Source: Mycolicibacterium sp. HK-90
GTDB lineage: Bacteria; Actinomycetota; Actinomycetes; Mycobacteriales; Mycobacteriaceae
DNA: 64,000 bases
Direction of reading: 5' to 3'
NCBI RefSeq assembly: GCF_030486405.1
Contig: NZ_CP129613.1
Location: 1,426,001 to 1,490,000 of the forward strand
The position numbers and the translations under genes are program-made. Below, one piece after another: positions 1 to 64,000 of this stretch; the stretch's first letter is position 1, and each line of letters begins with the position of its first letter. The notes under the pieces are model-generated. The model searched no databases. It had not been told where the DNA came from and worked only from the letters and a program-made list of their open reading frames with translations.

Positions 1-1
1 C

Positions 2-1357
2 CGGATCCTGGACTTCTTGGAGGACACCGGCCAGCTCGACAACACGATCATCGTGGTGATCTCCGACAACGGCGCCAGCGGGGAGGGCGGGCCGAACGGG
101 TCGGTGAACGAGACCAAATTCTTCAACGGCTACATCGACACCGCCGAGGAGGGCCTGAAGTTCGTCGACCGGCTGGGGTCACCGGAGACCTACAACCATT
201 ATCCGATCGGGTGGGCGATGGCGTTCAACACGCCCTACAAGCTGTTCAAACGCTACGCGTCCCATGAAGGGGGGATCGCCGACACCGCAATCATCTCCTG
301 GCCCAACGGAATCGGCGCACACGGTGCGGTGCGGGACAACTACGTCAACGTCTGTGACATCACCCCCACCGTGTACGACCTGCTCGGCCTCACCCCGCCG
401 GCCAGTGTGCGCGGGGTTCCCCAGAAGCCGCTGGACGGCGTGAGTTTCAAAGTGGCGCTGGATGATCCGGACGCACCGACGGGCAAGGAAACCCAGTTCT
501 ACACGATGCTCGGCACCCGCGGCATCTGGCACAAGGGCTGGTTCGCGAACACGGTGCACGCCGCCACCCCGTCGGGCTGGTCGCACTTCGATGCCGACCG
601 CTGGGAGCTGTTCCACATCGAATCCGACCGCAGCCAGTGTCACGACCTGGCCGCCGAACAGCCCGAGAAACTCGAAGAACTCAAGGCGCTGTGGTTCAGC
701 GAGGCCGACAAGTACAACGGGCGTCCGCTGGCCGACCTGAACATCCTGGAGACCATGACCCGGTGGCGGCCGTACCTGACGGGGGAGCGGTCCAGCTACA
801 CCTACTATCCCCACACCGCCGAGGTCGGGCTCGGTGCGGCGGCCGAACTGCGCGGGCAGTCGTTCACCGTGCTCGCCGATGTCACCGTGGACGACGGTGA
901 CGCACAGGGCGTGCTGTTCAAGCAGGGCGGCGCCCACGGCGGTCACGTGCTCTACATTGCCGACGGGCGGCTCCGGTACGTCTACAACTTCCTCGGTGAG
1001 CACGAACAGGTGCTCAGCTCCCCAGATCCGATTCCGTTGGGGCGTCACATCTTCGGTGTGCAGTATGTGCGGGCGGGCACCGTCGAGGGCAGCCACACCC
1101 CGATCGGGCACACCTCGTCGTTCATCGACGGTGCCGCGGTGGCCGAGCTGGCCGGGATGCAAACCCACCCCGGTATGTTCGCGCTCGCCGGCGGCGGCAT
1201 CTGCATCGGCCGTAACCCGGGATCCGCGGTGTCACAGCGCTATCGGGCACCGTTCGGATTCACCGGCGGCACCATCGGGCAGGTCACCGTCGACCTGTCC
1301 GGCCGGCCGTATGAGGATCTCGAACGCACCCTCGCCGCCGCCTTCGCCAAGGACTGA
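2..1357 (+). CDS. Arylsulfatase, C-terminal part (5' truncated by window edge)
   Basis: This is the C-terminal part of a type I arylsulfatase of the mycobacterial AtsA kind, which hydrolyses sulfate esters. The frame is already open at the window edge, so the N-terminal half with the CxPSR-type formylglycine site lies outside. The visible part starts near the conserved segment VVISDNGASGEGG and continues through the family C-terminal segments, including RWELFHIESDRSQ. A C-terminal beta-rich extension of about 190 residues follows, typical of the large mycobacterial sulfatases. Three bases separate its stop from a lipoprotein gene, and the sulfatase-activating enzyme lies one gene further on, so substrate enzyme and activator are probably co-expressed. 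The family and orientation are secure; the substrate is unknown. Confidence 0.9.
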   Translation, partial: RILDFLEDTGQLDNTIIVVISDNGASGEGGPNGSVNETKFFNGYIDTAEEGLKFVDRLGSPETYNHYPIGWAMAFNTPYKLFKRYASHEGGIADTAIISWPNGIGAHGAVRDNYVNVCDITPTVYDLLGLTPPASVRGVPQKPLDGVSFKVALDDPDAPTGKETQFYTMLGTRGIWHKGWFANTVHAATPSGWSHFDADRWELFHIESDRSQCHDLAAEQPEKLEELKALWFSEADKYNGRPLADLNILETMTRWRPYLTGERSSYTYYPHTAEVGLGAAAELRGQSFTVLADVTVDDGDAQGVLFKQGGAHGGHVLYIADGRLRYVYNFLGEHEQVLSSPDPIPLGRHIFGVQYVRAGTVEGSHTPIGHTSSFIDGAAVAELAGMQTHPGMFALAGGGICIGRNPGSAVSQRYRAPFGFTGGTIGQVTVDLSGRPYEDLERTLAAAFAKD

Positions 1358-1360
1358 CCG

Positions 1361-2059
1361 ATGAACCCGATGGTGACCGGGCTCTGCGCCGCGGCGGCTG
1401 CGGTCGTGACATTGCCGGCGTGCGGGGGTGGAAGCCGGGCAGTCGAGGGCCCGTTCGCCTCCACCGTCACCGCCGCACCGGTCACGACACTCCCGACGAC
1501 ATCGCCGAGCCGGGCGTTACCGGAGTTCGCGCTGCCGGCCTATGGCGTCGAACCCACCACCAGGCGCGCGCTGGCGCCGGGTGAGGTCACGTGCCCGGCC
1601 CCGCCTGGGGCCACCGTCGAGGTCCGCGGTCCGGAGCCGGGTTCCCCGACCCTGACCGTCGCGGTGCCCGAAGGGTTCACCGAGGTGGAACCGGGCGCAG
1701 AGACGGTGCGGCTCACCGGCCCCGCGGGGATGACCGCCGAGATCTCTCTGGCCCCGACCACGCTCGGCGCCGAGGACGAGTTCAAGCGGTACAGCGACGA
1801 CCGCGTGGCGAACTCGCCGATCAACAGCCTCAGCGTGCTGCCCGGCGATCTCTGCGGCTACAGCGGGCAGAAACTGATGGGCGTCTTGGCGGACCGCCCG
1901 GGTGAGGGCATCGAGTACGCCGACCGGATCGCTCACCTGTGGACCGGCAGCGGGGATTACCTGGCGGTCGTGCGGCTCGAGGCGCCAGGCGGAACGCCGG
2001 GATTCGAGCAAGCGCAGTCGGCGATGTTCACCGACTTCGGCATCACGATGCCGGGCTGA
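1361..2059 (+). CDS. Putative lipoprotein of unknown function
   Basis: This 232-residue protein is predicted to be an exported lipoprotein. It has a short hydrophobic N-terminus (ALA-rich, residues 7-18) ending in a lipobox LPAC with the acceptor cysteine at position 21, followed by GGGS and a Pro/Thr-rich linker of about 40 residues. The remaining 170 residues contain two cysteines (in VTCPAPPG and DLCGYSG) that could form a disulfide. I do not recognise a catalytic motif. It sits between arylsulfatase and formylglycine-generating enzyme genes with almost no spacing, so it is probably co-transcribed with them. The ATG three bases after the sulfatase stop is the natural start. Confidence 0.72.
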   Translation: MNPMVTGLCAAAAAVVTLPACGGGSRAVEGPFASTVTAAPVTTLPTTSPSRALPEFALPAYGVEPTTRRALAPGEVTCPAPPGATVEVRGPEPGSPTLTVAVPEGFTEVEPGAETVRLTGPAGMTAEISLAPTTLGAEDEFKRYSDDRVANSPINSLSVLPGDLCGYSGQKLMGVLADRPGEGIEYADRIAHLWTGSGDYLAVVRLEAPGGTPGFEQAQSAMFTDFGITMPG

Positions 2060-2090
2060 GCCCTCATCGGCCCCGACTAGCCTCGACTCC

Positions 2091-2963
2091 GTGGCCACCG
2101 AACTGATCGAGCTTCCCGGCGGAGCTTTCCGAATGGGCTCGACGGCGTTCTATCCGGAAGAGGCGCCGGTCCACACCGTGACCGTCGGCGCGTTCGCGAT
2201 CGAGCGGCATCCGGTCACCACCGCCCAGTTCGCCGAGTTCGTCGGGGCCACCGGATACGTCACCATCGCCGAACGGCCGATGGACCCCCGGGACTACCCC
2301 GGCGTCGACGAGGCCGATCTGGTGCCGGGTGCCCTGGTGTTCAAGCCCACCGACGGCCCCGTCGACCTGCGGGACTGGCGGCAGTGGTGGGACTGGGCGC
2401 CGGGCGCCAACTGGCGTCACCCGTTCGGGCCCGATCGGGAACCCGCCGCCGACGACCACCCCGTCGTACAGGTGGCCTACCCGGACGCCGCGGCGTACGC
2501 GGCCTGGGCCGGGCGCCGGCTGCCCACCGAAGCCGAGTGGGAGTACGCGGCACGTGGGGGGGTCGAGGGCAAATACGCCTGGGGCGACGAGGTGAACCCG
2601 GGCGGCGCGCTCATGGCCAACACCTGGCAGGGACGCTTCCCCTACCGCAACGACGGCGCCCTCGGCTGGCGCGGCACCTCACCGGTCGGCAGCTTCCCGG
2701 CCAACGCGTTCGGCCTGTCGGACATGATCGGCAACGTGTGGGAGTGGACCACCACACGGTTCACCGGGCAGCACCGGCTGGAGGCCGACGCGCCCGCGTG
2801 CTGCCCGCCCGCCGGGGCGGATCCGACGGTGAACCAGGTGCTCAAGGGCGGTTCGCACCTCTGCGCGCCCGAGTACTGTCACCGGTACCGTCCGGCGGCC
2901 CGGTCACCGCAGTCGCAGGACAGCGCGACCACCCACATCGGGTTTCGCTGCGTCCTGGGGTAG
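2091..2963 (+). CDS. Formylglycine-generating enzyme (sulfatase-modifying factor)
   Basis: This 290-residue cytoplasmic enzyme of the FGE/SUMF1 family oxidises the active-site cysteine of sulfatases to formylglycine, here presumably that of the adjacent arylsulfatase. The family opening (LPGGAFRMGS) and the motifs RLPTEAEWEYAARGG, GNVWEWT and GFRCV are all present. The two cysteines of the copper-dependent active site fall at positions 258 and 263 in the segment HLCAPEYCHRYRP, the same five-residue spacing as in characterised actinobacterial FGEs. The GTG start was chosen because homology begins right there; the in-frame start further upstream would overlap the lipoprotein gene deeply. The Cys pair argues for an active enzyme rather than a kinase-like or EgtB-like relative. 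Confidence 0.93.
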   Translation: MATELIELPGGAFRMGSTAFYPEEAPVHTVTVGAFAIERHPVTTAQFAEFVGATGYVTIAERPMDPRDYPGVDEADLVPGALVFKPTDGPVDLRDWRQWWDWAPGANWRHPFGPDREPAADDHPVVQVAYPDAAAYAAWAGRRLPTEAEWEYAARGGVEGKYAWGDEVNPGGALMANTWQGRFPYRNDGALGWRGTSPVGSFPANAFGLSDMIGNVWEWTTTRFTGQHRLEADAPACCPPAGADPTVNQVLKGGSHLCAPEYCHRYRPAARSPQSQDSATTHIGFRCVLG

Positions 2964-3046
2964 GGCGAGCGGCCGGTTGTTGCACGCTTAACCGCCGAAC
3001 GCGTGTCACAAGTGGCCACTCAGCACATTCGTCGATCGGCGGCGAT

Positions 3047-3075
3047 TTGGCGCATTCGCCGTGCTCACCTACTAT
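3047..3075 (+). promoter_or_regulatory. Putative sigma-A promoter of the spc ribosomal operon
   Basis: A hexamer TTGGCG (3047-3052) and a hexamer TACTAT (3070-3075) are separated by exactly 17 bases, a good match to the mycobacterial housekeeping promoter. It lies in the 242-base gap before rplN and would give a leader of roughly 120 bases. The infA promoter candidate further along the window uses the same TTGGCG hexamer. This is sequence inference only; no transcript start is known here. Confidence 0.55.
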
Positions 3076-3100
3076 GTAGGGGTTGCCTTGGGCAGACCTC

Positions 3101-3125
3101 GGTTGACTGCTGTTCTGAGTCAACC
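3101..3125 (+). promoter_or_regulatory. Stem-loop in the rplN leader
   Basis: GGTTGACT (3101-3108) and AGTCAACC (3118-3125) form a perfect 8-bp stem with a 9-base loop. It lies about 20 bases into the predicted transcript and 80 bases before the rplN start. There is no T-run after it, so it does not look like an intrinsic terminator; it could be a ribosomal-protein autoregulatory structure or a stability element. The role is inferred. Confidence 0.4.
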
Positions 3126-3205
3126 CCGCGTGCCCTTCGGAAACAAAGACCGCGCACGTCCAGGTCGGTATCTGGCGTGCATACAAAACCAGGTCAGGAG
3201 ATCGA

Positions 3206-3574
3206 GTGATTCAGCAGGAATCGCGGTTGAAGGTCGCCGACAACACGGGCGCCAAGGAGATCTTGTGCATCCGCGTGCTCGGTGGCTCATCGCGACGCTA
3301 CGCAGGCATCGGTGATGTCATCGTCGCGACCGTCAAGGACGCCATCCCGGGCGGCAACGTCAAGCGCGGCGATGTCGTCAAGGCCGTCGTGGTGCGCACC
3401 GTCAAGGAACGCCGTCGCGCCGACGGCAGCTACATCAAGTTCGACGAGAACGCGGCCGTCATCATCAAGGCCGACAACGACCCGCGCGGCACCCGCATCT
3501 TCGGGCCCGTCGGCCGGGAACTGCGCGAGAAGCGCTTCATGAAGATCGTCTCGCTGGCGCCGGAGGTTTTGTGA
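3206..3574 (+). CDS. rplN: 50S ribosomal protein L14
   Basis: L14 binds 23S rRNA at the subunit interface and contacts L19 and 16S rRNA. The 122-residue length is the normal bacterial size. The family segments [13 protein letters not shown] near the N-terminus and the C-terminal [18 protein letters not shown] are intact. The start is GTG, preceded five bases upstream by GGAG. It is the first gene of the spc block in this window, since the S10-type genes that usually precede it are not adjacent here. Its stop codon overlaps the rplX start by one base, which implies translational coupling. Confidence 0.98.
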
Positions 3575-3891
3575 TGAAGGTCCACAAGGGCGACACCGTG
3601 CTCGTCGTCTCGGGCAAGGACAAGGGCGCGAAGGGCAAGGTCATCGAGGCCTACCCGACCCGCGACAAGGTCCTCGTCGAGGGCGTCAACCGGATCAAGA
3701 AGCACACCGCGCAGTCGCAGAACGAGCGCGGCGCATCGTCGGGCGGCATCGTCACCCAGGAAGCCGCGATCCACGTGTCCAACGTGATGGTCGTGGACTC
3801 CGACGGCAAGCCGACCCGTGTGGGTTACCGCGTCGATGAGGAGACCGGCAAGAAGGTCCGCATCGCCAAGACCAATGGCAAGGACATCTGA
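3574..3891 (+). CDS. rplX: 50S ribosomal protein L24
   Basis: L24 is one of the two assembly-initiator proteins of the large subunit. This 105-residue protein starts [18 protein letters not shown], the canonical KOW-motif opening. I chose the ATG overlapping the rplN stop (TGATG) over a GTG three bases upstream, because family members begin with MKVHKGD and a GGAGG Shine-Dalgarno sits eight bases before it. Its own stop overlaps the rplE ATG by one base, continuing the tight coupling of this operon. Confidence 0.98.
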
Positions 3892-4454
3892 TGACTGCAC
3901 CAGAGAAGGTTCAGCCCCGGCTGAAGCAGCGCTACCGCGAAGAGATTCGTGAGGCGCTCAACAAGCAGTTCGAGTTCGACAACGTCATGCAGATCCCCGG
4001 CGTCGTCAAGGTTGTCGTCAACATGGGCGTCGGCGACGCCGCCCGTGACGCCAAGCTGATCAACGGCGCGGTCAGTGACCTGCAGCTGATCACCGGTCAG
4101 AAGCCGGAGATCCGCAAGGCCCGCAAGTCCATCGCACAGTTCAAGCTGCGTGAGGGCATGCCCATCGGCGCCCGCGTGACCCTGCGCGGCGACCGGATGT
4201 GGGAGTTCCTGGACCGGCTGATCTCCATCGCCCTGCCCCGTATCCGCGACTTCCGCGGCCTCAACGGCAAGCAGTTCGACGGCACCGGCAACTACACCTT
4301 CGGCCTCAACGAGCAGTCGATGTTCCACGAGATCGACGTGGATTCCATCGACCGTCCCCGCGGCATGGACATCACCGTCGTCACCTCGGCGACCAACGAC
4401 GACGAAGGCCGTGCGCTGCTGAAGGCGCTGGGCTTCCCCTTCAAGGAGAACTGA
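3891..4454 (+). CDS. rplE: 50S ribosomal protein L5
   Basis: L5 forms part of the 5S rRNA-protein complex in the central protuberance and contacts P-site tRNA. The protein has 187 residues with the short N-terminal extension seen in actinobacteria ([14 protein letters not shown]). The family core is visible in [13 protein letters not shown], in the segment [20 protein letters not shown] and in [11 protein letters not shown]. The start ATG overlaps the rplX stop by one base. The next gene, for a zinc-type S14, follows four bases after the stop. Confidence 0.98.
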
Positions 4455-4458
4455 GCAC

Positions 4459-4644
4459 ATGGCAAAGAAGGCGCTGGTCCACAAGGCCAACAAGAAGCCC
4501 AAGTTCGCGGTTCGCGCGTACACGCGGTGCAACAAGTGCGGTCGCCCGCACTCGGTCTACCGCAAGTTCGGGCTGTGCCGTATCTGCCTGCGCGAGATGG
4601 CGCACGCGGGTGAGCTGCCCGGCGTGCAGAAGTCCAGCTGGTAA
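4459..4644 (+). CDS. rpsZ: 30S ribosomal protein S14, zinc-binding (type Z)
   Basis: S14 helps assemble the head of the small subunit. This is the short 61-residue zinc form: the two pairs CNKC and CRIC, about 13 residues apart, form the zinc ribbon, and the protein ends in the typical LPGVQKSSW. Many mycobacteria also carry a longer zinc-free S14 in a zinc-repressed operon elsewhere, so this is the copy used when zinc is available. It follows rplE directly and is separated from rpsH by a 98-base gap, in which I see no clear promoter or terminator. Confidence 0.97.
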
Positions 4645-4742
4645 TCCAGCGGACACAGCGCAGTAGACCACACAGACCAATCCAAACAGGTTGCGGAAGG
4701 CCCTGAAGAGGGAACCGCCGCGAGGAAGGTGAGCCGGTTGTC

Positions 4743-5141
4743 ATGACGATGACTGACCCGATCGCAGACTTTTTGACACGTCTGCGCAACGCCAATTCGG
4801 CGTACCACGATGAGGTGACTCTGCCCCACTCGAAGATCAAGGCGAACATCGCCGAGATCCTCAAGAAAGAGGGCTACATCAACGACTACCGCACCGAGGA
4901 TGCTCGCGTCGGCAAGTCCCTGGTGGTGTCGCTCAAGTACGGCCCCAGCCGTGAGCGCAGCATCGCCGGCCTGCGCCGGGTGTCCAAGCCCGGCCTGCGG
5001 GTCTACGCAAAATCCACCAACCTGCCTCGGGTGCTCGGCGGCCTGGGCGTGGCGATCATCTCCACGTCCTCGGGCCTGCTCACCGACCGCCAGGCAGCAC
5101 GACAGGGCGTGGGCGGCGAAGTCCTCGCTTACGTCTGGTAG
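4743..5141 (+). CDS. rpsH: 30S ribosomal protein S8
   Basis: S8 binds the central domain of 16S rRNA and in E. coli is the translational repressor of the spc operon. The 132-residue protein starts [17 protein letters not shown] and ends with the conserved [26 protein letters not shown] tail. A purine-rich AGGAAGGTGAG stretch lies upstream of the ATG. A 98-base gap precedes the gene, the largest gap within this otherwise tightly packed operon, so a structured S8 target or an internal promoter there is possible, though none is obvious. Confidence 0.98.
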
Positions 5142-5154
5142 GGGGCAGCAGAAC

Positions 5155-5694
5155 ATGTCGCGTATTGGAAAGCAGCCGGTCCTGGTTCCCGCCGGGGTCG
5201 ATGTGACGATCGACGGCCGCAACGTCTCGGTCAAGGGTCCGAAGGGCACCCTGACCCTCGACGTCGCTGAGCCGATCACCGTCGAGCGCAACGAGGACGG
5301 CGCCATCGTGGTCAGCCGTCCCGATGACGAGCGGCGCAGCCGCTCGCTGCACGGTCTGTCCCGGACCCTGGTGGCCAACCTGGTCACCGGTGTCACCGAG
5401 GGCTACACCCGCAAGATGGAGATCTTCGGCGTCGGCTACCGCGTCCAGCTCAAGGGTTCCAACCTGGAGTTCGCACTCGGCTACAGCCACCCCGTGGTGA
5501 TCGAGGCGCCGGAGGGCATCACCTTCGCCGTCGAGACGCCCACCAAGTTCTCGGTCTCCGGCATCGACAAGCAGAAGGTCGGTCAGATCTCCGCGGTCAT
5601 CCGCCGCCTGCGCCGCCCCGACCCGTACAAGGGCAAGGGTGTGCGTTACGAGGGTGAGCAGATCCGCCGCAAGGTCGGAAAGACAGGTAAGTAA
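5155..5694 (+). CDS. rplF: 50S ribosomal protein L6
   Basis: L6 sits near the factor-binding centre of the large subunit. The protein has 179 residues starting [17 protein letters not shown], the standard L6 opening, and ends in the family C-terminal segment [17 protein letters not shown] longer open frame continues upstream inside rpsH but has no family similarity, so the ATG preceded by an AGGGGG purine run was chosen. It lies 13 bases after rpsH and two bases before rplR. Confidence 0.98.
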
Positions 5695-5696
5695 TC

Positions 5697-6104
5697 ATGG
5701 CTGCAAAGACTGAAGCTGCCGCCGCCCGTAAGCCGGTGGGGCAGAACATCTCTGAGACCCGCCGTAACTCCCGGCTGCGTCGGCACGCCCGGTTGCGCAA
5801 GAAGGTCTCCGGCACCGCCCAGACCCCGCGTCTGGTGGTCAACCGCTCCGCGCGGCACATCCACGTCCAGCTCGTCGACGACCTGCAGGGCGTCACGCTG
5901 GCGGCTGCCAGCTCGATCGAGGCCGACGTCCGCGCCGTCGAGGGTGACAAGAAGGCGCACAGCGTTCGGGTCGGTCAGCTGATCGCCGAGCGCGCCAAGG
6001 CTGCCGGCGTCGACACCGTGGTGTTCGACCGTGGTGGCTACACCTATGGCGGCCGGATCGCCGCGCTGGCGGATGCCGCGCGCGAGGGCGGGCTGAAATT
6101 CTGA
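5697..6104 (+). CDS. rplR: 50S ribosomal protein L18
   Basis: L18 binds 5S rRNA together with L5. This 135-residue protein has an Ala-rich extension of about 15 residues before the core that starts [21 protein letters not shown]. The C-terminus [19 protein letters not shown] is the family signature. Start ATG lies two bases after the rplF stop. All features are ordinary for an actinobacterial L18. Confidence 0.98.
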
Positions 6105-6126
6105 TGACTGTCAACGAGAGGACTGC

Positions 6127-6786
6127 ATGATGGCCGAGCAGGCAACTGGTGCCGGCGGCCCAGGCGCTTCCGACAACCGTGGTGGCCGTGGCCGCCGCGA
6201 CGACCGCGGTGGCCGTGGTGGCCGCGACAGCGGCGAGAAGAGCAATTACATCGAGCGCGTGGTGTCGATCAACCGCGTCTCCAAGGTGGTCAAGGGTGGT
6301 CGGCGCTTCAGCTTCACCGCTCTGGTCATCGTCGGTGACGGCAAGGGCATGGTCGGCGTCGGCTACGGCAAGGCCAAGGAAGTTCCGGCCGCCATCGCCA
6401 AGGGCGTCGAAGAGGCTCGCAAGGGCTTCTTCCGGGTTCCGCTGATCGGCGGCACCATCGTCCATCCGGTTCAGGGCGAAGCCGCCGCCGGTGTGGTGAT
6501 GCTGCGTCCGGCCAGCCCCGGTACCGGTGTGATCGCCGGTGGTGCGGCTCGCGCGGTGCTGGAATGCGCCGGCGTGCACGACATCCTGGCCAAGTCGCTG
6601 GGCAGCGACAACGCGATCAACGTGGTGCACGCCACCGTTGCCGCGCTGAAGATGCTCCAGCGGCCGGAGGAAGTGGCGGCCCGTCGCGGCCTGCCGCTGG
6701 AGGACGTTGCGCCGGCCGGCATGCTGAAGGCCCGGCGCGAGAGCGAAGCGCTGGCTGCCGCAGCAGCGCGTGAGGGATCGGCATAA
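6127..6786 (+). CDS. rpsE: 30S ribosomal protein S5
   Basis: S5 lines the mRNA entry channel and influences decoding fidelity. The 219-residue protein begins with a Gly/Arg/Asp-rich low-complexity extension of about 35 residues ([19 protein letters not shown]), as in other mycobacterial S5 proteins, then the double-stranded RNA-binding core [21 protein letters not shown] and the domain ending in [24 protein letters not shown] lies five bases before the first of two consecutive ATG codons; either could be used. Confidence 0.97.
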
Positions 6787-6788
6787 CC

Positions 6789-6974
6789 ATGGCAGAGCTC
6801 AAGATCACCCAGGTGCGCGGAACCATCGGCGCACGCTGGAAGCAGCGCGAAAGCCTGCGGACCCTGGGGCTGAAGAAGATTCGTCAGTCTGTGGTGCGTG
6901 AGGACAACGCGCAGACCCGCGGTCTGATCAAGGCCGTTCATCACCTCATCGAGGTGGAGGAGGTGAAGTCCTGA
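6789..6974 (+). CDS. rpmD: 50S ribosomal protein L30
   Basis: L30 is a small peripheral protein of the large subunit. The 61-residue product starts [14 protein letters not shown] and carries the family segments [15 protein letters not shown] and HLIEVEEV. It begins two bases after rpsE and its stop overlaps the rplO ATG by one base. Nothing unusual. Confidence 0.97.
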
Positions 6975-7417
6975 TGTCCGTTATCAAGCTTCACGACCTG
7001 AGGCCCGCCCCCGGAGAGAAGAAGGCCAAGACCCGCGTCGGTCGTGGTGAGGGCTCCAAGGGTAAGACCGCCGGTCGTGGTACCAAGGGCACCAAGGCCC
7101 GCAAGAACGTCCCCGCGACGTTCGAGGGTGGCCAGATGCCGATCCACATGCGGCTGCCGAAGCTCAAGGGCTTCAAGAACCGCTTCCGGACCTCCTACGA
7201 GGTCGTCAACGTCGGCGACATCGCCAAGGCCTTCCCGCAGGGCGGCACCATCGGTGTCGACGAGCTGGTCGCCAAGGGCCTCGTTCGCAAGAACAGCCTG
7301 GTGAAGGTGCTCGGCGACGGCAAGCTGGCCGTCAAGGTCGACGTCACCGCCAACAAGTTCAGTGGTAGCGCCCGTGAGGCGATCACCGCTGCCGGTGGTT
7401 CGGCAACCGAGCTGTAA
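6974..7417 (+). CDS. rplO: 50S ribosomal protein L15
   Basis: L15 is a late-assembly protein with a long basic N-terminal extension that threads into 23S rRNA. The 147-residue protein opens [36 protein letters not shown] in family fashion and ends with [17 protein letters not shown]. It is the last gene of the operon here: a strong intrinsic terminator begins 20 bases after its stop, and secY, which follows rplO directly in many bacteria, is displaced by about 7.5 kb. The start ATG overlaps the rpmD stop. Confidence 0.98.
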
Positions 7418-7436
7418 CTTTCTGCGCCAGCAGACG

Positions 7437-7470
7437 AAGATCCCCGCACGCCCGGCGTGCGGGGATCTTT
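7437..7470 (+). terminator. Intrinsic terminator after rplO
   Basis: AAGATCCCCGCACG (7437-7450) and CGTGCGGGGATCTT (7456-7469) form a perfect 14-bp stem closed by a five-base loop CCCGG, with a short T-run at the 3' side. It follows the rplO stop by 20 bases and precedes sppA by about 40, so it should separate the ribosomal operon from sppA. Confidence 0.88.
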
Positions 7471-7512
7471 GCGTCTCATAGACCACTGTCCGGCCGCCGG
7501 TAGGCTCGTTCC

Positions 7513-9297
7513 ATGTTCGCCTTTCTCCCAGGACTTCCCGGCCAGGATGATCTCAAGGCGTTGGCCCGGCGCGTTGACACCGCCCGGCACAACGGTGTGC
7601 CCAGCGGGTGTGTGCTGGAGCTGGACCTGACGTCGGTCCCGCCGGAGACCACCGGCTTTGACCCGCTGGCGATGATCGCCGGTGGAGGCCGGCCGATGGT
7701 GTTGCGGCAGGCCGTGACCGCGATCCACCGCGCCGCCGAGGACGACCGCGTGGCGGGGCTGATCGCGCGGGTGCAGCTGCCCGCCGCCGCTCCCGGCCCG
7801 GTGCAGGAATTGCGCGACGCCATCGCGGCTTTCGGCGCCGTCAAACCCACAGTGGCCTGGGCCGAAACCTATCCCGGGACACTGTCCTACTACTTGGCGT
7901 CGGCCTTCCGCGAGGTGTGGATGCAGCCGTCGGGCTCGGTCGGTCTGGTCGGGTTCGCCACCAACGCGATGTTCCTGCGCGACGCTCTCGACAAGGCAGG
8001 CATCGAGGCCCAGTTCGTCGCACGCGGTGAATACAAGTCCGCGGCAAACGTTTTCACCGAAGGCGGCTACACCGAAGCGCAGCGCGAAGCCGACGGCCGA
8101 ATGATCGAGAGCCTGCAATCACAGGTGTGGCAGGCCATCGCCGAATCCCGGAACCTGACCCCGGAGGTGATCGACACCCTGGCCGACCGCGCGCCGGTGC
8201 TGCGTGAGGAGGCGGTCACCAGCGGGCTGATCGACCGCATCGGGTTCCGGGACGAGGCCTACTCACGCATCGGGGAGCTGTCCGGTGGCCCCACCGAGGC
8301 CGGCGCCGACGCCGACAATCATCCGGATGCTCTCCCGCGGCTTTATCTTTCGCGTTATGCGCGGACGGCACCGAAGGTGCCGACACCGTCCATCCCGGGC
8401 CGCAAGGCCAAGCCCGCCATCGCGGTGGTGACCCTGCACGGCTCCATCGTCAGTGGCCGCGGTGGGCCGCAGGTACTGCCACTGGGGAACTCCAGTGCCG
8501 GCGGTGACACCATCGCGGCGGCGCTGCGGGAGGCTGCCGCCGATGACGAGGTGTCGGCCATCGTGCTGCGCGTGGACAGCCCCGGCGGTTCGGTCACCGG
8601 ATCGGAAACCATTTGGCGCGAGGTGGTTCGGGCCCGGGAGCGGGGGAAGCCGGTGGTCGCCTCGATGGGTGCGGTCGCGGCGTCCGGCGGCTACTACGTG
8701 TCGATGGCAGCCGACGAGATCGTCGCCAACCCAGGCACCATCACCGGGTCGATCGGTATCGTCACCGGCAAGCTGGTGTCCCGCGAACTCAAGGACAAAC
8801 TCGGTGTCGGCTCGGATTCCTTGCGTACCAACGCCAATGCCGACGCCTGGTCCTCGAATGCACCGTTCACCGACGAGCAGCACGCCCATGTCGAGGCCGA
8901 GGCGGACCTGCTCTACACCGATTTCATCGAGCGGGTGGCGCACGGGCGCCGGCTCACGGTCGATCAGGTCGACGAGGTGGCCCGCGGGCGAGTGTGGACC
9001 GGCGTCGATGCCAGGGACCGTGGACTCGTCGACGAGCTCGGTGGGCTGCGTACCGCCGTGACCCGGGCCAAGGTGCTGGCCGGCCTGGATCCGGACACCA
9101 AGGTCCGGGTGTTCAGCTATCCCGGTTCGTCGTGGCTGGAGATGTTGCGGCCCAAGCCTTCCTCGCAGCCCGCGGCCGCCTCGCTGCCGCAGGCGGTCGG
9201 CAGCCTGCTCGGCCGGTCGGTGCTCGGCATCCTCGACCAGGCCGAACGCACCGTGACCGGGGCGAATGCCCTCTGGCTGGGGGAGCACCGGTTCTGA
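7513..9297 (+). CDS. sppA: Signal peptide peptidase SppA, 67K type (protease IV)
   Basis: SppA degrades leader peptides left after signal-peptide cleavage. This 594-residue protein has the tandem two-domain architecture of the 67K class. The catalytic lysine is K175 in the N-terminal domain (segment RGEYKSAAN), and the nucleophilic serine is S391 in the C-terminal domain (segment [10 protein letters not shown]), so the Ser-Lys dyad is complete. No strong N-terminal transmembrane segment is visible, which differs from the E. coli enzyme and fits the mycobacterial form that begins MFAFLP. It stands alone after the rplO terminator. Confidence 0.92.
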
Positions 9298-9484
9298 CCG
9301 AGCGCTGATCGACCCGCCGGTGACGGCGGTGATTCGCATCCTGTGGCGCCGCGCGGTAACGTCGGCTTCGGAGCAGAAGGTAGCCAATAAAACTACGGTC
9401 TGGCCCTGCGGTGTTGATCTGAATCAGCCGACGTCGAGGTGTGATCCGGCGGGAGCAGTGTCGTCAGACACGAGGAGGGTTCCC

Positions 9485-10918
9485 GTGGGCACCGCGGAAT
9501 CGGACAGTACCGACACGACGCCAGATTCGTCGGAAACGGCCGAACCGGCCACTGTGGAGGAGACTCCTCCGGAAGTCCAACGGCGTGCCGTCGCCGCCTC
9601 GGCGATCGGTAACGCCACCGAATGGTTCGACTACGGCATCTATGCCTATGGCGTCAGCTACATCTCCGCGGCGATCTTTCCCGGCGATACCCAGAGTGCG
9701 ACGCTGCTCGCCTTGATGACGTTTGCGGTGTCCTTCCTGGTTCGTCCGCTGGGTGGCTTCGTCTGGGGCCCGCTGGGTGACCGGATCGGCCGAAAACAGG
9801 TGCTGGCCATAACGATTCTGCTGATGGCCGGTGCCACGCTGTGTGTCGGTCTGGTCCCGCCGTACGCCTCGATCGGCATCTGGGCACCGATTCTGATGGT
9901 GCTGCTGCGGATGATCCAGGGTTTCTCGACCGGCGGTGAGTACGGCGGCGCGGCGACGTTCATGGCGGAGTACGCGCCGTCACGGCGGCGTGGATTCCTC
10001 GGCAGTTTCCTGGAGTTCGGCACCTTGGCCGGTTTCTCGCTGGGTGCGCTGATGATGCTCGGCTTCTCGCTGGTGCTCACCGAGGACCAGATGGGTTCGT
10101 GGGGCTGGCGATTGCCGTTCCTGGTCGCCGCGCCACTGGGTCTGATCGGCGTCTACCTGCGTACCCGGCTGGCCGAGACACCCGTGTTCCGTGAGCTCGC
10201 CGAAGCGGGCGAGGAGGAGCCGCAGCCGACCACGGAGTTCAAGGATCTGCTGCTGCAGTACTGGGGGCCCGTGCTCCGGCTGGGTGGTCTGGTCGTCGCG
10301 CTCAACGTGGTGAATTACACGCTGCTGACCTACATGCCGACGTATCTGGAGAGCGCGATCGGGCTGTCCACCGACCAGTCACTGGTGGTGCCCATCATCG
10401 GGATGCTCTCGATGATGGTGTTCCTGCCCTTCGCCGGGCATCTGTCCGACCGGGTGGGCCGCAAACCGCTGTGGTGGTTCTCGTTGGCGGGCCTGTTCGT
10501 GGCCGGTGTGCCGATGTTCCTGTTGATGGGCACCAACATGGTGGGCGCGGTGATCGGGTTCGCGGTGCTCGGGCTGCTGTATGTGCCGCAGCTGGCCACC
10601 ATCTCGGCGACCTTCCCGGCCATGTTCCCCACGCAGGTGAGATACGCGGGCTTCGCGATCGCCTACAACGTGTCCACGTCGATCTTCGGTGGAACCGCGC
10701 CGGCGATCAACGACTGGCTGGTCAACCTGACCGGCGAGAACCTGGTGCCGGCCTATTACATGATGGGCGCGTGCGTGATCGGCGCGCTGGCGCTCGTGAA
10801 AACCCCGGAGACCGCGCGGTGTCCGATCAACGGAACCGAGATTCCCGGGACGCCGGAGGCGCCGCCGCCCGTCGAATACGACGCCGAAGCCGACACCGCA
10901 TCCGGCCGGGCGGCGTGA
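9485..10918 (+). CDS. MFS transporter of the metabolite:H+ symporter family (ProP-like)
   Basis: This 477-residue protein is a 12-helix major facilitator of the metabolite:proton symporter group that includes ProP and related osmolyte or organic-acid carriers. Signature segments are GNATEWFDYGIYAYG in the first helix, the loop motif GPLGDRIGRKQVL and RMIQGFSTGGEYGGAATFMAE; the second-half loop SDRVGRKPLW is also present. A 40-residue Asp/Glu/Thr-rich N-terminal tail precedes the first helix. GTG after GAGGAGGG was chosen; an in-frame start further upstream would overlap sppA. Substrate cannot be told from sequence. It converges with the methyltransferase block, leaving two bases between stops. 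Confidence 0.86.
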   Translation: MGTAESDSTDTTPDSSETAEPATVEETPPEVQRRAVAASAIGNATEWFDYGIYAYGVSYISAAIFPGDTQSATLLALMTFAVSFLVRPLGGFVWGPLGDRIGRKQVLAITILLMAGATLCVGLVPPYASIGIWAPILMVLLRMIQGFSTGGEYGGAATFMAEYAPSRRRGFLGSFLEFGTLAGFSLGALMMLGFSLVLTEDQMGSWGWRLPFLVAAPLGLIGVYLRTRLAETPVFRELAEAGEEEPQPTTEFKDLLLQYWGPVLRLGGLVVALNVVNYTLLTYMPTYLESAIGLSTDQSLVVPIIGMLSMMVFLPFAGHLSDRVGRKPLWWFSLAGLFVAGVPMFLLMGTNMVGAVIGFAVLGLLYVPQLATISATFPAMFPTQVRYAGFAIAYNVSTSIFGGTAPAINDWLVNLTGENLVPAYYMMGACVIGALALVKTPETARCPINGTEIPGTPEAPPPVEYDAEADTASGRAA

Positions 10919-10920
10919 GT

Positions 10921-11862
10921 TCAGGCCAGGGTGCCGTTGATGTAGACGATCTCGCCCATCGGGTCGTTCTCGTCGCGGTCCGGGACCGGAAGACCGTGGC
11001 GCGCGAACAGCTCGGACCGGGTGGCCCCGGTCATCTGCCAGCCCTTGGCTTCCAGATAGTCGGCGGCCGAAGTCCTTTCGCCGTGGTAGATCAGTGACGG
11101 CATGTCCAAGTTCACGCCCATCTGGATGAACGTCGCGGTGGCGGCGCGGGCCTTCTCCGGATCGAAATCCTTGAGCCCGGGCACGAATTCGGTGGCCACG
11201 GCACTGCCCGGTGCGCTCAGCGCGGCGATGTTGTCGAACAGCCGGTCCTGGGCCTCGGGCGGGAGATAGATCAGCAGACCCTCGGCACACCATGCCGTGG
11301 GCGCGGCCGGATCGAACCCCGCGGCCTGCAGGGCGGCCGGCCAGTCGTCGCGCAGGTCGATCGGCACCGTCCGGCGCTGTGCCGTCGGTGCCGCGCCGAG
11401 ATCAGCCAGTGTGCGGGTCTTGAACTCGATCACCTCGGGTTGGTCGATCTCGTAGACCACGGTGCCCTCGGGCCACGGCAGGCGGTACGCGCGTGAGTCG
11501 AGTCCGGAGGCCAGGATCACGGCCTGCCGGATGTTGCCCGAGGCTCCGGTGGAATTGCCGCCTACGGCGGCGATGAAGTAGTCGTCGAAAAACCGGGTAC
11601 GCACGGCCATTTCGTCGATGTTGGCGCGTGCCCGGTCGGCGGCATCCGGTGCGAGCTGAGCCAGATCGGCGAGTTCGAGTTCGCCGTCGACCATCTTGGT
11701 GAAGGCCTCGATGCCCACCGCGCGCACCAGCGGTGCGGCGAACGGGTCATCGATCAGACCGTGGGAATCCCGGCTGGCGATCGCCCGCCCGGCTGCCACC
11801 ATCGTTGCGGTTGCGCCGACGCTGGAGGCCAGATCCCAGCTGTCGCCATCGGTGCGTGCCAT
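10921..11862 (-). CDS. Class I SAM-dependent methyltransferase, TIGR00027/LCM family (copy 4 of tandem array)
   Basis: This 313-residue protein belongs to the mycobacterial family of putative S-adenosylmethionine methyltransferases related to leucine carboxyl methyltransferase. It starts [20 protein letters not shown] and carries the family motifs [17 protein letters not shown] (SAM-binding glycine region), [13 protein letters not shown] and [17 protein letters not shown]. It is the last and longest of four tandem paralogues on this strand, about 20 bases after copy 3, and probably in one operon. Relative to copies 2 and 3 it has an insertion around residues 65-80 and another near the SAM motif ([10 protein letters not shown]). 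Substrates of this family are largely unknown. Confidence 0.88.
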
Positions 11863-11882
11863 CGTGCGTGTCTCCCGGTCGT

Positions 11883-12788
11883 CTAGTTCGCGGTGGTGAG
11901 GGTTGCCGTCAGATAACCAGAATCGCCGGCGAGTTCGGCGAGCTCGTCGGGATAGTCGAAGCCGTGCGAGGCGTAGGCCGCCCGGGTGGGCTGCACCCCG
12001 ACGTTCCATCCCTGTTCGGTGAGGTGGTCGCGGGCCGGTGTGCGCTCACCCGAATAGAACAGATCCATCAGGTCCACGTCCGTCCCGACCTTCCGCGACC
12101 ACTCGCTGACCCGCTGCGACCAGTCTTTCGACATGGCCACGGTGTCCATGTGTTCGGTGGCCAGTCGGCTGCCCGGGGCGCTGAGCGCGGTGATGTTGTC
12201 GAACAGCCGGTCCTGGGCTTCCGGCGGCAGATAGATGAGCAGGCCCTCGGCAATCCAGGCGGTCGGGGCCTCGGGATCGAATCCGTTGGCCCGCAAGGCT
12301 GCCGGCCAGTCATCGCGCAGGTCGACCGGCACGGTGTGCAGCTCGGCGGCCGGCTCGGCCCCCAGCCCGGCCAGCGTGCGGGTCTTGAACTCCAGCACCG
12401 CGGGCTGGTCCACCTCGAACACCACGCTGCGCGCCGGCCAGGCCAACCGGTAGGCGCGGGTGTCCAAGCCGGAGGCCAGGATCACCGCCTGCCGGATCCC
12501 GGAAGCCGTTGCATCGGTGAAGAAGTCGTCGAAGAACCGGGTGCGGACCGCGATCTGCTCGCACATCCGCTGCCGGTCGAGCATCAGATCACCTTCGACG
12601 CACACCTCGCCGTCGGCGAGCCGGATGCTGTGCTCGACTCCCACCGCACGCACCAGCGCGTCGGCGTACGGGTCGTTGATGAGTGGGTCGGGCTGTTTGG
12701 TGGCCAGGGCGCGGGAGGCCGCGACACCGGTCGCGGTCACCCCGACGCTGCTGGCCAGATCCCAGCTGTCGCCCTCGGTGCGGGTCAT
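11883..12788 (-). CDS. Class I SAM-dependent methyltransferase, TIGR00027/LCM family (copy 3)
   Basis: This 301-residue paralogue starts [20 protein letters not shown] and keeps all family motifs: [30 protein letters not shown] and [17 protein letters not shown]. It lies seven bases downstream of copy 2. Sequence over the central 150 residues is almost interchangeable with its neighbours, while the first 60 residues after the start and the C-terminal third differ most, suggesting divergence in substrate binding. No cofactor-binding residue appears lost. Confidence 0.88.
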
Positions 12789-12795
12789 GGTGTTC

Positions 12796-13698
12796 CTAAT
12801 CTCTGGTGGCGATGACTGCCTGTGAATTGCGTTGCTGCGCTGCGGCTTCTCCGGCCGGGAAGGCGCGACCGTACTCGGCGAACAGCTCGGGACGCCGCCG
12901 TGCCGTAACCGACCAACCCCGGTCGGCGAGGTAGGTGACCACGGAATTGCGCTCGCCGTCGTACCAGAGGTTGGCCAGGTCGAGGTCCAGACCGTGCCGA
13001 CGCCACTGCTCGCTCATCTCGTTGCCGCGCTCGCGCAGGTTGGCCGCGATGTCGGGATGGAACTCGGTGGCCAGCCGGCTGCCCGGGGCGCTGAGTGCGG
13101 TGATGTTGTCGAACAACCGGTCCTGGGCCTCCGGCGGGAGGTAGGCCAGCAGACCCTCGGCGCTCCAGGCACTGGGTGCGGTCGGATCGAACCCGGCAGC
13201 GCGCAGTGCGGCCGGCCAATCGTCGCGCAGATCCACGGCCACGGTGCGGCGTTCGGCCGTGGGCGTGGCCCCGATCTGGCTCATGGTGGCGGTCTTGGCA
13301 CCGATCACCTCGGGCTGGTCGATCTCGTAGACCACGGTGCCCTGAGGCCACGACAGGCGGTAGGCACGCGAGTCCAGACCGGAGGCCAGGATCACCGCCT
13401 GCCGGATACCGGCTGACGCGGCTCCGGTGAAGAAGTCGTCGAAGAACTTCGTCCGCACGGCCATGATCCCGATCATCAGCTCGGCGCCGTCGGCCAACTC
13501 CCCGTCGAGGGCGATCTCGCCGTCGACGAGCTTGGTGAAGAACTCGACCCCGACCGCGCGGACCAGCTTCGCGGCGTAGGGATCGTTGATCAGCGGATCG
13601 GGTTCGGCGCTGGCGATCGCCCGGGCCGCGGCGACCATCGTCGCCGTCGCTCCCACGCTGGAGGCCAGATCCCAACTGTCGGCGTCAGCACGTGCCAT
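12796..13698 (-). CDS. Class I SAM-dependent methyltransferase, TIGR00027/LCM family (copy 2)
   Basis: This 300-residue paralogue starts [20 protein letters not shown] and has the motifs [30 protein letters not shown] and [17 protein letters not shown]. The C-terminus has an Ala/Gln-rich tail with VIATRD. Spacing to copy 1 upstream is 23 bases and to copy 3 downstream seven bases, consistent with one transcript. The nucleotide stretch encoding the AEGLL...QDRLF motif is highly similar in copies 2, 3 and 4, as expected of recent duplication or gene conversion. Confidence 0.88.
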
Positions 13699-13721
13699 CG
13701 TTTGCCCCCTACGTCCCGGTA

Positions 13722-14648
13722 CTACCGCTCGGCACTGATGTAGAGCACCGAAGCGGCGTGAGCCTCGTCCTCGATGGGCGGCAGACCCGTCCGGATCAGC
13801 AGATCGTTGGACGAGACGCCGGTGGTGTTCCAGGCGTGCCCCTCCAGGTACGTGGTCACGTCGGCGCGGTCGCCGAGGTAGATCAGCTCATTGAGGTCCA
13901 TGTCCAGGCCGTGCGCCCGCCAGCGGTCGGTGAACTCCTGCATCCGGGCCCGGATCGTCTCCTCGTCGTTGGTCTCGGTGGCGGGCACGCCCTCGACGCC
14001 GAGCCGGCTTCCGGGCGCGCTGAGCGCCGTGACCTGATCCAGCAAACGGTCCTGGGCGTCGCCGGGGAGATACCCGAGCAGCCCCTCGGCAATCCAGGCC
14101 GTCGGCGCCGACGGGTCGAAGCCGGCCGCGGTCAGTTCCGCGGGCCAGTCGAACCGCAGGTCCACCGCCACGGTGCGCCGATCGGTCGTGGGCACCGCGC
14201 CGAGCTTCGCCAGGGTGTCGGTCTTGAACTGGACCACCTCGGGCTGGTCGATCTCATAGACGACGGTGCCGGCCGCCCAGGGCAGCCGGTAGGCCCGGGA
14301 GTCCAGGCCGGCCGCCAGGATCACGGCCTGGCGGATCCCGGCGCGGCCAGCGGCCAGGAAGAAGTCGTCGAAGAAGCGGGTGCGGGCGGCCATCCCGTTC
14401 GCGAATCGGATCAGGCCGGTCGCGGCCTCCTCGTCGAGGCCCTCGGTGGTGAAGGTCTCGTCGGCCAGCTTGGTGAAGAACTCCATCCCGACGGCGCGAA
14501 CCAGGGGAGCGGCGAACGGATCGTCGATCACCGGGTCATCGGCGTTGGTGGCCATCGCGCGCGCTGCCGCGACCATCGTCGCCGTGGCGCCCACACTGGA
14601 GGTGAGGTCCCACGTGTCCCCATCGAATCTGGCGGCGGTCGGCGCCAT
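13722..14648 (-). CDS. Class I SAM-dependent methyltransferase, TIGR00027/LCM family (copy 1, promoter-proximal)
   Basis: The first gene of the tandem set encodes 308 residues starting [20 protein letters not shown]. Family motifs read [30 protein letters not shown] and [17 protein letters not shown]. It is the most divergent copy, for example PGDAQ in place of PPEAQ, and ends with [21 protein letters not shown] purine run lies just before the ATG. The 292-base gap upstream separates it from the divergent secY and must hold both promoters, but I found no convincing hexamer pair for this gene. Confidence 0.88.
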
Positions 14649-14940
14649 GAATTCCCCTTTGTTCAGTCAGAATCAACGTGTTAGTTAGGCGATGTAACGA
14701 GCTGCCGACGACTGTACGCCGCGAATCTGAAGACGGCCTTAGTCCGCCCATCGAGGGGTTTGATGGAGGCGCATGCAGGGTCCTCTCGCCGGCGACTGTT
14801 ACTCTCGTAGACTGATTTGACGGCTGAGTCCGCAGGCTGCGAGCCTGCCGGGTAGGCCGTACATGACTTTGACCAAGACGCTGGCCCCACCAGCCCCATT
14901 TGGCACGCCGCGCTGAGAGGTCGGCTGCGCAGGAGGAAGA

Positions 14941-16266
14941 GTGCTTTCGGCTTTCATCTCATCGCTGCGGACGGCCGACCTCAGACGGAAGATCCTGTTC
15001 ACGCTGGGCCTGGTGATCTTGTACCGGGTCGGCGCGTCGGTTCCGTCTCCCGGGGTCAACTATCCGAATGTCCAGAAGTGCATCGAGCAGGTCAGCGGCG
15101 GTGACTCGGCGCAGATCTACTCGCTGATCAACCTGTTCTCGGGCGGCGCGCTGCTGCAGCTGACGGTGTTCGCAGTCGGTGTCATGCCCTACATCACCGC
15201 CAGCATCATCGTGCAGCTGCTCACGGTCGTCATTCCTCGCTTCGAACAGCTGAGGAAAGAAGGCCAGGCCGGCCAGGCCAAGATGACGCAGTACACGCGG
15301 TACCTGTCGATCGCGCTGGCGGTCCTGCAGGCCACCAGCATCGTGGCACTGGCCGCCAACGGTGGACTGCTGCAGGGCTGCAGCCTCGACATCATCCAGG
15401 ACAGCTCCGTCTTCGGCCTGATCGTCATCGTGCTCGTGATGACCGCAGGCGCGGCGCTGGTGATGTGGATGGGCGAGCTGGTCACCGAGCGCGGCATCGG
15501 CAACGGCATGTCCCTGCTGATCTTCGCCGGCATCGCGGCCCGGATCCCGGCCGAGGGCCAGACCATCCTGGAGAGCCGCGGCGGCCTGGTGTTCACCGCG
15601 GTGTGCGTGGCGACGCTGATCATCATCGTCGGCGTGGTGTTCGTCGAGCAGGGCCAGCGCCGCATCCCGGTGCAGTACGCCAAGCGCATGGTGGGCCGCA
15701 AGATGTACGGCGGCACCTCCACCTACCTGCCGCTGAAGGTCAACCAGGCCGGCGTCATCCCGGTGATCTTCGCGTCATCACTGATCTACATCCCGCACCT
15801 GATCACCCAGCTGATCCAGAGCGGCAGCTCCAACCCGGGCACCGGATGGTGGGAGAAGTTCGTCGCCGACTATCTGACCAACCCGGCGGACCCGGTCTAC
15901 GTGGCTGTCTACTTCGGCCTGATCGTGTTCTTCACGTACTTCTACGTCTCGATCACGTTCAACCCAGATGAGCGCGCCGACGAGATGAAGAAGTTCGGCG
16001 GGTTCATCCCCGGCATCCGGCCCGGCAAGCCGACTGCGGACTACCTCAGGTACGTGCTGAGCCGGATCACCCTGCCCGGTTCGATCTACCTGGGTGTCAT
16101 CGCCGTCCTGCCCAACCTGTTCCTGCAGGTCGGTAACACCGGCTCGGTACAGAATCTGCCGTTCGGCGGAACCGCGGTTCTCATCATGATCGGTGTCGGC
16201 TTGGATACCGTCAAACAGATCGAGAGCCAGCTCATGCAACGCAACTACGAAGGGTTCCTGAAGTGA
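14941..16266 (+). CDS. secY: Preprotein translocase subunit SecY
   Basis: SecY is the channel of the general secretion pathway, working with SecE/SecG and SecA at the inner membrane. The 441-residue protein has about ten hydrophobic segments. Family signatures are visible: the N-terminal [20 protein letters not shown], the second-helix region [24 protein letters not shown] and the cytosolic loop [11 protein letters not shown]. The start is GTG at the end of a strong AGGAGGA Shine-Dalgarno stretch. The 292 bases upstream carry no clear promoter; a TAGACT hexamer near 14808 is the best but weak -10 candidate. secY overlaps adk by four bases (GTGA). Confidence 0.97.
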
Positions 16267-16808
16267 GAGTCGTTCTACTCGGACCGCCCGGTGCGGGCAA
16301 AGGCACGCAGGCAGAGAAGCTGTCCGAGAAGCTCGGCATCCCGCAAATCTCCACCGGGGACCTGTTCCGCAAGAACATCGGCGACGGCACCCCGCTCGGC
16401 CTGGAGGCCAAGCGCTACCTCGACGCCGGCGACCTGGTTCCCGCCGAACTGACGAACCGTCTCGTCGAAGACCGCATCGACCAGGCCGACGCGGCCGACG
16501 GGTTCATCCTGGACGGCTACCCGCGCTCGGTCGAGCAGGCCGGCGCGCTCAAGGACATGCTTGCCGCACGCAACACCAAGCTGGACGCGGTGGTCGAATT
16601 CCAGGTCTCCGAGGACGAGTTGCTGACCCGGCTCAAGGGCCGTGGTCGCGCCGACGACACCGACGAGGTCATCCGCAACCGCATGAAGGTCTACAAGGAC
16701 GAGACCGAGCCGCTGCTGGAGTACTACCGCGACGACGTGAAGACCGTGGATGCGGTGGGCGCCCTCGACGAGGTGTTCGCCCGCGCATTGCACGCACTGG
16801 GTAAGTGA
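16263..16808 (+). CDS. adk: Adenylate kinase
   Basis: Adenylate kinase interconverts ATP, ADP and AMP. The 181-residue protein is the short, lidless form typical of mycobacteria. The P-loop [10 protein letters not shown] is at residues 7-16, the AMP-binding segment QISTGDLFR follows, then DGYPRSVEQ and [15 protein letters not shown]. The zinc-finger LID domain is replaced by a short loop. GTG start overlaps the secY stop and the stop overlaps the map start, each by four bases, so secY, adk and map are translationally coupled. Confidence 0.97.
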
Positions 16809-17602
16809 TCAGATTGCCGGGGCTGCGCAAGCGCAAGGTCGTTGCGCAGCGCAGCGCCGGAGAGCTGGACGCAATGGCCGTGGCCGGGGCGCTGGTCGCC
16901 TCGGCACTGCGCGCGGTGCGGGCCGCCGCGGCGCCGGGCGTGTCCACGCTGGAACTCGATCAGATCGCCGAGTCCGTAATCCGCGACGGTGGCGGCATCC
17001 CGTCGTTCCTCGGCTACCACGGATTTCCGGCCAGTATTTGCGCCTCCGTCAATGACCGTGTGGTGCACGGCATTCCGTCGGCCGGCGAGAAATTGGGTGC
17101 CGGGGATCTGGTGTCCATCGACTGCGGCGCGATCGTCGACGGGTGGCATGGCGACTCGGCCGTGACCTTCGGAGTCGGCGCTCTCATCCCCGCCGACGAA
17201 GCGCTCTCGGCGGCAACGAAATCCGCGATGGAGGCCGGGATCGCGGCGATGTTGCCCGGTAACCGGCTCACCGACGTCTCGCACGCCATCGAGGTCGAGA
17301 CCCATGCCGCCGAGGCCCGCCACGACCGCAAGTACGGCATCGTCGACGGCTACGGCGGCCACGGCATCGGCAGGCAGATGCACATGGATCCGTTCCTGCC
17401 CAACGAGGGCTCACCCGGGCGCGGCCCGTACCTGGAGCCGGGTTCGGTCCTCGCGATCGAGCCCATGCTCACCCTCGGCACCACCGAGACCGTGATCCTC
17501 GAAGACGAGTGGACCGTCGTCACCGCCGACGGCTCCCGCGCGGCGCACTGGGAGCACACCGTCGCCGTCACCGAGGACGGCCCCCGGATCCTCACCCAGT
17601 AA
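16805..17602 (+). CDS. map: Methionine aminopeptidase type I
   Basis: MetAP removes the initiator methionine from new proteins. The 265-residue protein has the pita-bread fold signatures: the two aspartate ligands in [14 protein letters not shown], the histidine in GGHGIG, glutamate in AIEPML and the final glutamate in AHWEHT, so all five metal ligands are present. There is no SH3-binding N-terminal extension, so this is the MapA-like form. GTG start overlaps adk by four bases. The stop codon lies inside the first copy of a nine-base direct repeat that recurs at the sigL promoter. Confidence 0.95.
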
Positions 17603-17671
17603 TTGACGCCAGCAATCACTACCTGAATCCCGCGGCATCGCTGGTGCCGGCCCGTGCGCAAAGGTAGTAAT

Positions 17672-17696
17672 TGAACCGGATCGCCCCCAACGTCGT
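17672..17696 (+). promoter_or_regulatory. Putative SigL-dependent autoregulatory promoter
   Basis: TGAACC (17672-17677) is followed after 16 bases by CGT (17694-17696). That is the form I know for SigL-controlled promoters in M. tuberculosis (TGAACC with a CGT-type -10), where sigL transcribes itself. It would start transcription close to 17703 and give a leader of about 15 bases before the sigL GTG. The element is seen directly; SigL control is inferred from its position. Confidence 0.62.
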
Positions 17697-17717
17697 ATCA
17701 CAGACGGAGGTAGGGAA

Positions 17718-18245
17718 GTGGATGATCCGGAGGCCGCCATGATGCGGGTGCTCTACGACGAGCATGCTGCTGCGCTGTGGCGCTATGCCCTACGGCTCAC
17801 GGGTGACCGAGCCCGGGCCGAGGACGTGGTGCAGGAGACGTTGTTGCGTGCCTGGCGTCACCCTGATGTCACCGCCGACACGGACCGATCGGCCAGGGCT
17901 TGGCTGTTCACCGTCGCGCGGAACATGATCATTGATGAGCGCCGGAGCGCCCGCTTTCGCAACGAGACCGGGGTGCCCGATCCCGAACAGGTGGCAGACC
18001 ATTCCGGCGCCGCTGCCACACCCGACCAGGTGGACACCGCGTTGGACAGAATCCTGCTGAGTACGGCATTGAGCCAGCTCTCCGACGAGCACCGGGCGGT
18101 GGTCCGCCGGGCCTACTACCAGGGCTGGACCACCGGGCAGATCGCCGACGATCTACAGATACCCGAGGGCACCGTGAAATCGCGGTTGCACTACGCGGTA
18201 CGCGCGCTACGACTCAACTTGCAAGAAATGGGGGTGACACGATGA
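17718..18245 (+). CDS. sigL: ECF RNA polymerase sigma factor SigL
   Basis: This 175-residue extracytoplasmic-function sigma factor has region 2 at about residues 12-80 (LYDEHAAALWRYALRLTGD, AEDVVQETLLRAWRH) and region 4 at about 118-168 (LSDEHRAVVRRAYYQGWTTGQIADDL, IPEGTVKSRLHYAVRALR). Gene order directly after map and before a zinc anti-sigma factor gene identifies it as SigL, which in M. tuberculosis controls polyketide and cell-envelope genes. GTG start is preceded by GGAGGTAGGGA. The stop overlaps the rslA ATG by four bases. Confidence 0.93.
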   Translation: MDDPEAAMMRVLYDEHAAALWRYALRLTGDRARAEDVVQETLLRAWRHPDVTADTDRSARAWLFTVARNMIIDERRSARFRNETGVPDPEQVADHSGAAATPDQVDTALDRILLSTALSQLSDEHRAVVRRAYYQGWTTGQIADDLQIPEGTVKSRLHYAVRALRLNLQEMGVTR

Positions 18246-18976
18246 CACAGTTCGGTGTGCCCCACATTCCTGATCCGGTGGAATCCGACCGGTACCGGAC
18301 CTGGGATGCGGCCTACGTGCTGGGATCGCTCGACCCTGGGGAGCGACGCGAGTATGAGGCCCATCTGGAGGGTTGCGCGCAGTGCCGGTCCGCGATGGCC
18401 GAGTTGAGCGGCATGCCCGCGTTGCTGGCCATGCTGGAGCTCGACGACGTGCTCGCCCTCGAGTCCGAACAGCCCGATCCGCCGCTTCGGCCCGAGGTAC
18501 TGCAGTCCGTCCTGGCCAAGGTCAGCTGGCGGCGACGCCGTTCGCGGTGGGTGACCACGGCGGCCGTGGGTCTGGCCGCCGCGCTGCTCGCCGTGGGTGT
18601 GGTGGTCGGCATCCGTCCCGAGGTGTTCGGTCTGCAGAGCGGCACCGAACAGCAGAGCGCGGAGATGATGGCGATGTCCAAGATGTCCGACACCCCGATC
18701 AACGCGAGCATCGCGATGACTAGTCATGCCTGGGGTACCCGCATCGACATGGCCTGCAGCTACGGGAACTGGGGCAAGCAGGACGCCCCGCCGCAGAATC
18801 TGGGCATGGTGGTGATCGGCCGCGACGGTCAGCGTGAGGAGATCGCGACATGGCTGGGGTTGTCCGGCGCGACCGCGCTACCCAGCGGCAACACCCAGAC
18901 TCCGATGGCGGATATCGCTGCGGTTCAACTGGTTACCTCCCCCGATGGCAAGGTGCTGCTGGAAAAGCAGCTCTGA
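18242..18976 (+). CDS. rslA: Anti-sigma-L factor RslA
   Basis: RslA is a membrane-bound anti-sigma factor that holds SigL inactive until oxidative or other stress releases it. The 244-residue protein has a cytosolic zinc-associated anti-sigma domain with the HxxxCxxC motif HLEGCAQC near residue 41, one transmembrane helix (VTTAAVGLAAALLAVGVVVG, around residues 103-122), and an outer domain of about 120 residues. Translational coupling to sigL by a four-base overlap favours stoichiometric synthesis. The convergent methyltransferase gene ends 11 bases beyond its stop. Confidence 0.93.
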   Translation: MTQFGVPHIPDPVESDRYRTWDAAYVLGSLDPGERREYEAHLEGCAQCRSAMAELSGMPALLAMLELDDVLALESEQPDPPLRPEVLQSVLAKVSWRRRRSRWVTTAAVGLAAALLAVGVVVGIRPEVFGLQSGTEQQSAEMMAMSKMSDTPINASIAMTSHAWGTRIDMACSYGNWGKQDAPPQNLGMVVIGRDGQREEIATWLGLSGATALPSGNTQTPMADIAAVQLVTSPDGKVLLEKQL

Positions 18977-18987
18977 GCGCCGCCGGT

Positions 18988-19656
18988 TCAGCCGACGGTT
19001 TCTTTGTGGGCGCTGAGCAGGAAGCCGGGCATCATGATGTGCCCGGCTCCGTCGCGTTCCACCCCGGGCAGTGACGCCGGGCCGCCGGCGGCCGGGGTGT
19101 CGTTGCCGTACAGCGTGGCCGGGCGGACGTCATCGACCGTCCAGCAGGTGGCGACGGTCTCGCGCAGCTCGTCGGCGGTGAACCCAGTGGGGCCGGGGAC
19201 GGCGCCGCCGAACGGCCGCGTGGCGAAGGCCAGGATGAACAGGCCGGCTCCCGGCGCCGCGGCGCGATGGATCGCCCGCACATAGGCCTGGCGCCCGTCG
19301 ATCGGCAGGGCGTGCAGCAACCCGCTGTCCATCACAGTGCCGAAGCGGCCGTCGTAACCGCCGAAGTCGGTCATGTCGGCCTGCGCGAAACTGGCTGTGG
19401 TCAAACCACGCTCGGCCGCGGTGGCCGCCGCCGCGGCCACCGCCGTCGCGCTGGCATCCAGGCCGACCACGGTGTATCCGCGCTCGGCCAGCGCCAGCGA
19501 GAGAGCGGCATGACCGCACCCGGAGTCGAGCACCTCGCCGCGCACCTTGCCCTGCTCGACGAGTCGCGCAAGCTCGGGCTGCGGGGCACCGATGCTCCAC
19601 GGTGGCGGTGTGTCCTGCCGGTAGGCGTCGTCCCAATCCATCTGCGGCTGTGTCAC
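18988..19656 (-). CDS. Class I SAM-dependent methyltransferase
   Basis: This 222-residue methyltransferase has a Rossmann-type SAM fold with motif I VLDSGCGHAALSLALAERG and the acidic residue of motif II in VVGLDASATAV. The opening MDWDDAYRQDTPPPWSIG-type segment is frequent in TehB-like or thiol-methyltransferase relatives. GTG was chosen because GGAGG lies a short distance upstream and homology to relatives starts there; the longer open frame continues into non-conserved sequence. It is a monocistronic gene, divergent from the ThDP enzyme operon and convergent with rslA. The substrate is not evident. Confidence 0.8.
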   Translation of the reverse strand: MTQPQMDWDDAYRQDTPPPWSIGAPQPELARLVEQGKVRGEVLDSGCGHAALSLALAERGYTVVGLDASATAVAAAAATAAERGLTTASFAQADMTDFGGYDGRFGTVMDSGLLHALPIDGRQAYVRAIHRAAAPGAGLFILAFATRPFGGAVPGPTGFTADELRETVATCWTVDDVRPATLYGNDTPAAGGPASLPGVERDGAGHIMMPGFLLSAHKETVG

Positions 19657-19831
19657 CTGATGCCTCCGATCGTGGTTGAGCCGGCCTCTCGGCCTTTCCC
19701 CTCCACTATGCCCAGTTCTACCGGGACTGGCTGGCCGTCTCCTGGGGTGTAGCAGGGAGTTTCCAGAAATCCGGGCTCGGGGTGAACCCGGGTATCCCAC
19801 CGGTCGTGTCAATTACAGAGCACGGAAGTAG

Positions 19832-19846
19832 GTGACACATGGTCAC
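19832..19846. promoter_or_regulatory. Inverted repeat over the start codon of the ThDP enzyme gene
   Basis: GTGAC (19832-19836) and GTCAC (19842-19846) flank a five-base centre containing the ATG at 19839. The flanking bases also give GTGTCA (19806-19811) facing TGACAC (19833-19838). Such short dyads at a start codon could be the operator for the MarR-type regulator at the end of the same locus, or a translational hairpin. The arms are short, so chance is possible. Confidence 0.28.
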
Positions 19847-21590
19847 AGGTCGCAGGGTGGTGGACCACATCGTCGGCTATCTGGCCGCGAACGGGATCTC
19901 GCACATCTTCGGTGTGGACGGCGCCAACATCGAGGACCTCTACGACGCGGCGTTCTTCCGCGACGACATCACCGCGATCCTGGCCAAGCATGAATTCTCC
20001 GCCGCCACAATGGCTGACGGCTACAGCCGCGGCGGCGCGGGCATCGGCGTCGTCGCCGCGACCTCGGGTGGCGGGTGCCTGAACACCGTGCCCGGGCTGG
20101 GGGAGTCACTGGCCAGCCGGGTTCCGGTGCTGGCACTGATCGGGCAGGCCCCGACGGCGCTCGACGGGCGCGGCGCCTTCCAGGACACCAGCGGGCACAA
20201 CGGCACCCTGGACGCGCACGCGCTGTTCTCGGCGGTCTCGGTGTACTGCCGCAGGGTGACGACGCCCGGCGACATCCTCACCGCGCTGCCCGAGGCGCTG
20301 GCCGCCGCGCGCACCGGTGGGCCCGCGGTGTTACTGCTGCCCAAGGATATTCAGCAGGCCGATCTCGGGGAACCGGGCGCCTGCAACGGCAACGGTGCCG
20401 TCAGGGCCGAGTCGGCGGCGCGGCATGGCGATCCGCGCGGCCTGGTGCAGGCGCTACGTCGCGCCGACGGGCCGATCACGATCATCGCCGGCGAACAGGT
20501 CGCCCGCGACGATGCCCGAGCCGAACTGGAACGACTGCGCGCCACCCTGCGGGCGCGGGTGGTCACGGTGCCCGACGCCAAGGACGTGGCAGGCACCCCG
20601 GGACTCGGCTCGTCCTCCTCGCTGGGCGTGTCCGGCGTGATGGGCCACCCCGGAGTGCCCGTCGCCACGGCGCAGAGTGCGATGTGCCTGCTGGTCGGCA
20701 CCCGCATGACGGTGACGGCCCGGGCGGGGCTCGACGAGGTGTTGCGGTCTGTGCCGACCTACTCGATCGGTGCTCAGGTGCCCTATCCGGCGTCCACCCA
20801 CGTCCACTCCGACGACCTGCGCGAATCGCTGGCGCAGCTGGCCCGGGCGCTGTCCGGGCCCGGCCGGCCCACTCAGGTACGTGTACCGGACCTGTTACCG
20901 CGCAACGAGTTACGCCCACCGCCTCACGGCGGCCCGGGGATCCGCTACCGCGACGCGATGACCGTGCTCGACGCGGCACTGCCGGACCGAACCGACATCG
21001 TCGTCGACGCGGGCAACATCGGGGCCTCGGCGATCCACTATCTGCCGGCCCGGCGCGACGGCCGCTTCCTGGTGGCGCTCGGCATGGGCGGGATGGGCTA
21101 CAGCTTCGGAGCGGCCATCGGACTGACCTTCCACCGGGCTGCCGCCGGCGCACCCGATCAACCCAAACGCACCGTGGTGATCGCCGGTGACGGCTCATTC
21201 TTCATGCACGGCATGGAGATTCACACCGCGATGCAGTACCGGCTGCCGATCACCTTCGTGTTGTTCGACAATCACGCGCACGCCATGTGTGTCACCCGCG
21301 AGCAGCTGTTCTACCACGATCGCTACTCCTACAACCGGTTCGGGCCGAGCCGGCTGGGCGCCGGGCTCGCCGCGATGTTCCCCGGCCTGCCCGCCGTCGA
21401 CGTCTTCGAGATCGGCCAACTGTCCGGAGCGCTGGCCACGGCCCTGGACGCCGACGGACCGTCGGTGGTCAGCGTCGAATGCTCGGCCGACGAAATCCCG
21501 CCATTTGCCGCGTTTCTCACCGCTGAGACCGCCGACAACCATTCCACAGCAACAGAGGAGAACAGGTCCCATGTCATTGCCCGCGCTTGA
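19839..21590 (+). CDS. Thiamine diphosphate-dependent enzyme, acetolactate synthase/decarboxylase-like
   Basis: This 583-residue protein has the three-domain layout of ThDP decarboxylases and ligases. The catalytic glutamate that activates the cofactor is E52 in AKHEFSAATMADGYSRG. The C-terminal ThDP/Mg-binding motif is GDGSFFMHGMEIHTAMQY followed by FVLFDNHAH. The central domain is present but no FAD-binding signature is obvious, so it need not be a classical acetolactate synthase. It heads a tight four-gene operon with SRPBCC, KAS III-like and PLP aminotransferase genes. A 2-oxoacid decarboxylase or acyloin-forming carboligase is the best general prediction; the substrate is unknown. Confidence 0.82.
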   Translation: MVTGRRVVDHIVGYLAANGISHIFGVDGANIEDLYDAAFFRDDITAILAKHEFSAATMADGYSRGGAGIGVVAATSGGGCLNTVPGLGESLASRVPVLALIGQAPTALDGRGAFQDTSGHNGTLDAHALFSAVSVYCRRVTTPGDILTALPEALAAARTGGPAVLLLPKDIQQADLGEPGACNGNGAVRAESAARHGDPRGLVQALRRADGPITIIAGEQVARDDARAELERLRATLRARVVTVPDAKDVAGTPGLGSSSSLGVSGVMGHPGVPVATAQSAMCLLVGTRMTVTARAGLDEVLRSVPTYSIGAQVPYPASTHVHSDDLRESLAQLARALSGPGRPTQVRVPDLLPRNELRPPPHGGPGIRYRDAMTVLDAALPDRTDIVVDAGNIGASAIHYLPARRDGRFLVALGMGGMGYSFGAAIGLTFHRAAAGAPDQPKRTVVIAGDGSFFMHGMEIHTAMQYRLPITFVLFDNHAHAMCVTREQLFYHDRYSYNRFGPSRLGAGLAAMFPGLPAVDVFEIGQLSGALATALDADGPSVVSVECSADEIPPFAAFLTAETADNHSTATEENRSHVIARA

Positions 21591-22251
21591 GGACATCACG
21601 GCCCACCGAGGCTCCCGAACCCCGCTCGACGGGCTCATCCGGATCGAGACCTCGCCCAAGGAGAAGGCCACCCCGATCATCATGGACATGATGCGGTCGG
21701 TCTACCCGCACGACCAGGTGTTCGGCCAGTACTGCACGGTCAACGACTACATCGAGTGCCCGCCCGATGAGTTGTTCGACTATCTGTCCGACACCCGCTG
21801 CCTGGAGGAGTGGACCTACAGCCTGCGCGGGTTCACGCAGACCGAAGAGCCCGGACTGTGGCTGGCCCACGACCGTCTCGGCGCCGGCCCGACGAGCCCC
21901 GGCAGCGCGATCTACACCCGCACCGACGCCCACCGCGATGCGCTCACCGTGGACTACCACTGCGCCTGGGACCAGGGCAAGCACCTGTGGATGATCTACC
22001 TGATGCGCATCGTCGACGCGCAGGTGGTCTTCGACAAGCCGGGATCGGTTGTGCTGTGGACGAATTGCCACCACCCGTTCTACGACGAGAATCCGTACCC
22101 CGAGACCGCACCCACGGGTCGACCGGTCTGGGTGGGGGACTTCTGGGACATGTTCGGCCCCGGTCACCTGCTGGAACTGCAGAACCTCAAGGCCATCGCC
22201 GAATACCGGCATCGCAACGGCCTGCCGGTCACCCCGGACTGGATGAAGTGA
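21571..22251 (+). CDS. SRPBCC-domain protein of unknown function
   Basis: This 226-residue protein contains a START/SRPBCC-like ligand-binding domain starting around residue 50 (DYIECPPDELFDYLSDTRCLEEWT), the usual helix-grip opening of polyketide cyclase/ligand carrier proteins. The first 45 residues are an extension and the C-terminus ends GLPVTPDWMK. There is a His-rich segment NCHHPFYDEN. The ATG lies within the last 20 bases of the ThDP gene, preceded by AGAGGAG, so translation is coupled. In this context it may bind or cyclise a reactive ketone intermediate; that is inference. Confidence 0.7.
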   Translation: MSLPALEDITAHRGSRTPLDGLIRIETSPKEKATPIIMDMMRSVYPHDQVFGQYCTVNDYIECPPDELFDYLSDTRCLEEWTYSLRGFTQTEEPGLWLAHDRLGAGPTSPGSAIYTRTDAHRDALTVDYHCAWDQGKHLWMIYLMRIVDAQVVFDKPGSVVLWTNCHHPFYDENPYPETAPTGRPVWVGDFWDMFGPGHLLELQNLKAIAEYRHRNGLPVTPDWMK

Positions 22252-22259
22252 GGCCGGCC

Positions 22260-23294
22260 ATGTCCAACCAGTCCACCGACAAGACCCCCGTCAGCCTCAT
22301 CGACGTGTCCACCTACCTGCCGGGTGAGCCGATCAGCGCCGACTATTACGCCCAGTTCGCCGAAACCGACGAGCTGCGGGAGAACCGGATGTTCCGCGCG
22401 CCGCGATACCGCCATCATGTGGCTGCCGACGAGACGGCGATCGACATGGTGGAGCGGGCCGCGGCCGGGTTGATCGACCGGCATGGCTCCGACGCCGTCT
22501 CGGGTGCCGACGTGCTGATCACCCACACCCAGCTACCCGACATGCCGTTCTACGGAGGCGGCGGCGGGATGGCGCATCGGCTCGGGATGAAACCGACCTG
22601 GGTGATCGATCTGCACAACGGCGGCTGCGCGGCGTTCGTGCTGGCCCTCAAACTGGCCCGGAACCTGCTGTCGTCCGGTGAAGGCCGCAGCGCGCTGATC
22701 GCGATCGCCCAGAACGCGGCCGGGACGGTGTTCGATCAGCAGACGATCCGGCCCAAGGCCCAGGCTTCGGTCCCCGGAGACGGCGCCGCGGTCGGGCTGG
22801 TGACGCTGTCGGACACCTCGCCGATCCTGGATGTGGAATGCCGCACCTACGGCGAGTACGCGGGCGACATGACGCTGTCCATCGATCCGCCGCGGCAATG
22901 GTGGCAGGCCGGGCCCGGAGAGGCCTGCATCGGGTTCACCGAAAGCAAGATCACCAAGGTGCTGGCCCGGGGAAACCGCCAGGTCCCAGAGGTGTCCTAT
23001 GCCGTCTGTGATCGAATCGGGGTGCAGCCCAAGGACATCGACCTGTTGGTGACCAACCAGCCCAACCGGGCGTTCTTGCGGAACTGGCGCGACGCACTGG
23101 AATTACCGCCCGAACGTCATGTCGATACGTTCGACGAGTGTGGAAACCTTTTCGCCGCAGGCATTCCCGTGAACCTCGATCGGGCTGTCACCGGCGGCCG
23201 GGTGAAGGCCGGTGACACCGTGCTGATGGCCGCCTTCGCCCACGCCGGTGACTTCGCCGGGGCCGCCGCCGTCCGCTGGGGCGGGCGCAGCTGA
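22260..23294 (+). CDS. KAS III-like (FabH-family) enzyme with altered catalytic triad
   Basis: The 344-residue protein has a thiolase fold of the ketoacyl synthase III family. Aligning by eye to FabH, the nucleophilic cysteine is C123 (HNGGCAAF), the asparagine is kept as N296 (ECGNLFAAG), but the histidine of the HQAN motif is replaced by N266 in LLVTNQPN. The C-terminal FabH pattern (RVKAGDTVLMAAFAHAGDFAGAAAVRW) is intact, so the fold is complete. Loss of histidine suggests it does not carry out normal decarboxylative condensation and may instead transfer an acyl group. The start ATG is eight bases after the SRPBCC gene; its stop overlaps the aminotransferase by one base. Confidence 0.8.
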   Translation: MSNQSTDKTPVSLIDVSTYLPGEPISADYYAQFAETDELRENRMFRAPRYRHHVAADETAIDMVERAAAGLIDRHGSDAVSGADVLITHTQLPDMPFYGGGGGMAHRLGMKPTWVIDLHNGGCAAFVLALKLARNLLSSGEGRSALIAIAQNAAGTVFDQQTIRPKAQASVPGDGAAVGLVTLSDTSPILDVECRTYGEYAGDMTLSIDPPRQWWQAGPGEACIGFTESKITKVLARGNRQVPEVSYAVCDRIGVQPKDIDLLVTNQPNRAFLRNWRDALELPPERHVDTFDECGNLFAAGIPVNLDRAVTGGRVKAGDTVLMAAFAHAGDFAGAAAVRWGGRS

Positions 23295-24325
23295 TGACCG
23301 CGCCCCGTTCGGCACTGCTCGAAGCGGTGGGTGCCCTGCCGCAGGCCATCAATCCGTTGGCGTTGTCGCTCAACGAATGCCCCTTTCCGCCGCTGCCCGC
23401 GGTGCGCTCGGCGCTGCGCGCCTGCGACGAGGCCGCCAACCGGTATCCGGAGTTCCTGCCGCAGCGGTTGCGCTCGCTCATCGCCGACCACGACGGCATG
23501 GCCGAGGAGCAGGTGATCGTCGGGGCCGGCGCGACCGGGGTCATCATGCAGGTGCTGCACGCGGTGACCAGTCCCGGCGACACCATGGTGATGGCGACGC
23601 CCACGTTCGACGGTTACCCGATCTTCGCGCAGATGGCACGGTTGCAGACGGTCACTGTCCCGCTCGACGCGTACGGCCACCACGATCTGGAGGCGATGGC
23701 CGAGGCCGCGGCGCGGGCCCGGGTCGTGGTGATCTGCCGCCCGCACAACCCGACGGGCACCATCGAACCCGTCGCCGAGATCGAGCGGTTCCTGACGCGG
23801 CTGCCCGAGGACACCGTCGTGTTGTTGGACGAGGCCTATGTGGAGTTCCTGGTCGCCGAGCACCGCATCGACGGGCCGGGCCTGGTCGCCCGGTTCGGCA
23901 ATGTCGTGGTGGTGCGCACGTTTTCGAAGGCCTACGGCCTGGCCGGCCTGCGGATCGGCTACGGCTTCTGCGCCCCCGATCTCGGCCGTGAGCTGTGGAG
24001 GATGCAGGTGCCGTTCGGTATCGGGCTCAGTGCGCAGGTGGCGGTCGCCGCCTCGTATGCCGCGGAAAATCAACTGCGCCAACGTATCCGGATGATCGCC
24101 GCGGAACGGCACTACCTGCAGATGCGGTTGCGGGCGTTGGGTGTCTACAGCACCGACGCGCACGCCAACTTCCTGTTCCTGCCCGGGAGGTCCACGCCGT
24201 GGCCGGACGTGTTCGACGGCACCGGGCTGCAACTGCGCCATTACGTCGACGGCGGGGTGCGGATCACCGTCGGATCGCGGCAGTCCACCCGCGCGGTGCT
24301 GGGCGCGGTGGGCGCCGCCTGCTGA
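23294..24325 (+). CDS. PLP-dependent aminotransferase, HisC/aromatic type
   Basis: This 343-residue class I/II aminotransferase resembles histidinol-phosphate and aromatic aminotransferases. The N-terminal LALSLNECPFPPLP corresponds to the substrate-loop start of HisC relatives. The PLP-binding residues are seen in RPHNPTG, LLDEAYVEF and TFSKAYGLAGLRIGYG, where K212 forms the Schiff base. The final arginine segment (GGVRITVGSR) binds the substrate carboxylate. In this operon it probably makes or consumes a 2-oxoacid or amino ketone linked to the ThDP enzyme. It is not in a histidine operon, so a HisC role is unlikely. Confidence 0.82.
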   Translation: MTAPRSALLEAVGALPQAINPLALSLNECPFPPLPAVRSALRACDEAANRYPEFLPQRLRSLIADHDGMAEEQVIVGAGATGVIMQVLHAVTSPGDTMVMATPTFDGYPIFAQMARLQTVTVPLDAYGHHDLEAMAEAAARARVVVICRPHNPTGTIEPVAEIERFLTRLPEDTVVLLDEAYVEFLVAEHRIDGPGLVARFGNVVVVRTFSKAYGLAGLRIGYGFCAPDLGRELWRMQVPFGIGLSAQVAVAASYAAENQLRQRIRMIAAERHYLQMRLRALGVYSTDAHANFLFLPGRSTPWPDVFDGTGLQLRHYVDGGVRITVGSRQSTRAVLGAVGAAC

Positions 24326-24394
24326 GGAGCGGGATGCCGGTGCGCAATGCGCGCAGTTGCGTCGCGTCTGCGCGGCGATGCGGTAAGAAGAGGC

Positions 24395-24898
24395 GTGACT
24401 TCGCCACCGGACAAGCGGGACCCCATCGCGCAGGCCCGCGCGAATTGGGAGGCCGCCGGCTGGGGCGACGTGGCCGGCGGGATGGTCGCGGTGACGTCGG
24501 TGATGCGAGCGCACCAGATTCTGCTCGCCCGGGTGGAGACTGCGCTGCGACCCTACGACCTGAGCTTCTCCCGCTTCGAGCTGCTGCGCCTGCTGGCGTT
24601 CAGCCGGGCCGGTGCGCTGCCGATCACGAAGGCCTCCGATCGGCTGCAGGTCCACGTCACCAGCGTCACCCACGCGATCCGGCGGCTGGAAGCCAACGGC
24701 CTGGTGGAACGCGTCCCGCACCCCACCGATGGCCGCACCACGCTGGTGCGCATCACCGATCTCGGGCGCTCGACGGTCGAGGACGCCACGGTGACCCTCA
24801 ACGAGCAGGTGTTCGCCGACGTCGGGATGTCCGACGAGCAGTCGCAGGCGCTGGTGTCCTCGATCGAGACGCTGCGCCGACACTCGGGGGACTTCTGA
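24395..24898 (+). CDS. MarR-family transcriptional regulator
   Basis: The 167-residue protein carries a winged-helix MarR domain: helix-turn-helix about residues 75-100 (LPITKASDRLQVHVTSVTHAIRRLEANG) and the wing VERVPHPTDGRTTLVRITDLGR. The GTG start was chosen because AAGAAGAGG lies right before it; a more distal in-frame ATG 48 bases upstream is possible. It follows the aminotransferase by 69 bases in the same direction and is the obvious candidate to control the operon in response to a small ligand. Confidence 0.82.
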   Translation: MTSPPDKRDPIAQARANWEAAGWGDVAGGMVAVTSVMRAHQILLARVETALRPYDLSFSRFELLRLLAFSRAGALPITKASDRLQVHVTSVTHAIRRLEANGLVERVPHPTDGRTTLVRITDLGRSTVEDATVTLNEQVFADVGMSDEQSQALVSSIETLRRHSGDF

Positions 24899-24964
24899 GG
24901 GGCGAATACCGAACCGCGCGGCGCGCGTCGCACTAACCTCGAAAGCAGATGAGGGGAGTGGCGG

Positions 24965-25378
24965 ATGAACGCCAGGCGGGCAGCTGCAGCGCTGGGTGCC
25001 GTCGCTGTCGTGGTGATGACCGCCTGCAGTAACACCACCGCCGGGCTGGCCACCGCGCCCGAGGACGTCACGCCGTTCACGTCGACGTCAAAACCCACGC
25101 GAACTCCCACGGCGCCGGGCGGTGGGTCGGCGGACTTGCCGCCGGAGGCCTACGCCGAGGTGCGGGCCGCGGGCCTGGAGGGTTCCGATGCCGCCATCCG
25201 CGATCAGATCATCATCGCCTGCATCATGGGCGAGAGCAGCTTCAACACATCCAAGCAGGACGTTGTCGACACGCTGATCCAGATGGGAAGCGACCTACCC
25301 TCCGACGCACTCATGACCATCGTGACCGTGGCGCTCAAGTACGAGTGCCCCGAACTCGCCGGCAAGCTCGGCGGTTAG
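24965..25378 (+). CDS. Putative DUF732-like lipoprotein
   Basis: This 137-residue protein has a signal peptide ending in lipobox MTAC with the acceptor cysteine at position 21, a Thr/Pro-rich linker, then a small helical domain of about 80 residues with two cysteines (IIACIMGES and KYECPELAG). The layout resembles the DUF732 proteins abundant in mycobacteria. Its stop codon overlaps that of the convergent nitroreductase-like gene by four bases. Function is unknown. Confidence 0.7.
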   Translation: MNARRAAAALGAVAVVVMTACSNTTAGLATAPEDVTPFTSTSKPTRTPTAPGGGSADLPPEAYAEVRAAGLEGSDAAIRDQIIIACIMGESSFNTSKQDVVDTLIQMGSDLPSDALMTIVTVALKYECPELAGKLGG

Positions 25379-25758
25379 TCCGCGATCTGCAGGCTGAGGA
25401 ACTCCGGGGCCTTGATCACCCGGCGCAGCATGAAGCGGATGAACGCGGGCATGTCCGTGGCGTTCGCATCGTGGTAGACCTCGGGCGCGGTCATCCGGTA
25501 GTGCCGGCGTCGGCTCTCCAGTTCGCACCCACCGGCGGCGATCACATTGCGCACCCAGTCCGCCCCGGATCCGTAGGTCAGCGCGATGACGAAACCGTGC
25601 CCGCGGCGAAACGCCCACAGCGGAGTCCGGAACGTGCGGCCGGACCTGCGTCCGCGATGGATGACGACCGCCCAGCCCGGCGCCCACGGGGCGATGAACC
25701 GGGTGAGGCGATTCAGGCCGATCTTGTTGGCTCGGGCGACCCAACGCGGCGCGGGCAT
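25375..25758 (-). CDS. Nitroreductase family deazaflavin (F420)-dependent protein, Ddn-like
   Basis: This 127-residue protein belongs to the split-barrel family that includes the F420-dependent nitroreductase Ddn. Typical segments are VVIHRGRRSGRTFRTPLWAF, TYGSGADWVRNVIAAGG and a C-terminal LSLQ. The ATG is preceded on this strand by GAGGAG. Family members reduce quinones or modify small ligands with F420H2; the exact reaction here is unknown. It lies alone between a lipoprotein gene and a two-component system. Confidence 0.82.
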   Translation of the reverse strand: MPAPRWVARANKIGLNRLTRFIAPWAPGWAVVIHRGRRSGRTFRTPLWAFRRGHGFVIALTYGSGADWVRNVIAAGGCELESRRRHYRMTAPEVYHDANATDMPAFIRFMLRRVIKAPEFLSLQIAD

Positions 25759-25805
25759 CGGAAAACTCCTCGGTCGTGGAATCAGTGTTTCGAGCGTAGC
25801 GCCGG

Positions 25806-27017
25806 TTACCCGATCGGGGATGGAAGCGGGATCGTCGCGGTGACGGTGGTGCCCGCGCCCGGCCGGGACCGGATGTGCAGCCGGCCGCCGACGATCTCGG
25901 CCCGCTCGGCCATCGACAGCAACCCGTAGCCACCCATTTCGTCGCTGCCCAGCGGATGCTCGAAGGTGTCGAAACCCTTTCCGTCGTCGACGATCTCGAG
26001 TCGGGCCACCCCGTCGTCGACAGAAAAGGTGAGCCGGGCGCGGTCCGCCTCGGCGTGTTTGACCACGTTCTGCAGGCACTCCTGGGCGATCCGGTACAAC
26101 GCCAGCTCGATGTGATCGGGCACCCGGGTCTCGGCCAGATCCACCTCGATCTCGACCCGCGGGATCGAACGGGCGAGGCTGGCCAGGCCGCCGGACAAGC
26201 CGAGATCGTCGAGGACCGGCGGCCGCAGCCCGCTGATCGCGGCCCGCGCCTCCTGCAGGGTGAGCGCGACCAATTCGCGCGCGGCCGTCAACTGTTCGGC
26301 CACCGCCTGCGGCTCGACCGCGCGTGCTGCCGCGTCGAGCCGGTAGGACAGCGTCACCAGCCGCTGGGAGATACCGTCGTGAATGTCGCCGGCCAGCCTG
26401 CGCCGCTCGAGCTCCTGCGCCTCGATCACCTGCTCGACGAAATTCTCGTGCGCGCGCTCACGGGCCACCAGCTGGCGGTGCAACCGGGCCTGATGCAGCG
26501 CGCCGGCGATGAGGCGGCCGATCACCAACAACAACTCGACGTCGCGCGGCGTGAACTCGCGGCGCTCGACGGTGTGCACGTTCAGCACGCCGACCAGCCC
26601 ACCCGGCCCGGTTTCCATCGGGACCGACACCATCGAGGTGAAGTCGCGTCCGCGCAGCGACTCGAACGGCTTGTAGCGGTGGTCGGATTCCTTGTCGTGG
26701 CTGATCACCACGGGTTGGCGATGGCTGGCCACCCAGCCGGAGATGCCCTGGCCGAGTGGCAGCCGGATCTTGCCGATCTCGGCGTCGAACGGCGGGGTGG
26801 CCCCGGCCAGCGTCAACGCCCGGTCCGAATCGTCGAGCACGTGCACGAAGCACACATCGGTGGCGGTGGCCTCGGTGATCATCCTGGCCGCCGCGGCGGC
26901 CAGCGGCTCCACTCCGGGTCCGCTCGACGCGGCCCGGATGAGCTCCCGCAGCAGGGCCAACTCGCGGTCGGCGGTGAGGTCGACCGGGTCGAGATCTCGC
27001 GCGGGCCTGTCGGTCAT
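25806..27017 (-). CDS. GAF-domain sensor histidine kinase (NarX/DevS-type HisKA_3)
   Basis: This soluble kinase of 403 residues has one GAF domain (about residues 30-175, with GQGISGWVASHRQP), a HisKA_3 dimerisation helix with phospho-acceptor H213 in RRRLAGDIHDGISQRL, and a HATPase domain with N-box RIAQECLQNVVKHA and the glycine-rich segments DDGKGFD and GGYGLLSMAERAE. No transmembrane segment is seen, so the GAF domain should sense a cytosolic signal. It is translated four bases overlapping the response regulator upstream. Compared with mycobacterial DevS/DosT it has one GAF instead of two. Confidence 0.9.
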   Translation of the reverse strand: MTDRPARDLDPVDLTADRELALLRELIRAASSGPGVEPLAAAAARMITEATATDVCFVHVLDDSDRALTLAGATPPFDAEIGKIRLPLGQGISGWVASHRQPVVISHDKESDHRYKPFESLRGRDFTSMVSVPMETGPGGLVGVLNVHTVERREFTPRDVELLLVIGRLIAGALHQARLHRQLVARERAHENFVEQVIEAQELERRRLAGDIHDGISQRLVTLSYRLDAAARAVEPQAVAEQLTAARELVALTLQEARAAISGLRPPVLDDLGLSGGLASLARSIPRVEIEVDLAETRVPDHIELALYRIAQECLQNVVKHAEADRARLTFSVDDGVARLEIVDDGKGFDTFEHPLGSDEMGGYGLLSMAERAEIVGGRLHIRSRPGAGTTVTATIPLPSPIG

Positions 27018-27676
27018 TGGTAGATGCCTTCGCGCAGCGCCGTCGCCACCGCGCCGGCGCGGTCGCTCACGCCGAGCTTGCGGTAGATCGAGCGCAGGTG
27101 GGTCTTCACGGTCTCCTCGCCGATCACCAGCTTGTTGGCGATCCCGCGGTTGGACAGGCCCGCGACGACGAAGGACAGGATCTCGCTCTCGCGCTGGGTC
27201 AGTCCCTGCCGCACCCCGGGCCAGAACTCGTCGCGCTGCAGCCGGGCCGCGGTACCGGCCGCCCGCGCCGCCATTCCCGGGTCGATCGCGGTCTGGCCGC
27301 TGTGGGCGAACTCGAGCTGCCGCACCAGTTCGTCACTGCTGATGCTCTTGAGCAGATAGCCGGCCGCGCCCACCCGCAGCGCCTGGAACAGGTACTGCTC
27401 GTCGTCGTAGACCGACAGCATGACCACCTTGCGGTCCGGATCGCGCTCGCGCAGCACCCGGCACAGATCCAGCCCGCTGGAGCCCTCCATGCGCACGTCA
27501 CACAGCACGATGTCGGGATTGAGCGTCTCGATCACGCTCAGCGCGCGCTCGGCACCGACCGCCTGACCGACCACCTCAACCCGGTCGTCGAACGCGGCAA
27601 GCATGGCCTTGAGACCCTCGATGACCATCTCGTGGTCGTCGACCAGCACAAGGCGCACTGGAGTGGAGGGCGCCAT
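27014..27676 (-). CDS. NarL/FixJ-family response regulator
   Basis: The 220-residue regulator has a receiver domain with phospho-acceptor D60 (DIVLCDVRM), switch threonine/serine in MLSVYDD and K110 (YLLKSIS), then a LuxR-type helix-turn-helix at about 157-215 (LTQRESEILSFVVAGLSNRGIANKLVIGEETVKTHLRSIYRKLG in three short blocks). It is the first gene of the pair with the GAF kinase. The promoter must lie in the 86-base divergent gap shared with the HAD-like gene, where a CCCCC TAC GGGGG hairpin is visible. Confidence 0.9.
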   Translation of the reverse strand: MAPSTPVRLVLVDDHEMVIEGLKAMLAAFDDRVEVVGQAVGAERALSVIETLNPDIVLCDVRMEGSSGLDLCRVLRERDPDRKVVMLSVYDDEQYLFQALRVGAAGYLLKSISSDELVRQLEFAHSGQTAIDPGMAARAAGTAARLQRDEFWPGVRQGLTQRESEILSFVVAGLSNRGIANKLVIGEETVKTHLRSIYRKLGVSDRAGAVATALREGIYQ

Positions 27677-27762
27677 GGCATCACCCTAAGGGTGGTACCG
27701 CGGTCGGTAGATCAACTTGACCGGCCCAATCCCCCCTACGGGGGACGCGGGAGCGATGTGAT

Positions 27763-28575
27763 GTGGGCCACTCTCATGTGGTGTCGTCAACACAAGAGAA
27801 GTCGTGGCGTGCCGGACGGTTCTGGTGGGACTGTTCGCAGCCGGACAACAGCGCCCATCCGCTGCGTGCGGTGATCTTCGACCTCGATGCCCTGTCTGAC
27901 CTGGACGTCGACGGGCATCGCGTCGTCTTCAACGCCGCATTCGCCGCGCACGGTCTGCCGATCAACTGGGGCGTCGCCCGCTATCGGCAGCTGCTCGCGC
28001 TGCACGACGAACGTCAGCGGGTCGCCGCCGAGCTGCGCAAGCGGTGCGTGGGGCCGGAGTGCGACGTGCTCACCGAGCTGCTCGCCGACGAGATCTGCAT
28101 GACCAAGGACCTGATGTTCGACGAGATGATCCTCGACGCCGGTCTGGCGCCCCGGGCCGGGCTGGAGGATCTGGTGAACGACGCCTTCCTGGCCGGCCTG
28201 CCGGTCGGCGTGGTCGCTGCCGGTCGCCGGCGCTGGGCCGAACCCCTGGTGCGCCAGCTGGTCGGTGACGGCCTGGTCGAGACCGTCGTCACCACCGATG
28301 ACGTGAGCGCTCCCGGAGCCGAGCTGTACCGACAGGCCCTGGCCGAACTCGGGGTGGCCGGTCACGATGCACTGGCCATGGCCGGCTCGGCCGCCGGTCT
28401 GCGCGCCGCCGACGCCGCCGGCATGGCCGGTGTGCTCATCGATCCCGACGCCGGCGCTTCATCCGCCGCGATCGCGGTGCGGCCCGACTTCGCCGGCCCC
28501 GATGCGCTGCGGTTGCCGGCCTGCCAGCGGCTGCACACTCAGTGGTGGGCGCAGCGCAGCCCAACTGCCGCATAA
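27763..28575 (+). CDS. HAD-superfamily-like protein with degenerate catalytic motifs
   Basis: The 270-residue protein has the layout of a beta-phosphoglucomutase-type HAD phosphatase with cap, and motif I keeps both aspartates (VIFDLDALSDLD). The usual DGT turn is altered, motif II lacks Ser/Thr (GVVAAGRRRW), the motif III lysine is not visible (SAPGAELYRQAL) and the motif IV acidic pair is replaced (LAMAGSAAGLRAADAAG). It may therefore be a non-catalytic binding protein. The start is uncertain: GTG codons at 27763, 27778 and 27781 are all possible. It is divergent from the NarL-type system. Confidence 0.68.
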   Translation: MGHSHVVSSTQEKSWRAGRFWWDCSQPDNSAHPLRAVIFDLDALSDLDVDGHRVVFNAAFAAHGLPINWGVARYRQLLALHDERQRVAAELRKRCVGPECDVLTELLADEICMTKDLMFDEMILDAGLAPRAGLEDLVNDAFLAGLPVGVVAAGRRRWAEPLVRQLVGDGLVETVVTTDDVSAPGAELYRQALAELGVAGHDALAMAGSAAGLRAADAAGMAGVLIDPDAGASSAAIAVRPDFAGPDALRLPACQRLHTQWWAQRSPTAA

Positions 28576-28590
28576 GTCTTCTTGGTCGTC

Positions 28591-28650
28591 CGCGTTCGTA
28601 ACCTGACGGCGGTGAAACGCGCATTCTGGCGCCACCACGTTACGAACGCG
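28591..28650. repeat. 12-bp inverted repeat in convergent intergenic gap, possible bidirectional terminator
   Basis: CGCGTTCGTAAC (28591-28602) and GTTACGAACGCG (28639-28650) are perfect complements separated by 36 bases. They fill most of the 83-base gap between the HAD-like gene and convergent mmsB. No T-run follows the arms, and the long loop is unusual for an intrinsic terminator. It could also be a regulator-binding pair or a trace of a small mobile repeat. Confidence 0.45.
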
Positions 28651-28658
28651 AACCGCGG

Positions 28659-29531
28659 TCAGCCGCGGAGTGTCTCGATCACCGCGCTGAAATCCTCATC
28701 GGCGTGCTCGTTGGCGAACGCGGCGTAGATCTGGGCCGCGTGGGTGCCGAGCGGAGCCGAGGATCCGGTCGACATCACCGCCGCCATCGCCAACCCCAGG
28801 TCCTTGTTCATCAGCGCGGTCGCGAACCCCGGCTTGAAGTCGTTGTTGGCCGGAGACGTCGGAACAGGGCCTGGCACGGGGCAATTCGTGTGGACGGCCC
28901 AGCAGTTTCCGGTCGCGCCGGTGATCACGTCGAACAGCGACTGAGCCGACAGGCCCAGCTTCTCGGCCAGGACGAAAGCCTCGCCGACGGCGATCTGCTG
29001 CACCGCGAGCACCATGTTGTTGCAGAGCTTGGCGGCCTGCCCGGTGCCCGATCCACCGCAGTGGATGATCTTGCCTGCCATGGGGTCGAGCACCGGGCGG
29101 GCGCGTTCGACCGCCTCATCGGTGCCGCCGACCATGAACGCCAGCGTGCCCGCGGTCGCGCCCTTCACGCCGCCGGACACCGGGGCGTCGAGCTGGGCGT
29201 GGCCGTGTTCGGTGGCCTTCGCGTGAATCTCGCGGGCGTCGTCGACCGAAATGGTGGAGGTGTCGATGAACAACGTGCCTTTCGGCGCGACCGGCAGCAC
29301 CTCGGCGTAACACGCTTTGACGATGTTGCCGTTGGGCAGTGACGTGATCACCACGTCGGCACCGGCCACGGCCTCGGCGCCGGTATCGAAAACCTTGGCG
29401 CCGTTGGCTTCAGCGGCTGCCTTCGATGCGGGTACGGGATCGAAGCCGTGCACTGTATGGCCTGCGGAGGCCAGGTTGGCCGCCATCGGCCCGCCCATGT
29501 GTCCCAAGCCGAGGAACGCGATCGTGGTCAC
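28659..29531 (-). CDS. mmsB: 3-hydroxyisobutyrate dehydrogenase
   Basis: MmsB oxidises 3-hydroxyisobutyrate to methylmalonate semialdehyde in valine catabolism, using NAD. The 290-residue protein has the N-terminal Rossmann motif FLGLGHMGGPMAANL, the substrate segment DAPVSGGVKGATAGTL and the catalytic lysine in GTGQAAKLCNNM. It is the third gene of the mmsA-fadE9-mmsB order known in mycobacteria, starting 12 bases after the acyl-CoA dehydrogenase stop. Nothing is missing. Confidence 0.95.
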   Translation of the reverse strand: MTTIAFLGLGHMGGPMAANLASAGHTVHGFDPVPASKAAAEANGAKVFDTGAEAVAGADVVITSLPNGNIVKACYAEVLPVAPKGTLFIDTSTISVDDAREIHAKATEHGHAQLDAPVSGGVKGATAGTLAFMVGGTDEAVERARPVLDPMAGKIIHCGGSGTGQAAKLCNNMVLAVQQIAVGEAFVLAEKLGLSAQSLFDVITGATGNCWAVHTNCPVPGPVPTSPANNDFKPGFATALMNKDLGLAMAAVMSTGSSAPLGTHAAQIYAAFANEHADEDFSAVIETLRG

Positions 29532-29543
29532 GTGTGTCTCTCC

Positions 29544-30713
29544 CTATGCAGAGTTGCGGGCCCGCGCCGATTCAGATCGGCCGATGACCACGCGCATGAT
29601 TTCGTTGGTTCCCTCAAGGATGCGGTGCACCCGCAGATCCCGGACGATTTTCTCCAGACCGTATTCGCGCAGGTAGCCGTAGCCACCGTGCAACTGCAAC
29701 GCCTGATCGGCGACGTCGAAGCAGGTGTCGGTGACATACAGCTTGGCCATCGCGCACAACGTCACCTTGTCGGGGTGATCGGTGTCCAGCGCGGAGGCCG
29801 CCCGCCACAACATGTTTCGCGAGGTCTCCAGACCCGTGGCCATGTCGGCCAGGGCGAACCGGATGGTCGGCTCGTCGAGCAGGACCCCGCCGAACGCCTG
29901 GCGATCGGCGAGGTAGCCCAACGCCTTGTCGTAGGCGGCCTGGGCTCCACCCAGCGAGCAGGCGGCGATGTTGATCCGACCTCCGTTGAGCCCGTTCATG
30001 GCGATGCCGAACCCGGTGCCCTCGGTGCCGCCGAGCAATGCGTCGGCCGGAACCCGGACACCCTCGAAGATCACCTGTGCGGTGGGCTGGGCGTTCCAGC
30101 CCATCTTCTGCTCCTGCGCGCCGAAACTCAGTCCCGGCGCGTCCTTTTCGACCACGAACGCGGAGATGCCCTTGGGGCCGTCAGCTCCGGTACGCGCCAT
30201 CACCACGTACACGTCGGAGCTGCCGGCACCGGAGATGAACTGTTTGACCCCGTCGAGGACGTAATCGCCGCCGTCGCGCACGGCCCGGGTCCGCAGCGCG
30301 GCGGCGTCGGATCCGGCCCCGGGTTCGGTCAGGCAGTAGCTGGCGATGGCGTCCATCGACGCCAGCCTCGGCACCCAGGACTTGCGCTGTTCCTCGGTGC
30401 CGAAGGTGTCCACCATCCAGGCGCACATGTTGTGGATGGACAGGAACGCGGCCAGGGTGGGGTCGGCGGCGGCGAGGGCGGTGAAGATGCGCACCGCATC
30501 CAGACGCCGCAGCCCGCTGCCACCGGCGTCCTCACCGCAGTAGATGGCACCCATGCCGAGTTCGGCCGCCTCGCGCAACACGTCGGTGGGGAAGTGATGG
30601 GTCTCGTCCCACTCCAACGCGTATGGCGCGATGCGCTTTTCGGCGAACGCGGCCGCCGTGTCGATGATGACACGGTCGTCCTCGCTCAGGCTGTACGGGT
30701 CGATCAGATTCAC
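29544..30713 (-). CDS. fadE9: Acyl-CoA dehydrogenase, probable isobutyryl-CoA dehydrogenase
   Basis: The 389-residue flavoprotein oxidises an acyl-CoA, by context isobutyryl-CoA from valine. Family segments are CLTEPGAGSDAAALRTRA, VKQFISGAGSSDVYVVMAR, FGIAMNGLNGGRINIAA and the C-terminal LQLHGGYGYLREYGLEKIVRDLRVHRILEGTNEIMR in short blocks; the catalytic glutamate lies in the EGTNE motif region. It sits between mmsA and mmsB with gaps of 7 and 12 bases, matching the M. tuberculosis fadE9 position. The product would feed electrons to ETF. Confidence 0.93.
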   Translation of the reverse strand: MNLIDPYSLSEDDRVIIDTAAAFAEKRIAPYALEWDETHHFPTDVLREAAELGMGAIYCGEDAGGSGLRRLDAVRIFTALAAADPTLAAFLSIHNMCAWMVDTFGTEEQRKSWVPRLASMDAIASYCLTEPGAGSDAAALRTRAVRDGGDYVLDGVKQFISGAGSSDVYVVMARTGADGPKGISAFVVEKDAPGLSFGAQEQKMGWNAQPTAQVIFEGVRVPADALLGGTEGTGFGIAMNGLNGGRINIAACSLGGAQAAYDKALGYLADRQAFGGVLLDEPTIRFALADMATGLETSRNMLWRAASALDTDHPDKVTLCAMAKLYVTDTCFDVADQALQLHGGYGYLREYGLEKIVRDLRVHRILEGTNEIMRVVIGRSESARARNSA

Positions 30714-30720
30714 CGGCTCG

Positions 30721-32241
30721 CTACTTCATCGTGGGGATGACGAACTCGGCGCCATCCTTGATGCCCGACGGCCACCGCTCGGTGACGGTCTTGGTCTTGG
30801 TGTAGAACAGGATCGAGTGCGGCCCGTGCTGGTTGAGATCGCCGAAACCGGACCGCTTCCAGCCACCGAAGGTGTGGTAGGCCACCGGGACCGGGATCGG
30901 CACGTTGACGCCGACCATGCCGACCTGCACCCGCGAGACGAAGTCGCGCGCGGCATCCCCGTCGCGGGTGAAGATCGCGACACCGTTGCCGTACTCGTGC
31001 TCCGACGGCAGCTTGAGGGCTTCTTCGTAGTCGTGGGCCCGGACGATGCACAGCACCGGACCGAAGATCTCGTCGGTGTAGATCGACATGTCGGTGGTGA
31101 CGTTGTCGAACAGGGTGGGGCCGATGAAGTAGCCGCTCTCCAGGCTGACGTCGCCGAAAGTCAGCTCGTTGCTCGCCCTTTCGCGGCCGTCGACCACGAG
31201 TTCGGCACCGGCCTCGACGCCCTGGCCGATGTAGTCGCGCACCCGCTCGAGGGCCGCGCCGGTGACCAGCGGCCCGTAATCGGCCTTGGGATCGAGGCTG
31301 TGGCCGACCCGCAGCTGGTTGATCCGCTCGACCAGTCGGTTGCGGAGTCGGTTCGCGGTCTCCTCACCGACCGGGACGGCGACGCTGATGGCCATGCAGC
31401 GCTCACCCGCACTGCCGTAACCGGCGCCGATCAGCGCGTCGACCGCCTGGTCGAGATCCGCGTCGGGCATCACGATCATGTGGTTCTTGGCGCCGCCGAA
31501 GCACTGGGCGCGCTTACCGTGCGCGGCCGCCCCGGAGTAGATGTATTGCGCGATGTCGGAGCTGCCGACGAAGCCGACGGCCTTGATCTCCGGGTGCTCC
31601 AGGATCGCGTCGACGGCTTCCTTGTCGCCCTGCACCACCTGGAACACGCCGGCCGGCAGACCGGCCTCGATGAACAGCTCGGCCAGCCGCAGCGGAACCG
31701 AGGGATCACGCTCAGAAGGCTTGAGCACGAACGCATTTCCGCATGCCAGCGCCGGGCCGGCCTTCCACAGCGGGATCATCGCCGGGAAGTTGAACGGCGT
31801 GATGCCCGCGACCACGCCCAGTGGCTGGCGGATCGAGTAGACGTCGATGCCGGTGCCCGCACCCTCGGTGAACTCGCCCTTGAGCAGATGCGGGATGCCG
31901 ACCGAGAACTCGATGACCTCAAGGCCGCGCTGGATGTCGCCCAGTGAGTCGGCGACGGTCTTGCCGTGCTCCAGGGAGAGCATCTCGGCGAGCTCGTCCG
32001 CGTGCTGGTTCACCAGCTCGATGAACTTCATCAGCACCCGGGCGCGGCGCTGCGGGTTGTAGGCGGCCCATTCCTTCTGCGCCTCGGCGGCGCCGGTGAC
32101 GGCCGTGTCGACATCGGCCGCGGAGGCCAGCACCACCTGTGCCTGCACCTCACCGGTGCTGGGGTTGAGTACATCGGCGCTACGGGTCGACCCGGCGGTG
32201 GTGCGCTGGCCGTTGATGAAGTGGGGAATCTGAGTGGTCAT
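30721..32241 (-). CDS. mmsA: Methylmalonate-semialdehyde dehydrogenase (CoA-acylating)
   Basis: MmsA converts methylmalonate semialdehyde to propionyl-CoA. The 506-residue aldehyde dehydrogenase has the NAD-binding segment AVGFVGSSDIAQYIY, the catalytic cysteine in AGERCMAISVAVPVG and the MMSDH-type C-terminus GVNVPIPVPVAYHTFGG. It is the first gene of the valine operon. The 157-base divergent gap before the flavin monooxygenase holds an 18-base near-perfect palindrome about 55 bases upstream of the start, a likely operator. Confidence 0.95.
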   Translation of the reverse strand: MTTQIPHFINGQRTTAGSTRSADVLNPSTGEVQAQVVLASAADVDTAVTGAAEAQKEWAAYNPQRRARVLMKFIELVNQHADELAEMLSLEHGKTVADSLGDIQRGLEVIEFSVGIPHLLKGEFTEGAGTGIDVYSIRQPLGVVAGITPFNFPAMIPLWKAGPALACGNAFVLKPSERDPSVPLRLAELFIEAGLPAGVFQVVQGDKEAVDAILEHPEIKAVGFVGSSDIAQYIYSGAAAHGKRAQCFGGAKNHMIVMPDADLDQAVDALIGAGYGSAGERCMAISVAVPVGEETANRLRNRLVERINQLRVGHSLDPKADYGPLVTGAALERVRDYIGQGVEAGAELVVDGRERASNELTFGDVSLESGYFIGPTLFDNVTTDMSIYTDEIFGPVLCIVRAHDYEEALKLPSEHEYGNGVAIFTRDGDAARDFVSRVQVGMVGVNVPIPVPVAYHTFGGWKRSGFGDLNQHGPHSILFYTKTKTVTERWPSGIKDGAEFVIPTMK

Positions 32242-32295
32242 GGCGTTCCGTCCAAAGAGAGATGCGCGGCGGTATGACTCGGGGCATACCCGAGA

Positions 32296-32313
32296 TACTT
32301 GGATATCCTAGTA
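32296..32313. promoter_or_regulatory. Palindromic operator candidate upstream of mmsA
   Basis: TACTTGGATATCCTAGTA is an 18-base palindrome with a single mismatched symmetric position. It is centred about 63 bases upstream of the mmsA ATG, in the region where its promoter is expected. A second dyad, GGTATG (32271-32276) facing CATACC (32285-32290), lies between it and the gene. A TetR- or GntR-type repressor of the valine operon is the likely user; identity is unknown. Confidence 0.45.
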
Positions 32314-32362
32314 ATTCGGTTCGGGGTTGGCAAGGGGATTTGCGACAATTCGCGGAGGCTCA

Positions 32363-32391
32363 TTTACTTTACGGAACCGTATTGTTATCAT
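32363..32391 (+). promoter_or_regulatory. Promoter of the flavin monooxygenase with internal dyad
   Basis: TTTACT (32363-32368) and TATCAT (32386-32391) are spaced by 17 bases. Only seven bases separate the -10 from the ATG, so transcripts probably begin at or next to the start codon (leaderless). Between the hexamers lies TACGG-AA-CCGTA (32370-32381), a good position for the TetR-type repressor encoded two genes downstream. All elements are seen; binding is inferred. Confidence 0.58.
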
Positions 32392-32398
32392 ATGGGTC

Positions 32399-33904
32399 AT
32401 GACCGATCCCGATGTGGACGTCGTTGTGGTGGGAGCCGGACCGACAGGCCTGACCCTGGCGTGTTCGCTGCGGCTGCACGGGCTTTCGGTGCGAGTCGTC
32501 GATCGTGCGGCCGCCCCGGCCACCACCTCGCGCGCCAACTTTCTGCACGCGCGCGGCTCGGAAGTCCTGGGCCGGATCGGTGCACTCGGGTCCCTGCCGG
32601 ACGAATCGCTACGGGCCATGCGCATCACCAACTACCTGGGCGACCGCCCGGTGATGACGCTGCAGTTCGGCGATCCCGGCATGGGCACGGCCGCGCCTCC
32701 CATGGTGGTGTCGCAGGCCAAGGTCGAGGCGGCGCTACGGGCTCGGCTCGCCCAACTCGGTGTCCGACCGGAATGGGGGCGGGCAGTCGTGGGGGTCCGA
32801 CCGGAGGGCGCCACCGCAGTGGCCGAACTCGGCGACGGTGCCGCGATCCGTGCCCGATGGATCGTCGGGTGCGATGGCTCCTCCAGTGTGACAAGGCAAC
32901 AGGCGGGCATCGCGTTCCCCGGTGTCAAGCTCTCCGAACGTTTCCTGCTGGCCGACGTCCACCTGGACTGGGATGTGGACCGCAGTGGCACGAGCGGCTG
33001 GATCCACCCCGACGGCATCCTGGGCGCCATGCCGATGCCCGATCCTGGCGGTCGCGACGATCTCTGGCGACTGTTCATCTATGACCCGACCCTCGGGCAA
33101 AAGCCCGGCGAGAGTGCGATTCTGCAGCGAGTCGAACAAACCGTGCCGCAGCGGACCGGCCGCGCCGTCACCGTCGGAGCCGCCGAGTGGCTGTCGGTCT
33201 TCACGGTGCACCGCCGGCTGGCGGAGCGGTACCGCAACGGGCGGATTCTGATCGCGGGCGATGCCGCGCACGTCCACGCGCCGTTCGGCGGACAGGGCAT
33301 GTTGACCGGCATCGGTGATGCCGAGAACCTGGCGTTCAAACTCGCCCTCGTGGTCCGAAACCTGGCCTCCGACAAGCTCGTCGACACGTATGAGGCCGAA
33401 CGCAGGCCCCTGGCCACCGAGGTGCTGCGCGGGACCAGCGCGGTCACCCGGATGAACGTGGCCAGCAATCCGATCGGCCGATTCCTGCGGGACCACGTGG
33501 CCACGCGGCTCTTCGGGCTGCCCGTCATCCAACGTTGGACCACCTACACCGCCTCGCAACTGTGGGTGAGCTACCGCAAAGGTCCGCTCGGCGGCCACGG
33601 CCGGAAGCCGCGTCCGGGGGATCGGATCGAAGATCTGCCCTGCACGTGCCCGGACGGCACCGCCACTCGGCTGCACCGCGAGCTCGGCGGCAGATGGGCG
33701 ATGCTGCTGCCCCACGGGACACCCGGCGACATCGAGGCGGTACGGCGCCGGCTCGGCGATTTCGTCGTACCCCTGCACCACGACGGTGCGGAGGCGATGT
33801 TGGTCCGGCCCGACGCCCACCTCGCGTGGCGGGGGAGGTCTGACGATGTCGAGCGCCTCGACCGTTGGCTGGCAACCGCTTTGAACTCCGGGACGGTGCG
33901 GTGA
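32399..33904 (+). CDS. FAD-dependent monooxygenase (aromatic hydroxylase type)
   Basis: This 501-residue flavoprotein belongs to the p-hydroxybenzoate hydroxylase/PheA-TfdB group, which hydroxylates aromatic rings using NAD(P)H and oxygen. It has the FAD motif VVVGAGPTGLTLACSLRLHG, the DG motif region IVGCDGSSSVTRQQAG and the second FAD segment GRILIAGDAAHVHAPFGGQGMLTG. A C-terminal thioredoxin-like region follows. ATG was chosen because it coincides with the predicted transcript start and the FAD motif begins ten residues in. The stop overlaps a TetR gene by four bases. Confidence 0.9.
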   Translation: MTDPDVDVVVVGAGPTGLTLACSLRLHGLSVRVVDRAAAPATTSRANFLHARGSEVLGRIGALGSLPDESLRAMRITNYLGDRPVMTLQFGDPGMGTAAPPMVVSQAKVEAALRARLAQLGVRPEWGRAVVGVRPEGATAVAELGDGAAIRARWIVGCDGSSSVTRQQAGIAFPGVKLSERFLLADVHLDWDVDRSGTSGWIHPDGILGAMPMPDPGGRDDLWRLFIYDPTLGQKPGESAILQRVEQTVPQRTGRAVTVGAAEWLSVFTVHRRLAERYRNGRILIAGDAAHVHAPFGGQGMLTGIGDAENLAFKLALVVRNLASDKLVDTYEAERRPLATEVLRGTSAVTRMNVASNPIGRFLRDHVATRLFGLPVIQRWTTYTASQLWVSYRKGPLGGHGRKPRPGDRIEDLPCTCPDGTATRLHRELGGRWAMLLPHGTPGDIEAVRRRLGDFVVPLHHDGAEAMLVRPDAHLAWRGRSDDVERLDRWLATALNSGTVR

Positions 33905-34500
33905 GCACCCCGGGCCGGGGCCGGCCGCGGGACGTGGCGGCCGACCGGGCCATCTTGCAGGCAGCGCTGGACGCCTTCGTCGAGCACGGTGTGGAAGGTT
34001 CCAGCATCGAGCAGATCGCCAAGCGTGCCGGGGTCGGCAAGCCGACCATCTATCGGCGGTGGTCATCGAAGGAGGACCTGATCGCGGCGGCGATGGAGAC
34101 GCTGATCGCCGAGGAGGCCGGCTGGGCCTCGCCCGAGCAGATCGACGTCGAATCTCCGTATGAGCTCGTGGAGGCGGCAATCGAGAGCGCGGCCGTCACC
34201 ACCACCGCGCCGCACTACCGCGCGCTGCTGGCCCGGGTATTCGGCTCGGCCGTCAGCCACCCCGAGCTCATGGCGGTGTACTGGGATCGGTACATCCTGC
34301 CGCGCCGCAAGCTCGCCGCACGGCTGCTGGAACGCGCACAGGAGTGCGGAACCGTCGCTGACGACGCCGATTTCGACGTGGCCATCGACATGATGGTCGG
34401 TGCGATCACCTACCGGGTGCTGCAACCGAACCCGCCCGACACCGAGGAGATGCGGCGCTATCTCCGCGAGGTCTATCGTCAGGTCGGCTTGCTTCCCTGA
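33901..34500 (+). CDS. TetR-family transcriptional regulator
   Basis: The 199-residue protein has an N-terminal helix-turn-helix (about residues 20-65: GVEGSSIEQIAKRAGVGKPTIYRRW, then SKEDLIAAAME) and a TetR C-terminal ligand domain of the TetR_C_11-like kind. GTG overlaps the monooxygenase stop by four bases, so the pair is co-translated and the regulator probably represses the operon through the dyad in its promoter. Its last 22 bases overlap the end of the convergent GbsR/MarR gene. Confidence 0.88.
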   Translation: MSTPGRGRPRDVAADRAILQAALDAFVEHGVEGSSIEQIAKRAGVGKPTIYRRWSSKEDLIAAAMETLIAEEAGWASPEQIDVESPYELVEAAIESAAVTTTAPHYRALLARVFGSAVSHPELMAVYWDRYILPRRKLAARLLERAQECGTVADDADFDVAIDMMVGAITYRVLQPNPPDTEEMRRYLREVYRQVGLLP

Positions 34501-34955
34501 CCGTTCTGTTGCTGCCAGCGCTCCAACACGGCGGGAATCTCGGCCATCAGGAACGCGTAGAAGTCACGCATCTGGGTGAGCCGGTGATGCGCCGGGCTGC
34601 CGTTCTCGGTAGCCGAGATCCCGGCGTCGGCAGCGGCCTGCATGGCGGCGAGTGTCTCGTTCTGGTTGGTGAACAGAATCGCCCAGGCGTTGTCACGCAG
34701 GCGGAAATGGTCGCGCCGGCTGGCCGGAGCCGGCACACGTTCGGCCAGGCCCACCGCCGTCAGCATCTTGAGCGAGCCTGAGATGGACCCGGCGCTGGCC
34801 TGCAAGGTGCCGGCCAACTCGGCCATCGTGACGCTCGGCTCTTGGCTGAACAGCAGGGTGGCGAGCACTCGGGCGGGCATCCGCTGCATGCCGTGGCTGC
34901 TGAGCACCAGAGCGAGTTGCTCGGCTGCGTGCTGCATATCTGCGCTCTTCGGCAC
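34479..34955 (-). CDS. GbsR/MarR-type winged-helix regulator
   Basis: The 158-residue protein has a winged helix of the GbsR/MarR kind: SVTMAELAGTLQASAGSISGSLKMLTAVGLAERV at about residues 40-72 with wing PAPASRRDHFRLRDNAW. It is divergent from an ABC exporter operon with a 119-base gap and very probably controls it. The gap contains a TTTCTGAAA dyad (34991-34999). Its 3' end overlaps the tetR gene by 22 bases, tail to tail. Confidence 0.85.
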   Translation of the reverse strand: MPKSADMQHAAEQLALVLSSHGMQRMPARVLATLLFSQEPSVTMAELAGTLQASAGSISGSLKMLTAVGLAERVPAPASRRDHFRLRDNAWAILFTNQNETLAAMQAAADAGISATENGSPAHHRLTQMRDFYAFLMAEIPAVLERWQQQNGQGSKPT

Positions 34956-35074
34956 CGTGAAACCTCCTCACCGGGAATGCCCTTCAATTATTTCTGAAAG
35001 TTTAGTACAGTCGTGTCCGGTGTTCCGGGAAGTCTGGTCGGAGATGATTTTTCGTCTGCACGGAAAGGGCACCG

Positions 35075-35947
35075 ATGCGCACAGCAACCGATGTCATCGA
35101 CGTTCGGGGTTTGACGTTCACCTATCCCCGGTCAACCGAACCCGCGGTGCGGGGAATGGAGTTCGCCGTCGGAAACGGGGAGATCTTCGGGTTTCTCGGG
35201 CCCAGTGGCGCCGGGAAATCCACCACCCAGAAGCTGCTCATCGGCCTGTTGCGCGGGCACGGTGGCCAGGCCACGGTGTGGGGGCGTGACCCGGTGGACT
35301 GGGGGCCGGACTACTACCAACGCGTCGGTGTGTCCTTCGAGCTGCCGAACCATTATCACAAGCTCACCGGACTGGAGAACCTCCGATTCTTCGGCTCCCT
35401 CTACGACGGGCCCACTGCCGACCCGATGGAACTCCTGGAGTCGGTCGGCCTGGCCGATGCCGCCAACACCCGGGTTTCCAAGTACTCCAAGGGAATGCAG
35501 ATGCGACTGACGTTCGCGCGGTCGTTGATCAACAACCCTGAACTGCTGTTTCTCGACGAGCCCACCTCGGGGCTCGATCCCGTCACCGCCCGCAAGGTCA
35601 AAGACATCATCCTGGACCTGAAGGCCCGCGGACGCACGGTTTTCCTGACCACCCACGACATGTCGACCGCCGATGAACTGTGTGATCGGGTGGCCTTCGT
35701 CGTCGACGGCACCATCGTCGCGCTCGATTCCCCGGCCGAGCTGAAGATCGCGCGTAGCCAACGCCGGGTGCGCGTGCAGTACCGCACGCCCGATGGCCTG
35801 GCCACGGCGGAGTATGCGATGGACGGCCTGGCCGACGATCCCGAATTCCATGCGGTGCTGCGCGATCGCCATGTCGAAACCATTCACAGTCGCGAAGCCA
35901 GTCTCGACGACGTGTTCGTCGAGGTGACCGGACGGCGGCTGACATGA
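35075..35947 (+). CDS. ABC transporter ATP-binding protein
   Basis: This 290-residue ATPase powers the exporter formed with the two permeases that follow. Walker A is GPSGAGKST, the signature reads YSKGMQMRL in place of LSGGQ, Walker B is LLFLDEPTSGLDP and the switch histidine lies in FLTTHDMST. The DrrA/NatA-like C-terminal extension ends with ASLDDVFVEVTGRRLT. The stop overlaps the next gene by four bases. Drug, lipid or peptide export is possible; nothing identifies the cargo. Confidence 0.9.
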   Translation: MRTATDVIDVRGLTFTYPRSTEPAVRGMEFAVGNGEIFGFLGPSGAGKSTTQKLLIGLLRGHGGQATVWGRDPVDWGPDYYQRVGVSFELPNHYHKLTGLENLRFFGSLYDGPTADPMELLESVGLADAANTRVSKYSKGMQMRLTFARSLINNPELLFLDEPTSGLDPVTARKVKDIILDLKARGRTVFLTTHDMSTADELCDRVAFVVDGTIVALDSPAELKIARSQRRVRVQYRTPDGLATAEYAMDGLADDPEFHAVLRDRHVETIHSREASLDDVFVEVTGRRLT

Positions 35948-36657
35948 CCCGGCTGATCGCCGCGGCCCGGCTCGAGTTGCTGGTGCAGTACCGGCAGAAG
36001 TTCCTGCACGCGGGAATCTTTTCCGGGCTCATCTGGCTTGCGGTGCTGCTGCCGATGCCGCACCGCCTGCGGCCCGTCGCCGAACCGTACGTACTGGTCG
36101 GCGACATCGCCATCATCGGGTTCTTCTTCATCGGGGGCTCGGTGTTCTTCGAGAAACAGGAACGTACGCTCGGTGCGGTCATCTCCACCCCACTGCGGTT
36201 CTGGGAGTACCTCACCGCGAAACTTGCCGTGCTGCTGTCCATCTCGCTGTTCGTCGCCGTCGTGGTGTCCACCGTTGCCGATGGTTTCTCCTATCACCCG
36301 GTGCCACTGGTCCTCGGGGTGGTGCTCGGTACGTTGCTGATGCTGGTGGTCGGGTTCATCACGTCGCTGCCGTTCGCCTCGGTCACCGACTGGTTTCTGG
36401 CCGCCACCATCCCGCTGGCGCTCATGCTGGTGCCGCCGCTCGTCTTCTACTCGGGACTGTGGCCGCACCCAGTGCTGTATGTCGTTCCCACTCAGGGGCC
36501 GTTGCTGCTGTTGGGTGCCGCGTTCGACCAGGTGTCATTGAGCAACTGGCAGTTGCTCTACTCGGTGCTCTATCCCGTGCTGTCGCTGGCCGTGCTGTGG
36601 CGGGTGGCCCAGGTGCTCTTCGGCCGCTACGTTGTCGAAAGGTCGGGTGTGCTGTGA
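35944..36657 (+). CDS. ABC-2 type permease, first subunit
   Basis: This 237-residue membrane protein has about six hydrophobic segments, including LIWLAVLLPMP, IAIIGFFFIGGSVFF, LLSISLFVAVVVSTV and LVLGVVLGTLLMLVVGFI. The charged loop EKQERTLGAVISTPL corresponds to the coupling region of ABC-2 permeases. The start ATG overlaps the ATPase stop by four bases and the stop overlaps the second permease by four bases, so the three proteins are made together, presumably as one exporter. Confidence 0.85.
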   Translation: MTRLIAAARLELLVQYRQKFLHAGIFSGLIWLAVLLPMPHRLRPVAEPYVLVGDIAIIGFFFIGGSVFFEKQERTLGAVISTPLRFWEYLTAKLAVLLSISLFVAVVVSTVADGFSYHPVPLVLGVVLGTLLMLVVGFITSLPFASVTDWFLAATIPLALMLVPPLVFYSGLWPHPVLYVVPTQGPLLLLGAAFDQVSLSNWQLLYSVLYPVLSLAVLWRVAQVLFGRYVVERSGVL

Positions 36658-37412
36658 CCGCGATGCCGAGTTCGACCACGGGCAAGGCGCTGGCTGCATT
36701 CGGCCGCAACGACATTCGCGGCACCTACCGTGATCCGCTACTGGTCATGGTGGTGCTCGCGCCGATCATCTGGACCACCGGCGTCGCGCTCCTGACGCCG
36801 ATGGTCACCGAGATGCTCGCGCAGCGTTACGGCTTCGACCTCGTGCCCTACTACCCGCTGGTGCTCACCGCGTTTCTGCTGCTCACCAGCGTCATCATCG
36901 CCGGCGGCCTGGGCGCATTCCTGGTGCTCGACGAGGTCGACGCCGGCACCATGACCGCGCTACGCGTCACTCCGGTGCCGATGTCGACGTTCTTCGCCTA
37001 CCGCGCCGTGACGGTCATGGCGGTGACGACCGTCTACGTGGTCGGCACCCTGTCGTTGAGCGGCATCCTGGAGCCGGGATTGGTCCCGGCGTTGATCCCG
37101 ATCGGGCTGGTCGCCGGATTGTCCGCGGTGGTGACGCTGCTCCTGATAATCACCATGGCGGGAAACAAGATCCAGGGCATCGCGATGCTGCGCGCGCTGG
37201 GCATGCTGATCGCCGGGCTGCCGTGCCTGCCCTGGTTCATCGACTCGGCGTGGAACCTGGCCTTCGGTGTACTGCCGCCATACTGGGCGGCCAAGGCGTT
37301 CTGGGTCGCCAGCGCCCACGGCACGTGGTGGCCGTACCTGGTGGGCGGCGTGCTCTACAACCTGGCCATCGCCTGGCCGTTGTTCCGCCGATTCGTCGCC
37401 AAGAACCGCTGA
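36654..37412 (+). CDS. ABC-2 type permease, second subunit
   Basis: The 252-residue protein has about six membrane segments (for example LLVMVVLAPIIWTTGVALL, LVLTAFLLLTSVIIAGGLGAFLVL, VTVMAVTTVYVVGTLSLSG). Residues DEVDAGTMTALRVTPVPMS form the conserved coupling loop. The GTG overlapping the upstream stop was chosen over a much longer frame that would run inside the first permease. It pairs with the preceding permease as a heterodimer. It ends four bases before the convergent MarR gene. Confidence 0.83.
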   Translation: MTAMPSSTTGKALAAFGRNDIRGTYRDPLLVMVVLAPIIWTTGVALLTPMVTEMLAQRYGFDLVPYYPLVLTAFLLLTSVIIAGGLGAFLVLDEVDAGTMTALRVTPVPMSTFFAYRAVTVMAVTTVYVVGTLSLSGILEPGLVPALIPIGLVAGLSAVVTLLLIITMAGNKIQGIAMLRALGMLIAGLPCLPWFIDSAWNLAFGVLPPYWAAKAFWVASAHGTWWPYLVGGVLYNLAIAWPLFRRFVAKNR

Positions 37413-37416
37413 CGGG

Positions 37417-37827
37417 TCAGCTGCCCGCTCGCATCCACGCAGTGACGCCGTGCTGGTCGAACCAGGCCTGTTCGGCCGGCCGGACCGTGGTGAGCAGGCG
37501 GGCATGCAGCGCGGTGCCGCGCTTGCTCAGATTCACCCGTACCTTGCGGCGGTCGTCGGCGTCGACCTCGCGGAACACGAGGGCGCGGCCCGCCAGGCGG
37601 TCGACCACGCGGGTCAACGTGGGCGCGGCCGTCTGGGTCTGGGTGCGCAACTCGGCCATCGTCAGGCCGGGGGAGTCCGCCAGCGCCGCCAAGACCAGCC
37701 AGTCGTCGAGCGTCAGGTCCTCGCCGCCGACGTGGCGTTCGATGACGGCGCCGAGCATGCGTGCTGCGCGCAGGACGTCGCTGCCCGTCGGCGTGGCGGC
37801 GCCGTCCGGTGGGAGCACGTCTGTCAT
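37417..37827 (-). CDS. MarR-family regulator, probable amidase repressor (AmiA-like)
   Basis: This 136-residue MarR protein has the winged helix LTMAELRTQTQTAAPTLTRVVDRLAGRALVFREVDADDRRKVRV in usual order (about residues 48-92). It is transcribed away from the amidase genes, sharing a 115-base divergent gap that carries a perfect 12-base palindrome TTCCAATTGGAA. The related motif recurs ahead of the amiS-amiE part. In M. smegmatis a MarR protein, AmiA, represses the acetamidase operon; this gene is its likely counterpart by context. Confidence 0.82.
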   Translation of the reverse strand: MTDVLPPDGAATPTGSDVLRAARMLGAVIERHVGGEDLTLDDWLVLAALADSPGLTMAELRTQTQTAAPTLTRVVDRLAGRALVFREVDADDRRKVRVNLSKRGTALHARLLTTVRPAEQAWFDQHGVTAWMRAGS

Positions 37828-37878
37828 CGCGGCCGCCTTCCGACTGACGATTGCCTCGCACCGCACATGCGAGGATAC

Positions 37879-37890
37879 TTCCAATTGGAA
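37879..37890. promoter_or_regulatory. Perfect palindrome, probable MarR operator (site 1)
   Basis: TTCCAATTGGAA lies between the MarR gene and the AmiC-like gene, 52 bases from either start. With flanking AC it reads ACTTCCAATTGGAA, nearly the same as both arms of the second site at 39069-39099. Binding by the adjacent MarR protein is inferred. Confidence 0.6.
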
Positions 37891-37942
37891 TGATTCTAGC
37901 CGACCATCTCGTCTGCCCGGTAACGAGGATTGGACTGCGGGG

Positions 37943-39031
37943 GTGAACGTACGAGTACGCACCGTCGGCCGCGATGCCGAATGGCGGCTGGCGATGGTGG
38001 TGCCACTGCAAGGGCCCGCCGGGATCTTCGGGCCGTCCTGTGAAGCCGTCGGAGAGCTGGTTGCGCAGGACCTGAATGCGGCCGGAGGGGTGATGGGCCG
38101 CGAGGTCCACATCGAGGTGGTCGACGGGGGTGCGCCTCCGGCGGTCGTGGCGGCCGAGGTGAGGCGGCTGATCGACGACGGGTGTATCGATGCCGTGAGC
38201 GGATGGCACATCTCGTCGGTGCGCCACGCGCTGGCGCCGGTGGTGGCCGGCCGGGTGCCGTACACGTATCCGGCCTTGTACGAAGGCGGCGAGCGCAGAC
38301 GTGGAATCTATTGCTGCGGTGAGACACCCGATCAGCAGATCGCGCCCGCGCTGCGGTGGATGCGGGACAACCTCGGCATCCGGAAGTGGTTCGTCGTCGG
38401 CGACGACTACGTGTGGCCGCGGACGTCGTTGTCCGAGGTCCGTAGGTATGTCCAGGAACTGTCACTGGATCTGGTCGGCGGATCTTTCGTGGCGCTCGGT
38501 CAGGGCGACATCGCCCGACTCGTCGACAAGGTCGCCCGGTCGCGGTGTGAGGCCGTCCTGATGTTGTTGGTCGGACAGGATGCGGTCGAGTTCAATCGGG
38601 CGTTCGCGCAACGGGGGCTGCACGAGGAACTGCTGCGGTTCAGTCCGCTGATGGACGAGAACATGTTGATCGCGAGCGGCCACGACGCGACCCAGGGGTT
38701 GTTCGTCGCGGCGTCCTATTTTCGCTCGATGGTCGGCCGCAATTCGATGGAACTGCTCGACCGATATCTGGCGGTGAACGGCTCAGGCGCCCCCGCGCTG
38801 GGCAACGCAGCCGAATCCTGTTATGAGGGAGCATATTTCCTCGCCGAGATGATCCGTCGGTCCGGTGGCAGAGCCGATATCGAGGCGGTCGCCGACGGGG
38901 CGGCCTACGACAGTCCCCGCGGCACGGTCGAATTCAGCGCGCATCGCACCCGCCAGCCGGTTCACCTCGCGGTTGCCGACGGGGTCGATTTCGAGATCGT
39001 CACGACACTGCCGGCCCATCTGTGTGACTGA
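37943..39031 (+). CDS. AmiC/UrtA-like periplasmic-binding-fold protein, probable amide sensor
   Basis: This 362-residue protein has the type I periplasmic-binding fold of branched-chain amino acid/amide/urea receptors (opening RLAMVVPLQGPAGIFGPS, then EVHIEVVDGGAPP). No signal peptide or lipobox precedes the domain, so it should stay in the cytosol like AmiC, the amide-sensing regulator of aliphatic amidase. A GTG at the start of homology was chosen; the long open frame upstream crosses the MarR gene. Its location next to amiS and amiE supports a sensing role. A transport receptor cannot be ruled out, but there are no permease genes nearby. Confidence 0.8.
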   Translation: MNVRVRTVGRDAEWRLAMVVPLQGPAGIFGPSCEAVGELVAQDLNAAGGVMGREVHIEVVDGGAPPAVVAAEVRRLIDDGCIDAVSGWHISSVRHALAPVVAGRVPYTYPALYEGGERRRGIYCCGETPDQQIAPALRWMRDNLGIRKWFVVGDDYVWPRTSLSEVRRYVQELSLDLVGGSFVALGQGDIARLVDKVARSRCEAVLMLLVGQDAVEFNRAFAQRGLHEELLRFSPLMDENMLIASGHDATQGLFVAASYFRSMVGRNSMELLDRYLAVNGSGAPALGNAAESCYEGAYFLAEMIRRSGGRADIEAVADGAAYDSPRGTVEFSAHRTRQPVHLAVADGVDFEIVTTLPAHLCD

Positions 39032-39068
39032 TCCGCGCCGCCTGTTGACAGTGTGGCGGCCGTCACTT

Positions 39069-39099
39069 ACTTTCATTTGGACATATTTCATCTGGAAGT
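39069..39099. promoter_or_regulatory. Inverted repeat, probable MarR operator (site 2)
   Basis: ACTTTCATTTGGA (39069-39081) and TTCATCTGGAAGT (39087-39099) face each other across five bases. Each arm resembles the palindrome in front of the AmiC-like gene (shared pattern ACTTyCA..TG.A). The site begins 37 bases after the amiC-like stop and ends 15 bases before the amiS ATG, so it could be a second control point for amiS-amiE. Confidence 0.55.
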
Positions 39100-39114
39100 A
39101 ATTGAGGTGCCTCG

Positions 39115-39744
39115 ATGGGCAACGTCGGTCTCCTTTACGTCGGCGCAGTACTTTTCGTCAACGGGTTGATGTTGTTGGATGTCGTCCCCGCGCGGTCGGC
39201 GGCGGTGCTCAACCTGTTCGTCGGAGCCCTGCAGTGCGTATTGCCGACGGTCATGCTGGTCATGGCCGCCGGGGACCCCGCCGCCACCCTGGCGGCATCC
39301 GGTCTGTACTTGTTCGGATTCACCTATCTGTACGTCGGGATCGTCAACCTGGCCGGGCTGGAACCCGAAGGCATCGGCTGGTTTTCACTATTCGTCGCCG
39401 GCGGGGCGCTGGTCTACTCCGCCCTGTCGTTCACCGTCGTGAACGACCCCGTGTTCGGCGTCATCTGGCTCGCCTGGGCAGTGCTGTGGCTGTTGTTCTT
39501 CCTGGTGCTCGGGCTACACCATGACCGGTTGACCCGCTTCACCGGCTGGTCGGTGGTCTTGCTCAGTCAGCCGACCTGCACACTTCCCGCATTCCTCATG
39601 CTCAGCGGCAACTATCACACCTCGCCCGGCGTCGCGGTGATCTGGGCGCTGGGACTTGTCGCGCTGTTGTTCGTCGCGAGGGTGCTCAGCTCGCACCGAG
39701 CGCATCAACCGCGCACGGCCACAACCGAACCCGCTTTCAGCTGA
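39115..39744 (+). CDS. amiS: AmiS/UreI-family amide or urea channel
   Basis: This 209-residue membrane protein has six to seven hydrophobic segments, and the family features GLLYVGAVLFVNGLMLL at the N-terminus, NLFVGALQCVLPTVML and FGFTYLYVGIVNLAGLEPEGIGWFSL. AmiS and UreI are proton-gated or passive channels for urea and short amides. It lies directly before amiE with a 30-base gap, the usual partnership for amide uptake and hydrolysis. The C-terminus ends in a hydrophilic tail of 20 residues. Confidence 0.9.
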   Translation: MGNVGLLYVGAVLFVNGLMLLDVVPARSAAVLNLFVGALQCVLPTVMLVMAAGDPAATLAASGLYLFGFTYLYVGIVNLAGLEPEGIGWFSLFVAGGALVYSALSFTVVNDPVFGVIWLAWAVLWLLFFLVLGLHHDRLTRFTGWSVVLLSQPTCTLPAFLMLSGNYHTSPGVAVIWALGLVALLFVARVLSSHRAHQPRTATTEPAFS

Positions 39745-39774
39745 ATCATCACCACCCACAACAAGGAGTAGTCA

Positions 39775-40812
39775 ATGAGGCACGGAGATATCTCGTCCAG
39801 CAACGACACCGTCGGCGTCGCCGTGGTGAACTACAAGATGCCCCGGCTGCACACCCGGGCCGAAGTGCTGGACAACGCCCGCAAGATCGCGGACATGCTG
39901 ATCGGCATGAAATCGGGCCTGCCCGGCATGGATCTCGTTGTGTTCCCCGAGTATTCGACGCAGGGAATCATGTACGACGAACAGGAGATGTACGACACGG
40001 CAGCTACCGTCCCGGGCGACGAGACCGCCATCTTCTCGGCCGCCTGCCGCGAAGCCGGCACCTGGGGTGTCTTCTCGATCACCGGCGAGCGCCATGAGGA
40101 CCACCCGAACAAGCCGCCGTACAACACCCTCGTCCTGATCGACGACAAGGGCGACATCGTCCAGAAGTACCGCAAGATCCTGCCGTGGTGCCCGATCGAG
40201 GGTTGGTACCCGGGGGACACCACCTATGTCACCGACGGTCCGAAGGGGCTCAAGATCTCCCTGATCATCTGTGACGACGGGAACTACCCGGAGATCTGGC
40301 GGGACTGCGCGATGAAGGGCGCCGAGCTGATCGTGCGCTGCCAGGGCTACATGTACCCGGCCAAAGACCAACAGGTGCTGATGGCCAAGGCCATGGCGTG
40401 GGCCAACAACTGCTATGTGGCGGTGGCCAACGCGGCCGGCTTCGACGGGGTCTATTCCTACTTCGGCCATTCGGCGATCATCGGGTTCGACGGGCGTACC
40501 CTCGGCGAAACCGGTGAGGAAGAGTACGGAATCCAGTACGCACAACTGTCTTTGGCCGCGATCCGCGATGCGCGGGAGAACGACCAGTCGCAGAACCACC
40601 TGTTCAAACTGCTCCACCGCGGCTACTCCGGCGTGCATGCGGCCGGCGATGGCGACAAGGGTGTCGCCGACTGCCCATTCGAGTTCTACAAGTTGTGGGT
40701 GACCGATGCCCAGAAGGCCCAGGAGCGGGTGGAGTCGATCACCAGGTCCACGGTCGGAGTAGCCGACTGCCGGGTCGGTTCACTGCCGGTCGAGCAGATC
40801 ATCGAAGCCTGA
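39775..40812 (+). CDS. amiE: Aliphatic amidase (acetamidase), nitrilase superfamily
   Basis: AmiE hydrolyses short aliphatic amides to the acid and ammonia, in the cytosol. The 345-residue protein matches the Pseudomonas enzyme so closely that the catalytic triad falls at the same numbers: E59 (VVFPEYST), K134 (KYRKILPW) and C166 ([11 protein letters not shown]). The GATAC-type amidase opening [21 protein letters not shown] and the [10 protein letters not shown] loop are also present. A GGAG Shine-Dalgarno lies ten bases upstream. It is the catalytic heart of an operon with amiS and an AAA+ protein. Confidence 0.97.
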
Positions 40813-40823
40813 AGGGGCACGCT

Positions 40824-41897
40824 TTGCCATACCTCACCGACATGTACCACGAGCAGAATCGCAACTCGGCGCGGGTGGCCGAAGAGCCTGCCGCCCAGGC
40901 GGATTCTGGCGGAGGTTTCGACCCCGACGTGTTGTCGAGGAAGCTGAACGCGGCGATTCTGGGACAACGTCCCGCAGTCGACGCCGTGGTGCGCGCGGTC
41001 TCGATCGCGCACATCGGTGTGGCCGATCCCGGTCGGCCCCTGTCCAGCGTGCTGCTGGTGGGGCCGACCGGAGTCGGGAAAACCGAATTGGTGCGCCAGG
41101 TCGCGGCAGCGCTGCGGACCGGCCCGGATGACATGTGCCGCATCGACATGAGTGCACTGGCCCAGGAGCACTACGCCGCGTCGCTGTCCGGTGCGCCTCC
41201 GGGCTACGCGGGCAGCAAAGAATCGTTCACGCTGTTCGACAAGGCCAAGATCGAGGGCGGACCGTATCAGCCGGGCATCGTGTTGTTCGACGAAGTCGAA
41301 AAGGCCGACGCCACCGTACTGCGGGCGCTGCTGCACGTCCTGGACACCGGTGAACTGCGGTTGGCCAACGGGCAGCAGAAGATCTCATTCCGCAACAGCT
41401 ACATTTTTCTGACCTCCAACCTCGGCTCGCCGGAAGCTGCCGCGCTGCAGCGGTCAAGGCGGAAACGCCGTTGGCGCATCGGGTTTCGGCCGGCATCCAC
41501 GACCACGGATCTGGTACGCGAGGCGGTCGAATCGTTCTTCGATCCGGAGTTCTTCAACCGGATCGACGAGATGGTCGTATTCGACGCGTTCGACGACGAC
41601 ACCGCGGAACGCGTGACCCGCAAGGAGGTTCATGACCTGGTCGGCCGGCTCAAACGTCGCGGGGTGGAGCTCCACGTGGGCGACGACGTCATCGAATTCG
41701 TCCGGCGCAGGGGATTCGATCCGGTGTACGGGGCCAGGGGACTGCGGCGGGCGATCCGCATCGAACTCGCCGAACCCGTCGCGCGCACGGTCCTGACCAA
41801 CCGGTCGTCGCCCCGTCCGCTCGCGCTGGAGGCGCACCTTGTCGAGGGGAAACTGGTGCTCATCTCCGCCACTGATTCGGGGGTTGCCGGCCGTTAG
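40824..41897 (+). CDS. ClpA/ClpX-like AAA+ ATPase, AmiB-like
   Basis: The 357-residue protein is a single-ring AAA+ ATPase of the ClpA/ClpB C-terminal domain type: Walker A GPTGVGKT at about 80-87, Walker B GIVLFDEVEKAD, sensor SYIFLTSNLGS, arginine-finger region FNRIDEMVVFDAF and the C-terminal small domain with GFDPVYGARGLRRAI. There is no ClpP-docking loop that I can recognise. The Pseudomonas amidase operon also has a Clp-like gene, amiB, right after amiE. The TTG start with GAAGGGG six bases upstream was preferred; an ATG 18 bases downstream is possible. Its role in amide use is unclear, perhaps chaperoning. Confidence 0.78.
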   Translation: MPYLTDMYHEQNRNSARVAEEPAAQADSGGGFDPDVLSRKLNAAILGQRPAVDAVVRAVSIAHIGVADPGRPLSSVLLVGPTGVGKTELVRQVAAALRTGPDDMCRIDMSALAQEHYAASLSGAPPGYAGSKESFTLFDKAKIEGGPYQPGIVLFDEVEKADATVLRALLHVLDTGELRLANGQQKISFRNSYIFLTSNLGSPEAAALQRSRRKRRWRIGFRPASTTTDLVREAVESFFDPEFFNRIDEMVVFDAFDDDTAERVTRKEVHDLVGRLKRRGVELHVGDDVIEFVRRRGFDPVYGARGLRRAIRIELAEPVARTVLTNRSSPRPLALEAHLVEGKLVLISATDSGVAGR

Positions 41898-42763
41898 CCG
41901 AGCGGCTCGGCAGGCCCCGCGTGCGCCGAGCGCACCGCGCCGATGCTGGCGACGGTCACGAGGGCCACGCCCAGGTAACCGGGCAATCCGATCTGCTGAC
42001 CGAGCACCACCAGGCCCGCCAGAGCGGCGGTGACGGGTGACAGGCAGGTCAGAACCGCGAACGTGGCCGGCGGCAGCCGGCGCAGGGAGATCAGCTCCAG
42101 CGAATAGGGGATCACCGACGACAACACCCCGACGGCAGCGCCCACCCCGAGCACGTGCCAGCTGAGTGCGGTCAGCTCCACCGAAGCCAGCGCGAACGGC
42201 GCGACGACGAGCGCTCCCATGACGGTCGCGAGGGCCAGGCCGTCGACCCGGCGGAACTCCGCTGCGGTGCGTGCCGAGGCCAGGATGTACCCCGCCCAGG
42301 CGACGCCGGCAGCGGCCGCGAAGGCGAACCCGGTGATCTCGAAATGCCCGCCGCCCCCGTGCGGTAGGCCCAGCAGCGCGACCCCGGCGAAGGCCAGCAC
42401 CGCCCACAGCCACGCGACCCGCCGGGTGCTGGTCACCACCGAAAGGATCAGCGGCCCAAGGGCTTCGATGGTGACGGCGATGCCGAGCGGAATCCGCTCG
42501 ATCGCGAGATAGAAGCAGAAGTTCATCACGCCCAGCGTGGCCGCCAGTGCGGTCGCCGCGCCCCAGGCCCGTCGGGTCAGCCCACGCACCGAGGGGCGCA
42601 CTGCCGCGCACAGGATGACTCCGGCGACCGCGAACCGGGCGAACAGTGCGCCCACGGTGCCGACCGCGGCGAACAGGCCGACGGCGAACGCGGCGCCGAC
42701 CTCCTGGCTGACCGCCGCGATCACCACCAACAACGCTGCCCCGAGTGGGGCGCGCGGGGTCAC
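41894..42763 (-). CDS. EamA/DMT-family transporter
   Basis: The 289-residue protein has about ten transmembrane helices in two EamA repeats. Examples are GAALLVVIAAVSQEVGAAFAVGLF, LLVSP-type segments such as PLILSVVTSTRRVAWLWAVLAFAGVALLG, and SSVIPYSLELISLRRLPPATFAVLTCLSP. RhtA/YdcZ-type amino-acid or metabolite exporters belong here. The GTG overlapping the tetR stop by four bases was chosen since no helix lies upstream. Its stop overlaps that of the AAA+ gene by four bases. It is co-expressed with a TetR regulator. Confidence 0.82.
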   Translation of the reverse strand: MTPRAPLGAALLVVIAAVSQEVGAAFAVGLFAAVGTVGALFARFAVAGVILCAAVRPSVRGLTRRAWGAATALAATLGVMNFCFYLAIERIPLGIAVTIEALGPLILSVVTSTRRVAWLWAVLAFAGVALLGLPHGGGGHFEITGFAFAAAAGVAWAGYILASARTAAEFRRVDGLALATVMGALVVAPFALASVELTALSWHVLGVGAAVGVLSSVIPYSLELISLRRLPPATFAVLTCLSPVTAALAGLVVLGQQIGLPGYLGVALVTVASIGAVRSAHAGPAEPLG

Positions 42764-43380
42764 GCCGGCACGGGCAGTTGAGCCCCCGTAGCCAGTTCGG
42801 CGTAGCCCCGCATCAACTGCAGCGCGGTGGCGCGGTCGAGGTCCGGATCTCGCGCCACGATGCGGTACCCGAGATAGTCCTCCATGGACATCAACGTCAT
42901 GGCGATATCGCGGGCTGGCGAGGTCAGCACGAAAGTTCCGGCAGCGGAACCGGCTTCGAGGATCCTGGCGTAGAGACCCACCTGCCGGTGGAAGATGTGC
43001 TGGACGTCGGGGCGTTTGTCGAGCACGAACCCGGCGGCCAGCACCGCCCGCCAGATGGCCCGCCACTCGGCATCCTCGGGTCCGGACGGCAGCCCGGCTG
43101 CCATCATGAACGCGATCTGATCCCGCGCATCGGCCGTGCGCTCCACGACCGCAAGCCGATCGTCATAGAACTTGCTGTCGGAGCGTTGCGCGAGCGCCGA
43201 GAGCAGATGATCCATCTCCCGGAAGTAATAGCGCACGGCGTTGGGGGTCAGCTCGAGCGCCGCGGCCACATCGGCGATCCGCAGGGTGGCCGGATCATTG
43301 TGTTCGATCAACGAGATCGCCGCGTCGAGAATCTCCTCGCGCCGTTGCGCCTGTCGGTTCGGCCGTCCCACGGGTCCCAT
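42760..43380 (-). CDS. TetR-family transcriptional regulator
   Basis: The 206-residue regulator has an N-terminal helix-turn-helix: ILDAAISLIEHNDPATLRIADVAAALELTPNAVRYYFREMDHLL in family order at about residues 16-60. It is the first gene of a two-gene unit with the EamA transporter and is divergent from the P1-family peptidase gene. The 98-base divergent gap contains a TTTTC-N7-GAAAA dyad that could be its operator. The ligand may be a substrate of the exporter or peptidase. Confidence 0.85.
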   Translation of the reverse strand: MGPVGRPNRQAQRREEILDAAISLIEHNDPATLRIADVAAALELTPNAVRYYFREMDHLLSALAQRSDSKFYDDRLAVVERTADARDQIAFMMAAGLPSGPEDAEWRAIWRAVLAAGFVLDKRPDVQHIFHRQVGLYARILEAGSAAGTFVLTSPARDIAMTLMSMEDYLGYRIVARDPDLDRATALQLMRGYAELATGAQLPVPA

Positions 43381-43432
43381 CCTTCACGAATCCGCCGCTT
43401 TATTTGACGTCGGTGGATGCCCGCCGCCATTA

Positions 43433-43449
43433 TTTTCCAATCTTGAAAA
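43433..43449. promoter_or_regulatory. Dyad in the tetR/peptidase divergent gap
   Basis: TTTTC (43433-43437) and GAAAA (43445-43449) flank seven bases, in an AT-rich island of an otherwise GC-rich gap. It is placed 30 bases before the peptidase ATG and 53 bases from the tetR start, so a TetR dimer could control both. Arms are short; this is a candidate only. Confidence 0.35.
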
Positions 43450-43478
43450 CAATTTCGCCACAACTGTCGGGAGGATGC

Positions 43479-44597
43479 ATGTTGGACTGCTCCTCGCGCC
43501 CACGCGCCCGCGACATCGGCGTCGTCATCGGCGAGCACCCCACCGGGCCGAACAACGCGATCACCGACGTGGCCGGCGTCCGCGTCGGGCACACCACCAT
43601 CCAGCGCCCCGGCCCCAACCCGGTGAACACCGGCGTCACCGTCGTGGTGCCCCACGAGGGCATCTTCACCGAGCCGGTGTTTGCCGGCGCTCATCGGCTC
43701 AACGGGAACGGCGAGTTCACCGGGCTCGAGTGGATCCGGGAATCCGGCGAGCTCACCACGCCGATCGGCCTGACCAACACGCACAGTGTCGGCGTCGTCC
43801 GCGACACGCTGGTGGAGGCCCAGGTACAGGCCCGTGGTGACGGGTTGTACTGGTCGCTGCCGGTGGTGGGCGAGACCTTCGACGGGCTGCTCAACGACAT
43901 CAACGGACACCACGTCCGCCCCGAGCACGTGGGCGCGGCGCTCGCCGACGCCTCCGCCGGGCCGGTCGCCGAAGGCAATGTCGGCGGCGGAACCGGCATG
44001 ATCTGCCACGGATTCAAGGGCGGTATCGGGACGGCCTCGCGGGTCACCCAGACCGTGGCCGGCCCATACACCGTCGGCGTACTGGTCCAGGCGAATCACG
44101 GTCGGCGGGAACGTCTGCGGGTCAACGGTGTGCCCGTCGGGGAAATGGTCCACTCCGACCTGGTGCCCACGCCTGACCTGCCCATGCCCTACCCGGCGGG
44201 GTCCGGCTCGATCATCGTCGTCATCGCCACCGACGCGCCGCTCCTGCCGCATCAATGCACCCGGCTCGCGCAACGCTCGGCACTGGCCGTCGGTCGGGTC
44301 GGCGGAGCCGGTGAGCAGTACAGCGGCGATCTGATGCTGGCCTTCTCGACCGGGAACCGGGGCATCCCGCCGTACGGCTGGGACGAGAATCCCGACGCGA
44401 ACCGGCCCGAGATACCGGTCCGTATGGTGGCCCCCCAGCTGATGACGCGACTGTTCGACCTGGCTATCGAGGCCACCGAGGAGGCGATCGTCAACGCGCT
44501 GGTGGCTGCCGAGACCATGACGGGCCGGGGCGGGGTGACCGCGCACGCACTCGACCACAAGCTGCTGCACACCGCCTTGCTGCTGGAAGGCCACTGA
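43479..44597 (+). CDS. P1-family peptidase (DmpA-type L-aminopeptidase/D-esterase)
   Basis: The 372-residue protein belongs to MEROPS family S58, N-terminal-nucleophile aminopeptidases that self-cleave into two chains. Diagnostic stretches are RDIGVVIGEHPTGPNNAITDVAGVRVGHTT, the central GNVGGGTGMICHGFKGGIGTASR, and the nucleophile region YPAGSGSIIVVIATDAPLLP, where the serine after a glycine is the likely cleavage site. ATG preceded by GGGAGGA was chosen. It may act on beta-peptides, D-amino acid amides or esters. It stands alone opposite a TetR/exporter unit. Confidence 0.87.
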   Translation: MLDCSSRPRARDIGVVIGEHPTGPNNAITDVAGVRVGHTTIQRPGPNPVNTGVTVVVPHEGIFTEPVFAGAHRLNGNGEFTGLEWIRESGELTTPIGLTNTHSVGVVRDTLVEAQVQARGDGLYWSLPVVGETFDGLLNDINGHHVRPEHVGAALADASAGPVAEGNVGGGTGMICHGFKGGIGTASRVTQTVAGPYTVGVLVQANHGRRERLRVNGVPVGEMVHSDLVPTPDLPMPYPAGSGSIIVVIATDAPLLPHQCTRLAQRSALAVGRVGGAGEQYSGDLMLAFSTGNRGIPPYGWDENPDANRPEIPVRMVAPQLMTRLFDLAIEATEEAIVNALVAAETMTGRGGVTAHALDHKLLHTALLLEGH

Positions 44598-44609
44598 GCC
44601 GTCCGGCCC

Positions 44610-45152
44610 TTACGACTGACGGGTCACCGCAGCCGCGAACTGGAGCAGCCGATGCATCTGCGAATCCCCGTCGGCGAACGTCTTGGTGAACCGTAGCTTC
44701 GCCGTCTGGTGTTCGGTCTCGGTCACCGTGGTGCGGAAGGAGCGCCGTGGCGCGTTGCCGATGAGGGTCAGGTCAACCGACCGCAGGAGCCGCGACTCGT
44801 CGGGCTCGACGTCGTACTCGCAGTAAAGGTTGTGATCGCCGAAGTCGGCCAGCCGCACGCTGCGCACCGACGCCGTGAACGTCGGATGACTGGGCCTGCC
44901 GTTGTGCCCGGCGCAGTGGCCGTCCGATCCGTGCCAGAGCACCAGGCGTACCCCGTCCGTGACGGCGACTTCCTGCCACAACGAGGTACCCCAGTCGTAC
45001 TCGACGGTGTCGCGAGTGAGGACGAACGCGCGGATGCGGTCGAAGTCGATCGTTGCGCGCAGCTGGCCGAGGGCGTCATCCGAATCGCGGATGCCCATGG
45101 TCACCGCGCTGGGCAGATCCGGGTAGTTGGCCCAGTCGAGAGCATCAGACAT
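44610..45152 (-). CDS. Conserved hypothetical protein, paralogue of the upstream gene
   Basis: I do not recognise this 180-residue protein. It has no signal peptide or transmembrane segment and a mixed composition rich in Asp, Thr and Arg. It is clearly a paralogue of the gene before it: both have a DW..Y start, a RDSxxALxxLRxxIDFD block, an L(W/Y)QEVxVTDGxRLxLW block and an LQF or IQF block near the C-terminus. The genes overlap by eight bases, so they are co-translated. A beta-rich fold is suggested by the alternating pattern. Confidence 0.72.
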   Translation of the reverse strand: MSDALDWANYPDLPSAVTMGIRDSDDALGQLRATIDFDRIRAFVLTRDTVEYDWGTSLWQEVAVTDGVRLVLWHGSDGHCAGHNGRPSHPTFTASVRSVRLADFGDHNLYCEYDVEPDESRLLRSVDLTLIGNAPRRSFRTTVTETEHQTAKLRFTKTFADGDSQMHRLLQFAAAVTRQS

Positions 45153-45672
45153 GTGCGGCGATCGCCTTTCCGAACTGGATCAGCCGCTGCGCCTGGGCGC
45201 GCCCACCGTCAGACGGCGATTTTGAGAACTTGAGCTGTTCGGGGAAGACGTCGGTCTTCTCAGGGGTCCGGGCCTTGGCCTCGCTTGCGACGCCGAGGTA
45301 GATCACCAGCTCGACGTCGTGCAGCTCTCGCCGATCCTCGATGGGGCGGTACTCGACCTGCAGCGCGACGTCGTACACCCACGACAGCGGGATCACCCGC
45401 ACCGTCGAGGTGAACCGGGGCGCGCCGTCGTCGTCGGTGCCGTCGTCGCCGATCCATAGGATCAGGCGGCCACCGTCGGTGACCACCACCTCTTGGTACA
45501 GCGATTCGCCGGACGCGTCCTCGTTGACGATGCGCTCCATGGTGAACGACACCACCGCATCGAAATCGATGACTCCACGTAACGCCTCGAGAGCTACGAC
45601 GGAATCGCGTAGGTGTACGGCGGCCGCCTCATCCAGTCGGGTGTAGGGGGCCCAGTCGTCAGCGCTGTGCAT
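45145..45672 (-). CDS. Conserved hypothetical protein, first of a paralogous pair
   Basis: This unrecognised 175-residue protein is the first gene of the pair. Its shared blocks with the second are LRDSVVALEALRGVIDFD, LYQEVVVTDGGRLILWIGDDG and RLIQFGKAIA. It has no cysteine-rich motif, signal peptide or membrane helix, and is acidic. A TAGATT hexamer lies 12 bases upstream of the ATG as a possible -10. Neighbouring genes give no clue to function. Confidence 0.72.
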   Translation of the reverse strand: MHSADDWAPYTRLDEAAAVHLRDSVVALEALRGVIDFDAVVSFTMERIVNEDASGESLYQEVVVTDGGRLILWIGDDGTDDDGAPRFTSTVRVIPLSWVYDVALQVEYRPIEDRRELHDVELVIYLGVASEAKARTPEKTDVFPEQLKFSKSPSDGGRAQAQRLIQFGKAIAAHV

Positions 45673-45804
45673 GATGAGACCAGAATCTACAGCAAACTAA
45701 TTTGATGCGCTATCTCGGGGGATTGTGAGGTAATCAGGCTCATCTGCAATGGAATTGATCCGCGTGGCCCATCCGTTGGCAAAGACGCCGCGTGGGGTGG
45801 CCGT

Positions 45805-46134
45805 TCAGCAGGGGCGAGGAATGAACAGTGCCCAGCACATGTTCGGCGGCTGCCACGGGTAGGGCGGTGGCGGGTTGTCGCCGTCCCACACGGTCGAGGA
45901 GACGTTGCCCTGGCCGGCGTTCACGAAGTGATAGCTGTGGCAGACGTTCCAGTCCCAGTTGGGCCTCGCGTCTGCCGGCGTGTTGAACCCGCCGCCATAA
46001 CCGCCCGGATCGTCGCCCGGGCACCACTGGTACGGGCCGGCCGCGTGGGCGGCACCCGCACCGACGGTCAGGCCGGTCACGGCCAGTGCACCGGACATGA
46101 GCATCGTCGTCGCCAACCGCGAAGCTCGGTTCAT
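45805..46134 (-). CDS. Small secreted protein of mycobacterial type
   Basis: The 109-residue product has a signal peptide of about 31 residues (MNRASRLATTMLMSGALAVTG and then GAGAAHA with an AxA cleavage site). The mature part of about 78 residues is Pro/Gly/Trp-rich with four cysteines (WCPGDDPG, NVCHSYH, NMCWAL, RPC), probably two disulfides. Similar short exported proteins starting GPYQWCPGD are common in mycobacteria and of unknown function. The second in-frame ATG was chosen because the signal peptide begins there; a further upstream start would add 17 basic residues. Confidence 0.75.
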   Translation of the reverse strand: MNRASRLATTMLMSGALAVTGLTVGAGAAHAAGPYQWCPGDDPGGYGGGFNTPADARPNWDWNVCHSYHFVNAGQGNVSSTVWDGDNPPPPYPWQPPNMCWALFIPRPC

Positions 46135-46222
46135 GTTGGTCTCGATTCGTCGGGCCCTGTGCGCTGGTTTGCTGGGTAGCGCCATCGTCGCCCCGCGCCG
46201 AGCCCTGGTCTGGAGTAGCCGA

Positions 46223-47826
<1,604 letters not shown>

Positions 47827-47842
47827 CTAACCGGCCGGAGCG

Positions 47843-48694
47843 TCAGCCTTTCAGACCCAGGGGCCCGGCCAACTCGGTCAGGGTGGGGAGCAGCTTGTCC
47901 CAGCCTCCGAGCACCTGGATCGTGACGTGGTCGGCGCCGTTGGCGACATGTTGCTGCAGGCGGGAGGCGATCGCCTCGGCCGTGCCGTGCGCGACGACGG
48001 CGTCGATCAACTTGTCGCTGCCCGGCTTGGCGATGTCCTCCTCGGTGAAACCGAGGCGGCGCCAGTTGTTGAGGTAATTGCTCAGATTCAGGTAGAAGCC
48101 GACCGTCTCGCGACCGATCGCGCGGGCAGCGGCGCCGTCGGTGGTCAGCACCACCTTGTGCTCGGGCGCCAGGAACACCGTCTCGCCCACCACGTCACGG
48201 GCATGCGCGGTGTGCTCGGGCGTCGTGAGGTACGGGTGGGCGCCGGCGCTGCGCCGGGCCGACAACTTGAGCACCTTGTCGCCCAGGGCCGCGATCACCA
48301 GCCGGCTCGTCGGCACCTTGGCCGCATCCAGCGCATCGAGGTATTCCACCAACGCGTCGTAGGGCTTGCGGTATTCGTCGGTGTGCTCGGGATGGCCCAC
48401 CCCGACGCCGAGCAGGAACCGTCCCGGATGTGTCGCCTCGATGCGGTGAAACGATTCGGCGACAGCGTTGGCGTCGGCGGTCCAGATGTTGACGATGCCG
48501 GTGGCCACCTGCAGCGTCTCGGTGCGCTCCAGGATCGGTTCGACGAACGACAGTTCCGCGGCGGGGGATCCACCCACCCACACCGCGCCGTAGCCGAGCC
48601 GCTCGATCTCGGCGGCCTGGTCGGGCTTGACGGGCCCCATCGTCCACACCCCGAAGCGACCCAGATCCGGTTTGAGCGAGAGTGATTCGGTCAA
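47843..48694 (-). CDS. LLM class F420-dependent oxidoreductase
   Basis: This 283-residue luciferase-like monooxygenase-fold protein belongs to the short F420-dependent subgroup common in mycobacteria (TIGR03620-like). Landmarks are GYGAVWVGGSP, TGIVNIWTADANAVAESFHRIEATHPGRFLLGVGVGH and the LAPEHKVVLTTD segment. The start is TTG, preceded by AAGGAC; the family N-terminus KPDLGRFGVW begins eight residues later, so a short N-terminal uncertainty remains. It is a tandem paralogue of the next gene upstream, 26 bases apart. Confidence 0.83.
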   Translation of the reverse strand: MTESLSLKPDLGRFGVWTMGPVKPDQAAEIERLGYGAVWVGGSPAAELSFVEPILERTETLQVATGIVNIWTADANAVAESFHRIEATHPGRFLLGVGVGHPEHTDEYRKPYDALVEYLDALDAAKVPTSRLVIAALGDKVLKLSARRSAGAHPYLTTPEHTAHARDVVGETVFLAPEHKVVLTTDGAAARAIGRETVGFYLNLSNYLNNWRRLGFTEEDIAKPGSDKLIDAVVAHGTAEAIASRLQQHVANGADHVTIQVLGGWDKLLPTLTELAGPLGLKG

Positions 48695-48720
48695 TTGAAC
48701 GTCCTTGTCTCTTGGGTCGT

Positions 48721-49581
48721 CTAGGCCAGGCCGAGCGGCCCGGCGAGTTCGGCCAGGGCCGGTACCAGTTTGTCCGGTGAGGTCAGCACTTGTACAGGCA
48801 CGTGGTCTGCCCCGGCCTCCCGGTGCGCGCGCAGCCGGGCGGCGATGTCGTCCGTCGTGCCGTAGGCGACGACAGCGTCGATGAACCGGTCACTGCCCGG
48901 TTTGGCCAGATCCTCGTCGGTGAAACCCAACCGCTTGAAGTTGTTGAGGTAGTTGGTCAGAGCGAGGTAGATGTCGAGTGCCTTGCGGCCGACCGCACGG
49001 GCCTTGTCCTCGTCGGTGGTCAGCACGACCTTGTGCTCGGGGGCCAGGAACGCGTCGGGACCGATCAGTTCGCGGGCCCCGGCGGTGTGTTCCGGCGTGG
49101 TGAGGTACGGGTGCGCGCCCGCCGAACGATCTGCCGACAGCTGCAACACCTTGGGGCCGAGCGCGGCCACCACCCGGCGGTGTTGTGGCACCCCGTACTC
49201 GTCGAGCTTGTCGAGGTAGTCGGTGAGCGCGTCGAGTGGCTTGCGGTATTCGCCGATCGCCTCGCGGTGCCCGACGCCGACACCGAGCAGGAACCGGCCC
49301 GGGTAGGCCGCCTCGATGCGGTGGAACGACTCGGCGACCGGGCCTGCCGCCGCACTCCAGATGTTCACGATCCCGGTGGCCAGCTGCACGCTGTCGGTGG
49401 CGGCCAGGATCGGATCGATCCATTCGAGTTCGGCGGGGGGCGAGCCGCCGGCCCAGATCGCGCCATAGCCCAGCTCTTCGATGTCCCGCAGCTGCTGCGG
49501 CGACAGCTGCTGGAACTGCGAATAGTGGCCGAACGCGCCGAACGTGCCGAGGTCGGGCTTGGTGGCAGTGCTGTCTGTCAT
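48721..49581 (-). CDS. LLM class F420-dependent oxidoreductase (paralogue)
   Basis: The 286-residue protein is closely similar to the following one: GYGAIWAGGSPPAELEW, TGIVNIWSAAAGPVAESFHRIEAAYPGRFLLGVGVGHRE and FLAPEHKVVLTTDEDKARAVGR all align. The N-terminus carries an insertion of about 12 residues rich in glutamine (HYSQFQQLSPQQLRD). Tandem duplication followed by divergence is the simplest explanation. F420H2-dependent reduction of an unknown carbonyl or unsaturated compound is the general family role. Confidence 0.85.
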   Translation of the reverse strand: MTDSTATKPDLGTFGAFGHYSQFQQLSPQQLRDIEELGYGAIWAGGSPPAELEWIDPILAATDSVQLATGIVNIWSAAAGPVAESFHRIEAAYPGRFLLGVGVGHREAIGEYRKPLDALTDYLDKLDEYGVPQHRRVVAALGPKVLQLSADRSAGAHPYLTTPEHTAGARELIGPDAFLAPEHKVVLTTDEDKARAVGRKALDIYLALTNYLNNFKRLGFTDEDLAKPGSDRFIDAVVAYGTTDDIAARLRAHREAGADHVPVQVLTSPDKLVPALAELAGPLGLA

Positions 49582-49624
49582 GGTTGCCTCAACCCGCCGC
49601 TGTGTGATGGCTATTCCGAAAGAC

Positions 49625-51103
49625 TCACGGCGATTCTGACGGTTCGGAGGGCAGCAGCGCCTCCGGGGCGGGTGCGACCAGGGGCAACAGCACGATGAAC
49701 CGGGTATCGCCGGGCCGTGACTGCACTCGAAGGTCGCCGCCGTGCTTCTCGACCACGATGCGCCAGGCCAGATCCAAGCCGAGACCGGTGCCCTCGCCGA
49801 ACGGTTTGGTGGTGTAGAACGGCGTGAAGATGCGTTCGATGTCTTCTTCGGGGATGCCTGGTCCGTCGTCGCAGATCTCCACCCGGATCATGTCGTCGGT
49901 CTCGCGGCTGGTGCGCAACGTCAGGGTGCCGTGACCGTCCATCGCCTGGATCGCGTTGTCGATGATGTTGGTCCACACCTGATTGAGATCGCCTGGGTAG
50001 CAATGCAATTCGGGAAGTGACTTGTCCAGTTCCTTACACAGGCTGATCGGCTTGTCCTTGCCGACCTTGTCGCCGAACATCATCATCGTGCTGCGCAGGC
50101 CCTCATGGACGTCGGCACTCTGATAGGAGCCGCGGTCCATCTGTGAGTACTGCTTGGCGCCCGCCAGCAGTGCCGAGATCCGTTTGCTCGCCTCGGCGAT
50201 CTCGTTCATGCGCAACTCGGTGTCGATGGTGTACTTCAGCCAGCCGAGCGCGCCCGGCAACGTCGCCGAGCAGTCGACGCCCTCGATCGTCCCCTCGACG
50301 CGTTCCAGCCAGTCGATGTCGAGGCCCGCTTCTACGAAGGTCGGGGCGTAGTCCCATGCGCTGGCAATGCCATGGTCTTCCAGCCAGTCTCCGATCGCGT
50401 CCTCGCGGTCCGAGGTCTCCAGCGCCGTGAGTGCCAGATCCCGGTTCTTGGCGACCTGCTCGGCGACCTGATCCTGGATGGTCACCAGTACCCCCAGCGC
50501 CTCGGGGGTGAACTTCCCGTCGGCCAGCATCGCCAGCTTGTGGCGCATCTTGCCGACGCCTTCGCGCAGGTCCGCGACCGCGCGCGCGGTGGCGGCCGCC
50601 GGGTTGTTGAGCTGGTGGGTCAGCCCCGCGGTGATCGTGCCCAACGCCAGCAGCTTCTCGCGCTGACCGATGATCTGCCGCTGGCGGCGCCCGCCGACCA
50701 TGTGGCCTTCGAGCAGGTGCACCGCCATCGGGAACTCGTCGCGCATGAACTTCGCGAACGCTCCCGCGTCGAGCACGAAGAACCGCGACTTCCTGGTCAC
50801 CCGCACCGACGCCTGGTAGATCTGCTCCTCGCCCGGGATATAGGCCGACCAGGCGCCGCAGTACACCCCGCGCTGCGACGTGCGGCTGGTCTCGATGTCC
50901 GCGCCTGCCGAGCGCTTCGACATCACCAACTCACCGTCGATCAGGACGTAGAAGCACGTCGCGGGATCGCCCTCCATGATGATGGGGCCGGGCTCGAACA
51001 CCGCGATATGCCCGTTGTCGCACAGCGTCTGCAACTGTTCGTCGGTCAACGCCTCGAACAAGAACAGCGTCCGCAGTTCGGAGGGCAGGCAGGTCTCGCC
51101 CAT
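49625..51103 (-). CDS. Cyclic-nucleotide-binding-domain sensor histidine kinase
   Basis: This soluble 492-residue kinase begins with a cNMP-binding beta-roll at about residues 12-130 (LFEALTDEQLQTLC, IIMEGDPATCFYVLIDGEL). It continues with a HisKA helix where H163 in GTITAGLTHQLNNPAAAT is the phospho-acceptor, an extended middle region, and a HATPase domain with N-box NQVWTNIIDNAIQAM, G1 ICDDGPGIPEED and G2 EGTGLGLDLAWRIVV. It lies 38 bases downstream of the response-regulator/oxidoreductase gene and forms a two-component pair with it. Ligand of the beta-roll is not known. Confidence 0.88.
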   Translation of the reverse strand: MGETCLPSELRTLFLFEALTDEQLQTLCDNGHIAVFEPGPIIMEGDPATCFYVLIDGELVMSKRSAGADIETSRTSQRGVYCGAWSAYIPGEEQIYQASVRVTRKSRFFVLDAGAFAKFMRDEFPMAVHLLEGHMVGGRRQRQIIGQREKLLALGTITAGLTHQLNNPAAATARAVADLREGVGKMRHKLAMLADGKFTPEALGVLVTIQDQVAEQVAKNRDLALTALETSDREDAIGDWLEDHGIASAWDYAPTFVEAGLDIDWLERVEGTIEGVDCSATLPGALGWLKYTIDTELRMNEIAEASKRISALLAGAKQYSQMDRGSYQSADVHEGLRSTMMMFGDKVGKDKPISLCKELDKSLPELHCYPGDLNQVWTNIIDNAIQAMDGHGTLTLRTSRETDDMIRVEICDDGPGIPEEDIERIFTPFYTTKPFGEGTGLGLDLAWRIVVEKHGGDLRVQSRPGDTRFIVLLPLVAPAPEALLPSEPSESP

Positions 51104-51141
51104 TCGTCAGTTCCTCTCAGCCTCGCCGACGGTGCCGGCCA

Positions 51142-52833
51142 TCACGCTTCTGCCAGGTAGCGGTGCACCAGCATCACCGCCATCGACCCTTCGCCGACGG
51201 CGGCCGCCACCCGCTTGGCGGATTCGGCGCGCACGTCTCCTGCAACAAACACACCGGGCACACTTGTTTCCAGGTGATGCGGCGGACGGTCCAACGTCCA
51301 TCCGCACACGTCCCGCAGGTCCGGGCCGGCGAGGATGAACCCGTGGTCGTCGCGGGCCACCACGCCGTCGAGCCAGTCGGTACGCGGGGTGGCGCCGATG
51401 AAGCAGCACAGGCGCGTCGCGGGAACCTGCTCGTGCGCGCCCGACTGTCGGTCGACCAGCTCCAGACCCACCAGGTGGTCGTCCTCGCCGACGGCGCTGA
51501 CCACCTCGGTGCAGGTGCGCACGTGGATGTTCGGCGTCTGCTCGATCTGCTGAATCAAGTAGTACGACATCGACGCTTCCAGCGACGGCCCGCGCACCAG
51601 CAGCGTCACGGACTTCGCTTCGCGCGACATGAACATCGCGGCCTGCCCGGCCGAGTTGGCGCCGCCGACGATGTACACGTCCTCGTCCCGGCACTCGGAG
51701 GCATCCGACACCGAGGCGCCGTAGTACACGCCGCGGCCCACGTAGTTCGACGGGTTGTCCGGGTCGGCCCAGCACCCCGGCACCGGGAGCTGACGGTATT
51801 CGACACCGGTGGCCAGGATGACCGCCCGGGCACCGATGGTCTCGCCGTCGGCGAAGGTGATGGTGCGCGCCGCGCCGGCGATGTCGAGGGCGACGGCTTC
51901 CCGGGTGGTGATCACCTCGGCGCCGAACCGCTCGGCCTGCCTGCGCGCCGCGGTGGCCAGTTCGGCGCCCGAGACGCCCGTCGGGAAGCCCAGGTAGTTC
52001 TCGATCCGCGAACTCCGGCCGGCCTGCCCGCCGGTGGTGGTGCCCTCGATCAGGACGGTCCGCAGACCCTCGGAGGCCCCGTAGACCGCGGCCGCCAGAC
52101 CTGCCGGGCCGCCGCCGATCACCGCGAGGTCGTACATCGTCAGCGACGGGGTGGTCGACAACCCCAGCATGTCGGCGAGTTCACCGTCACTGGGTTCGAC
52201 CAGGGTCTCACCGCCCTCGGTGATCACCACCGGCAGCGTCAGCCCGTCCAGGCCGGCGGCTTCGAGCAGCTGACGGCCCATGGGCTCGTCGGTGGTGAAC
52301 GCGCGGAACGTGTGCTGGTTGCGGGCCAGGAACTGGCGCACCTCCCAGGACCGCGAACTCCACTGGTGGCCGATCACCTTGGTGTGGGGGATGGCCCGGT
52401 CGCCCACGGCGTGCCAGGCCTCCAACAGACCGTCGATCACCGGGTAGAGCTTCTCCTGCGGTGGGTCCCACGGCTTGAGCAGATAGTGGTCGAGGTCGAC
52501 GACGTTGATGGCGTCGATCGCCGCGGTGGTGTCGGCATATGCCGTCAGCAGCACGCGCCGCGCCATGGGGTAGAGGTCCATCGCCGATTCCAGGAACTCG
52601 ATGCCACTCATCTGTGGCATCCGGTAGTCGGCGACGAATACCGCGACGGTGTCGCCGCGCAGCTTCAACTCGTTGAGGGTCTCCAAGGCGTCCGGGCCGG
52701 ATTCGGCCCGGACGATCCGGTACCGCTCGCCGTAGTGGCGCCGCAGGTCACGGGCGACAGCACGCGACACCGCGGGATCGTCGTCAACGGTGAGGATTAT
52801 GGGTTTACGGGGCTGGGAGGCGGGGCCAGTCAT
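51142..52833 (-). CDS. Fused response regulator and thioredoxin-reductase-like oxidoreductase
   Basis: This 563-residue protein joins a receiver domain (phospho-acceptor D69 in VFVADYRMPQMSG, K120 in YLLKPWD), a middle glutaredoxin-like region around 150-225 (VIGHQWSSRSWEVRQFLARN, then LPVVIT), and a FAD/NAD-binding domain like thioredoxin reductase (YDLAVIGGGPAGLAAAVYGA; VYIVGGANSAGQAAMF; GVFVAGDVR). The CxxC of thioredoxin reductase is replaced by GASV in YVGRGVYYGASVSDASE, and the glutaredoxin-like CxxC position has no cysteine either. ATG was chosen over TTG and GTG codons 9 and 6 bases upstream because a CATAAT hexamer fits a leaderless start there. Confidence 0.86.
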   Translation of the reverse strand: MTGPASQPRKPIILTVDDDPAVSRAVARDLRRHYGERYRIVRAESGPDALETLNELKLRGDTVAVFVADYRMPQMSGIEFLESAMDLYPMARRVLLTAYADTTAAIDAINVVDLDHYLLKPWDPPQEKLYPVIDGLLEAWHAVGDRAIPHTKVIGHQWSSRSWEVRQFLARNQHTFRAFTTDEPMGRQLLEAAGLDGLTLPVVITEGGETLVEPSDGELADMLGLSTTPSLTMYDLAVIGGGPAGLAAAVYGASEGLRTVLIEGTTTGGQAGRSSRIENYLGFPTGVSGAELATAARRQAERFGAEVITTREAVALDIAGAARTITFADGETIGARAVILATGVEYRQLPVPGCWADPDNPSNYVGRGVYYGASVSDASECRDEDVYIVGGANSAGQAAMFMSREAKSVTLLVRGPSLEASMSYYLIQQIEQTPNIHVRTCTEVVSAVGEDDHLVGLELVDRQSGAHEQVPATRLCCFIGATPRTDWLDGVVARDDHGFILAGPDLRDVCGWTLDRPPHHLETSVPGVFVAGDVRAESAKRVAAAVGEGSMAVMLVHRYLAEA

Positions 52834-52841
52834 CGCCACCA

Positions 52842-52847
52842 ATTATG
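52842..52847 (-). promoter_or_regulatory. -10 element of the response-regulator/oxidoreductase gene
   Basis: CATAAT on the minus strand ends eight bases before the ATG at 52833, which places the transcript start at or next to the start codon. No clear -35 partner is seen. A leaderless mRNA, frequent in mycobacteria, is inferred. Confidence 0.42.
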
Positions 52848-52942
52848 CGCCGTCAGTCCAGCGGATATCGGGTCAGGTCACTGCCGTCGAACACGTCGCC
52901 ACCGCATCATCGAGTGGATCGTCACGCGGCGGGCCGCGAGCC

Positions 52943-52948
52943 TAGAAT
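52943..52948 (+). promoter_or_regulatory. -10 element of the SRPBCC gene
   Basis: TAGAAT ends seven bases before the GTG at 52956, again matching a leaderless transcript. It is divergent from the response-regulator promoter about 100 bases away. The -35 region is poor. Confidence 0.42.
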
Positions 52949-52955
52949 CCGGTGC

Positions 52956-53423
52956 GTGACCGTTCTCGAATTCGCCGATTCGGTATTCGTCGCACTCGAC
53001 CCCGAATCGACCTACGCCCTGGTCTCAGACGTCACCAGGATGGGGGAGTGGAGTCCGATCTGTAAGTCCTGCTGGTGGGACGATCCCGCCGCCGGTGCGA
53101 CCGTCGGCGCCTGGTTCACCGGCCGCAACGTCACACCGGAGCGAACGTGGGACACCCGCAGTCAGGTGGTCGTCGCCGCTCCCGGCCGGGAGTTCACCTG
53201 GGAGGTCAACGACGGCTGGGTCCGGTGGGGCTTCCACCTCGAACCCGCCGAGGGCGGTACCCGGCTCACCCAGGCATGGAGCTTCCTGCCGAAGGGCATC
53301 GCCGGGTTCCACGACCGCCTCGGTGAGCGTGCCGACGACGAGATCGCACTGCGCAGCGAGGCCGCACAGTCCGGGATCGCGCAGACCCTCGCAGCGATCA
53401 AACTCACCGCCGAGGCCGGCTGA
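52956..53423 (+). CDS. SRPBCC (START-like) family protein
   Basis: The 155-residue protein has a single helix-grip domain that opens with DSVFVALDPESTYALVSDVTRMGEWSP and continues with the beta-strands FTWEVNDGWVRWGFHLEP and GTRLTQAWSFLPKG. Such proteins (polyketide cyclase/dehydrase-like) bind hydrophobic ligands and in mycobacteria are abundant. The GTG start coincides with a predicted leaderless transcript; the longer frame upstream has no homology. It converges with the flotillin gene, three bases between stops. Confidence 0.82.
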   Translation: MTVLEFADSVFVALDPESTYALVSDVTRMGEWSPICKSCWWDDPAAGATVGAWFTGRNVTPERTWDTRSQVVVAAPGREFTWEVNDGWVRWGFHLEPAEGGTRLTQAWSFLPKGIAGFHDRLGERADDEIALRSEAAQSGIAQTLAAIKLTAEAG

Positions 53424-53426
53424 CCG

Positions 53427-54941
53427 TCAGCTGTCGGCGGGTTGGCCGTTTTGGTTGAGCATCGCCGCCACGTCGATACCCGAAGCCTTGAGGGCCTCAA
53501 GGATGTTGGCCACCGCCAGCGGGCTGACGCCGAGCAGGCCGCCGACCGCGTCCTGGGTGTCCCGTGAACCACCGATGATCGACAGGCGCTCGATCTCGGC
53601 CAGCGGCGAGGCAGCCGCCTCGGTGGCCTTGACCACCGACGCCAGCACGTCGGGCAGCATCAGCAGGCGCGCGGCATCGGCCGTGTACCCGTTGAGAGCG
53701 GCGGCGATCTCCTTCTTGCCGTTGGCCTCGGCCAGCAGCTTGGCCTCGATACCGGCGGCCTCGGCCTGCTGCTCGACACGCAGCGCGTCGGCCAGTTCCT
53801 TCTTGCCGGCGGCCTCGGCGACCAGTTTGGCCTGGAGGCTGTCCGCCTCGGCCTGCTTCTCGACCCGCAGCGCGTCCGCGGCGGCCTTACGGGCGTCGGC
53901 CTCGGCCTGGCCCTTTCGTCGTTCGGTCTCGGCCGCGGCCTCGGCGGCCAGGATCGTGGACTGGCGCTGGCCTTCGGCGATCGCGATGTCGGCCTGCCGC
54001 TTCGCCTCGGCCGGCGCGATCACGTCGGCCTGCAGGGCGGCCTGCGCCTGCTCGGCGCGCCGCTGCTCGACCTCGATGCGGGCCTGCACGCGGGCCGCCT
54101 CGGCCTGCTCGGTGGCGATACCGACGTCCTTCTGCGCCCGGGCGTTCGCCAGCGGGCCGGCCTGGTCGGCCTGGGCGTTCTCGGCCTCGGTCTGCGCGCG
54201 CAGCCGGGCCAGCTCGACATCGCGCTTCTGGTTGGCGGTGGCGATCGCGGTGTCGGCCTCGGCCTGGGCGATGGACCCCTCCTGGCGCGCCTTGGCCGAC
54301 TGGATCTGCGCGTCGCGCTCGGCCTCGGCGGTGCCGACAGTCGCGTCCCGCTTGACCTCGGCGATGCGGCGCTGGCCGAGCGACTTCAGGTAGTCGTTGG
54401 CATCGGAGATGCCGGCGATCTTGAGGACGTCGACCTCCATGCCGATGCGGGCCAGGTCGCCGCCGGCCTCCTCGACCACGCTGCGAGCCAGGCTGTCGCG
54501 GTTGGAGTTGAGGTCCTCGACCGTCATCGTCGCGGTGATACCGCGGAGCGACCCGGCCAGGATCTCGTTGATCTGCCGCTGCAGCTCGTTGAGGTCGGAG
54601 GTCAGGAAGCGCTGCACCGCGGTCTGCACGGCCTCGTCGGCCGAGCCGATGCGGACCAGCCCGACGGCTTCGACGTTGACGGGGACACCGTTGTTGGACA
54701 GTGCGTTCTGCAGGTTGATGCTGACGTTGAACGGCTCCAGGCTCATGATGTCGACGCGCTCGATGCCAGGCATCCGGAACCGGGCCCCGCCGCGGACCAC
54801 CTTGGGCGTGCCGCGGCCGGTGAACACGGCCACCTCGTTGGGCGGCACCTTGATGTAGTTCTTGACGTAGATCAGCGGCAGCACCACCAGGATCAGGATC
54901 GCGGCGATGGCGGCGAGTACGACGATGAGCAGCAGGGACAC
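53427..54941 (-). CDS. Flotillin-like SPFH-domain membrane scaffold protein
   Basis: The 504-residue protein has an N-terminal hairpin or transmembrane anchor (LLIVVLAAIAAILILVVLPLIYV), an SPFH domain (VPPNEVAVFTGRG to about residue 200) and a long Ala/Glu/Gln-rich coiled coil between about 200 and 430, with repeated AEA(D/E) units and KKE(L/I)A blocks as in flotillin and B. subtilis YuaG/FloT. The end has hydrophobic helices. It organises membrane microdomains in other bacteria. It lies 38 bases after an NfeD/YuaF-like gene, the expected partner. Confidence 0.9.
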   Translation of the reverse strand: MSLLLIVVLAAIAAILILVVLPLIYVKNYIKVPPNEVAVFTGRGTPKVVRGGARFRMPGIERVDIMSLEPFNVSINLQNALSNNGVPVNVEAVGLVRIGSADEAVQTAVQRFLTSDLNELQRQINEILAGSLRGITATMTVEDLNSNRDSLARSVVEEAGGDLARIGMEVDVLKIAGISDANDYLKSLGQRRIAEVKRDATVGTAEAERDAQIQSAKARQEGSIAQAEADTAIATANQKRDVELARLRAQTEAENAQADQAGPLANARAQKDVGIATEQAEAARVQARIEVEQRRAEQAQAALQADVIAPAEAKRQADIAIAEGQRQSTILAAEAAAETERRKGQAEADARKAAADALRVEKQAEADSLQAKLVAEAAGKKELADALRVEQQAEAAGIEAKLLAEANGKKEIAAALNGYTADAARLLMLPDVLASVVKATEAAASPLAEIERLSIIGGSRDTQDAVGGLLGVSPLAVANILEALKASGIDVAAMLNQNGQPADS

Positions 54942-54979
54942 GGTGGCGCCTTTCTGAAGGTTCGGTGCTCGGGTACTAC

Positions 54980-55474
54980 TCAGGTTTCTGGAACTGCGAC
55001 GACATGGACGAAGTCCGGGTCGATGTCGGCGATGTAGACGCGGGTGGCCTTGGGCAGCGCGTCGGCTTCGTCACTCTTGGCGCGGGAGAACACGCGGTTG
55101 CCGTCGGCGTCGACGAAGGAGACCTCACCCCACCCGCCCGGCGGGACCTCCAGGGTGACCGTGCCGAGCAGGCCGACGTAGGAGGACCTGCCCCGGTGCG
55201 AGTTGGCCTGCTGGCGGCGCATGTAGGGCAACAGCAGGCCGTTGAGCGCGAACACCAGGACCACGGCGCAGGCCGCGGCCAGCGCGGCGGACCACACGGT
55301 GCCGAGCCCGAGCCAGGTGCCGATCAGCCCTCCGGTGCCGGCGCCGAGCAGGGCAACCGACAGGCCGGTGAGACTCAGGAACGGCATCCCGTCCCCGTGC
55401 CCGACATCGGCCAGCAGCAGGGCGGCCAGGACGGCGACGCCGCCGACGACGAACGCGGCCAGGTAAACAGCCAT
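54980..55474 (-). CDS. NfeD/YuaF-like membrane protein
   Basis: The 164-residue protein has about three membrane helices (VYLAAFVVGGVAVLAALLL, TGLSVALLGAGTGGLIGTWL, VWSAALAAACAVVLVFALNGLLL) and a C-terminal beta-rich OB-fold domain (SYVGLLGTVTLEVPPGGWGEVSFVDADG) as in NfeD-like and YuaF proteins. YuaF is encoded with the flotillin YuaG in Bacillus, so a shared membrane-scaffold function is likely. ATG was chosen at the first helix; the longer frame upstream encodes charged, non-conserved residues and would reach into the infA promoter region. Confidence 0.78.
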   Translation of the reverse strand: MAVYLAAFVVGGVAVLAALLLADVGHGDGMPFLSLTGLSVALLGAGTGGLIGTWLGLGTVWSAALAAACAVVLVFALNGLLLPYMRRQQANSHRGRSSYVGLLGTVTLEVPPGGWGEVSFVDADGNRVFSRAKSDEADALPKATRVYIADIDPDFVHVVAVPET

Positions 55475-55804
55475 CACGTGCTCGTGGTCTCCGTTCTCCG
55501 AGCGCGGATCAGTCCGTACTATTCTCGCCTGTTCCGGGGCTCCGCGGCGCACCAATCTCCGGCGGAGATATCCGGTGGCCGGACCTGATCAGCCGTGATT
55601 TTGGCGCAGGCCGCCGAGCGGGTATTGTGGACCAACGGTGCGGCTATCGTGCCGACTTTTTGCGTGCCCCGTCTTGGAACTGCTGAATTTCTGCAAATTC
55701 GCCTCGATCCGGCTCACGTTTTGAAGTTGGTCGGCTGCAGCACCACGACGGGCTGCATTGCGACTAATGAAGCTACGAAACGAAAGCAAGGATCGCCGAA
55801 CAGC
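55475..55804. other. Gene-free divergent region between NfeD/YuaF-like gene and infA
   Basis: This 330-base stretch has no protein-coding sequence I trust. It carries the predicted infA promoter (separate entry), an infA leader of about 170 bases and, on the other strand, whatever drives the membrane-protein operon. A candidate direct repeat or strong hairpin was not found. In the leader, the bases before infA are relatively AT-richer than the genes around. Confidence 0.5.
55601..55628 (+). promoter_or_regulatory. Putative sigma-A promoter of infA and the alpha operon
   Basis: TTGGCG (55601-55606) and TATTGT (55623-55628) are spaced by 16 bases. The -35 hexamer is identical to that of the spc operon promoter in this window. 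Transcription from here would give a leader of about 170 bases before infA. Confidence 0.52.
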
Positions 55805-56026
55805 ATGGCCAAGAAAGACGGTGCCATCGAGGTCGAGGGTCGCGTGGTCGAACCTCTGCCCAATGCGATGTTTCGCATTGAGCTGGAGAACGGACACAAG
55901 GTCCTGGCCCACATCAGCGGCAAGATGCGGCAGCACTACATCCGCATCCTGCCCGAGGACCGGGTAGTGGTGGAGCTCTCTCCGTACGACCTGTCCCGGG
56001 GCCGCATCGTGTACCGGTACAAGTGA
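55805..56026 (+). CDS. infA: Translation initiation factor IF-1
   Basis: IF-1 occupies the ribosomal A site during initiation. The 73-residue protein begins [20 protein letters not shown] and has the S1/OB-fold segments [20 protein letters not shown] and RIVYRYK. The open frame continues upstream without similarity, so the ATG at the family start was chosen; no strong Shine-Dalgarno precedes it, but AAAGCAAGGAT lies about ten bases before. It is followed 87 bases later by rpmJ. Confidence 0.98.
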
Positions 56027-56113
56027 CCCCATAGAAGCCCGACCAGTAACGACGAGAACCGGTGGCGTGCGCACGTGCACGCCACCAACAGAGCCAGAAG
56101 GATCGAAAAAGCC

Positions 56114-56227
56114 GTGAAGGTGAACCCGAGCGTCAAGCCCATCTGCGATAAGTGCAGGGTGATCCGCCGGCATGGGCGGGTCATGGTGATCTGCAGCGAT
56201 CCCCGCCACAAGCAGCGGCAGGGCTAA
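56114..56227 (+). CDS. rpmJ: 50S ribosomal protein L36, zinc-binding
   Basis: This 37-residue protein is shorter than usual gene-finding limits. It starts with GTG as [20 protein letters not shown] and ends DPRHKQRQG. Two cysteines in CDKC, one in VICSD and the histidine in PRHKQ form the zinc site, so this is the zinc-type L36. It lies between infA and rpsM as in most bacteria. A 6-bp hairpin starts immediately after its stop codon. Confidence 0.97.
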
Positions 56228-56362
56228 CCGTCCAGACACGGACGGCACACACAACTGAATGATGAACTCCCAGCACCACTGAACGGATCCGCCGTTCATC
56301 CGCGATGAGCAGTCATCCACGTCCGGCACGGAGGCCGGACCCCTTCAGAGCCCTTAGGGGCT
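56228..56362 (+). promoter_or_regulatory. Series of hairpins between rpmJ and rpsM
   Basis: Four short perfect stems occur in order: CCGTCC/GGACGG (56228-56245), GAACGG/CCGTTC (56281-56297), GTCCGGC/GCCGGAC (56321-56340) and AGCCC/GGGCT (56349-56362). They occupy much of the 187-base gap before rpsM. None has a T-run. A structured leader for ribosomal-protein autoregulation (S4 does this in other bacteria) or an mRNA processing region is possible. Confidence 0.4.
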
Positions 56363-56414
56363 GGTGGGAACGGGCTGGGACCAGACCTCCGCAGAGAAGA
56401 AGGAACACCGCCAC

Positions 56415-56789
56415 ATGGCACGCCTCGTGGGCGTCGATCTTCCGCGCGACAAGCGCATGGAGATCGCGCTGACTTACATCTACGGCATCGGCCGTACCCG
56501 TTCGAACGAGATTCTCGCCGCGACGGGCATCGACAAGAACATGCGCACCAAGGACCTGACCGACGATCAGGTGACCGTTCTGCGCGACTACATCGAAGGC
56601 AACCTCAAGGTTGAGGGTGACCTGCGCCGCGAGGTGCAGGCCGACATTCGCCGCAAGATCGAGATCGGCTGCTACCAGGGCCTGCGGCACCGCCGTGGTC
56701 TGCCGGTGCGTGGCCAGCGGACCAAGACCAATGCGCGTACCCGCAAGGGCCCGAAGCGCACCATCGCCGGCAAGAAGAAGGCTAGGTAA
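56415..56789 (+). CDS. rpsM: 30S ribosomal protein S13
   Basis: S13 lies in the head of the small subunit and contacts the P-site tRNA with its tail. The 124-residue protein starts [26 protein letters not shown] and has the family segment [22 protein letters not shown]. The ATG was chosen at the family start; an in-frame ATG 51 bases upstream has no similarity. AGAAGAAGGA serves as Shine-Dalgarno. A 187-base leader with hairpins precedes it. Confidence 0.98.
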
Positions 56790-56794
56790 CCCCG

Positions 56795-57208
56795 ATGGCA
56801 CCACCGAAGAAGGCCGCGGGCGCCAAGCGCGGTAAGACCACCCGTCGCCGGGAAAAGAAGAACGTCCCGCACGGCGCCGCACACATCAAGAGCACGTTCA
56901 ACAACACGATCGTCTCGATCACCGATCCTCAGGGCAACGTCATCGCCTGGGCGTCGTCGGGTCATGTCGGCTTCAAGGGCTCGCGTAAGTCGACCCCGTT
57001 CGCCGCTCAGCTGGCCGCCGAGAACGCCGCCCGCAAGGCGCAGGAGCACGGCGTCAAGAAGGTCGACGTGTTCGTCAAGGGCCCGGGTTCGGGCCGTGAG
57101 ACCGCCATCCGCTCGCTGCAGGCCGCCGGCCTCGAGGTGGGCGCGATTTCCGACGTCACTCCGCAGCCGCACAACGGCTGCCGTCCGCCCAAGCGGCGCC
57201 GGGTCTAG
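56795..57208 (+). CDS. rpsK: 30S ribosomal protein S11
   Basis: S11 forms part of the platform and the mRNA exit site. The 137-residue protein has a basic Lys/Arg-rich N-terminus ([20 protein letters not shown]), the segment [20 protein letters not shown] and the C-terminal [17 protein letters not shown] end, here [15 protein letters not shown]. It is five bases after rpsM and 14 bases before rpsD. Confidence 0.98.
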
Positions 57209-57222
57209 GAAGGATCTAGAAA

Positions 57223-57828
57223 ATGGCTCGTTATACCGGCCCCGCCACCCGCAAGTCGCGCCGTCTCGGCGTCGACCTGATCGGCGGCGATCAGTCGTTC
57301 GAGAAGCGCCCCTACCCGCCCGGCCAGCACGGTCGCGCGCGGATCAAGGAGAGCGAATACCGCACGCAGCTGCAGGAGAAGCAGAAGGCTCGCTTCACCT
57401 ACGGCGTGCTGGAGAAGCAGTTCCGCAAGTACTACGAAGAGGCCAACCGTCAGGCTGGCAAGACCGGTGAGAACCTGCTCCAGATCCTGGAGAGCCGGCT
57501 GGACAACGTCGTGTACCGCGCCGGCCTGGCGCGTACCCGCCGGATGGCCCGCCAGCTGGTCAGCCACGGCCACTTCACCGTCAACGGTGTCAAGGTGAAC
57601 ATCCCGAGCTACCGGGTGTCGCAGTACGACATCATCGACATCAAGGAAAAGTCGCTGAACACCCTGCCGTTCGAGCTTTCTCGGCAGACCGCGGGTGAGC
57701 GTCCGATCCCGTCGTGGCTGCAGGTCGTCGGGGAGCGCCAGCGCATCCTCGTCCACCAGCTGCCCGAGCGCGCGCAGATCCAGGTGCCGCTCACCGAACA
57801 GCTCATCGTCGAGTTCTACTCGAAGTAA
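57223..57828 (+). CDS. rpsD: 30S ribosomal protein S4
   Basis: S4 nucleates 16S rRNA assembly and, in other bacteria, represses alpha-operon translation. The 201-residue protein starts MARYTGPATRKSRRLGVDL and lacks the zinc cysteines at the N-terminus, so it is the zinc-free form. The S4 RNA-binding domain LESRLDNVVYRAGLARTRRMARQLVSHGHFTVNG is intact. The C-terminus ends LTEQLIVEFYSK. The next gene is rpoA after 72 bases, which contain a TCGACC/GGTCGA hairpin. Confidence 0.98.
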   Translation: MARYTGPATRKSRRLGVDLIGGDQSFEKRPYPPGQHGRARIKESEYRTQLQEKQKARFTYGVLEKQFRKYYEEANRQAGKTGENLLQILESRLDNVVYRAGLARTRRMARQLVSHGHFTVNGVKVNIPSYRVSQYDIIDIKEKSLNTLPFELSRQTAGERPIPSWLQVVGERQRILVHQLPERAQIQVPLTEQLIVEFYSK

Positions 57829-58953
<1,125 letters not shown>

Positions 58954-59012
58954 CGAAAACCGTCCCGGTCCTACCTGATACGGGGGCCGGCCCCATTTAG
59001 GAGATAGTCGCA

Positions 59013-59555
59013 ATGCCCAAACCCACCAAGGGTCCTCGCCTCGGCGGGTCGTCCTCACACCAGAAGGCGCTCTTGGCCAACCTGGCCACGTCGCTGTTCG
59101 AGCACGGCCGGATCAAGACGACCGAGCCGAAGGCCCGGGCGTTGCGTCCGTACGCCGAGAAGCTGATCACCCACGCCAAGAAGGGCGAGCTGCACAACCG
59201 GCGCGAGGTGATGAAGAAGATCCGCGACAAGGACGTCGTGCACGTTCTGTTCGCCGAGATCGGTCCCTTCTTCGCCGATCGCGAGGGCGGCTACACCCGC
59301 ATCATCAAGGTCGAGAACCGTAAGGGCGACAACGCCCCCATGGCGGTCATCGAGCTGGTGCGGGAGAAGACCGTGACCTCCGAGGCGGACCGCGCACGTC
59401 GCGCTGCCGCCGCGCAGGCCAAGGCCGCCGAGGCTGAGGCCCCCGCTGAGGACGCCGCCGAAGAGGCCAAGGTCGAGGAGACCGAGGCTCCTGAGGCCGC
59501 TACCGAGGAGGCTCCGGCCGACGAGGCAGCTTCTGAGGATGACGCCAAGTCCTGA
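59013..59555 (+). CDS. rplQ: 50S ribosomal protein L17
   Basis: L17 sits near the peptide exit tunnel. The core residues 1-125 are normal ([34 protein letters not shown]). An actinobacterial C-terminal extension of about 50 residues follows, made of Ala, Glu, Pro and Asp repeats ([25 protein letters not shown]), giving 180 residues in all. A 12-base palindrome GGGGCCGGCCCC precedes its AGGAG Shine-Dalgarno. A perfect 14-bp hairpin begins 13 bases after its stop codon. Confidence 0.97.
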
Positions 59556-60441
59556 TCAGGCATTGAACGACATGCCCGCCATCGATTCCGGTGGCGGGCA
59601 TGTCGCTTCTGTCCGCCTGCGGCTCGATATCGCATACGACGGCACCGATTTCGCGGGCTGGGCGGTGCAGGCCGGTCAGCGCACGGTCGCCGGGGTGATC
59701 GACGAGGCGCTCTCGACGGTGTTCCGCACGACGGTGGTGACGCGGACCGCGGGCCGCACCGACACCGGCGTGCATGCCACCGGCCAGGTCGCCCATGTCG
59801 ACATCCCCGTCGACGCCGTCGCGCACGCCTACCCGCGGAGCACGCGCCCCGGCGATGCCGAATTCACCCCGCTGGTGCGACGATTGGCGCGGCTGCTGCC
59901 GACTGATGTCCGCATCCGCGACATCGTCCGGGCCCCTGCGGGTTTCGACGCCAGGTTCTCGGCGCTGCGTCGGCATTACACCTATCGTCTGAGCCTGGCC
60001 CCGTACGGTGTCGAGCCGGCCGAGGCCCGGTTCGTGACACCGTGGGCGAAGCCGCTGGACGTCGACGCGATGTCGGCAGCGTCACGGGAGTTGTTGGGCC
60101 TCAATGACTTTGCGGCGTTCTGCCGTCACCGTCCCGGCGCCACCACGATCCGTGACCTGCAGCGGCTCGAGTGGGTTCGCGACGGCCACTACGTGACCGC
60201 TCATGTCACCGCGGACGCCTTCTGCTGGAACATGGTTCGCTCACTGGTCGGCGCGCTGCTGGCAGTGGGGGAGGGCAGGCGGTCACCGGATTGGACGGCC
60301 GGCCTGCTGGGGGAGACCAGCCGGTCCAGTGATTTCGCCGCCGCGCCCGCCCGGGGTCTGACGCTCGTTCAGGTCGACTACCCGCCCGACGAGGAGATGG
60401 CGGCCCGCAACGTCGTCACCCGGGACGTGCGCACGCTCTGA
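59539..60441 (+). CDS. truA: tRNA pseudouridine(38-40) synthase TruA
   Basis: TruA makes pseudouridine at positions 38-40 of tRNA anticodon arms. The 300-residue protein has the catalytic aspartate at residue 75 in [17 protein letters not shown], the opening [17 protein letters not shown] and the segment DFAAFCRHR; the later [19 protein letters not shown] is also typical. Two ATG starts are possible: 59539, inside the end of rplQ, and 59572, inside a perfect hairpin. The first gives a leader peptide length like that of mycobacterial relatives, but initiation at the second would be sensitive to the hairpin. Confidence 0.93.
59568..59605 (+). terminator. 14-bp perfect hairpin at the rplQ/truA junction
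   Basis: CGACATGCCCGCCA (59568-59581) pairs perfectly with TGGCGGGCATGTCG (59592-59605) around a ten-base loop. It starts 13 bases past the rplQ stop, where a terminator would be expected, but there is no T-run and it lies within the truA reading frame, its 5' arm containing the alternative truA ATG at 59572. It may act as partial terminator, mRNA 3'-end stabiliser or a translation control for truA. Confidence 0.55.
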
Positions 60442-60485
60442 GGTGCGGGGGCCTTCGGCCCGGTGACGAATGCTGTCCACCGCTC

Positions 60486-61148
60486 TCAGAGCCGGGCGGC
60501 GACGAACCTCGCCGCCTGGGCCACCATGCCCGACCGGATGTAGCCGGGCGCCAGGTGATCCTGCCACCCGGCCCGCCAGTTGTACGGGCTGCTGGGGTTG
60601 CACACCGGGTCGTCGGAGTGGCACAGGTCGATGGTGCGGTTGCGATAGGCCGGGTTCAGCAGCGTGATCGGCATGGCCCAGTTGGCGCCGTTGCCGAACA
60701 ACGCCACCGCCGCGACGTGCCGGTCGGTGCCGGTCGGCAGCGGACTGTTGAATGTGAATGCCGCGACGGGCATGGCCAGCACGAGATCGGTTGCGGCGGC
60801 GCCCAACGAGTAGCCGCCGAGCACCAGGCGGGTCCGGGGACAGTTGCGGGCCATCCACTGCACGCGTCGGCTCATGTCGTTGGCGCCCACGTCGACCTGG
60901 GTGTCGGCCGGATATCTCACCGGATAGAGGCTGATGTTCGGGCCGCGCAGGGCGCGCAACGCATTGACGAAGGCAGCACCGACTTGTCCGGGACCCGGGG
61001 GCTCCATGCGGCCGCGGGCGAACACCACCTCGGCGGGCGGGCATGTGACGCCGTTCGCGGTGCCGATCATGCTGGGCGCCACCGCCATTGGTACCACGAC
61101 CGCAGTCAGGGTGGTGATCAGCACGGCCGACATGCGACGGCCAATCAC
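60486..61148 (-). CDS. Cutinase-family serine esterase (copy 4)
   Basis: The 220-residue protein is an exported alpha/beta-hydrolase of the cutinase-like (Culp) family. A signal peptide of about 32 residues (MSAVLITTLTAVVVPMAVAPSM region) precedes the mature start VTCPPAEVVFARGRMEPPG. The nucleophile is the serine of LVLGGYSLGAAATD, the acid lies in DDPVC and the histidine in DHLAPGY. Cysteines are placed for the usual disulfides. The GTG start fits a TACCAT -10 element seven bases upstream. Mycobacterial homologues act as lipases, phospholipases or esterases on cell-surface lipids. Confidence 0.88.
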   Translation of the reverse strand: MIGRRMSAVLITTLTAVVVPMAVAPSMIGTANGVTCPPAEVVFARGRMEPPGPGQVGAAFVNALRALRGPNISLYPVRYPADTQVDVGANDMSRRVQWMARNCPRTRLVLGGYSLGAAATDLVLAMPVAAFTFNSPLPTGTDRHVAAVALFGNGANWAMPITLLNPAYRNRTIDLCHSDDPVCNPSSPYNWRAGWQDHLAPGYIRSGMVAQAARFVAARL

Positions 61149-61155
61149 GCATCAG

Positions 61156-61161
61156 ATGGTA
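61156..61161 (-). promoter_or_regulatory. -10 element of cutinase copy 4
   Basis: TACCAT on the minus strand is seven bases before the GTG at 61148, so the transcript probably starts on the start codon. The -35 region is not obvious. Confidence 0.4.
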
Positions 61162-61297
61162 TTTACGGTCCCGTCGAGAATAGGTGCCGGTCCGGCAACG
61201 ATCTGGCGACGAAGATGTTCAGCCGTAGTCCGCCGACACTACGGGTTTTGGCGCGATGCCGGCCGAATCCGGCCGAAAACCGTAGTCTCGGCGTGGG

Positions 61298-62002
61298 TCA
61301 GAGTCGGCCCGCCACGAAATCAGCGGCCTGGTTGACCATTCCGGCGTCGATGTAGGCGCCGGCCAGGTGATCGGGCCAGTTGTTGCGCCAGGTGTCGGGA
61401 TCGGCCGGGTTGCAGATCGGGTCGGCTCCGTGGCACAGCTCGATGGTCCGGTCGGCGTAGACCGGGCTGAAGTTGGAGATGGGGCCGACCCAGGCCGCGC
61501 CGTTGCCGAACAGTGCGATGGCCGCGATGTGGTCGGCCGCGTTGGCGGGAAGCGGGCTCTTGAAGCCGAAGCCGGTGAACGGAACGGCGAGCACGACGTC
61601 GGCGACGGCCGCGCCCAGCGAGTACCCGCCGATCACGAGCCGGGTGTCCGGGCAGTTGTTGGCCATGTACTGGATGTGGCCGCTCATGTCATTGGCGCCG
61701 ATGTCGACCTCGGTGTCCGCCGGGTATCGGACGGCATAGACGCCGATGTTCTTGTCGACCCTGGACCGCAGCGCGTTGACGAATGCGTTGCCCAGCGTGC
61801 CGACGCCGGCGGGTTCGGTGCGACCGCGGGCGAAGACGACCTCGACCGGTGGGCATGGGGCGGCATTGGCCACCGCTGTAGAGCCGGGGATCACGGCCGA
61901 GGTGACCGGCAGGATTGCCGCGACCGCCGTGATGATGGCGATCACACACATCCACCGCCGGACCGGCCGGGGCCCGGGCCTTTCGATGGGAAGTTCGACC
62001 AC
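61298..62002 (-). CDS. Cutinase-family serine esterase (copy 3)
   Basis: The 234-residue protein has a longer, Arg/Pro-rich N-terminus before the hydrophobic signal segment (CVIAIITAVAAILPVTSAVIPGS). The mature domain reads CPPVEVVFARGRTEPAG, nucleophile GGYSLGAAVADVVLA and C-terminal DPICNPADPDTW with DHLAGAY. It is the closest relative of copy 4: both have GYSLG in place of GYSQG and an NDMS segment. GTG starts seven bases after a TACGAT hexamer. A 149-base gap separates it from copy 4. Confidence 0.88.
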   Translation of the reverse strand: MVELPIERPGPRPVRRWMCVIAIITAVAAILPVTSAVIPGSTAVANAAPCPPVEVVFARGRTEPAGVGTLGNAFVNALRSRVDKNIGVYAVRYPADTEVDIGANDMSGHIQYMANNCPDTRLVIGGYSLGAAVADVVLAVPFTGFGFKSPLPANAADHIAAIALFGNGAAWVGPISNFSPVYADRTIELCHGADPICNPADPDTWRNNWPDHLAGAYIDAGMVNQAADFVAGRL

Positions 62003-62009
62003 CTAAGCG

Positions 62010-62015
62010 ATCGTA
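62010..62015 (-). promoter_or_regulatory. -10 element of cutinase copy 3
   Basis: TACGAT on the minus strand is seven bases before the GTG at 62002, the spacing expected for a leaderless mRNA. It lies in the 24-base gap after cutinase copy 2. Confidence 0.38.
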
Positions 62016-62026
62016 GCGGACGCGGG

Positions 62027-62695
62027 CTACAGCAGCCCGGCGACGAAGTTTGCGGCGTCGTTGGCAGCGCCTTCGTAGGCCCGGTGCGCCGGGACGCTGT
62101 CGCCGTCGGTGCAGACCGGGTCACCCGGGTTGCACAGGTCGATGGAACGCGAGCCGTACACCGGGCTGGCAGTCATCGGCAGACCGAGTTTGGCCGACGG
62201 GTTGCCGAAGACGGCGACCGCGGCGACGTGCTCAGGGACGTTCGGCGGCAGCGGCGCGGTGAAGCCGACGGCCGGGAACGGAACGGCGGCGATCACGTCG
62301 ATCACCGCGGCCCCCTGCGAATAGCCGCCGAGCACCAGGCGGGTCGCCGGGCAGTTGTCCACCATCCACTGGATGTGGCCGCTGGCGTCGTTGGCGCCGC
62401 CGGCCGCGGCCAGGAAGTCGTAGCTGGCGGGGTAGTTCACCGCGTAGGCGCCGACGGAGCGGCCGCCGACCTTGCCGCGCAGCGAGTTGACGAACGCGCT
62501 GCCGATCCGGCCGAGGCCCGGGCTCTCGCTCGTGCCGCGGGCGAAAACGACCTCGATGTCCGGGCAGTCGGCCGCCGAGGCCACCGGAAGCGTCGAGGTG
62601 GGCGTCGGCACCACAACCGGTGCGACGACGGCGGCGGCAGCGGTCAGCGCTGCTGCCACGAACACGGTGCAGCGACGAACAAGATCAATGGCCAC
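62027..62695 (-). CDS. Cutinase-family serine esterase (copy 2)
   Basis: This 222-residue exported esterase has signal peptide residues through about 40 (VFVAAALTAAAAVVAPVVV), then CPDIEVVFARGTSESPGLG. The nucleophile motif is VLGGYSQGAAVIDVIA; the catalytic acid and histidine are in GDPVCTDG and PAHRAYEG. With copy 1 it forms a pair with classical GYSQG and NYPASYDFLAA segments. A TAGGAT element five bases before the GTG suggests a leaderless start. Lipid or ester substrate is unknown. Confidence 0.88.
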   Translation of the reverse strand: MAIDLVRRCTVFVAAALTAAAAVVAPVVVPTPTSTLPVASAADCPDIEVVFARGTSESPGLGRIGSAFVNSLRGKVGGRSVGAYAVNYPASYDFLAAAGGANDASGHIQWMVDNCPATRLVLGGYSQGAAVIDVIAAVPFPAVGFTAPLPPNVPEHVAAVAVFGNPSAKLGLPMTASPVYGSRSIDLCNPGDPVCTDGDSVPAHRAYEGAANDAANFVAGLL

Positions 62696-62700
62696 GCCAA

Positions 62701-62706
62701 ATCCTA
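62701..62706 (-). promoter_or_regulatory. -10 element of cutinase copy 2
   Basis: TAGGAT on the minus strand lies five bases before the GTG at 62695. It sits in the 25-base gap after copy 1, so this gene could have its own promoter as well as read-through. Confidence 0.38.
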
Positions 62707-62720
62707 ACGCTCGTGGGCGC

Positions 62721-63389
62721 CTAGACGATTCCCGCGACGAAGTTGGCGGCCTGATCGGCCATGCCTACGTAGTCGCTGTGCGCGAACGGGTTCCGGCCGC
62801 GCGAGCAGATCGGGTCACCGTCTTTGCAGATGTCGATGGCCTTGCCGCCGAACACCGACGAGGTGAGCGGGATCCCGAACTTGGCGGAGGGGTTTCCGAA
62901 GGCCACCGCCGCGGCGACCTGCGGGACCAGGTTGCCGGCCAGTGGCGGTGCCGATCCGACCTCCCCGACCCGGTTGCCGAGCGGCGGGATGCCGGCCAAC
63001 ATGTCGACGACCGCGGCGCCCTGTGAGTAGCCGCCGAGCACGACCCGGGTCGACGGGCACGAGGACGCCAGCGTGGCGATGCGGTTGGCGGCGTCGGTCG
63101 CTCCGTCAGCAGCGGCCAGGAAGTCGTAGCTGGCGGGGTAGTTGACCGCATAGGTGGAGACCGTGCGACCGCCGAGCCGGGAAGTCAGCGCGTCGGCGAA
63201 CGCCTGCCCGGGCCGGCCCAGACCCGGGGCATCGTTGGTGCCGCGGGCGAAGATGACCTCCACGTCGGAGCACGGTTCGGCAGCGGCAGGCGAGGCCAGA
63301 GCAAGCGGAACGGCCGCGCTGACCAGGGTCGATACGATCGCGGCCACCCGGGCCGACTTCCGGAGGAGACTCACGGGGGACATCGTCAC
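62721..63389 (-). CDS. Cutinase-family serine esterase (copy 1)
   Basis: This 222-residue exported esterase has a signal peptide ending near ALASPAAAEPC, then SDVEVIFARGTNDAPGLG. The nucleophile motif is VLGGYSQGAAVVDMLAG, the catalytic acid and histidine are in DGDPICSRGRNPFAHSDY, and cysteines are placed for two disulfides. The start may be GTG (used here) or an ATG six bases further. It is the first of four tandem copies on this strand, with a TAACCA hexamer six bases upstream as a weak -10. Confidence 0.88.
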   Translation of the reverse strand: MTMSPVSLLRKSARVAAIVSTLVSAAVPLALASPAAAEPCSDVEVIFARGTNDAPGLGRPGQAFADALTSRLGGRTVSTYAVNYPASYDFLAAADGATDAANRIATLASSCPSTRVVLGGYSQGAAVVDMLAGIPPLGNRVGEVGSAPPLAGNLVPQVAAAVAFGNPSAKFGIPLTSSVFGGKAIDICKDGDPICSRGRNPFAHSDYVGMADQAANFVAGIV

Positions 63390-63408
63390 ACAAAATGGTT
63401 AGCCGCGG

Positions 63409-64000
63409 CTAATCGTTTGCCGGTTCGGTCGCCTCCCGAATGGGCATATCGGGCCAGGTCGAGAGCTCGGTCACGTCGGGCGCTGCCTGCTCGCCGCGGT
63501 CACCCTGGCGGGCCACGGCCAGGCCGACCAGCACCACCGCTCCGCCGATCACCTGGCTCGTCGACATGGCTTCACCGAGCATGATCCAGGCGATCAGGAC
63601 CGCGAACAGCACCTCCGAGAGCCCGACGAGGGAGGCGAAGCGCGGCTTGAGCCGCGCGATGCCGATGATGCCGAGGGTGTAGGCCAGCGCGGTGGGGATC
63701 AGGCCGAGCGCGATCACGGGCACCAGCCACGACGTGGTGTGTCCGGCGAGGGTCACGGGGTCGGCGGTGAAGGCCAGCGGCATGATGCCGGTCACGCCGA
63801 GAAGTGTCACCGCCGCGGTGCCGATGACGAGGCCGCCGGTGGCCAGACTGATCGGGCTGAGCCCGTCACCGTCGGTGCTGGCCCGGTTGGACATCATGAA
63901 GTAGCAGGCGGCGCACACGGCCGCGGCCAGGCCCCAGCTCACCCCGACCAGGTTGATCTGGGCACCGCTGAACACGTTGAGCACCATGATGATTCCGGCG
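63409..64000 (-). CDS. EamA/DMT-family transporter, C-terminal part (truncated by window edge)
   Basis: The frame stays open at the window end, so only the last 197 residues are visible. They contain about six transmembrane helices forming the second EamA repeat, for example GVSWGLAAAVCAACYFMMSNR, WLVPVIALGLIPTALAYTLGI and FASLVGLSEVLFAVLIAWIMLGEAMSTSQVIGGAVVLVGLAVAR in order. The cytosolic tail of about 30 residues is acidic. It is a likely metabolite exporter of the RhaT/RarD kind. It ends 20 bases upstream of the cutinase array on the same strand. Confidence 0.85.
   Translation of the reverse strand, partial: AGIIMVLNVFSGAQINLVGVSWGLAAAVCAACYFMMSNRASTDGDGLSPISLATGGLVIGTAAVTLLGVTGIMPLAFTADPVTLAGHTTSWLVPVIALGLIPTALAYTLGIIGIARLKPRFASLVGLSEVLFAVLIAWIMLGEAMSTSQVIGGAVVLVGLAVARQGDRGEQAAPDVTELSTWPDMPIREATEPAND

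Follow-up and report, generated by a model that had tools for sequence, protein, structure and literature searches.

A four-gene operon beside mycobacterial sigL-rslA may assemble a lipid-tailed carbazole

Published carbazole assembly employs CqsB7, CqsB3, CqsB1 and CqsB2: an aminotransferase provides a 2-oxoacid, a ThDP enzyme performs the coupling, a KASIII-type enzyme acylates, and an SRPBCC protein acts on the unstable ketone, with proton-handling roles for CqsB2 Tyr144, Tyr172, His206 and Glu209 (PMC7466098). That review also mentions Tsukamurella pseudospumae as the source of the antioxidative lipocarbazoles, and presents these as the mono-oxygenated type, with an unexplained hydride step. 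Furanolides are formed by the ThDP enzyme CybE together with CybF, whose annotation is 3-oxoacyl-ACP synthase (PMC12395478, PMC8777810), and NzsH homologues produce the sattazolin acyloins (PMC9822442).

We analyzed a 64,000-nucleotide stretch of Mycolicibacterium sp. HK-90 DNA (the window). A preliminary description had noted a tight row of ThDP, SRPBCC, KASIII-like and aminotransferase (AT) genes. The coordinates 19839-24325 agree with it: the ThDP and SRPBCC genes overlap by 20 bases, 8 bases separate the SRPBCC and KASIII-like genes, and the KASIII-like and AT genes overlap by 1 base. The features of the region are as follows.

17672-17700, + strand: SigL-type box TGAACC-N16-CGTATCA before sigL, built like the operon's box at 19783
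17718-18245, + strand: sigL, ECF sigma factor, with tblastn orthologues in the same place at sigL-linked loci
18242-18976, + strand: rslA, anti-sigma factor, with tblastn orthologues, named in the same way as sigL
19783-19811, + strand: SigL-type box TGAACC-N16-CGTGTCA before the operon, 31 bases from its CGT to the operon's first ATG
19839-21590, + strand: ThDP enzyme gene, with catalytic Glu52 and the GANIE motif common to carbazole-cluster ThDP enzymes
21571-22251, + strand: SRPBCC protein gene, predicted ring-forming enzyme, CqsB2/NzsI-like
22260-23294, + strand: gene for a KASIII-like enzyme of CqsB1/NzsJ-like kind, predicted to act as a decarboxylative acyl transferase; it has Cys123, Asn266 (His replaced) and Asn296
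23294-24325, + strand: gene for a HisC/aromatic-type PLP aminotransferase (PLP Lys212), CqsB7-like and predicted to act on tryptophan
24347-24898 as listed, likely start 24395, + strand: MarR regulator gene of the Rv0737 type, a neighbour outside the pathway

The names sigL and rslA presumably apply here, from the synteny secY-adk-map-sigL-rslA; this pair and the promoter box lie just beyond the interval covered by the preliminary description. Pfam and NCBIfam confirmed the ThDP, KASIII, aminotransferase I/II and MarR families for the four respective proteins, and gave no match for the SRPBCC protein. Neither an ACP or acyl-supply gene nor a reductase gene was found in the operon itself.

A search for the neighbourhood, proposed in the preliminary description as a check, revealed the order ThDP-SRPBCC-KAS-AT at 73/80 named genome loci (the best 80 of 493 matches). 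When exact repeats were removed (132 loci reduced to 129), the spacing fell within -60 to 200 bases at 126/129 loci having both genes for ThDP/SRPBCC, at 123/129 for SRPBCC/KAS and at 110/114 for KAS/AT. Because order and spacing are conserved across loci, the four-gene row is not a product of chance. Long open frames and protein P0076 hinted at an SRPBCC-ThDP gene fusion, which we do not claim.

The SRPBCC gene was matched in 203/297 Mycobacterium genomes (one of these matches weak, three decayed) and in 15/16 Tsukamurella genomes, each with this one CqsB2-like match and no other; none of the latter was identified as T. pseudospumae. The three Tsukamurella SRPBCC proteins included in the tree fall in the window's clade, and in the Tsukamurella loci fetched neither an AT gene nor sigL was seen beside the ThDP-SRPBCC-KAS core. 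A mycobacterial version unlinked to sigL is joined to genes for an ACP, a fatty acyl-AMP ligase, MmpL, a methyltransferase and a P450; the presence of the first three points to a lipid acyl donor.

CqsB2 (carbazole synthase; structures 6ipv/6ipw) was the sole PDB match of the SRPBCC protein at E up to 1 (E 6.9e-46). It was also the top fold match of the AlphaFold model (pLDDT 85; E 1e-18, the next match at 1e-6), and whole-fold superposition of the model on CqsB2 was poor (TM 0.63, rmsd 16.9). The residues Tyr144, Tyr172, His206 and Glu209 of CqsB2 are identical in 143/143 window-type proteins, and CqsB2 Glu105 is replaced by Asp in the window protein, as it is in two cyanobacterial proteins of the CqsB2 clade (this and the other residue counts leave out locus L148, proteins with stops and proteins below the length cut-offs). 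In a tree of sequences chosen by us, window-type (39) and CqsB2-type (15) proteins separated with support of 100/100. By this tree the window SRPBCC protein is outside the CqsB2 clade, in a separate sister clade.

The catalytic His position of KASIII is occupied by Asn in 140/140 window-type enzymes, with Cys and Asn kept in all 140, whereas His is retained in 3/3 carbazole-type enzymes. The KAS chemistry may therefore differ from the carbazole type, to which the window enzyme shows only 26-28% identity (three loci). Placement of the operon inside the Cqs/Nzs clade was ruled out by the SRPBCC tree split together with this replacement. The window ThDP enzyme is 33-35% identical to those of three carbazole-type loci, and is homologous to carbazole-cluster enzymes, with the GANIE motif and Glu52 in common; its best PDB matches are BbmA and CsmA. 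A housekeeping acetolactate-synthase-like role was considered and rejected, the 25 listed of 51 NCBIfam models being far under their cut-offs.

The -35 hexamer TGAACC, which we take to be the SigL signal, occurs both at 19783 (operon) and at 17672 (sigL upstream region). The operon -10, CG-TGTCAA at 19805-19812, fits except at the last position the sigma-L -10 consensus T-G-N-(C/A)-A-G, with C-G preferred in front (PMC6372665). When loci with a ThDP gene and at least 300 upstream bases were counted, a strict SigL-type box was present at 70/91 sigL-linked vs. 4/33 unlinked loci (61/81 vs. 3/13 in mycobacteria; 9/10 vs. 1/20 in other genera), with a 16-base spacer in 69/70, boxes of related genomes not being independent events. 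As a control, 389/27800 random 280-base segments of the same loci carried the box, when compared with 78/127 operon upstream regions, a count that takes in repeats and other genera. The strict box was missing from 20 sigL-linked mycobacterial loci; with two of rearranged gene order (L100 and L102) set aside, a looser pattern found a near-match around -34 or -57 in 17/18, and the lone exception, L029, has an interrupted ThDP gene. It is likely, judging from these upstream regions, that SigL switches the operon on.

These data suggest, with somewhat better than even confidence, that the operon, probably controlled by SigL, builds a 2-methyl-1-alkyl-carbazole with a lipid tail, as the hydroquinone or the quinone; product, substrates, acyl chain and control are all predicted from sequence. 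A fatty acyl thioester would serve as input alongside tryptophan and pyruvate. The aminotransferase, predicted to act on tryptophan, would yield indole-3-pyruvate; joining this to pyruvate would fall to the ThDP enzyme; Cys123 of the KASIII-like enzyme, a predicted decarboxylative acyl transferase, would take the acyl load for a condensation with CO2 loss; and the SRPBCC protein, a ring-closing enzyme as predicted by homology, would accept the unstable diketone and close and aromatise ring A. The product would probably act as an antioxidant. The preliminary description had arrived at a similar division of labour (2-oxoacid from the AT, ThDP coupling, acylation by the KAS, a ketone handled by the SRPBCC protein), and this part stands close to published carbazole assembly. 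Its open acyloin product does not stand as well, because homology of the SRPBCC protein to a ring-closing enzyme makes a cyclised product more likely than an open acylated acyloin. The gene combination, described there as unfamiliar, is not unknown, since the same enzyme types make carbazole in the published pathway (PMC7466098); for mycobacteria, titles and abstract openings in the literature revealed no report of it.

Acyloin chemistry might instead end in an open-chain or lactone product, either an indole acyloin ester of the xenocyloin or sattazolin type or else a furanolide; the SRPBCC protein would then do no more than guide or stabilise an intermediate. The furanolides made by CybE and CybF and the sattazolin acyloins from NzsH homologues (cited above) are precedents, and the His to Asn change in the KAS could mean O-acylation in place of C-acylation. 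However, a CqsB2-type protein with four identical proton-handling residues is kept beside the KAS, and furanolide assembly, as described in the accessible text, needs no such protein; we consider this outcome unlikely. It is less probable still that the same machinery uses phenylpyruvate or 4-hydroxyphenylpyruvate and forms a naphthalene- or benzene-type ring in place of carbazole. The AT carries the PLP Lys in 117/117 aligned proteins and belongs to the same family as CqsB7, but its tree separates tryptophan from neither phenylalanine nor tyrosine as substrate, and the closest solved relative is a putative phenylalanine aminotransferase (4r2n). The tblastn matches to the AT of carbazole-type loci L170 (42%, 254 bits) and L172 (43%, 213 bits) exceed the best paralogue in its own genome (37%, 186 bits), whereas the match to that of L176 reaches only 149 bits (35%). 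L170 contains genes for CqsB2 (97.8%), a phytoene-synthase-type protein, a NUDIX protein and a P450, together with ThDP, KAS and AT homologues. CqsB2 chemistry, moreover, employs the electron-rich indole ring as nucleophile (PMC7466098), which speaks against this alternative.

The preliminary description had assigned the MarR gene to the operon as its own regulator, and its position on the same strand after the AT gene would suit a self-contained metabolite operon with a ligand-sensing switch. We regard such an arrangement as very improbable, with a SigL-type box in front of the operon. The MarR gene was present in 68/70 tested genomes without the SRPBCC gene, and its orthologues Rv0737 and Ms_1492 bind the sigL-rslA promoter, rv0737 coming directly after sigL-rslA in M. 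tuberculosis (PMC13002591); the MarR protein is therefore a core Rv0737-type regulator and not the operon's own. Most MarR homologues align from residue ∼10-24 of the listed frame, which makes the GTG at 24395 the likelier start.

Extending the carbazole proposal, we suggest tentatively, and with more doubt than confidence in the whole, that a hitherto unseen membrane carbazole (hydro)quinone is widespread in mycobacteria and in Nocardia, Rhodococcus, Gordonia, Williamsia and Tsukamurella as the ancestral output of SigL-RslA redox switching and a lipid-soluble antioxidant or redox carrier; that the tuberculosis line kept the switch without the adjoining operon, whereas in the leprosy line both decayed; and that the lipocarbazole machinery belongs to the same clade. 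If the carbazole reading is right, (i) a small aromatic-alkaloid pathway described nowhere for mycobacteria in the literature found has its key gene in about two thirds of the Mycobacterium species sampled; (ii) the clade would also explain the lipocarbazoles, and the origin of mono-oxygenated lipid carbazoles becomes testable; (iii) SigL-RslA gains a concrete chemical output; and (iv) a new KASIII variant (Cys-Asn-Asn) is available for study.

The M. tuberculosis SigL regulon, in the accessible account, includes the sigL-rslA, pks10 and Rv1139c promoters, and the box at 19783 fits the -10 consensus T-G-N-(C/A)-A with C-G ahead of it (PMC6372665); a small-molecule operon of the present kind is not among the targets named there. 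With the furanolide systems (cyb, mac) the operon shares an acyloin-type ThDP condensation followed by a KASIII-like enzyme, but those systems, in the parts of their reports available, are fed by a CoA ligase and an ammonia lyase and no CqsB2-type protein is described. The lipocarbazoles of Tsukamurella pseudospumae reportedly appeared in J. Nat. Prod. in 2009. Their producer genus has the window-type SRPBCC protein as its sole CqsB2-like match, in 15/16 genomes; since the literature yielded no lipocarbazole gene cluster, the link is by genus only. No reductase that could serve the mono-oxygenated type is encoded in the operon. When compared with the Streptomyces carquinostatin and neocarazostatin clusters (cqs/nzs), the window row runs ThDP-SRPBCC-KAS-AT in place of KAS-SRPBCC-ThDP..AT, has its SRPBCC protein in the sister clade and Asn for His in its KAS, is without a prenyltransferase, ACP or KASIII supply gene, and is linked to sigL. 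The four core enzyme types and the proton-handling residues of CqsB2 are the same in both.

The gene row set out in the preliminary description was borne out to base level: open reading frames and the sequence itself agree with its coordinates for four successive genes (each by ORF call and bases).

19839-21590, plus strand, ThDP enzyme gene
21571-22251, plus strand, SRPBCC gene
22260-23294, plus strand, KASIII-like gene
23294-24325, plus strand, aminotransferase (AT) gene

The operon is preceded at its 5′ side by secY, adk, map, sigL and rslA, and a MarR gene follows at its 3′ side. The window derives from a single-contig genome of 6.49 Mb (bases 1426001-1490000). Among the best matches listed, the nearest named relatives of the SRPBCC protein are those of M. 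houstonense (97% identity) and M. boenickei (96%), and by this sequence measure the host is a Mycolicibacterium close to these species. A class I methyltransferase gene (18988-19812, minus strand), present there in only some relatives, separates rslA from the operon; as its listed start overlaps the operon's SigL-type box, the gene probably begins further in.

The SRPBCC protein had no match in Pfam or NCBIfam. A PDB search (E up to 1) returned a single match, CqsB2 (E 6.9e-46), the carbazole synthase of the carquinostatin pathway in the consulted part of a review (PMC7466098). The best fold match of its AlphaFold model (pLDDT 85) was also CqsB2 (E 1.1e-18), followed by abscisic-acid receptors (1e-6); whole-chain superposition on CqsB2 gave a TM of 0.63 and an rmsd of 16.9. 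The four Tyr, His and Glu residues reported for CqsB2 were identical in 143 of 143 window-type rows, and the position of CqsB2 Glu105 is Asp in the window protein. One 348-residue SRPBCC relative (P0076) shows the mark of a ThDP C-terminal domain and could be either a fusion or a frame artefact.

The catalytic residues of the partner enzymes were conserved. The window KAS carries a FabH-type triad (Cys123, Asn266, Asn296), whose middle residue (position verified on solved FabH-type chains) is Asn in 140/140 window-type rows, but His in 3/3 carbazole-type rows. The catalytic Glu of the ThDP enzyme was retained in 138 of 139 rows; the sole exception was the interrupted locus L029. The PLP Lys of AT was present in all 117 rows.

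The MarR gene had been proposed as the operon's own regulator. It was kept in 68 of 70 Mycobacterium genomes lacking the SRPBCC gene (70 of 94 such genomes were checked), and is hence not dedicated to the operon. The accessible part of PMC13002591 describes in vitro binding to the sigL-rslA promoter for the MarR orthologues Rv0737 and Ms_1492, which reportedly raise sigL-rslA expression. Candidate promoters of the ECF sigma factor SigL were predicted at two sites.

19783-19811, plus strand, predicted SigL-type box of the operon, TGAACC-N16-CGTGTCA
17672-17700, plus strand, predicted SigL-type box of sigL, TGAACC-N16-CGTATCA

At all but the last position, the -10 part of the operon's box agrees with the measured consensus for sigma-L (T-G-N-(C/A)-A-G, preceded by C-G), as excerpted from PMC6372665. 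Among mycobacterial loci the strict box was present in 61 of 81 linked to sigL vs. 3 of 13 not linked (Fisher p 4.5e-4), and among loci of other genera in 9 of 10 linked vs. 1 of 20 not linked (p 7e-6), although kinship among loci makes the evidence weaker than either p value suggests. The sole unlinked locus of other genera with a box (L144) has sigL-rslA close by, on the opposite strand. The spacer was 16 in 69 of 70 boxes, and of 18 mycobacterial loci examined again, 17 had a near-box at the same position. For M. tuberculosis, the part of PMC2877774 consulted describes the anti-sigma factor RslA as redox-sensitive.

The SRPBCC gene was matched in 203 of 297 Mycobacterium genomes; one match was weak (G230, 27%), three small genomes (G075, G089, G115) held broken pieces only, and some further matches covered part of the gene only. 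It was found in 152 of 401 genomes (16 of 31 genera) of a family-wide sample and in 14 of 396 genomes of a phylum-wide sample, one of the 14 lying outside the family. All four genes stood in order in 73 of 80 named loci (the best 80 of 493 matches). In L029 (M. houstonense; L029:6695-11185) an aminotransferase-like stretch interrupts the ThDP gene and AT is shortened, which may reflect a rearrangement or an assembly fault. AT was not found in L078, L081 and L097, the first two of which are cut by contig ends; L079 has the SRPBCC gene alone, and the row is partial or rearranged in L100 and L102. Two single SRPBCC genes (L020:9036-9701 and L079:8113-8778) adjoin ABC/FtsX-type transporter genes, and in L020 a SigL-type box lies upstream, at 8836.

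In G075 and G115, presumably the leprosy bacilli M. lepromatosis and M. leprae TN, sigL, ThDP, SRPBCC, KAS and AT remain at this site as fragments, mostly with stops; the adjoining secY, adk and map are without stops. A broken operon and sigL were seen in the small genomes at L148 (G075), L181 (G115) and L182 (G089), the last being less decayed. In M. tuberculosis, rv0737 lies directly 3′ of sigL-rslA (PMC13002591, part consulted), therefore the operon is absent from this site. Four of seven fetched operon-less loci kept sigL-rslA (L149, L150, L154, L155); in L151, L152 and L153, tblastn found neither gene between map and the MarR gene. The simplest reading would be that the operon is old at the sigL locus and has since disappeared or decayed on several occasions.

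An unlinked mycobacterial version offers clues to the product. Three genomes (those of L017, L019 and L097) have it as a second copy, and in that of L022 it is the sole copy. In all four loci (e.g., L017:7622-18189) ThDP-SRPBCC-KAS is followed by a fatty acyl-AMP ligase, and neither AT nor sigL was found in the locus. In L017, L019 and L097 the ligase gene is followed by genes for an MmpL transporter, two methyltransferases and a P450 (families confirmed on L097). The gap between KAS and ligase holds a small ACP in the three loci where it was read: L017 (PF00550) and, judged from reading frames, L019 and L022. This gene content suggests that the donor is a fatty acyl-ACP and the product a lipid; the acyl source of the window operon would have to come from elsewhere.

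Tsukamurella (genus assigned because G462 matches, at 100%, a protein named Tsukamurella sp. 8F) carries the SRPBCC gene in 15 of 16 genomes, with a single match each, and its three rows in the SRPBCC tree fall within the window clade. Lipocarbazoles have a long acyl-derived tail. They are 3-oxygenated, antioxidative carbazoles from Tsukamurella pseudospumae Acta 1857, and the consulted part of the same review calls the biosynthetic machinery of the mono-oxygenated type unidentified (PMC7466098). Lipocarbazoles are also named in PMC10221244. Searches of an open-access library, judged by listings apart from the papers cited, yielded no report of this operon and none of mycobacterial carbazole biosynthesis.

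The SRPBCC gene was matched in 23 of 246 genomes of G831's genus, taken as Streptomyces from the CqsB2 identity of L170. Of 21 loci compared (20 fetched from these genomes plus L137), three (L170, L172, L176) were carbazole-type, with the order KAS-SRPBCC-ThDP..AT; L170 encodes a protein 97.8% identical to CqsB2 and carries squalene/phytoene-synthase-type, NUDIX and P450 genes. The other 18 had the window order ThDP-SRPBCC-KAS, with an AT match directly behind in 10. A putative AraC-type regulator gene lies 5′ of the window-type row in five of the 21 (e.g., L163:6854-7933), and these rows may therefore be switched differently.

In a maximum-likelihood tree of hand-picked SRPBCC rows, with genera assigned by best-matching protein, 39 window-type rows (Mycobacterium, Nocardia, Rhodococcus, Gordonia, Williamsia, Tsukamurella, Streptomyces and unnamed family members) split from 15 CqsB2-type rows (Streptomyces, Embleya, Kitasatospora, Sorangium, cyanobacteria, Legionella and others) with support of 100/100. 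By this phylogeny the window operon belongs to a sister clade of the CqsB2 clade, separate from it. CqsB2-clade proteins beyond Streptomyces were seen in Blastocatellia, cyanobacteria, Legionella/Tatlockia and a vent metagenome entry labelled gamma (P0140, P0167, P0171, P0176, P0178, P0197).

Each of the four core enzyme types of the carquinostatin pathway (aminotransferase, ThDP, KASIII-like and CqsB2) has one homologue in the window, although identity to the carbazole-type loci is 26-28% for KAS and 33-35% for the ThDP enzyme. A chlocarbazomycin cluster, as described in the part of PMC10100901 consulted, likewise combines an SRPBCC protein, a KASIII, a ThDP enzyme and a HisC-type aminotransferase, plus an ACP.
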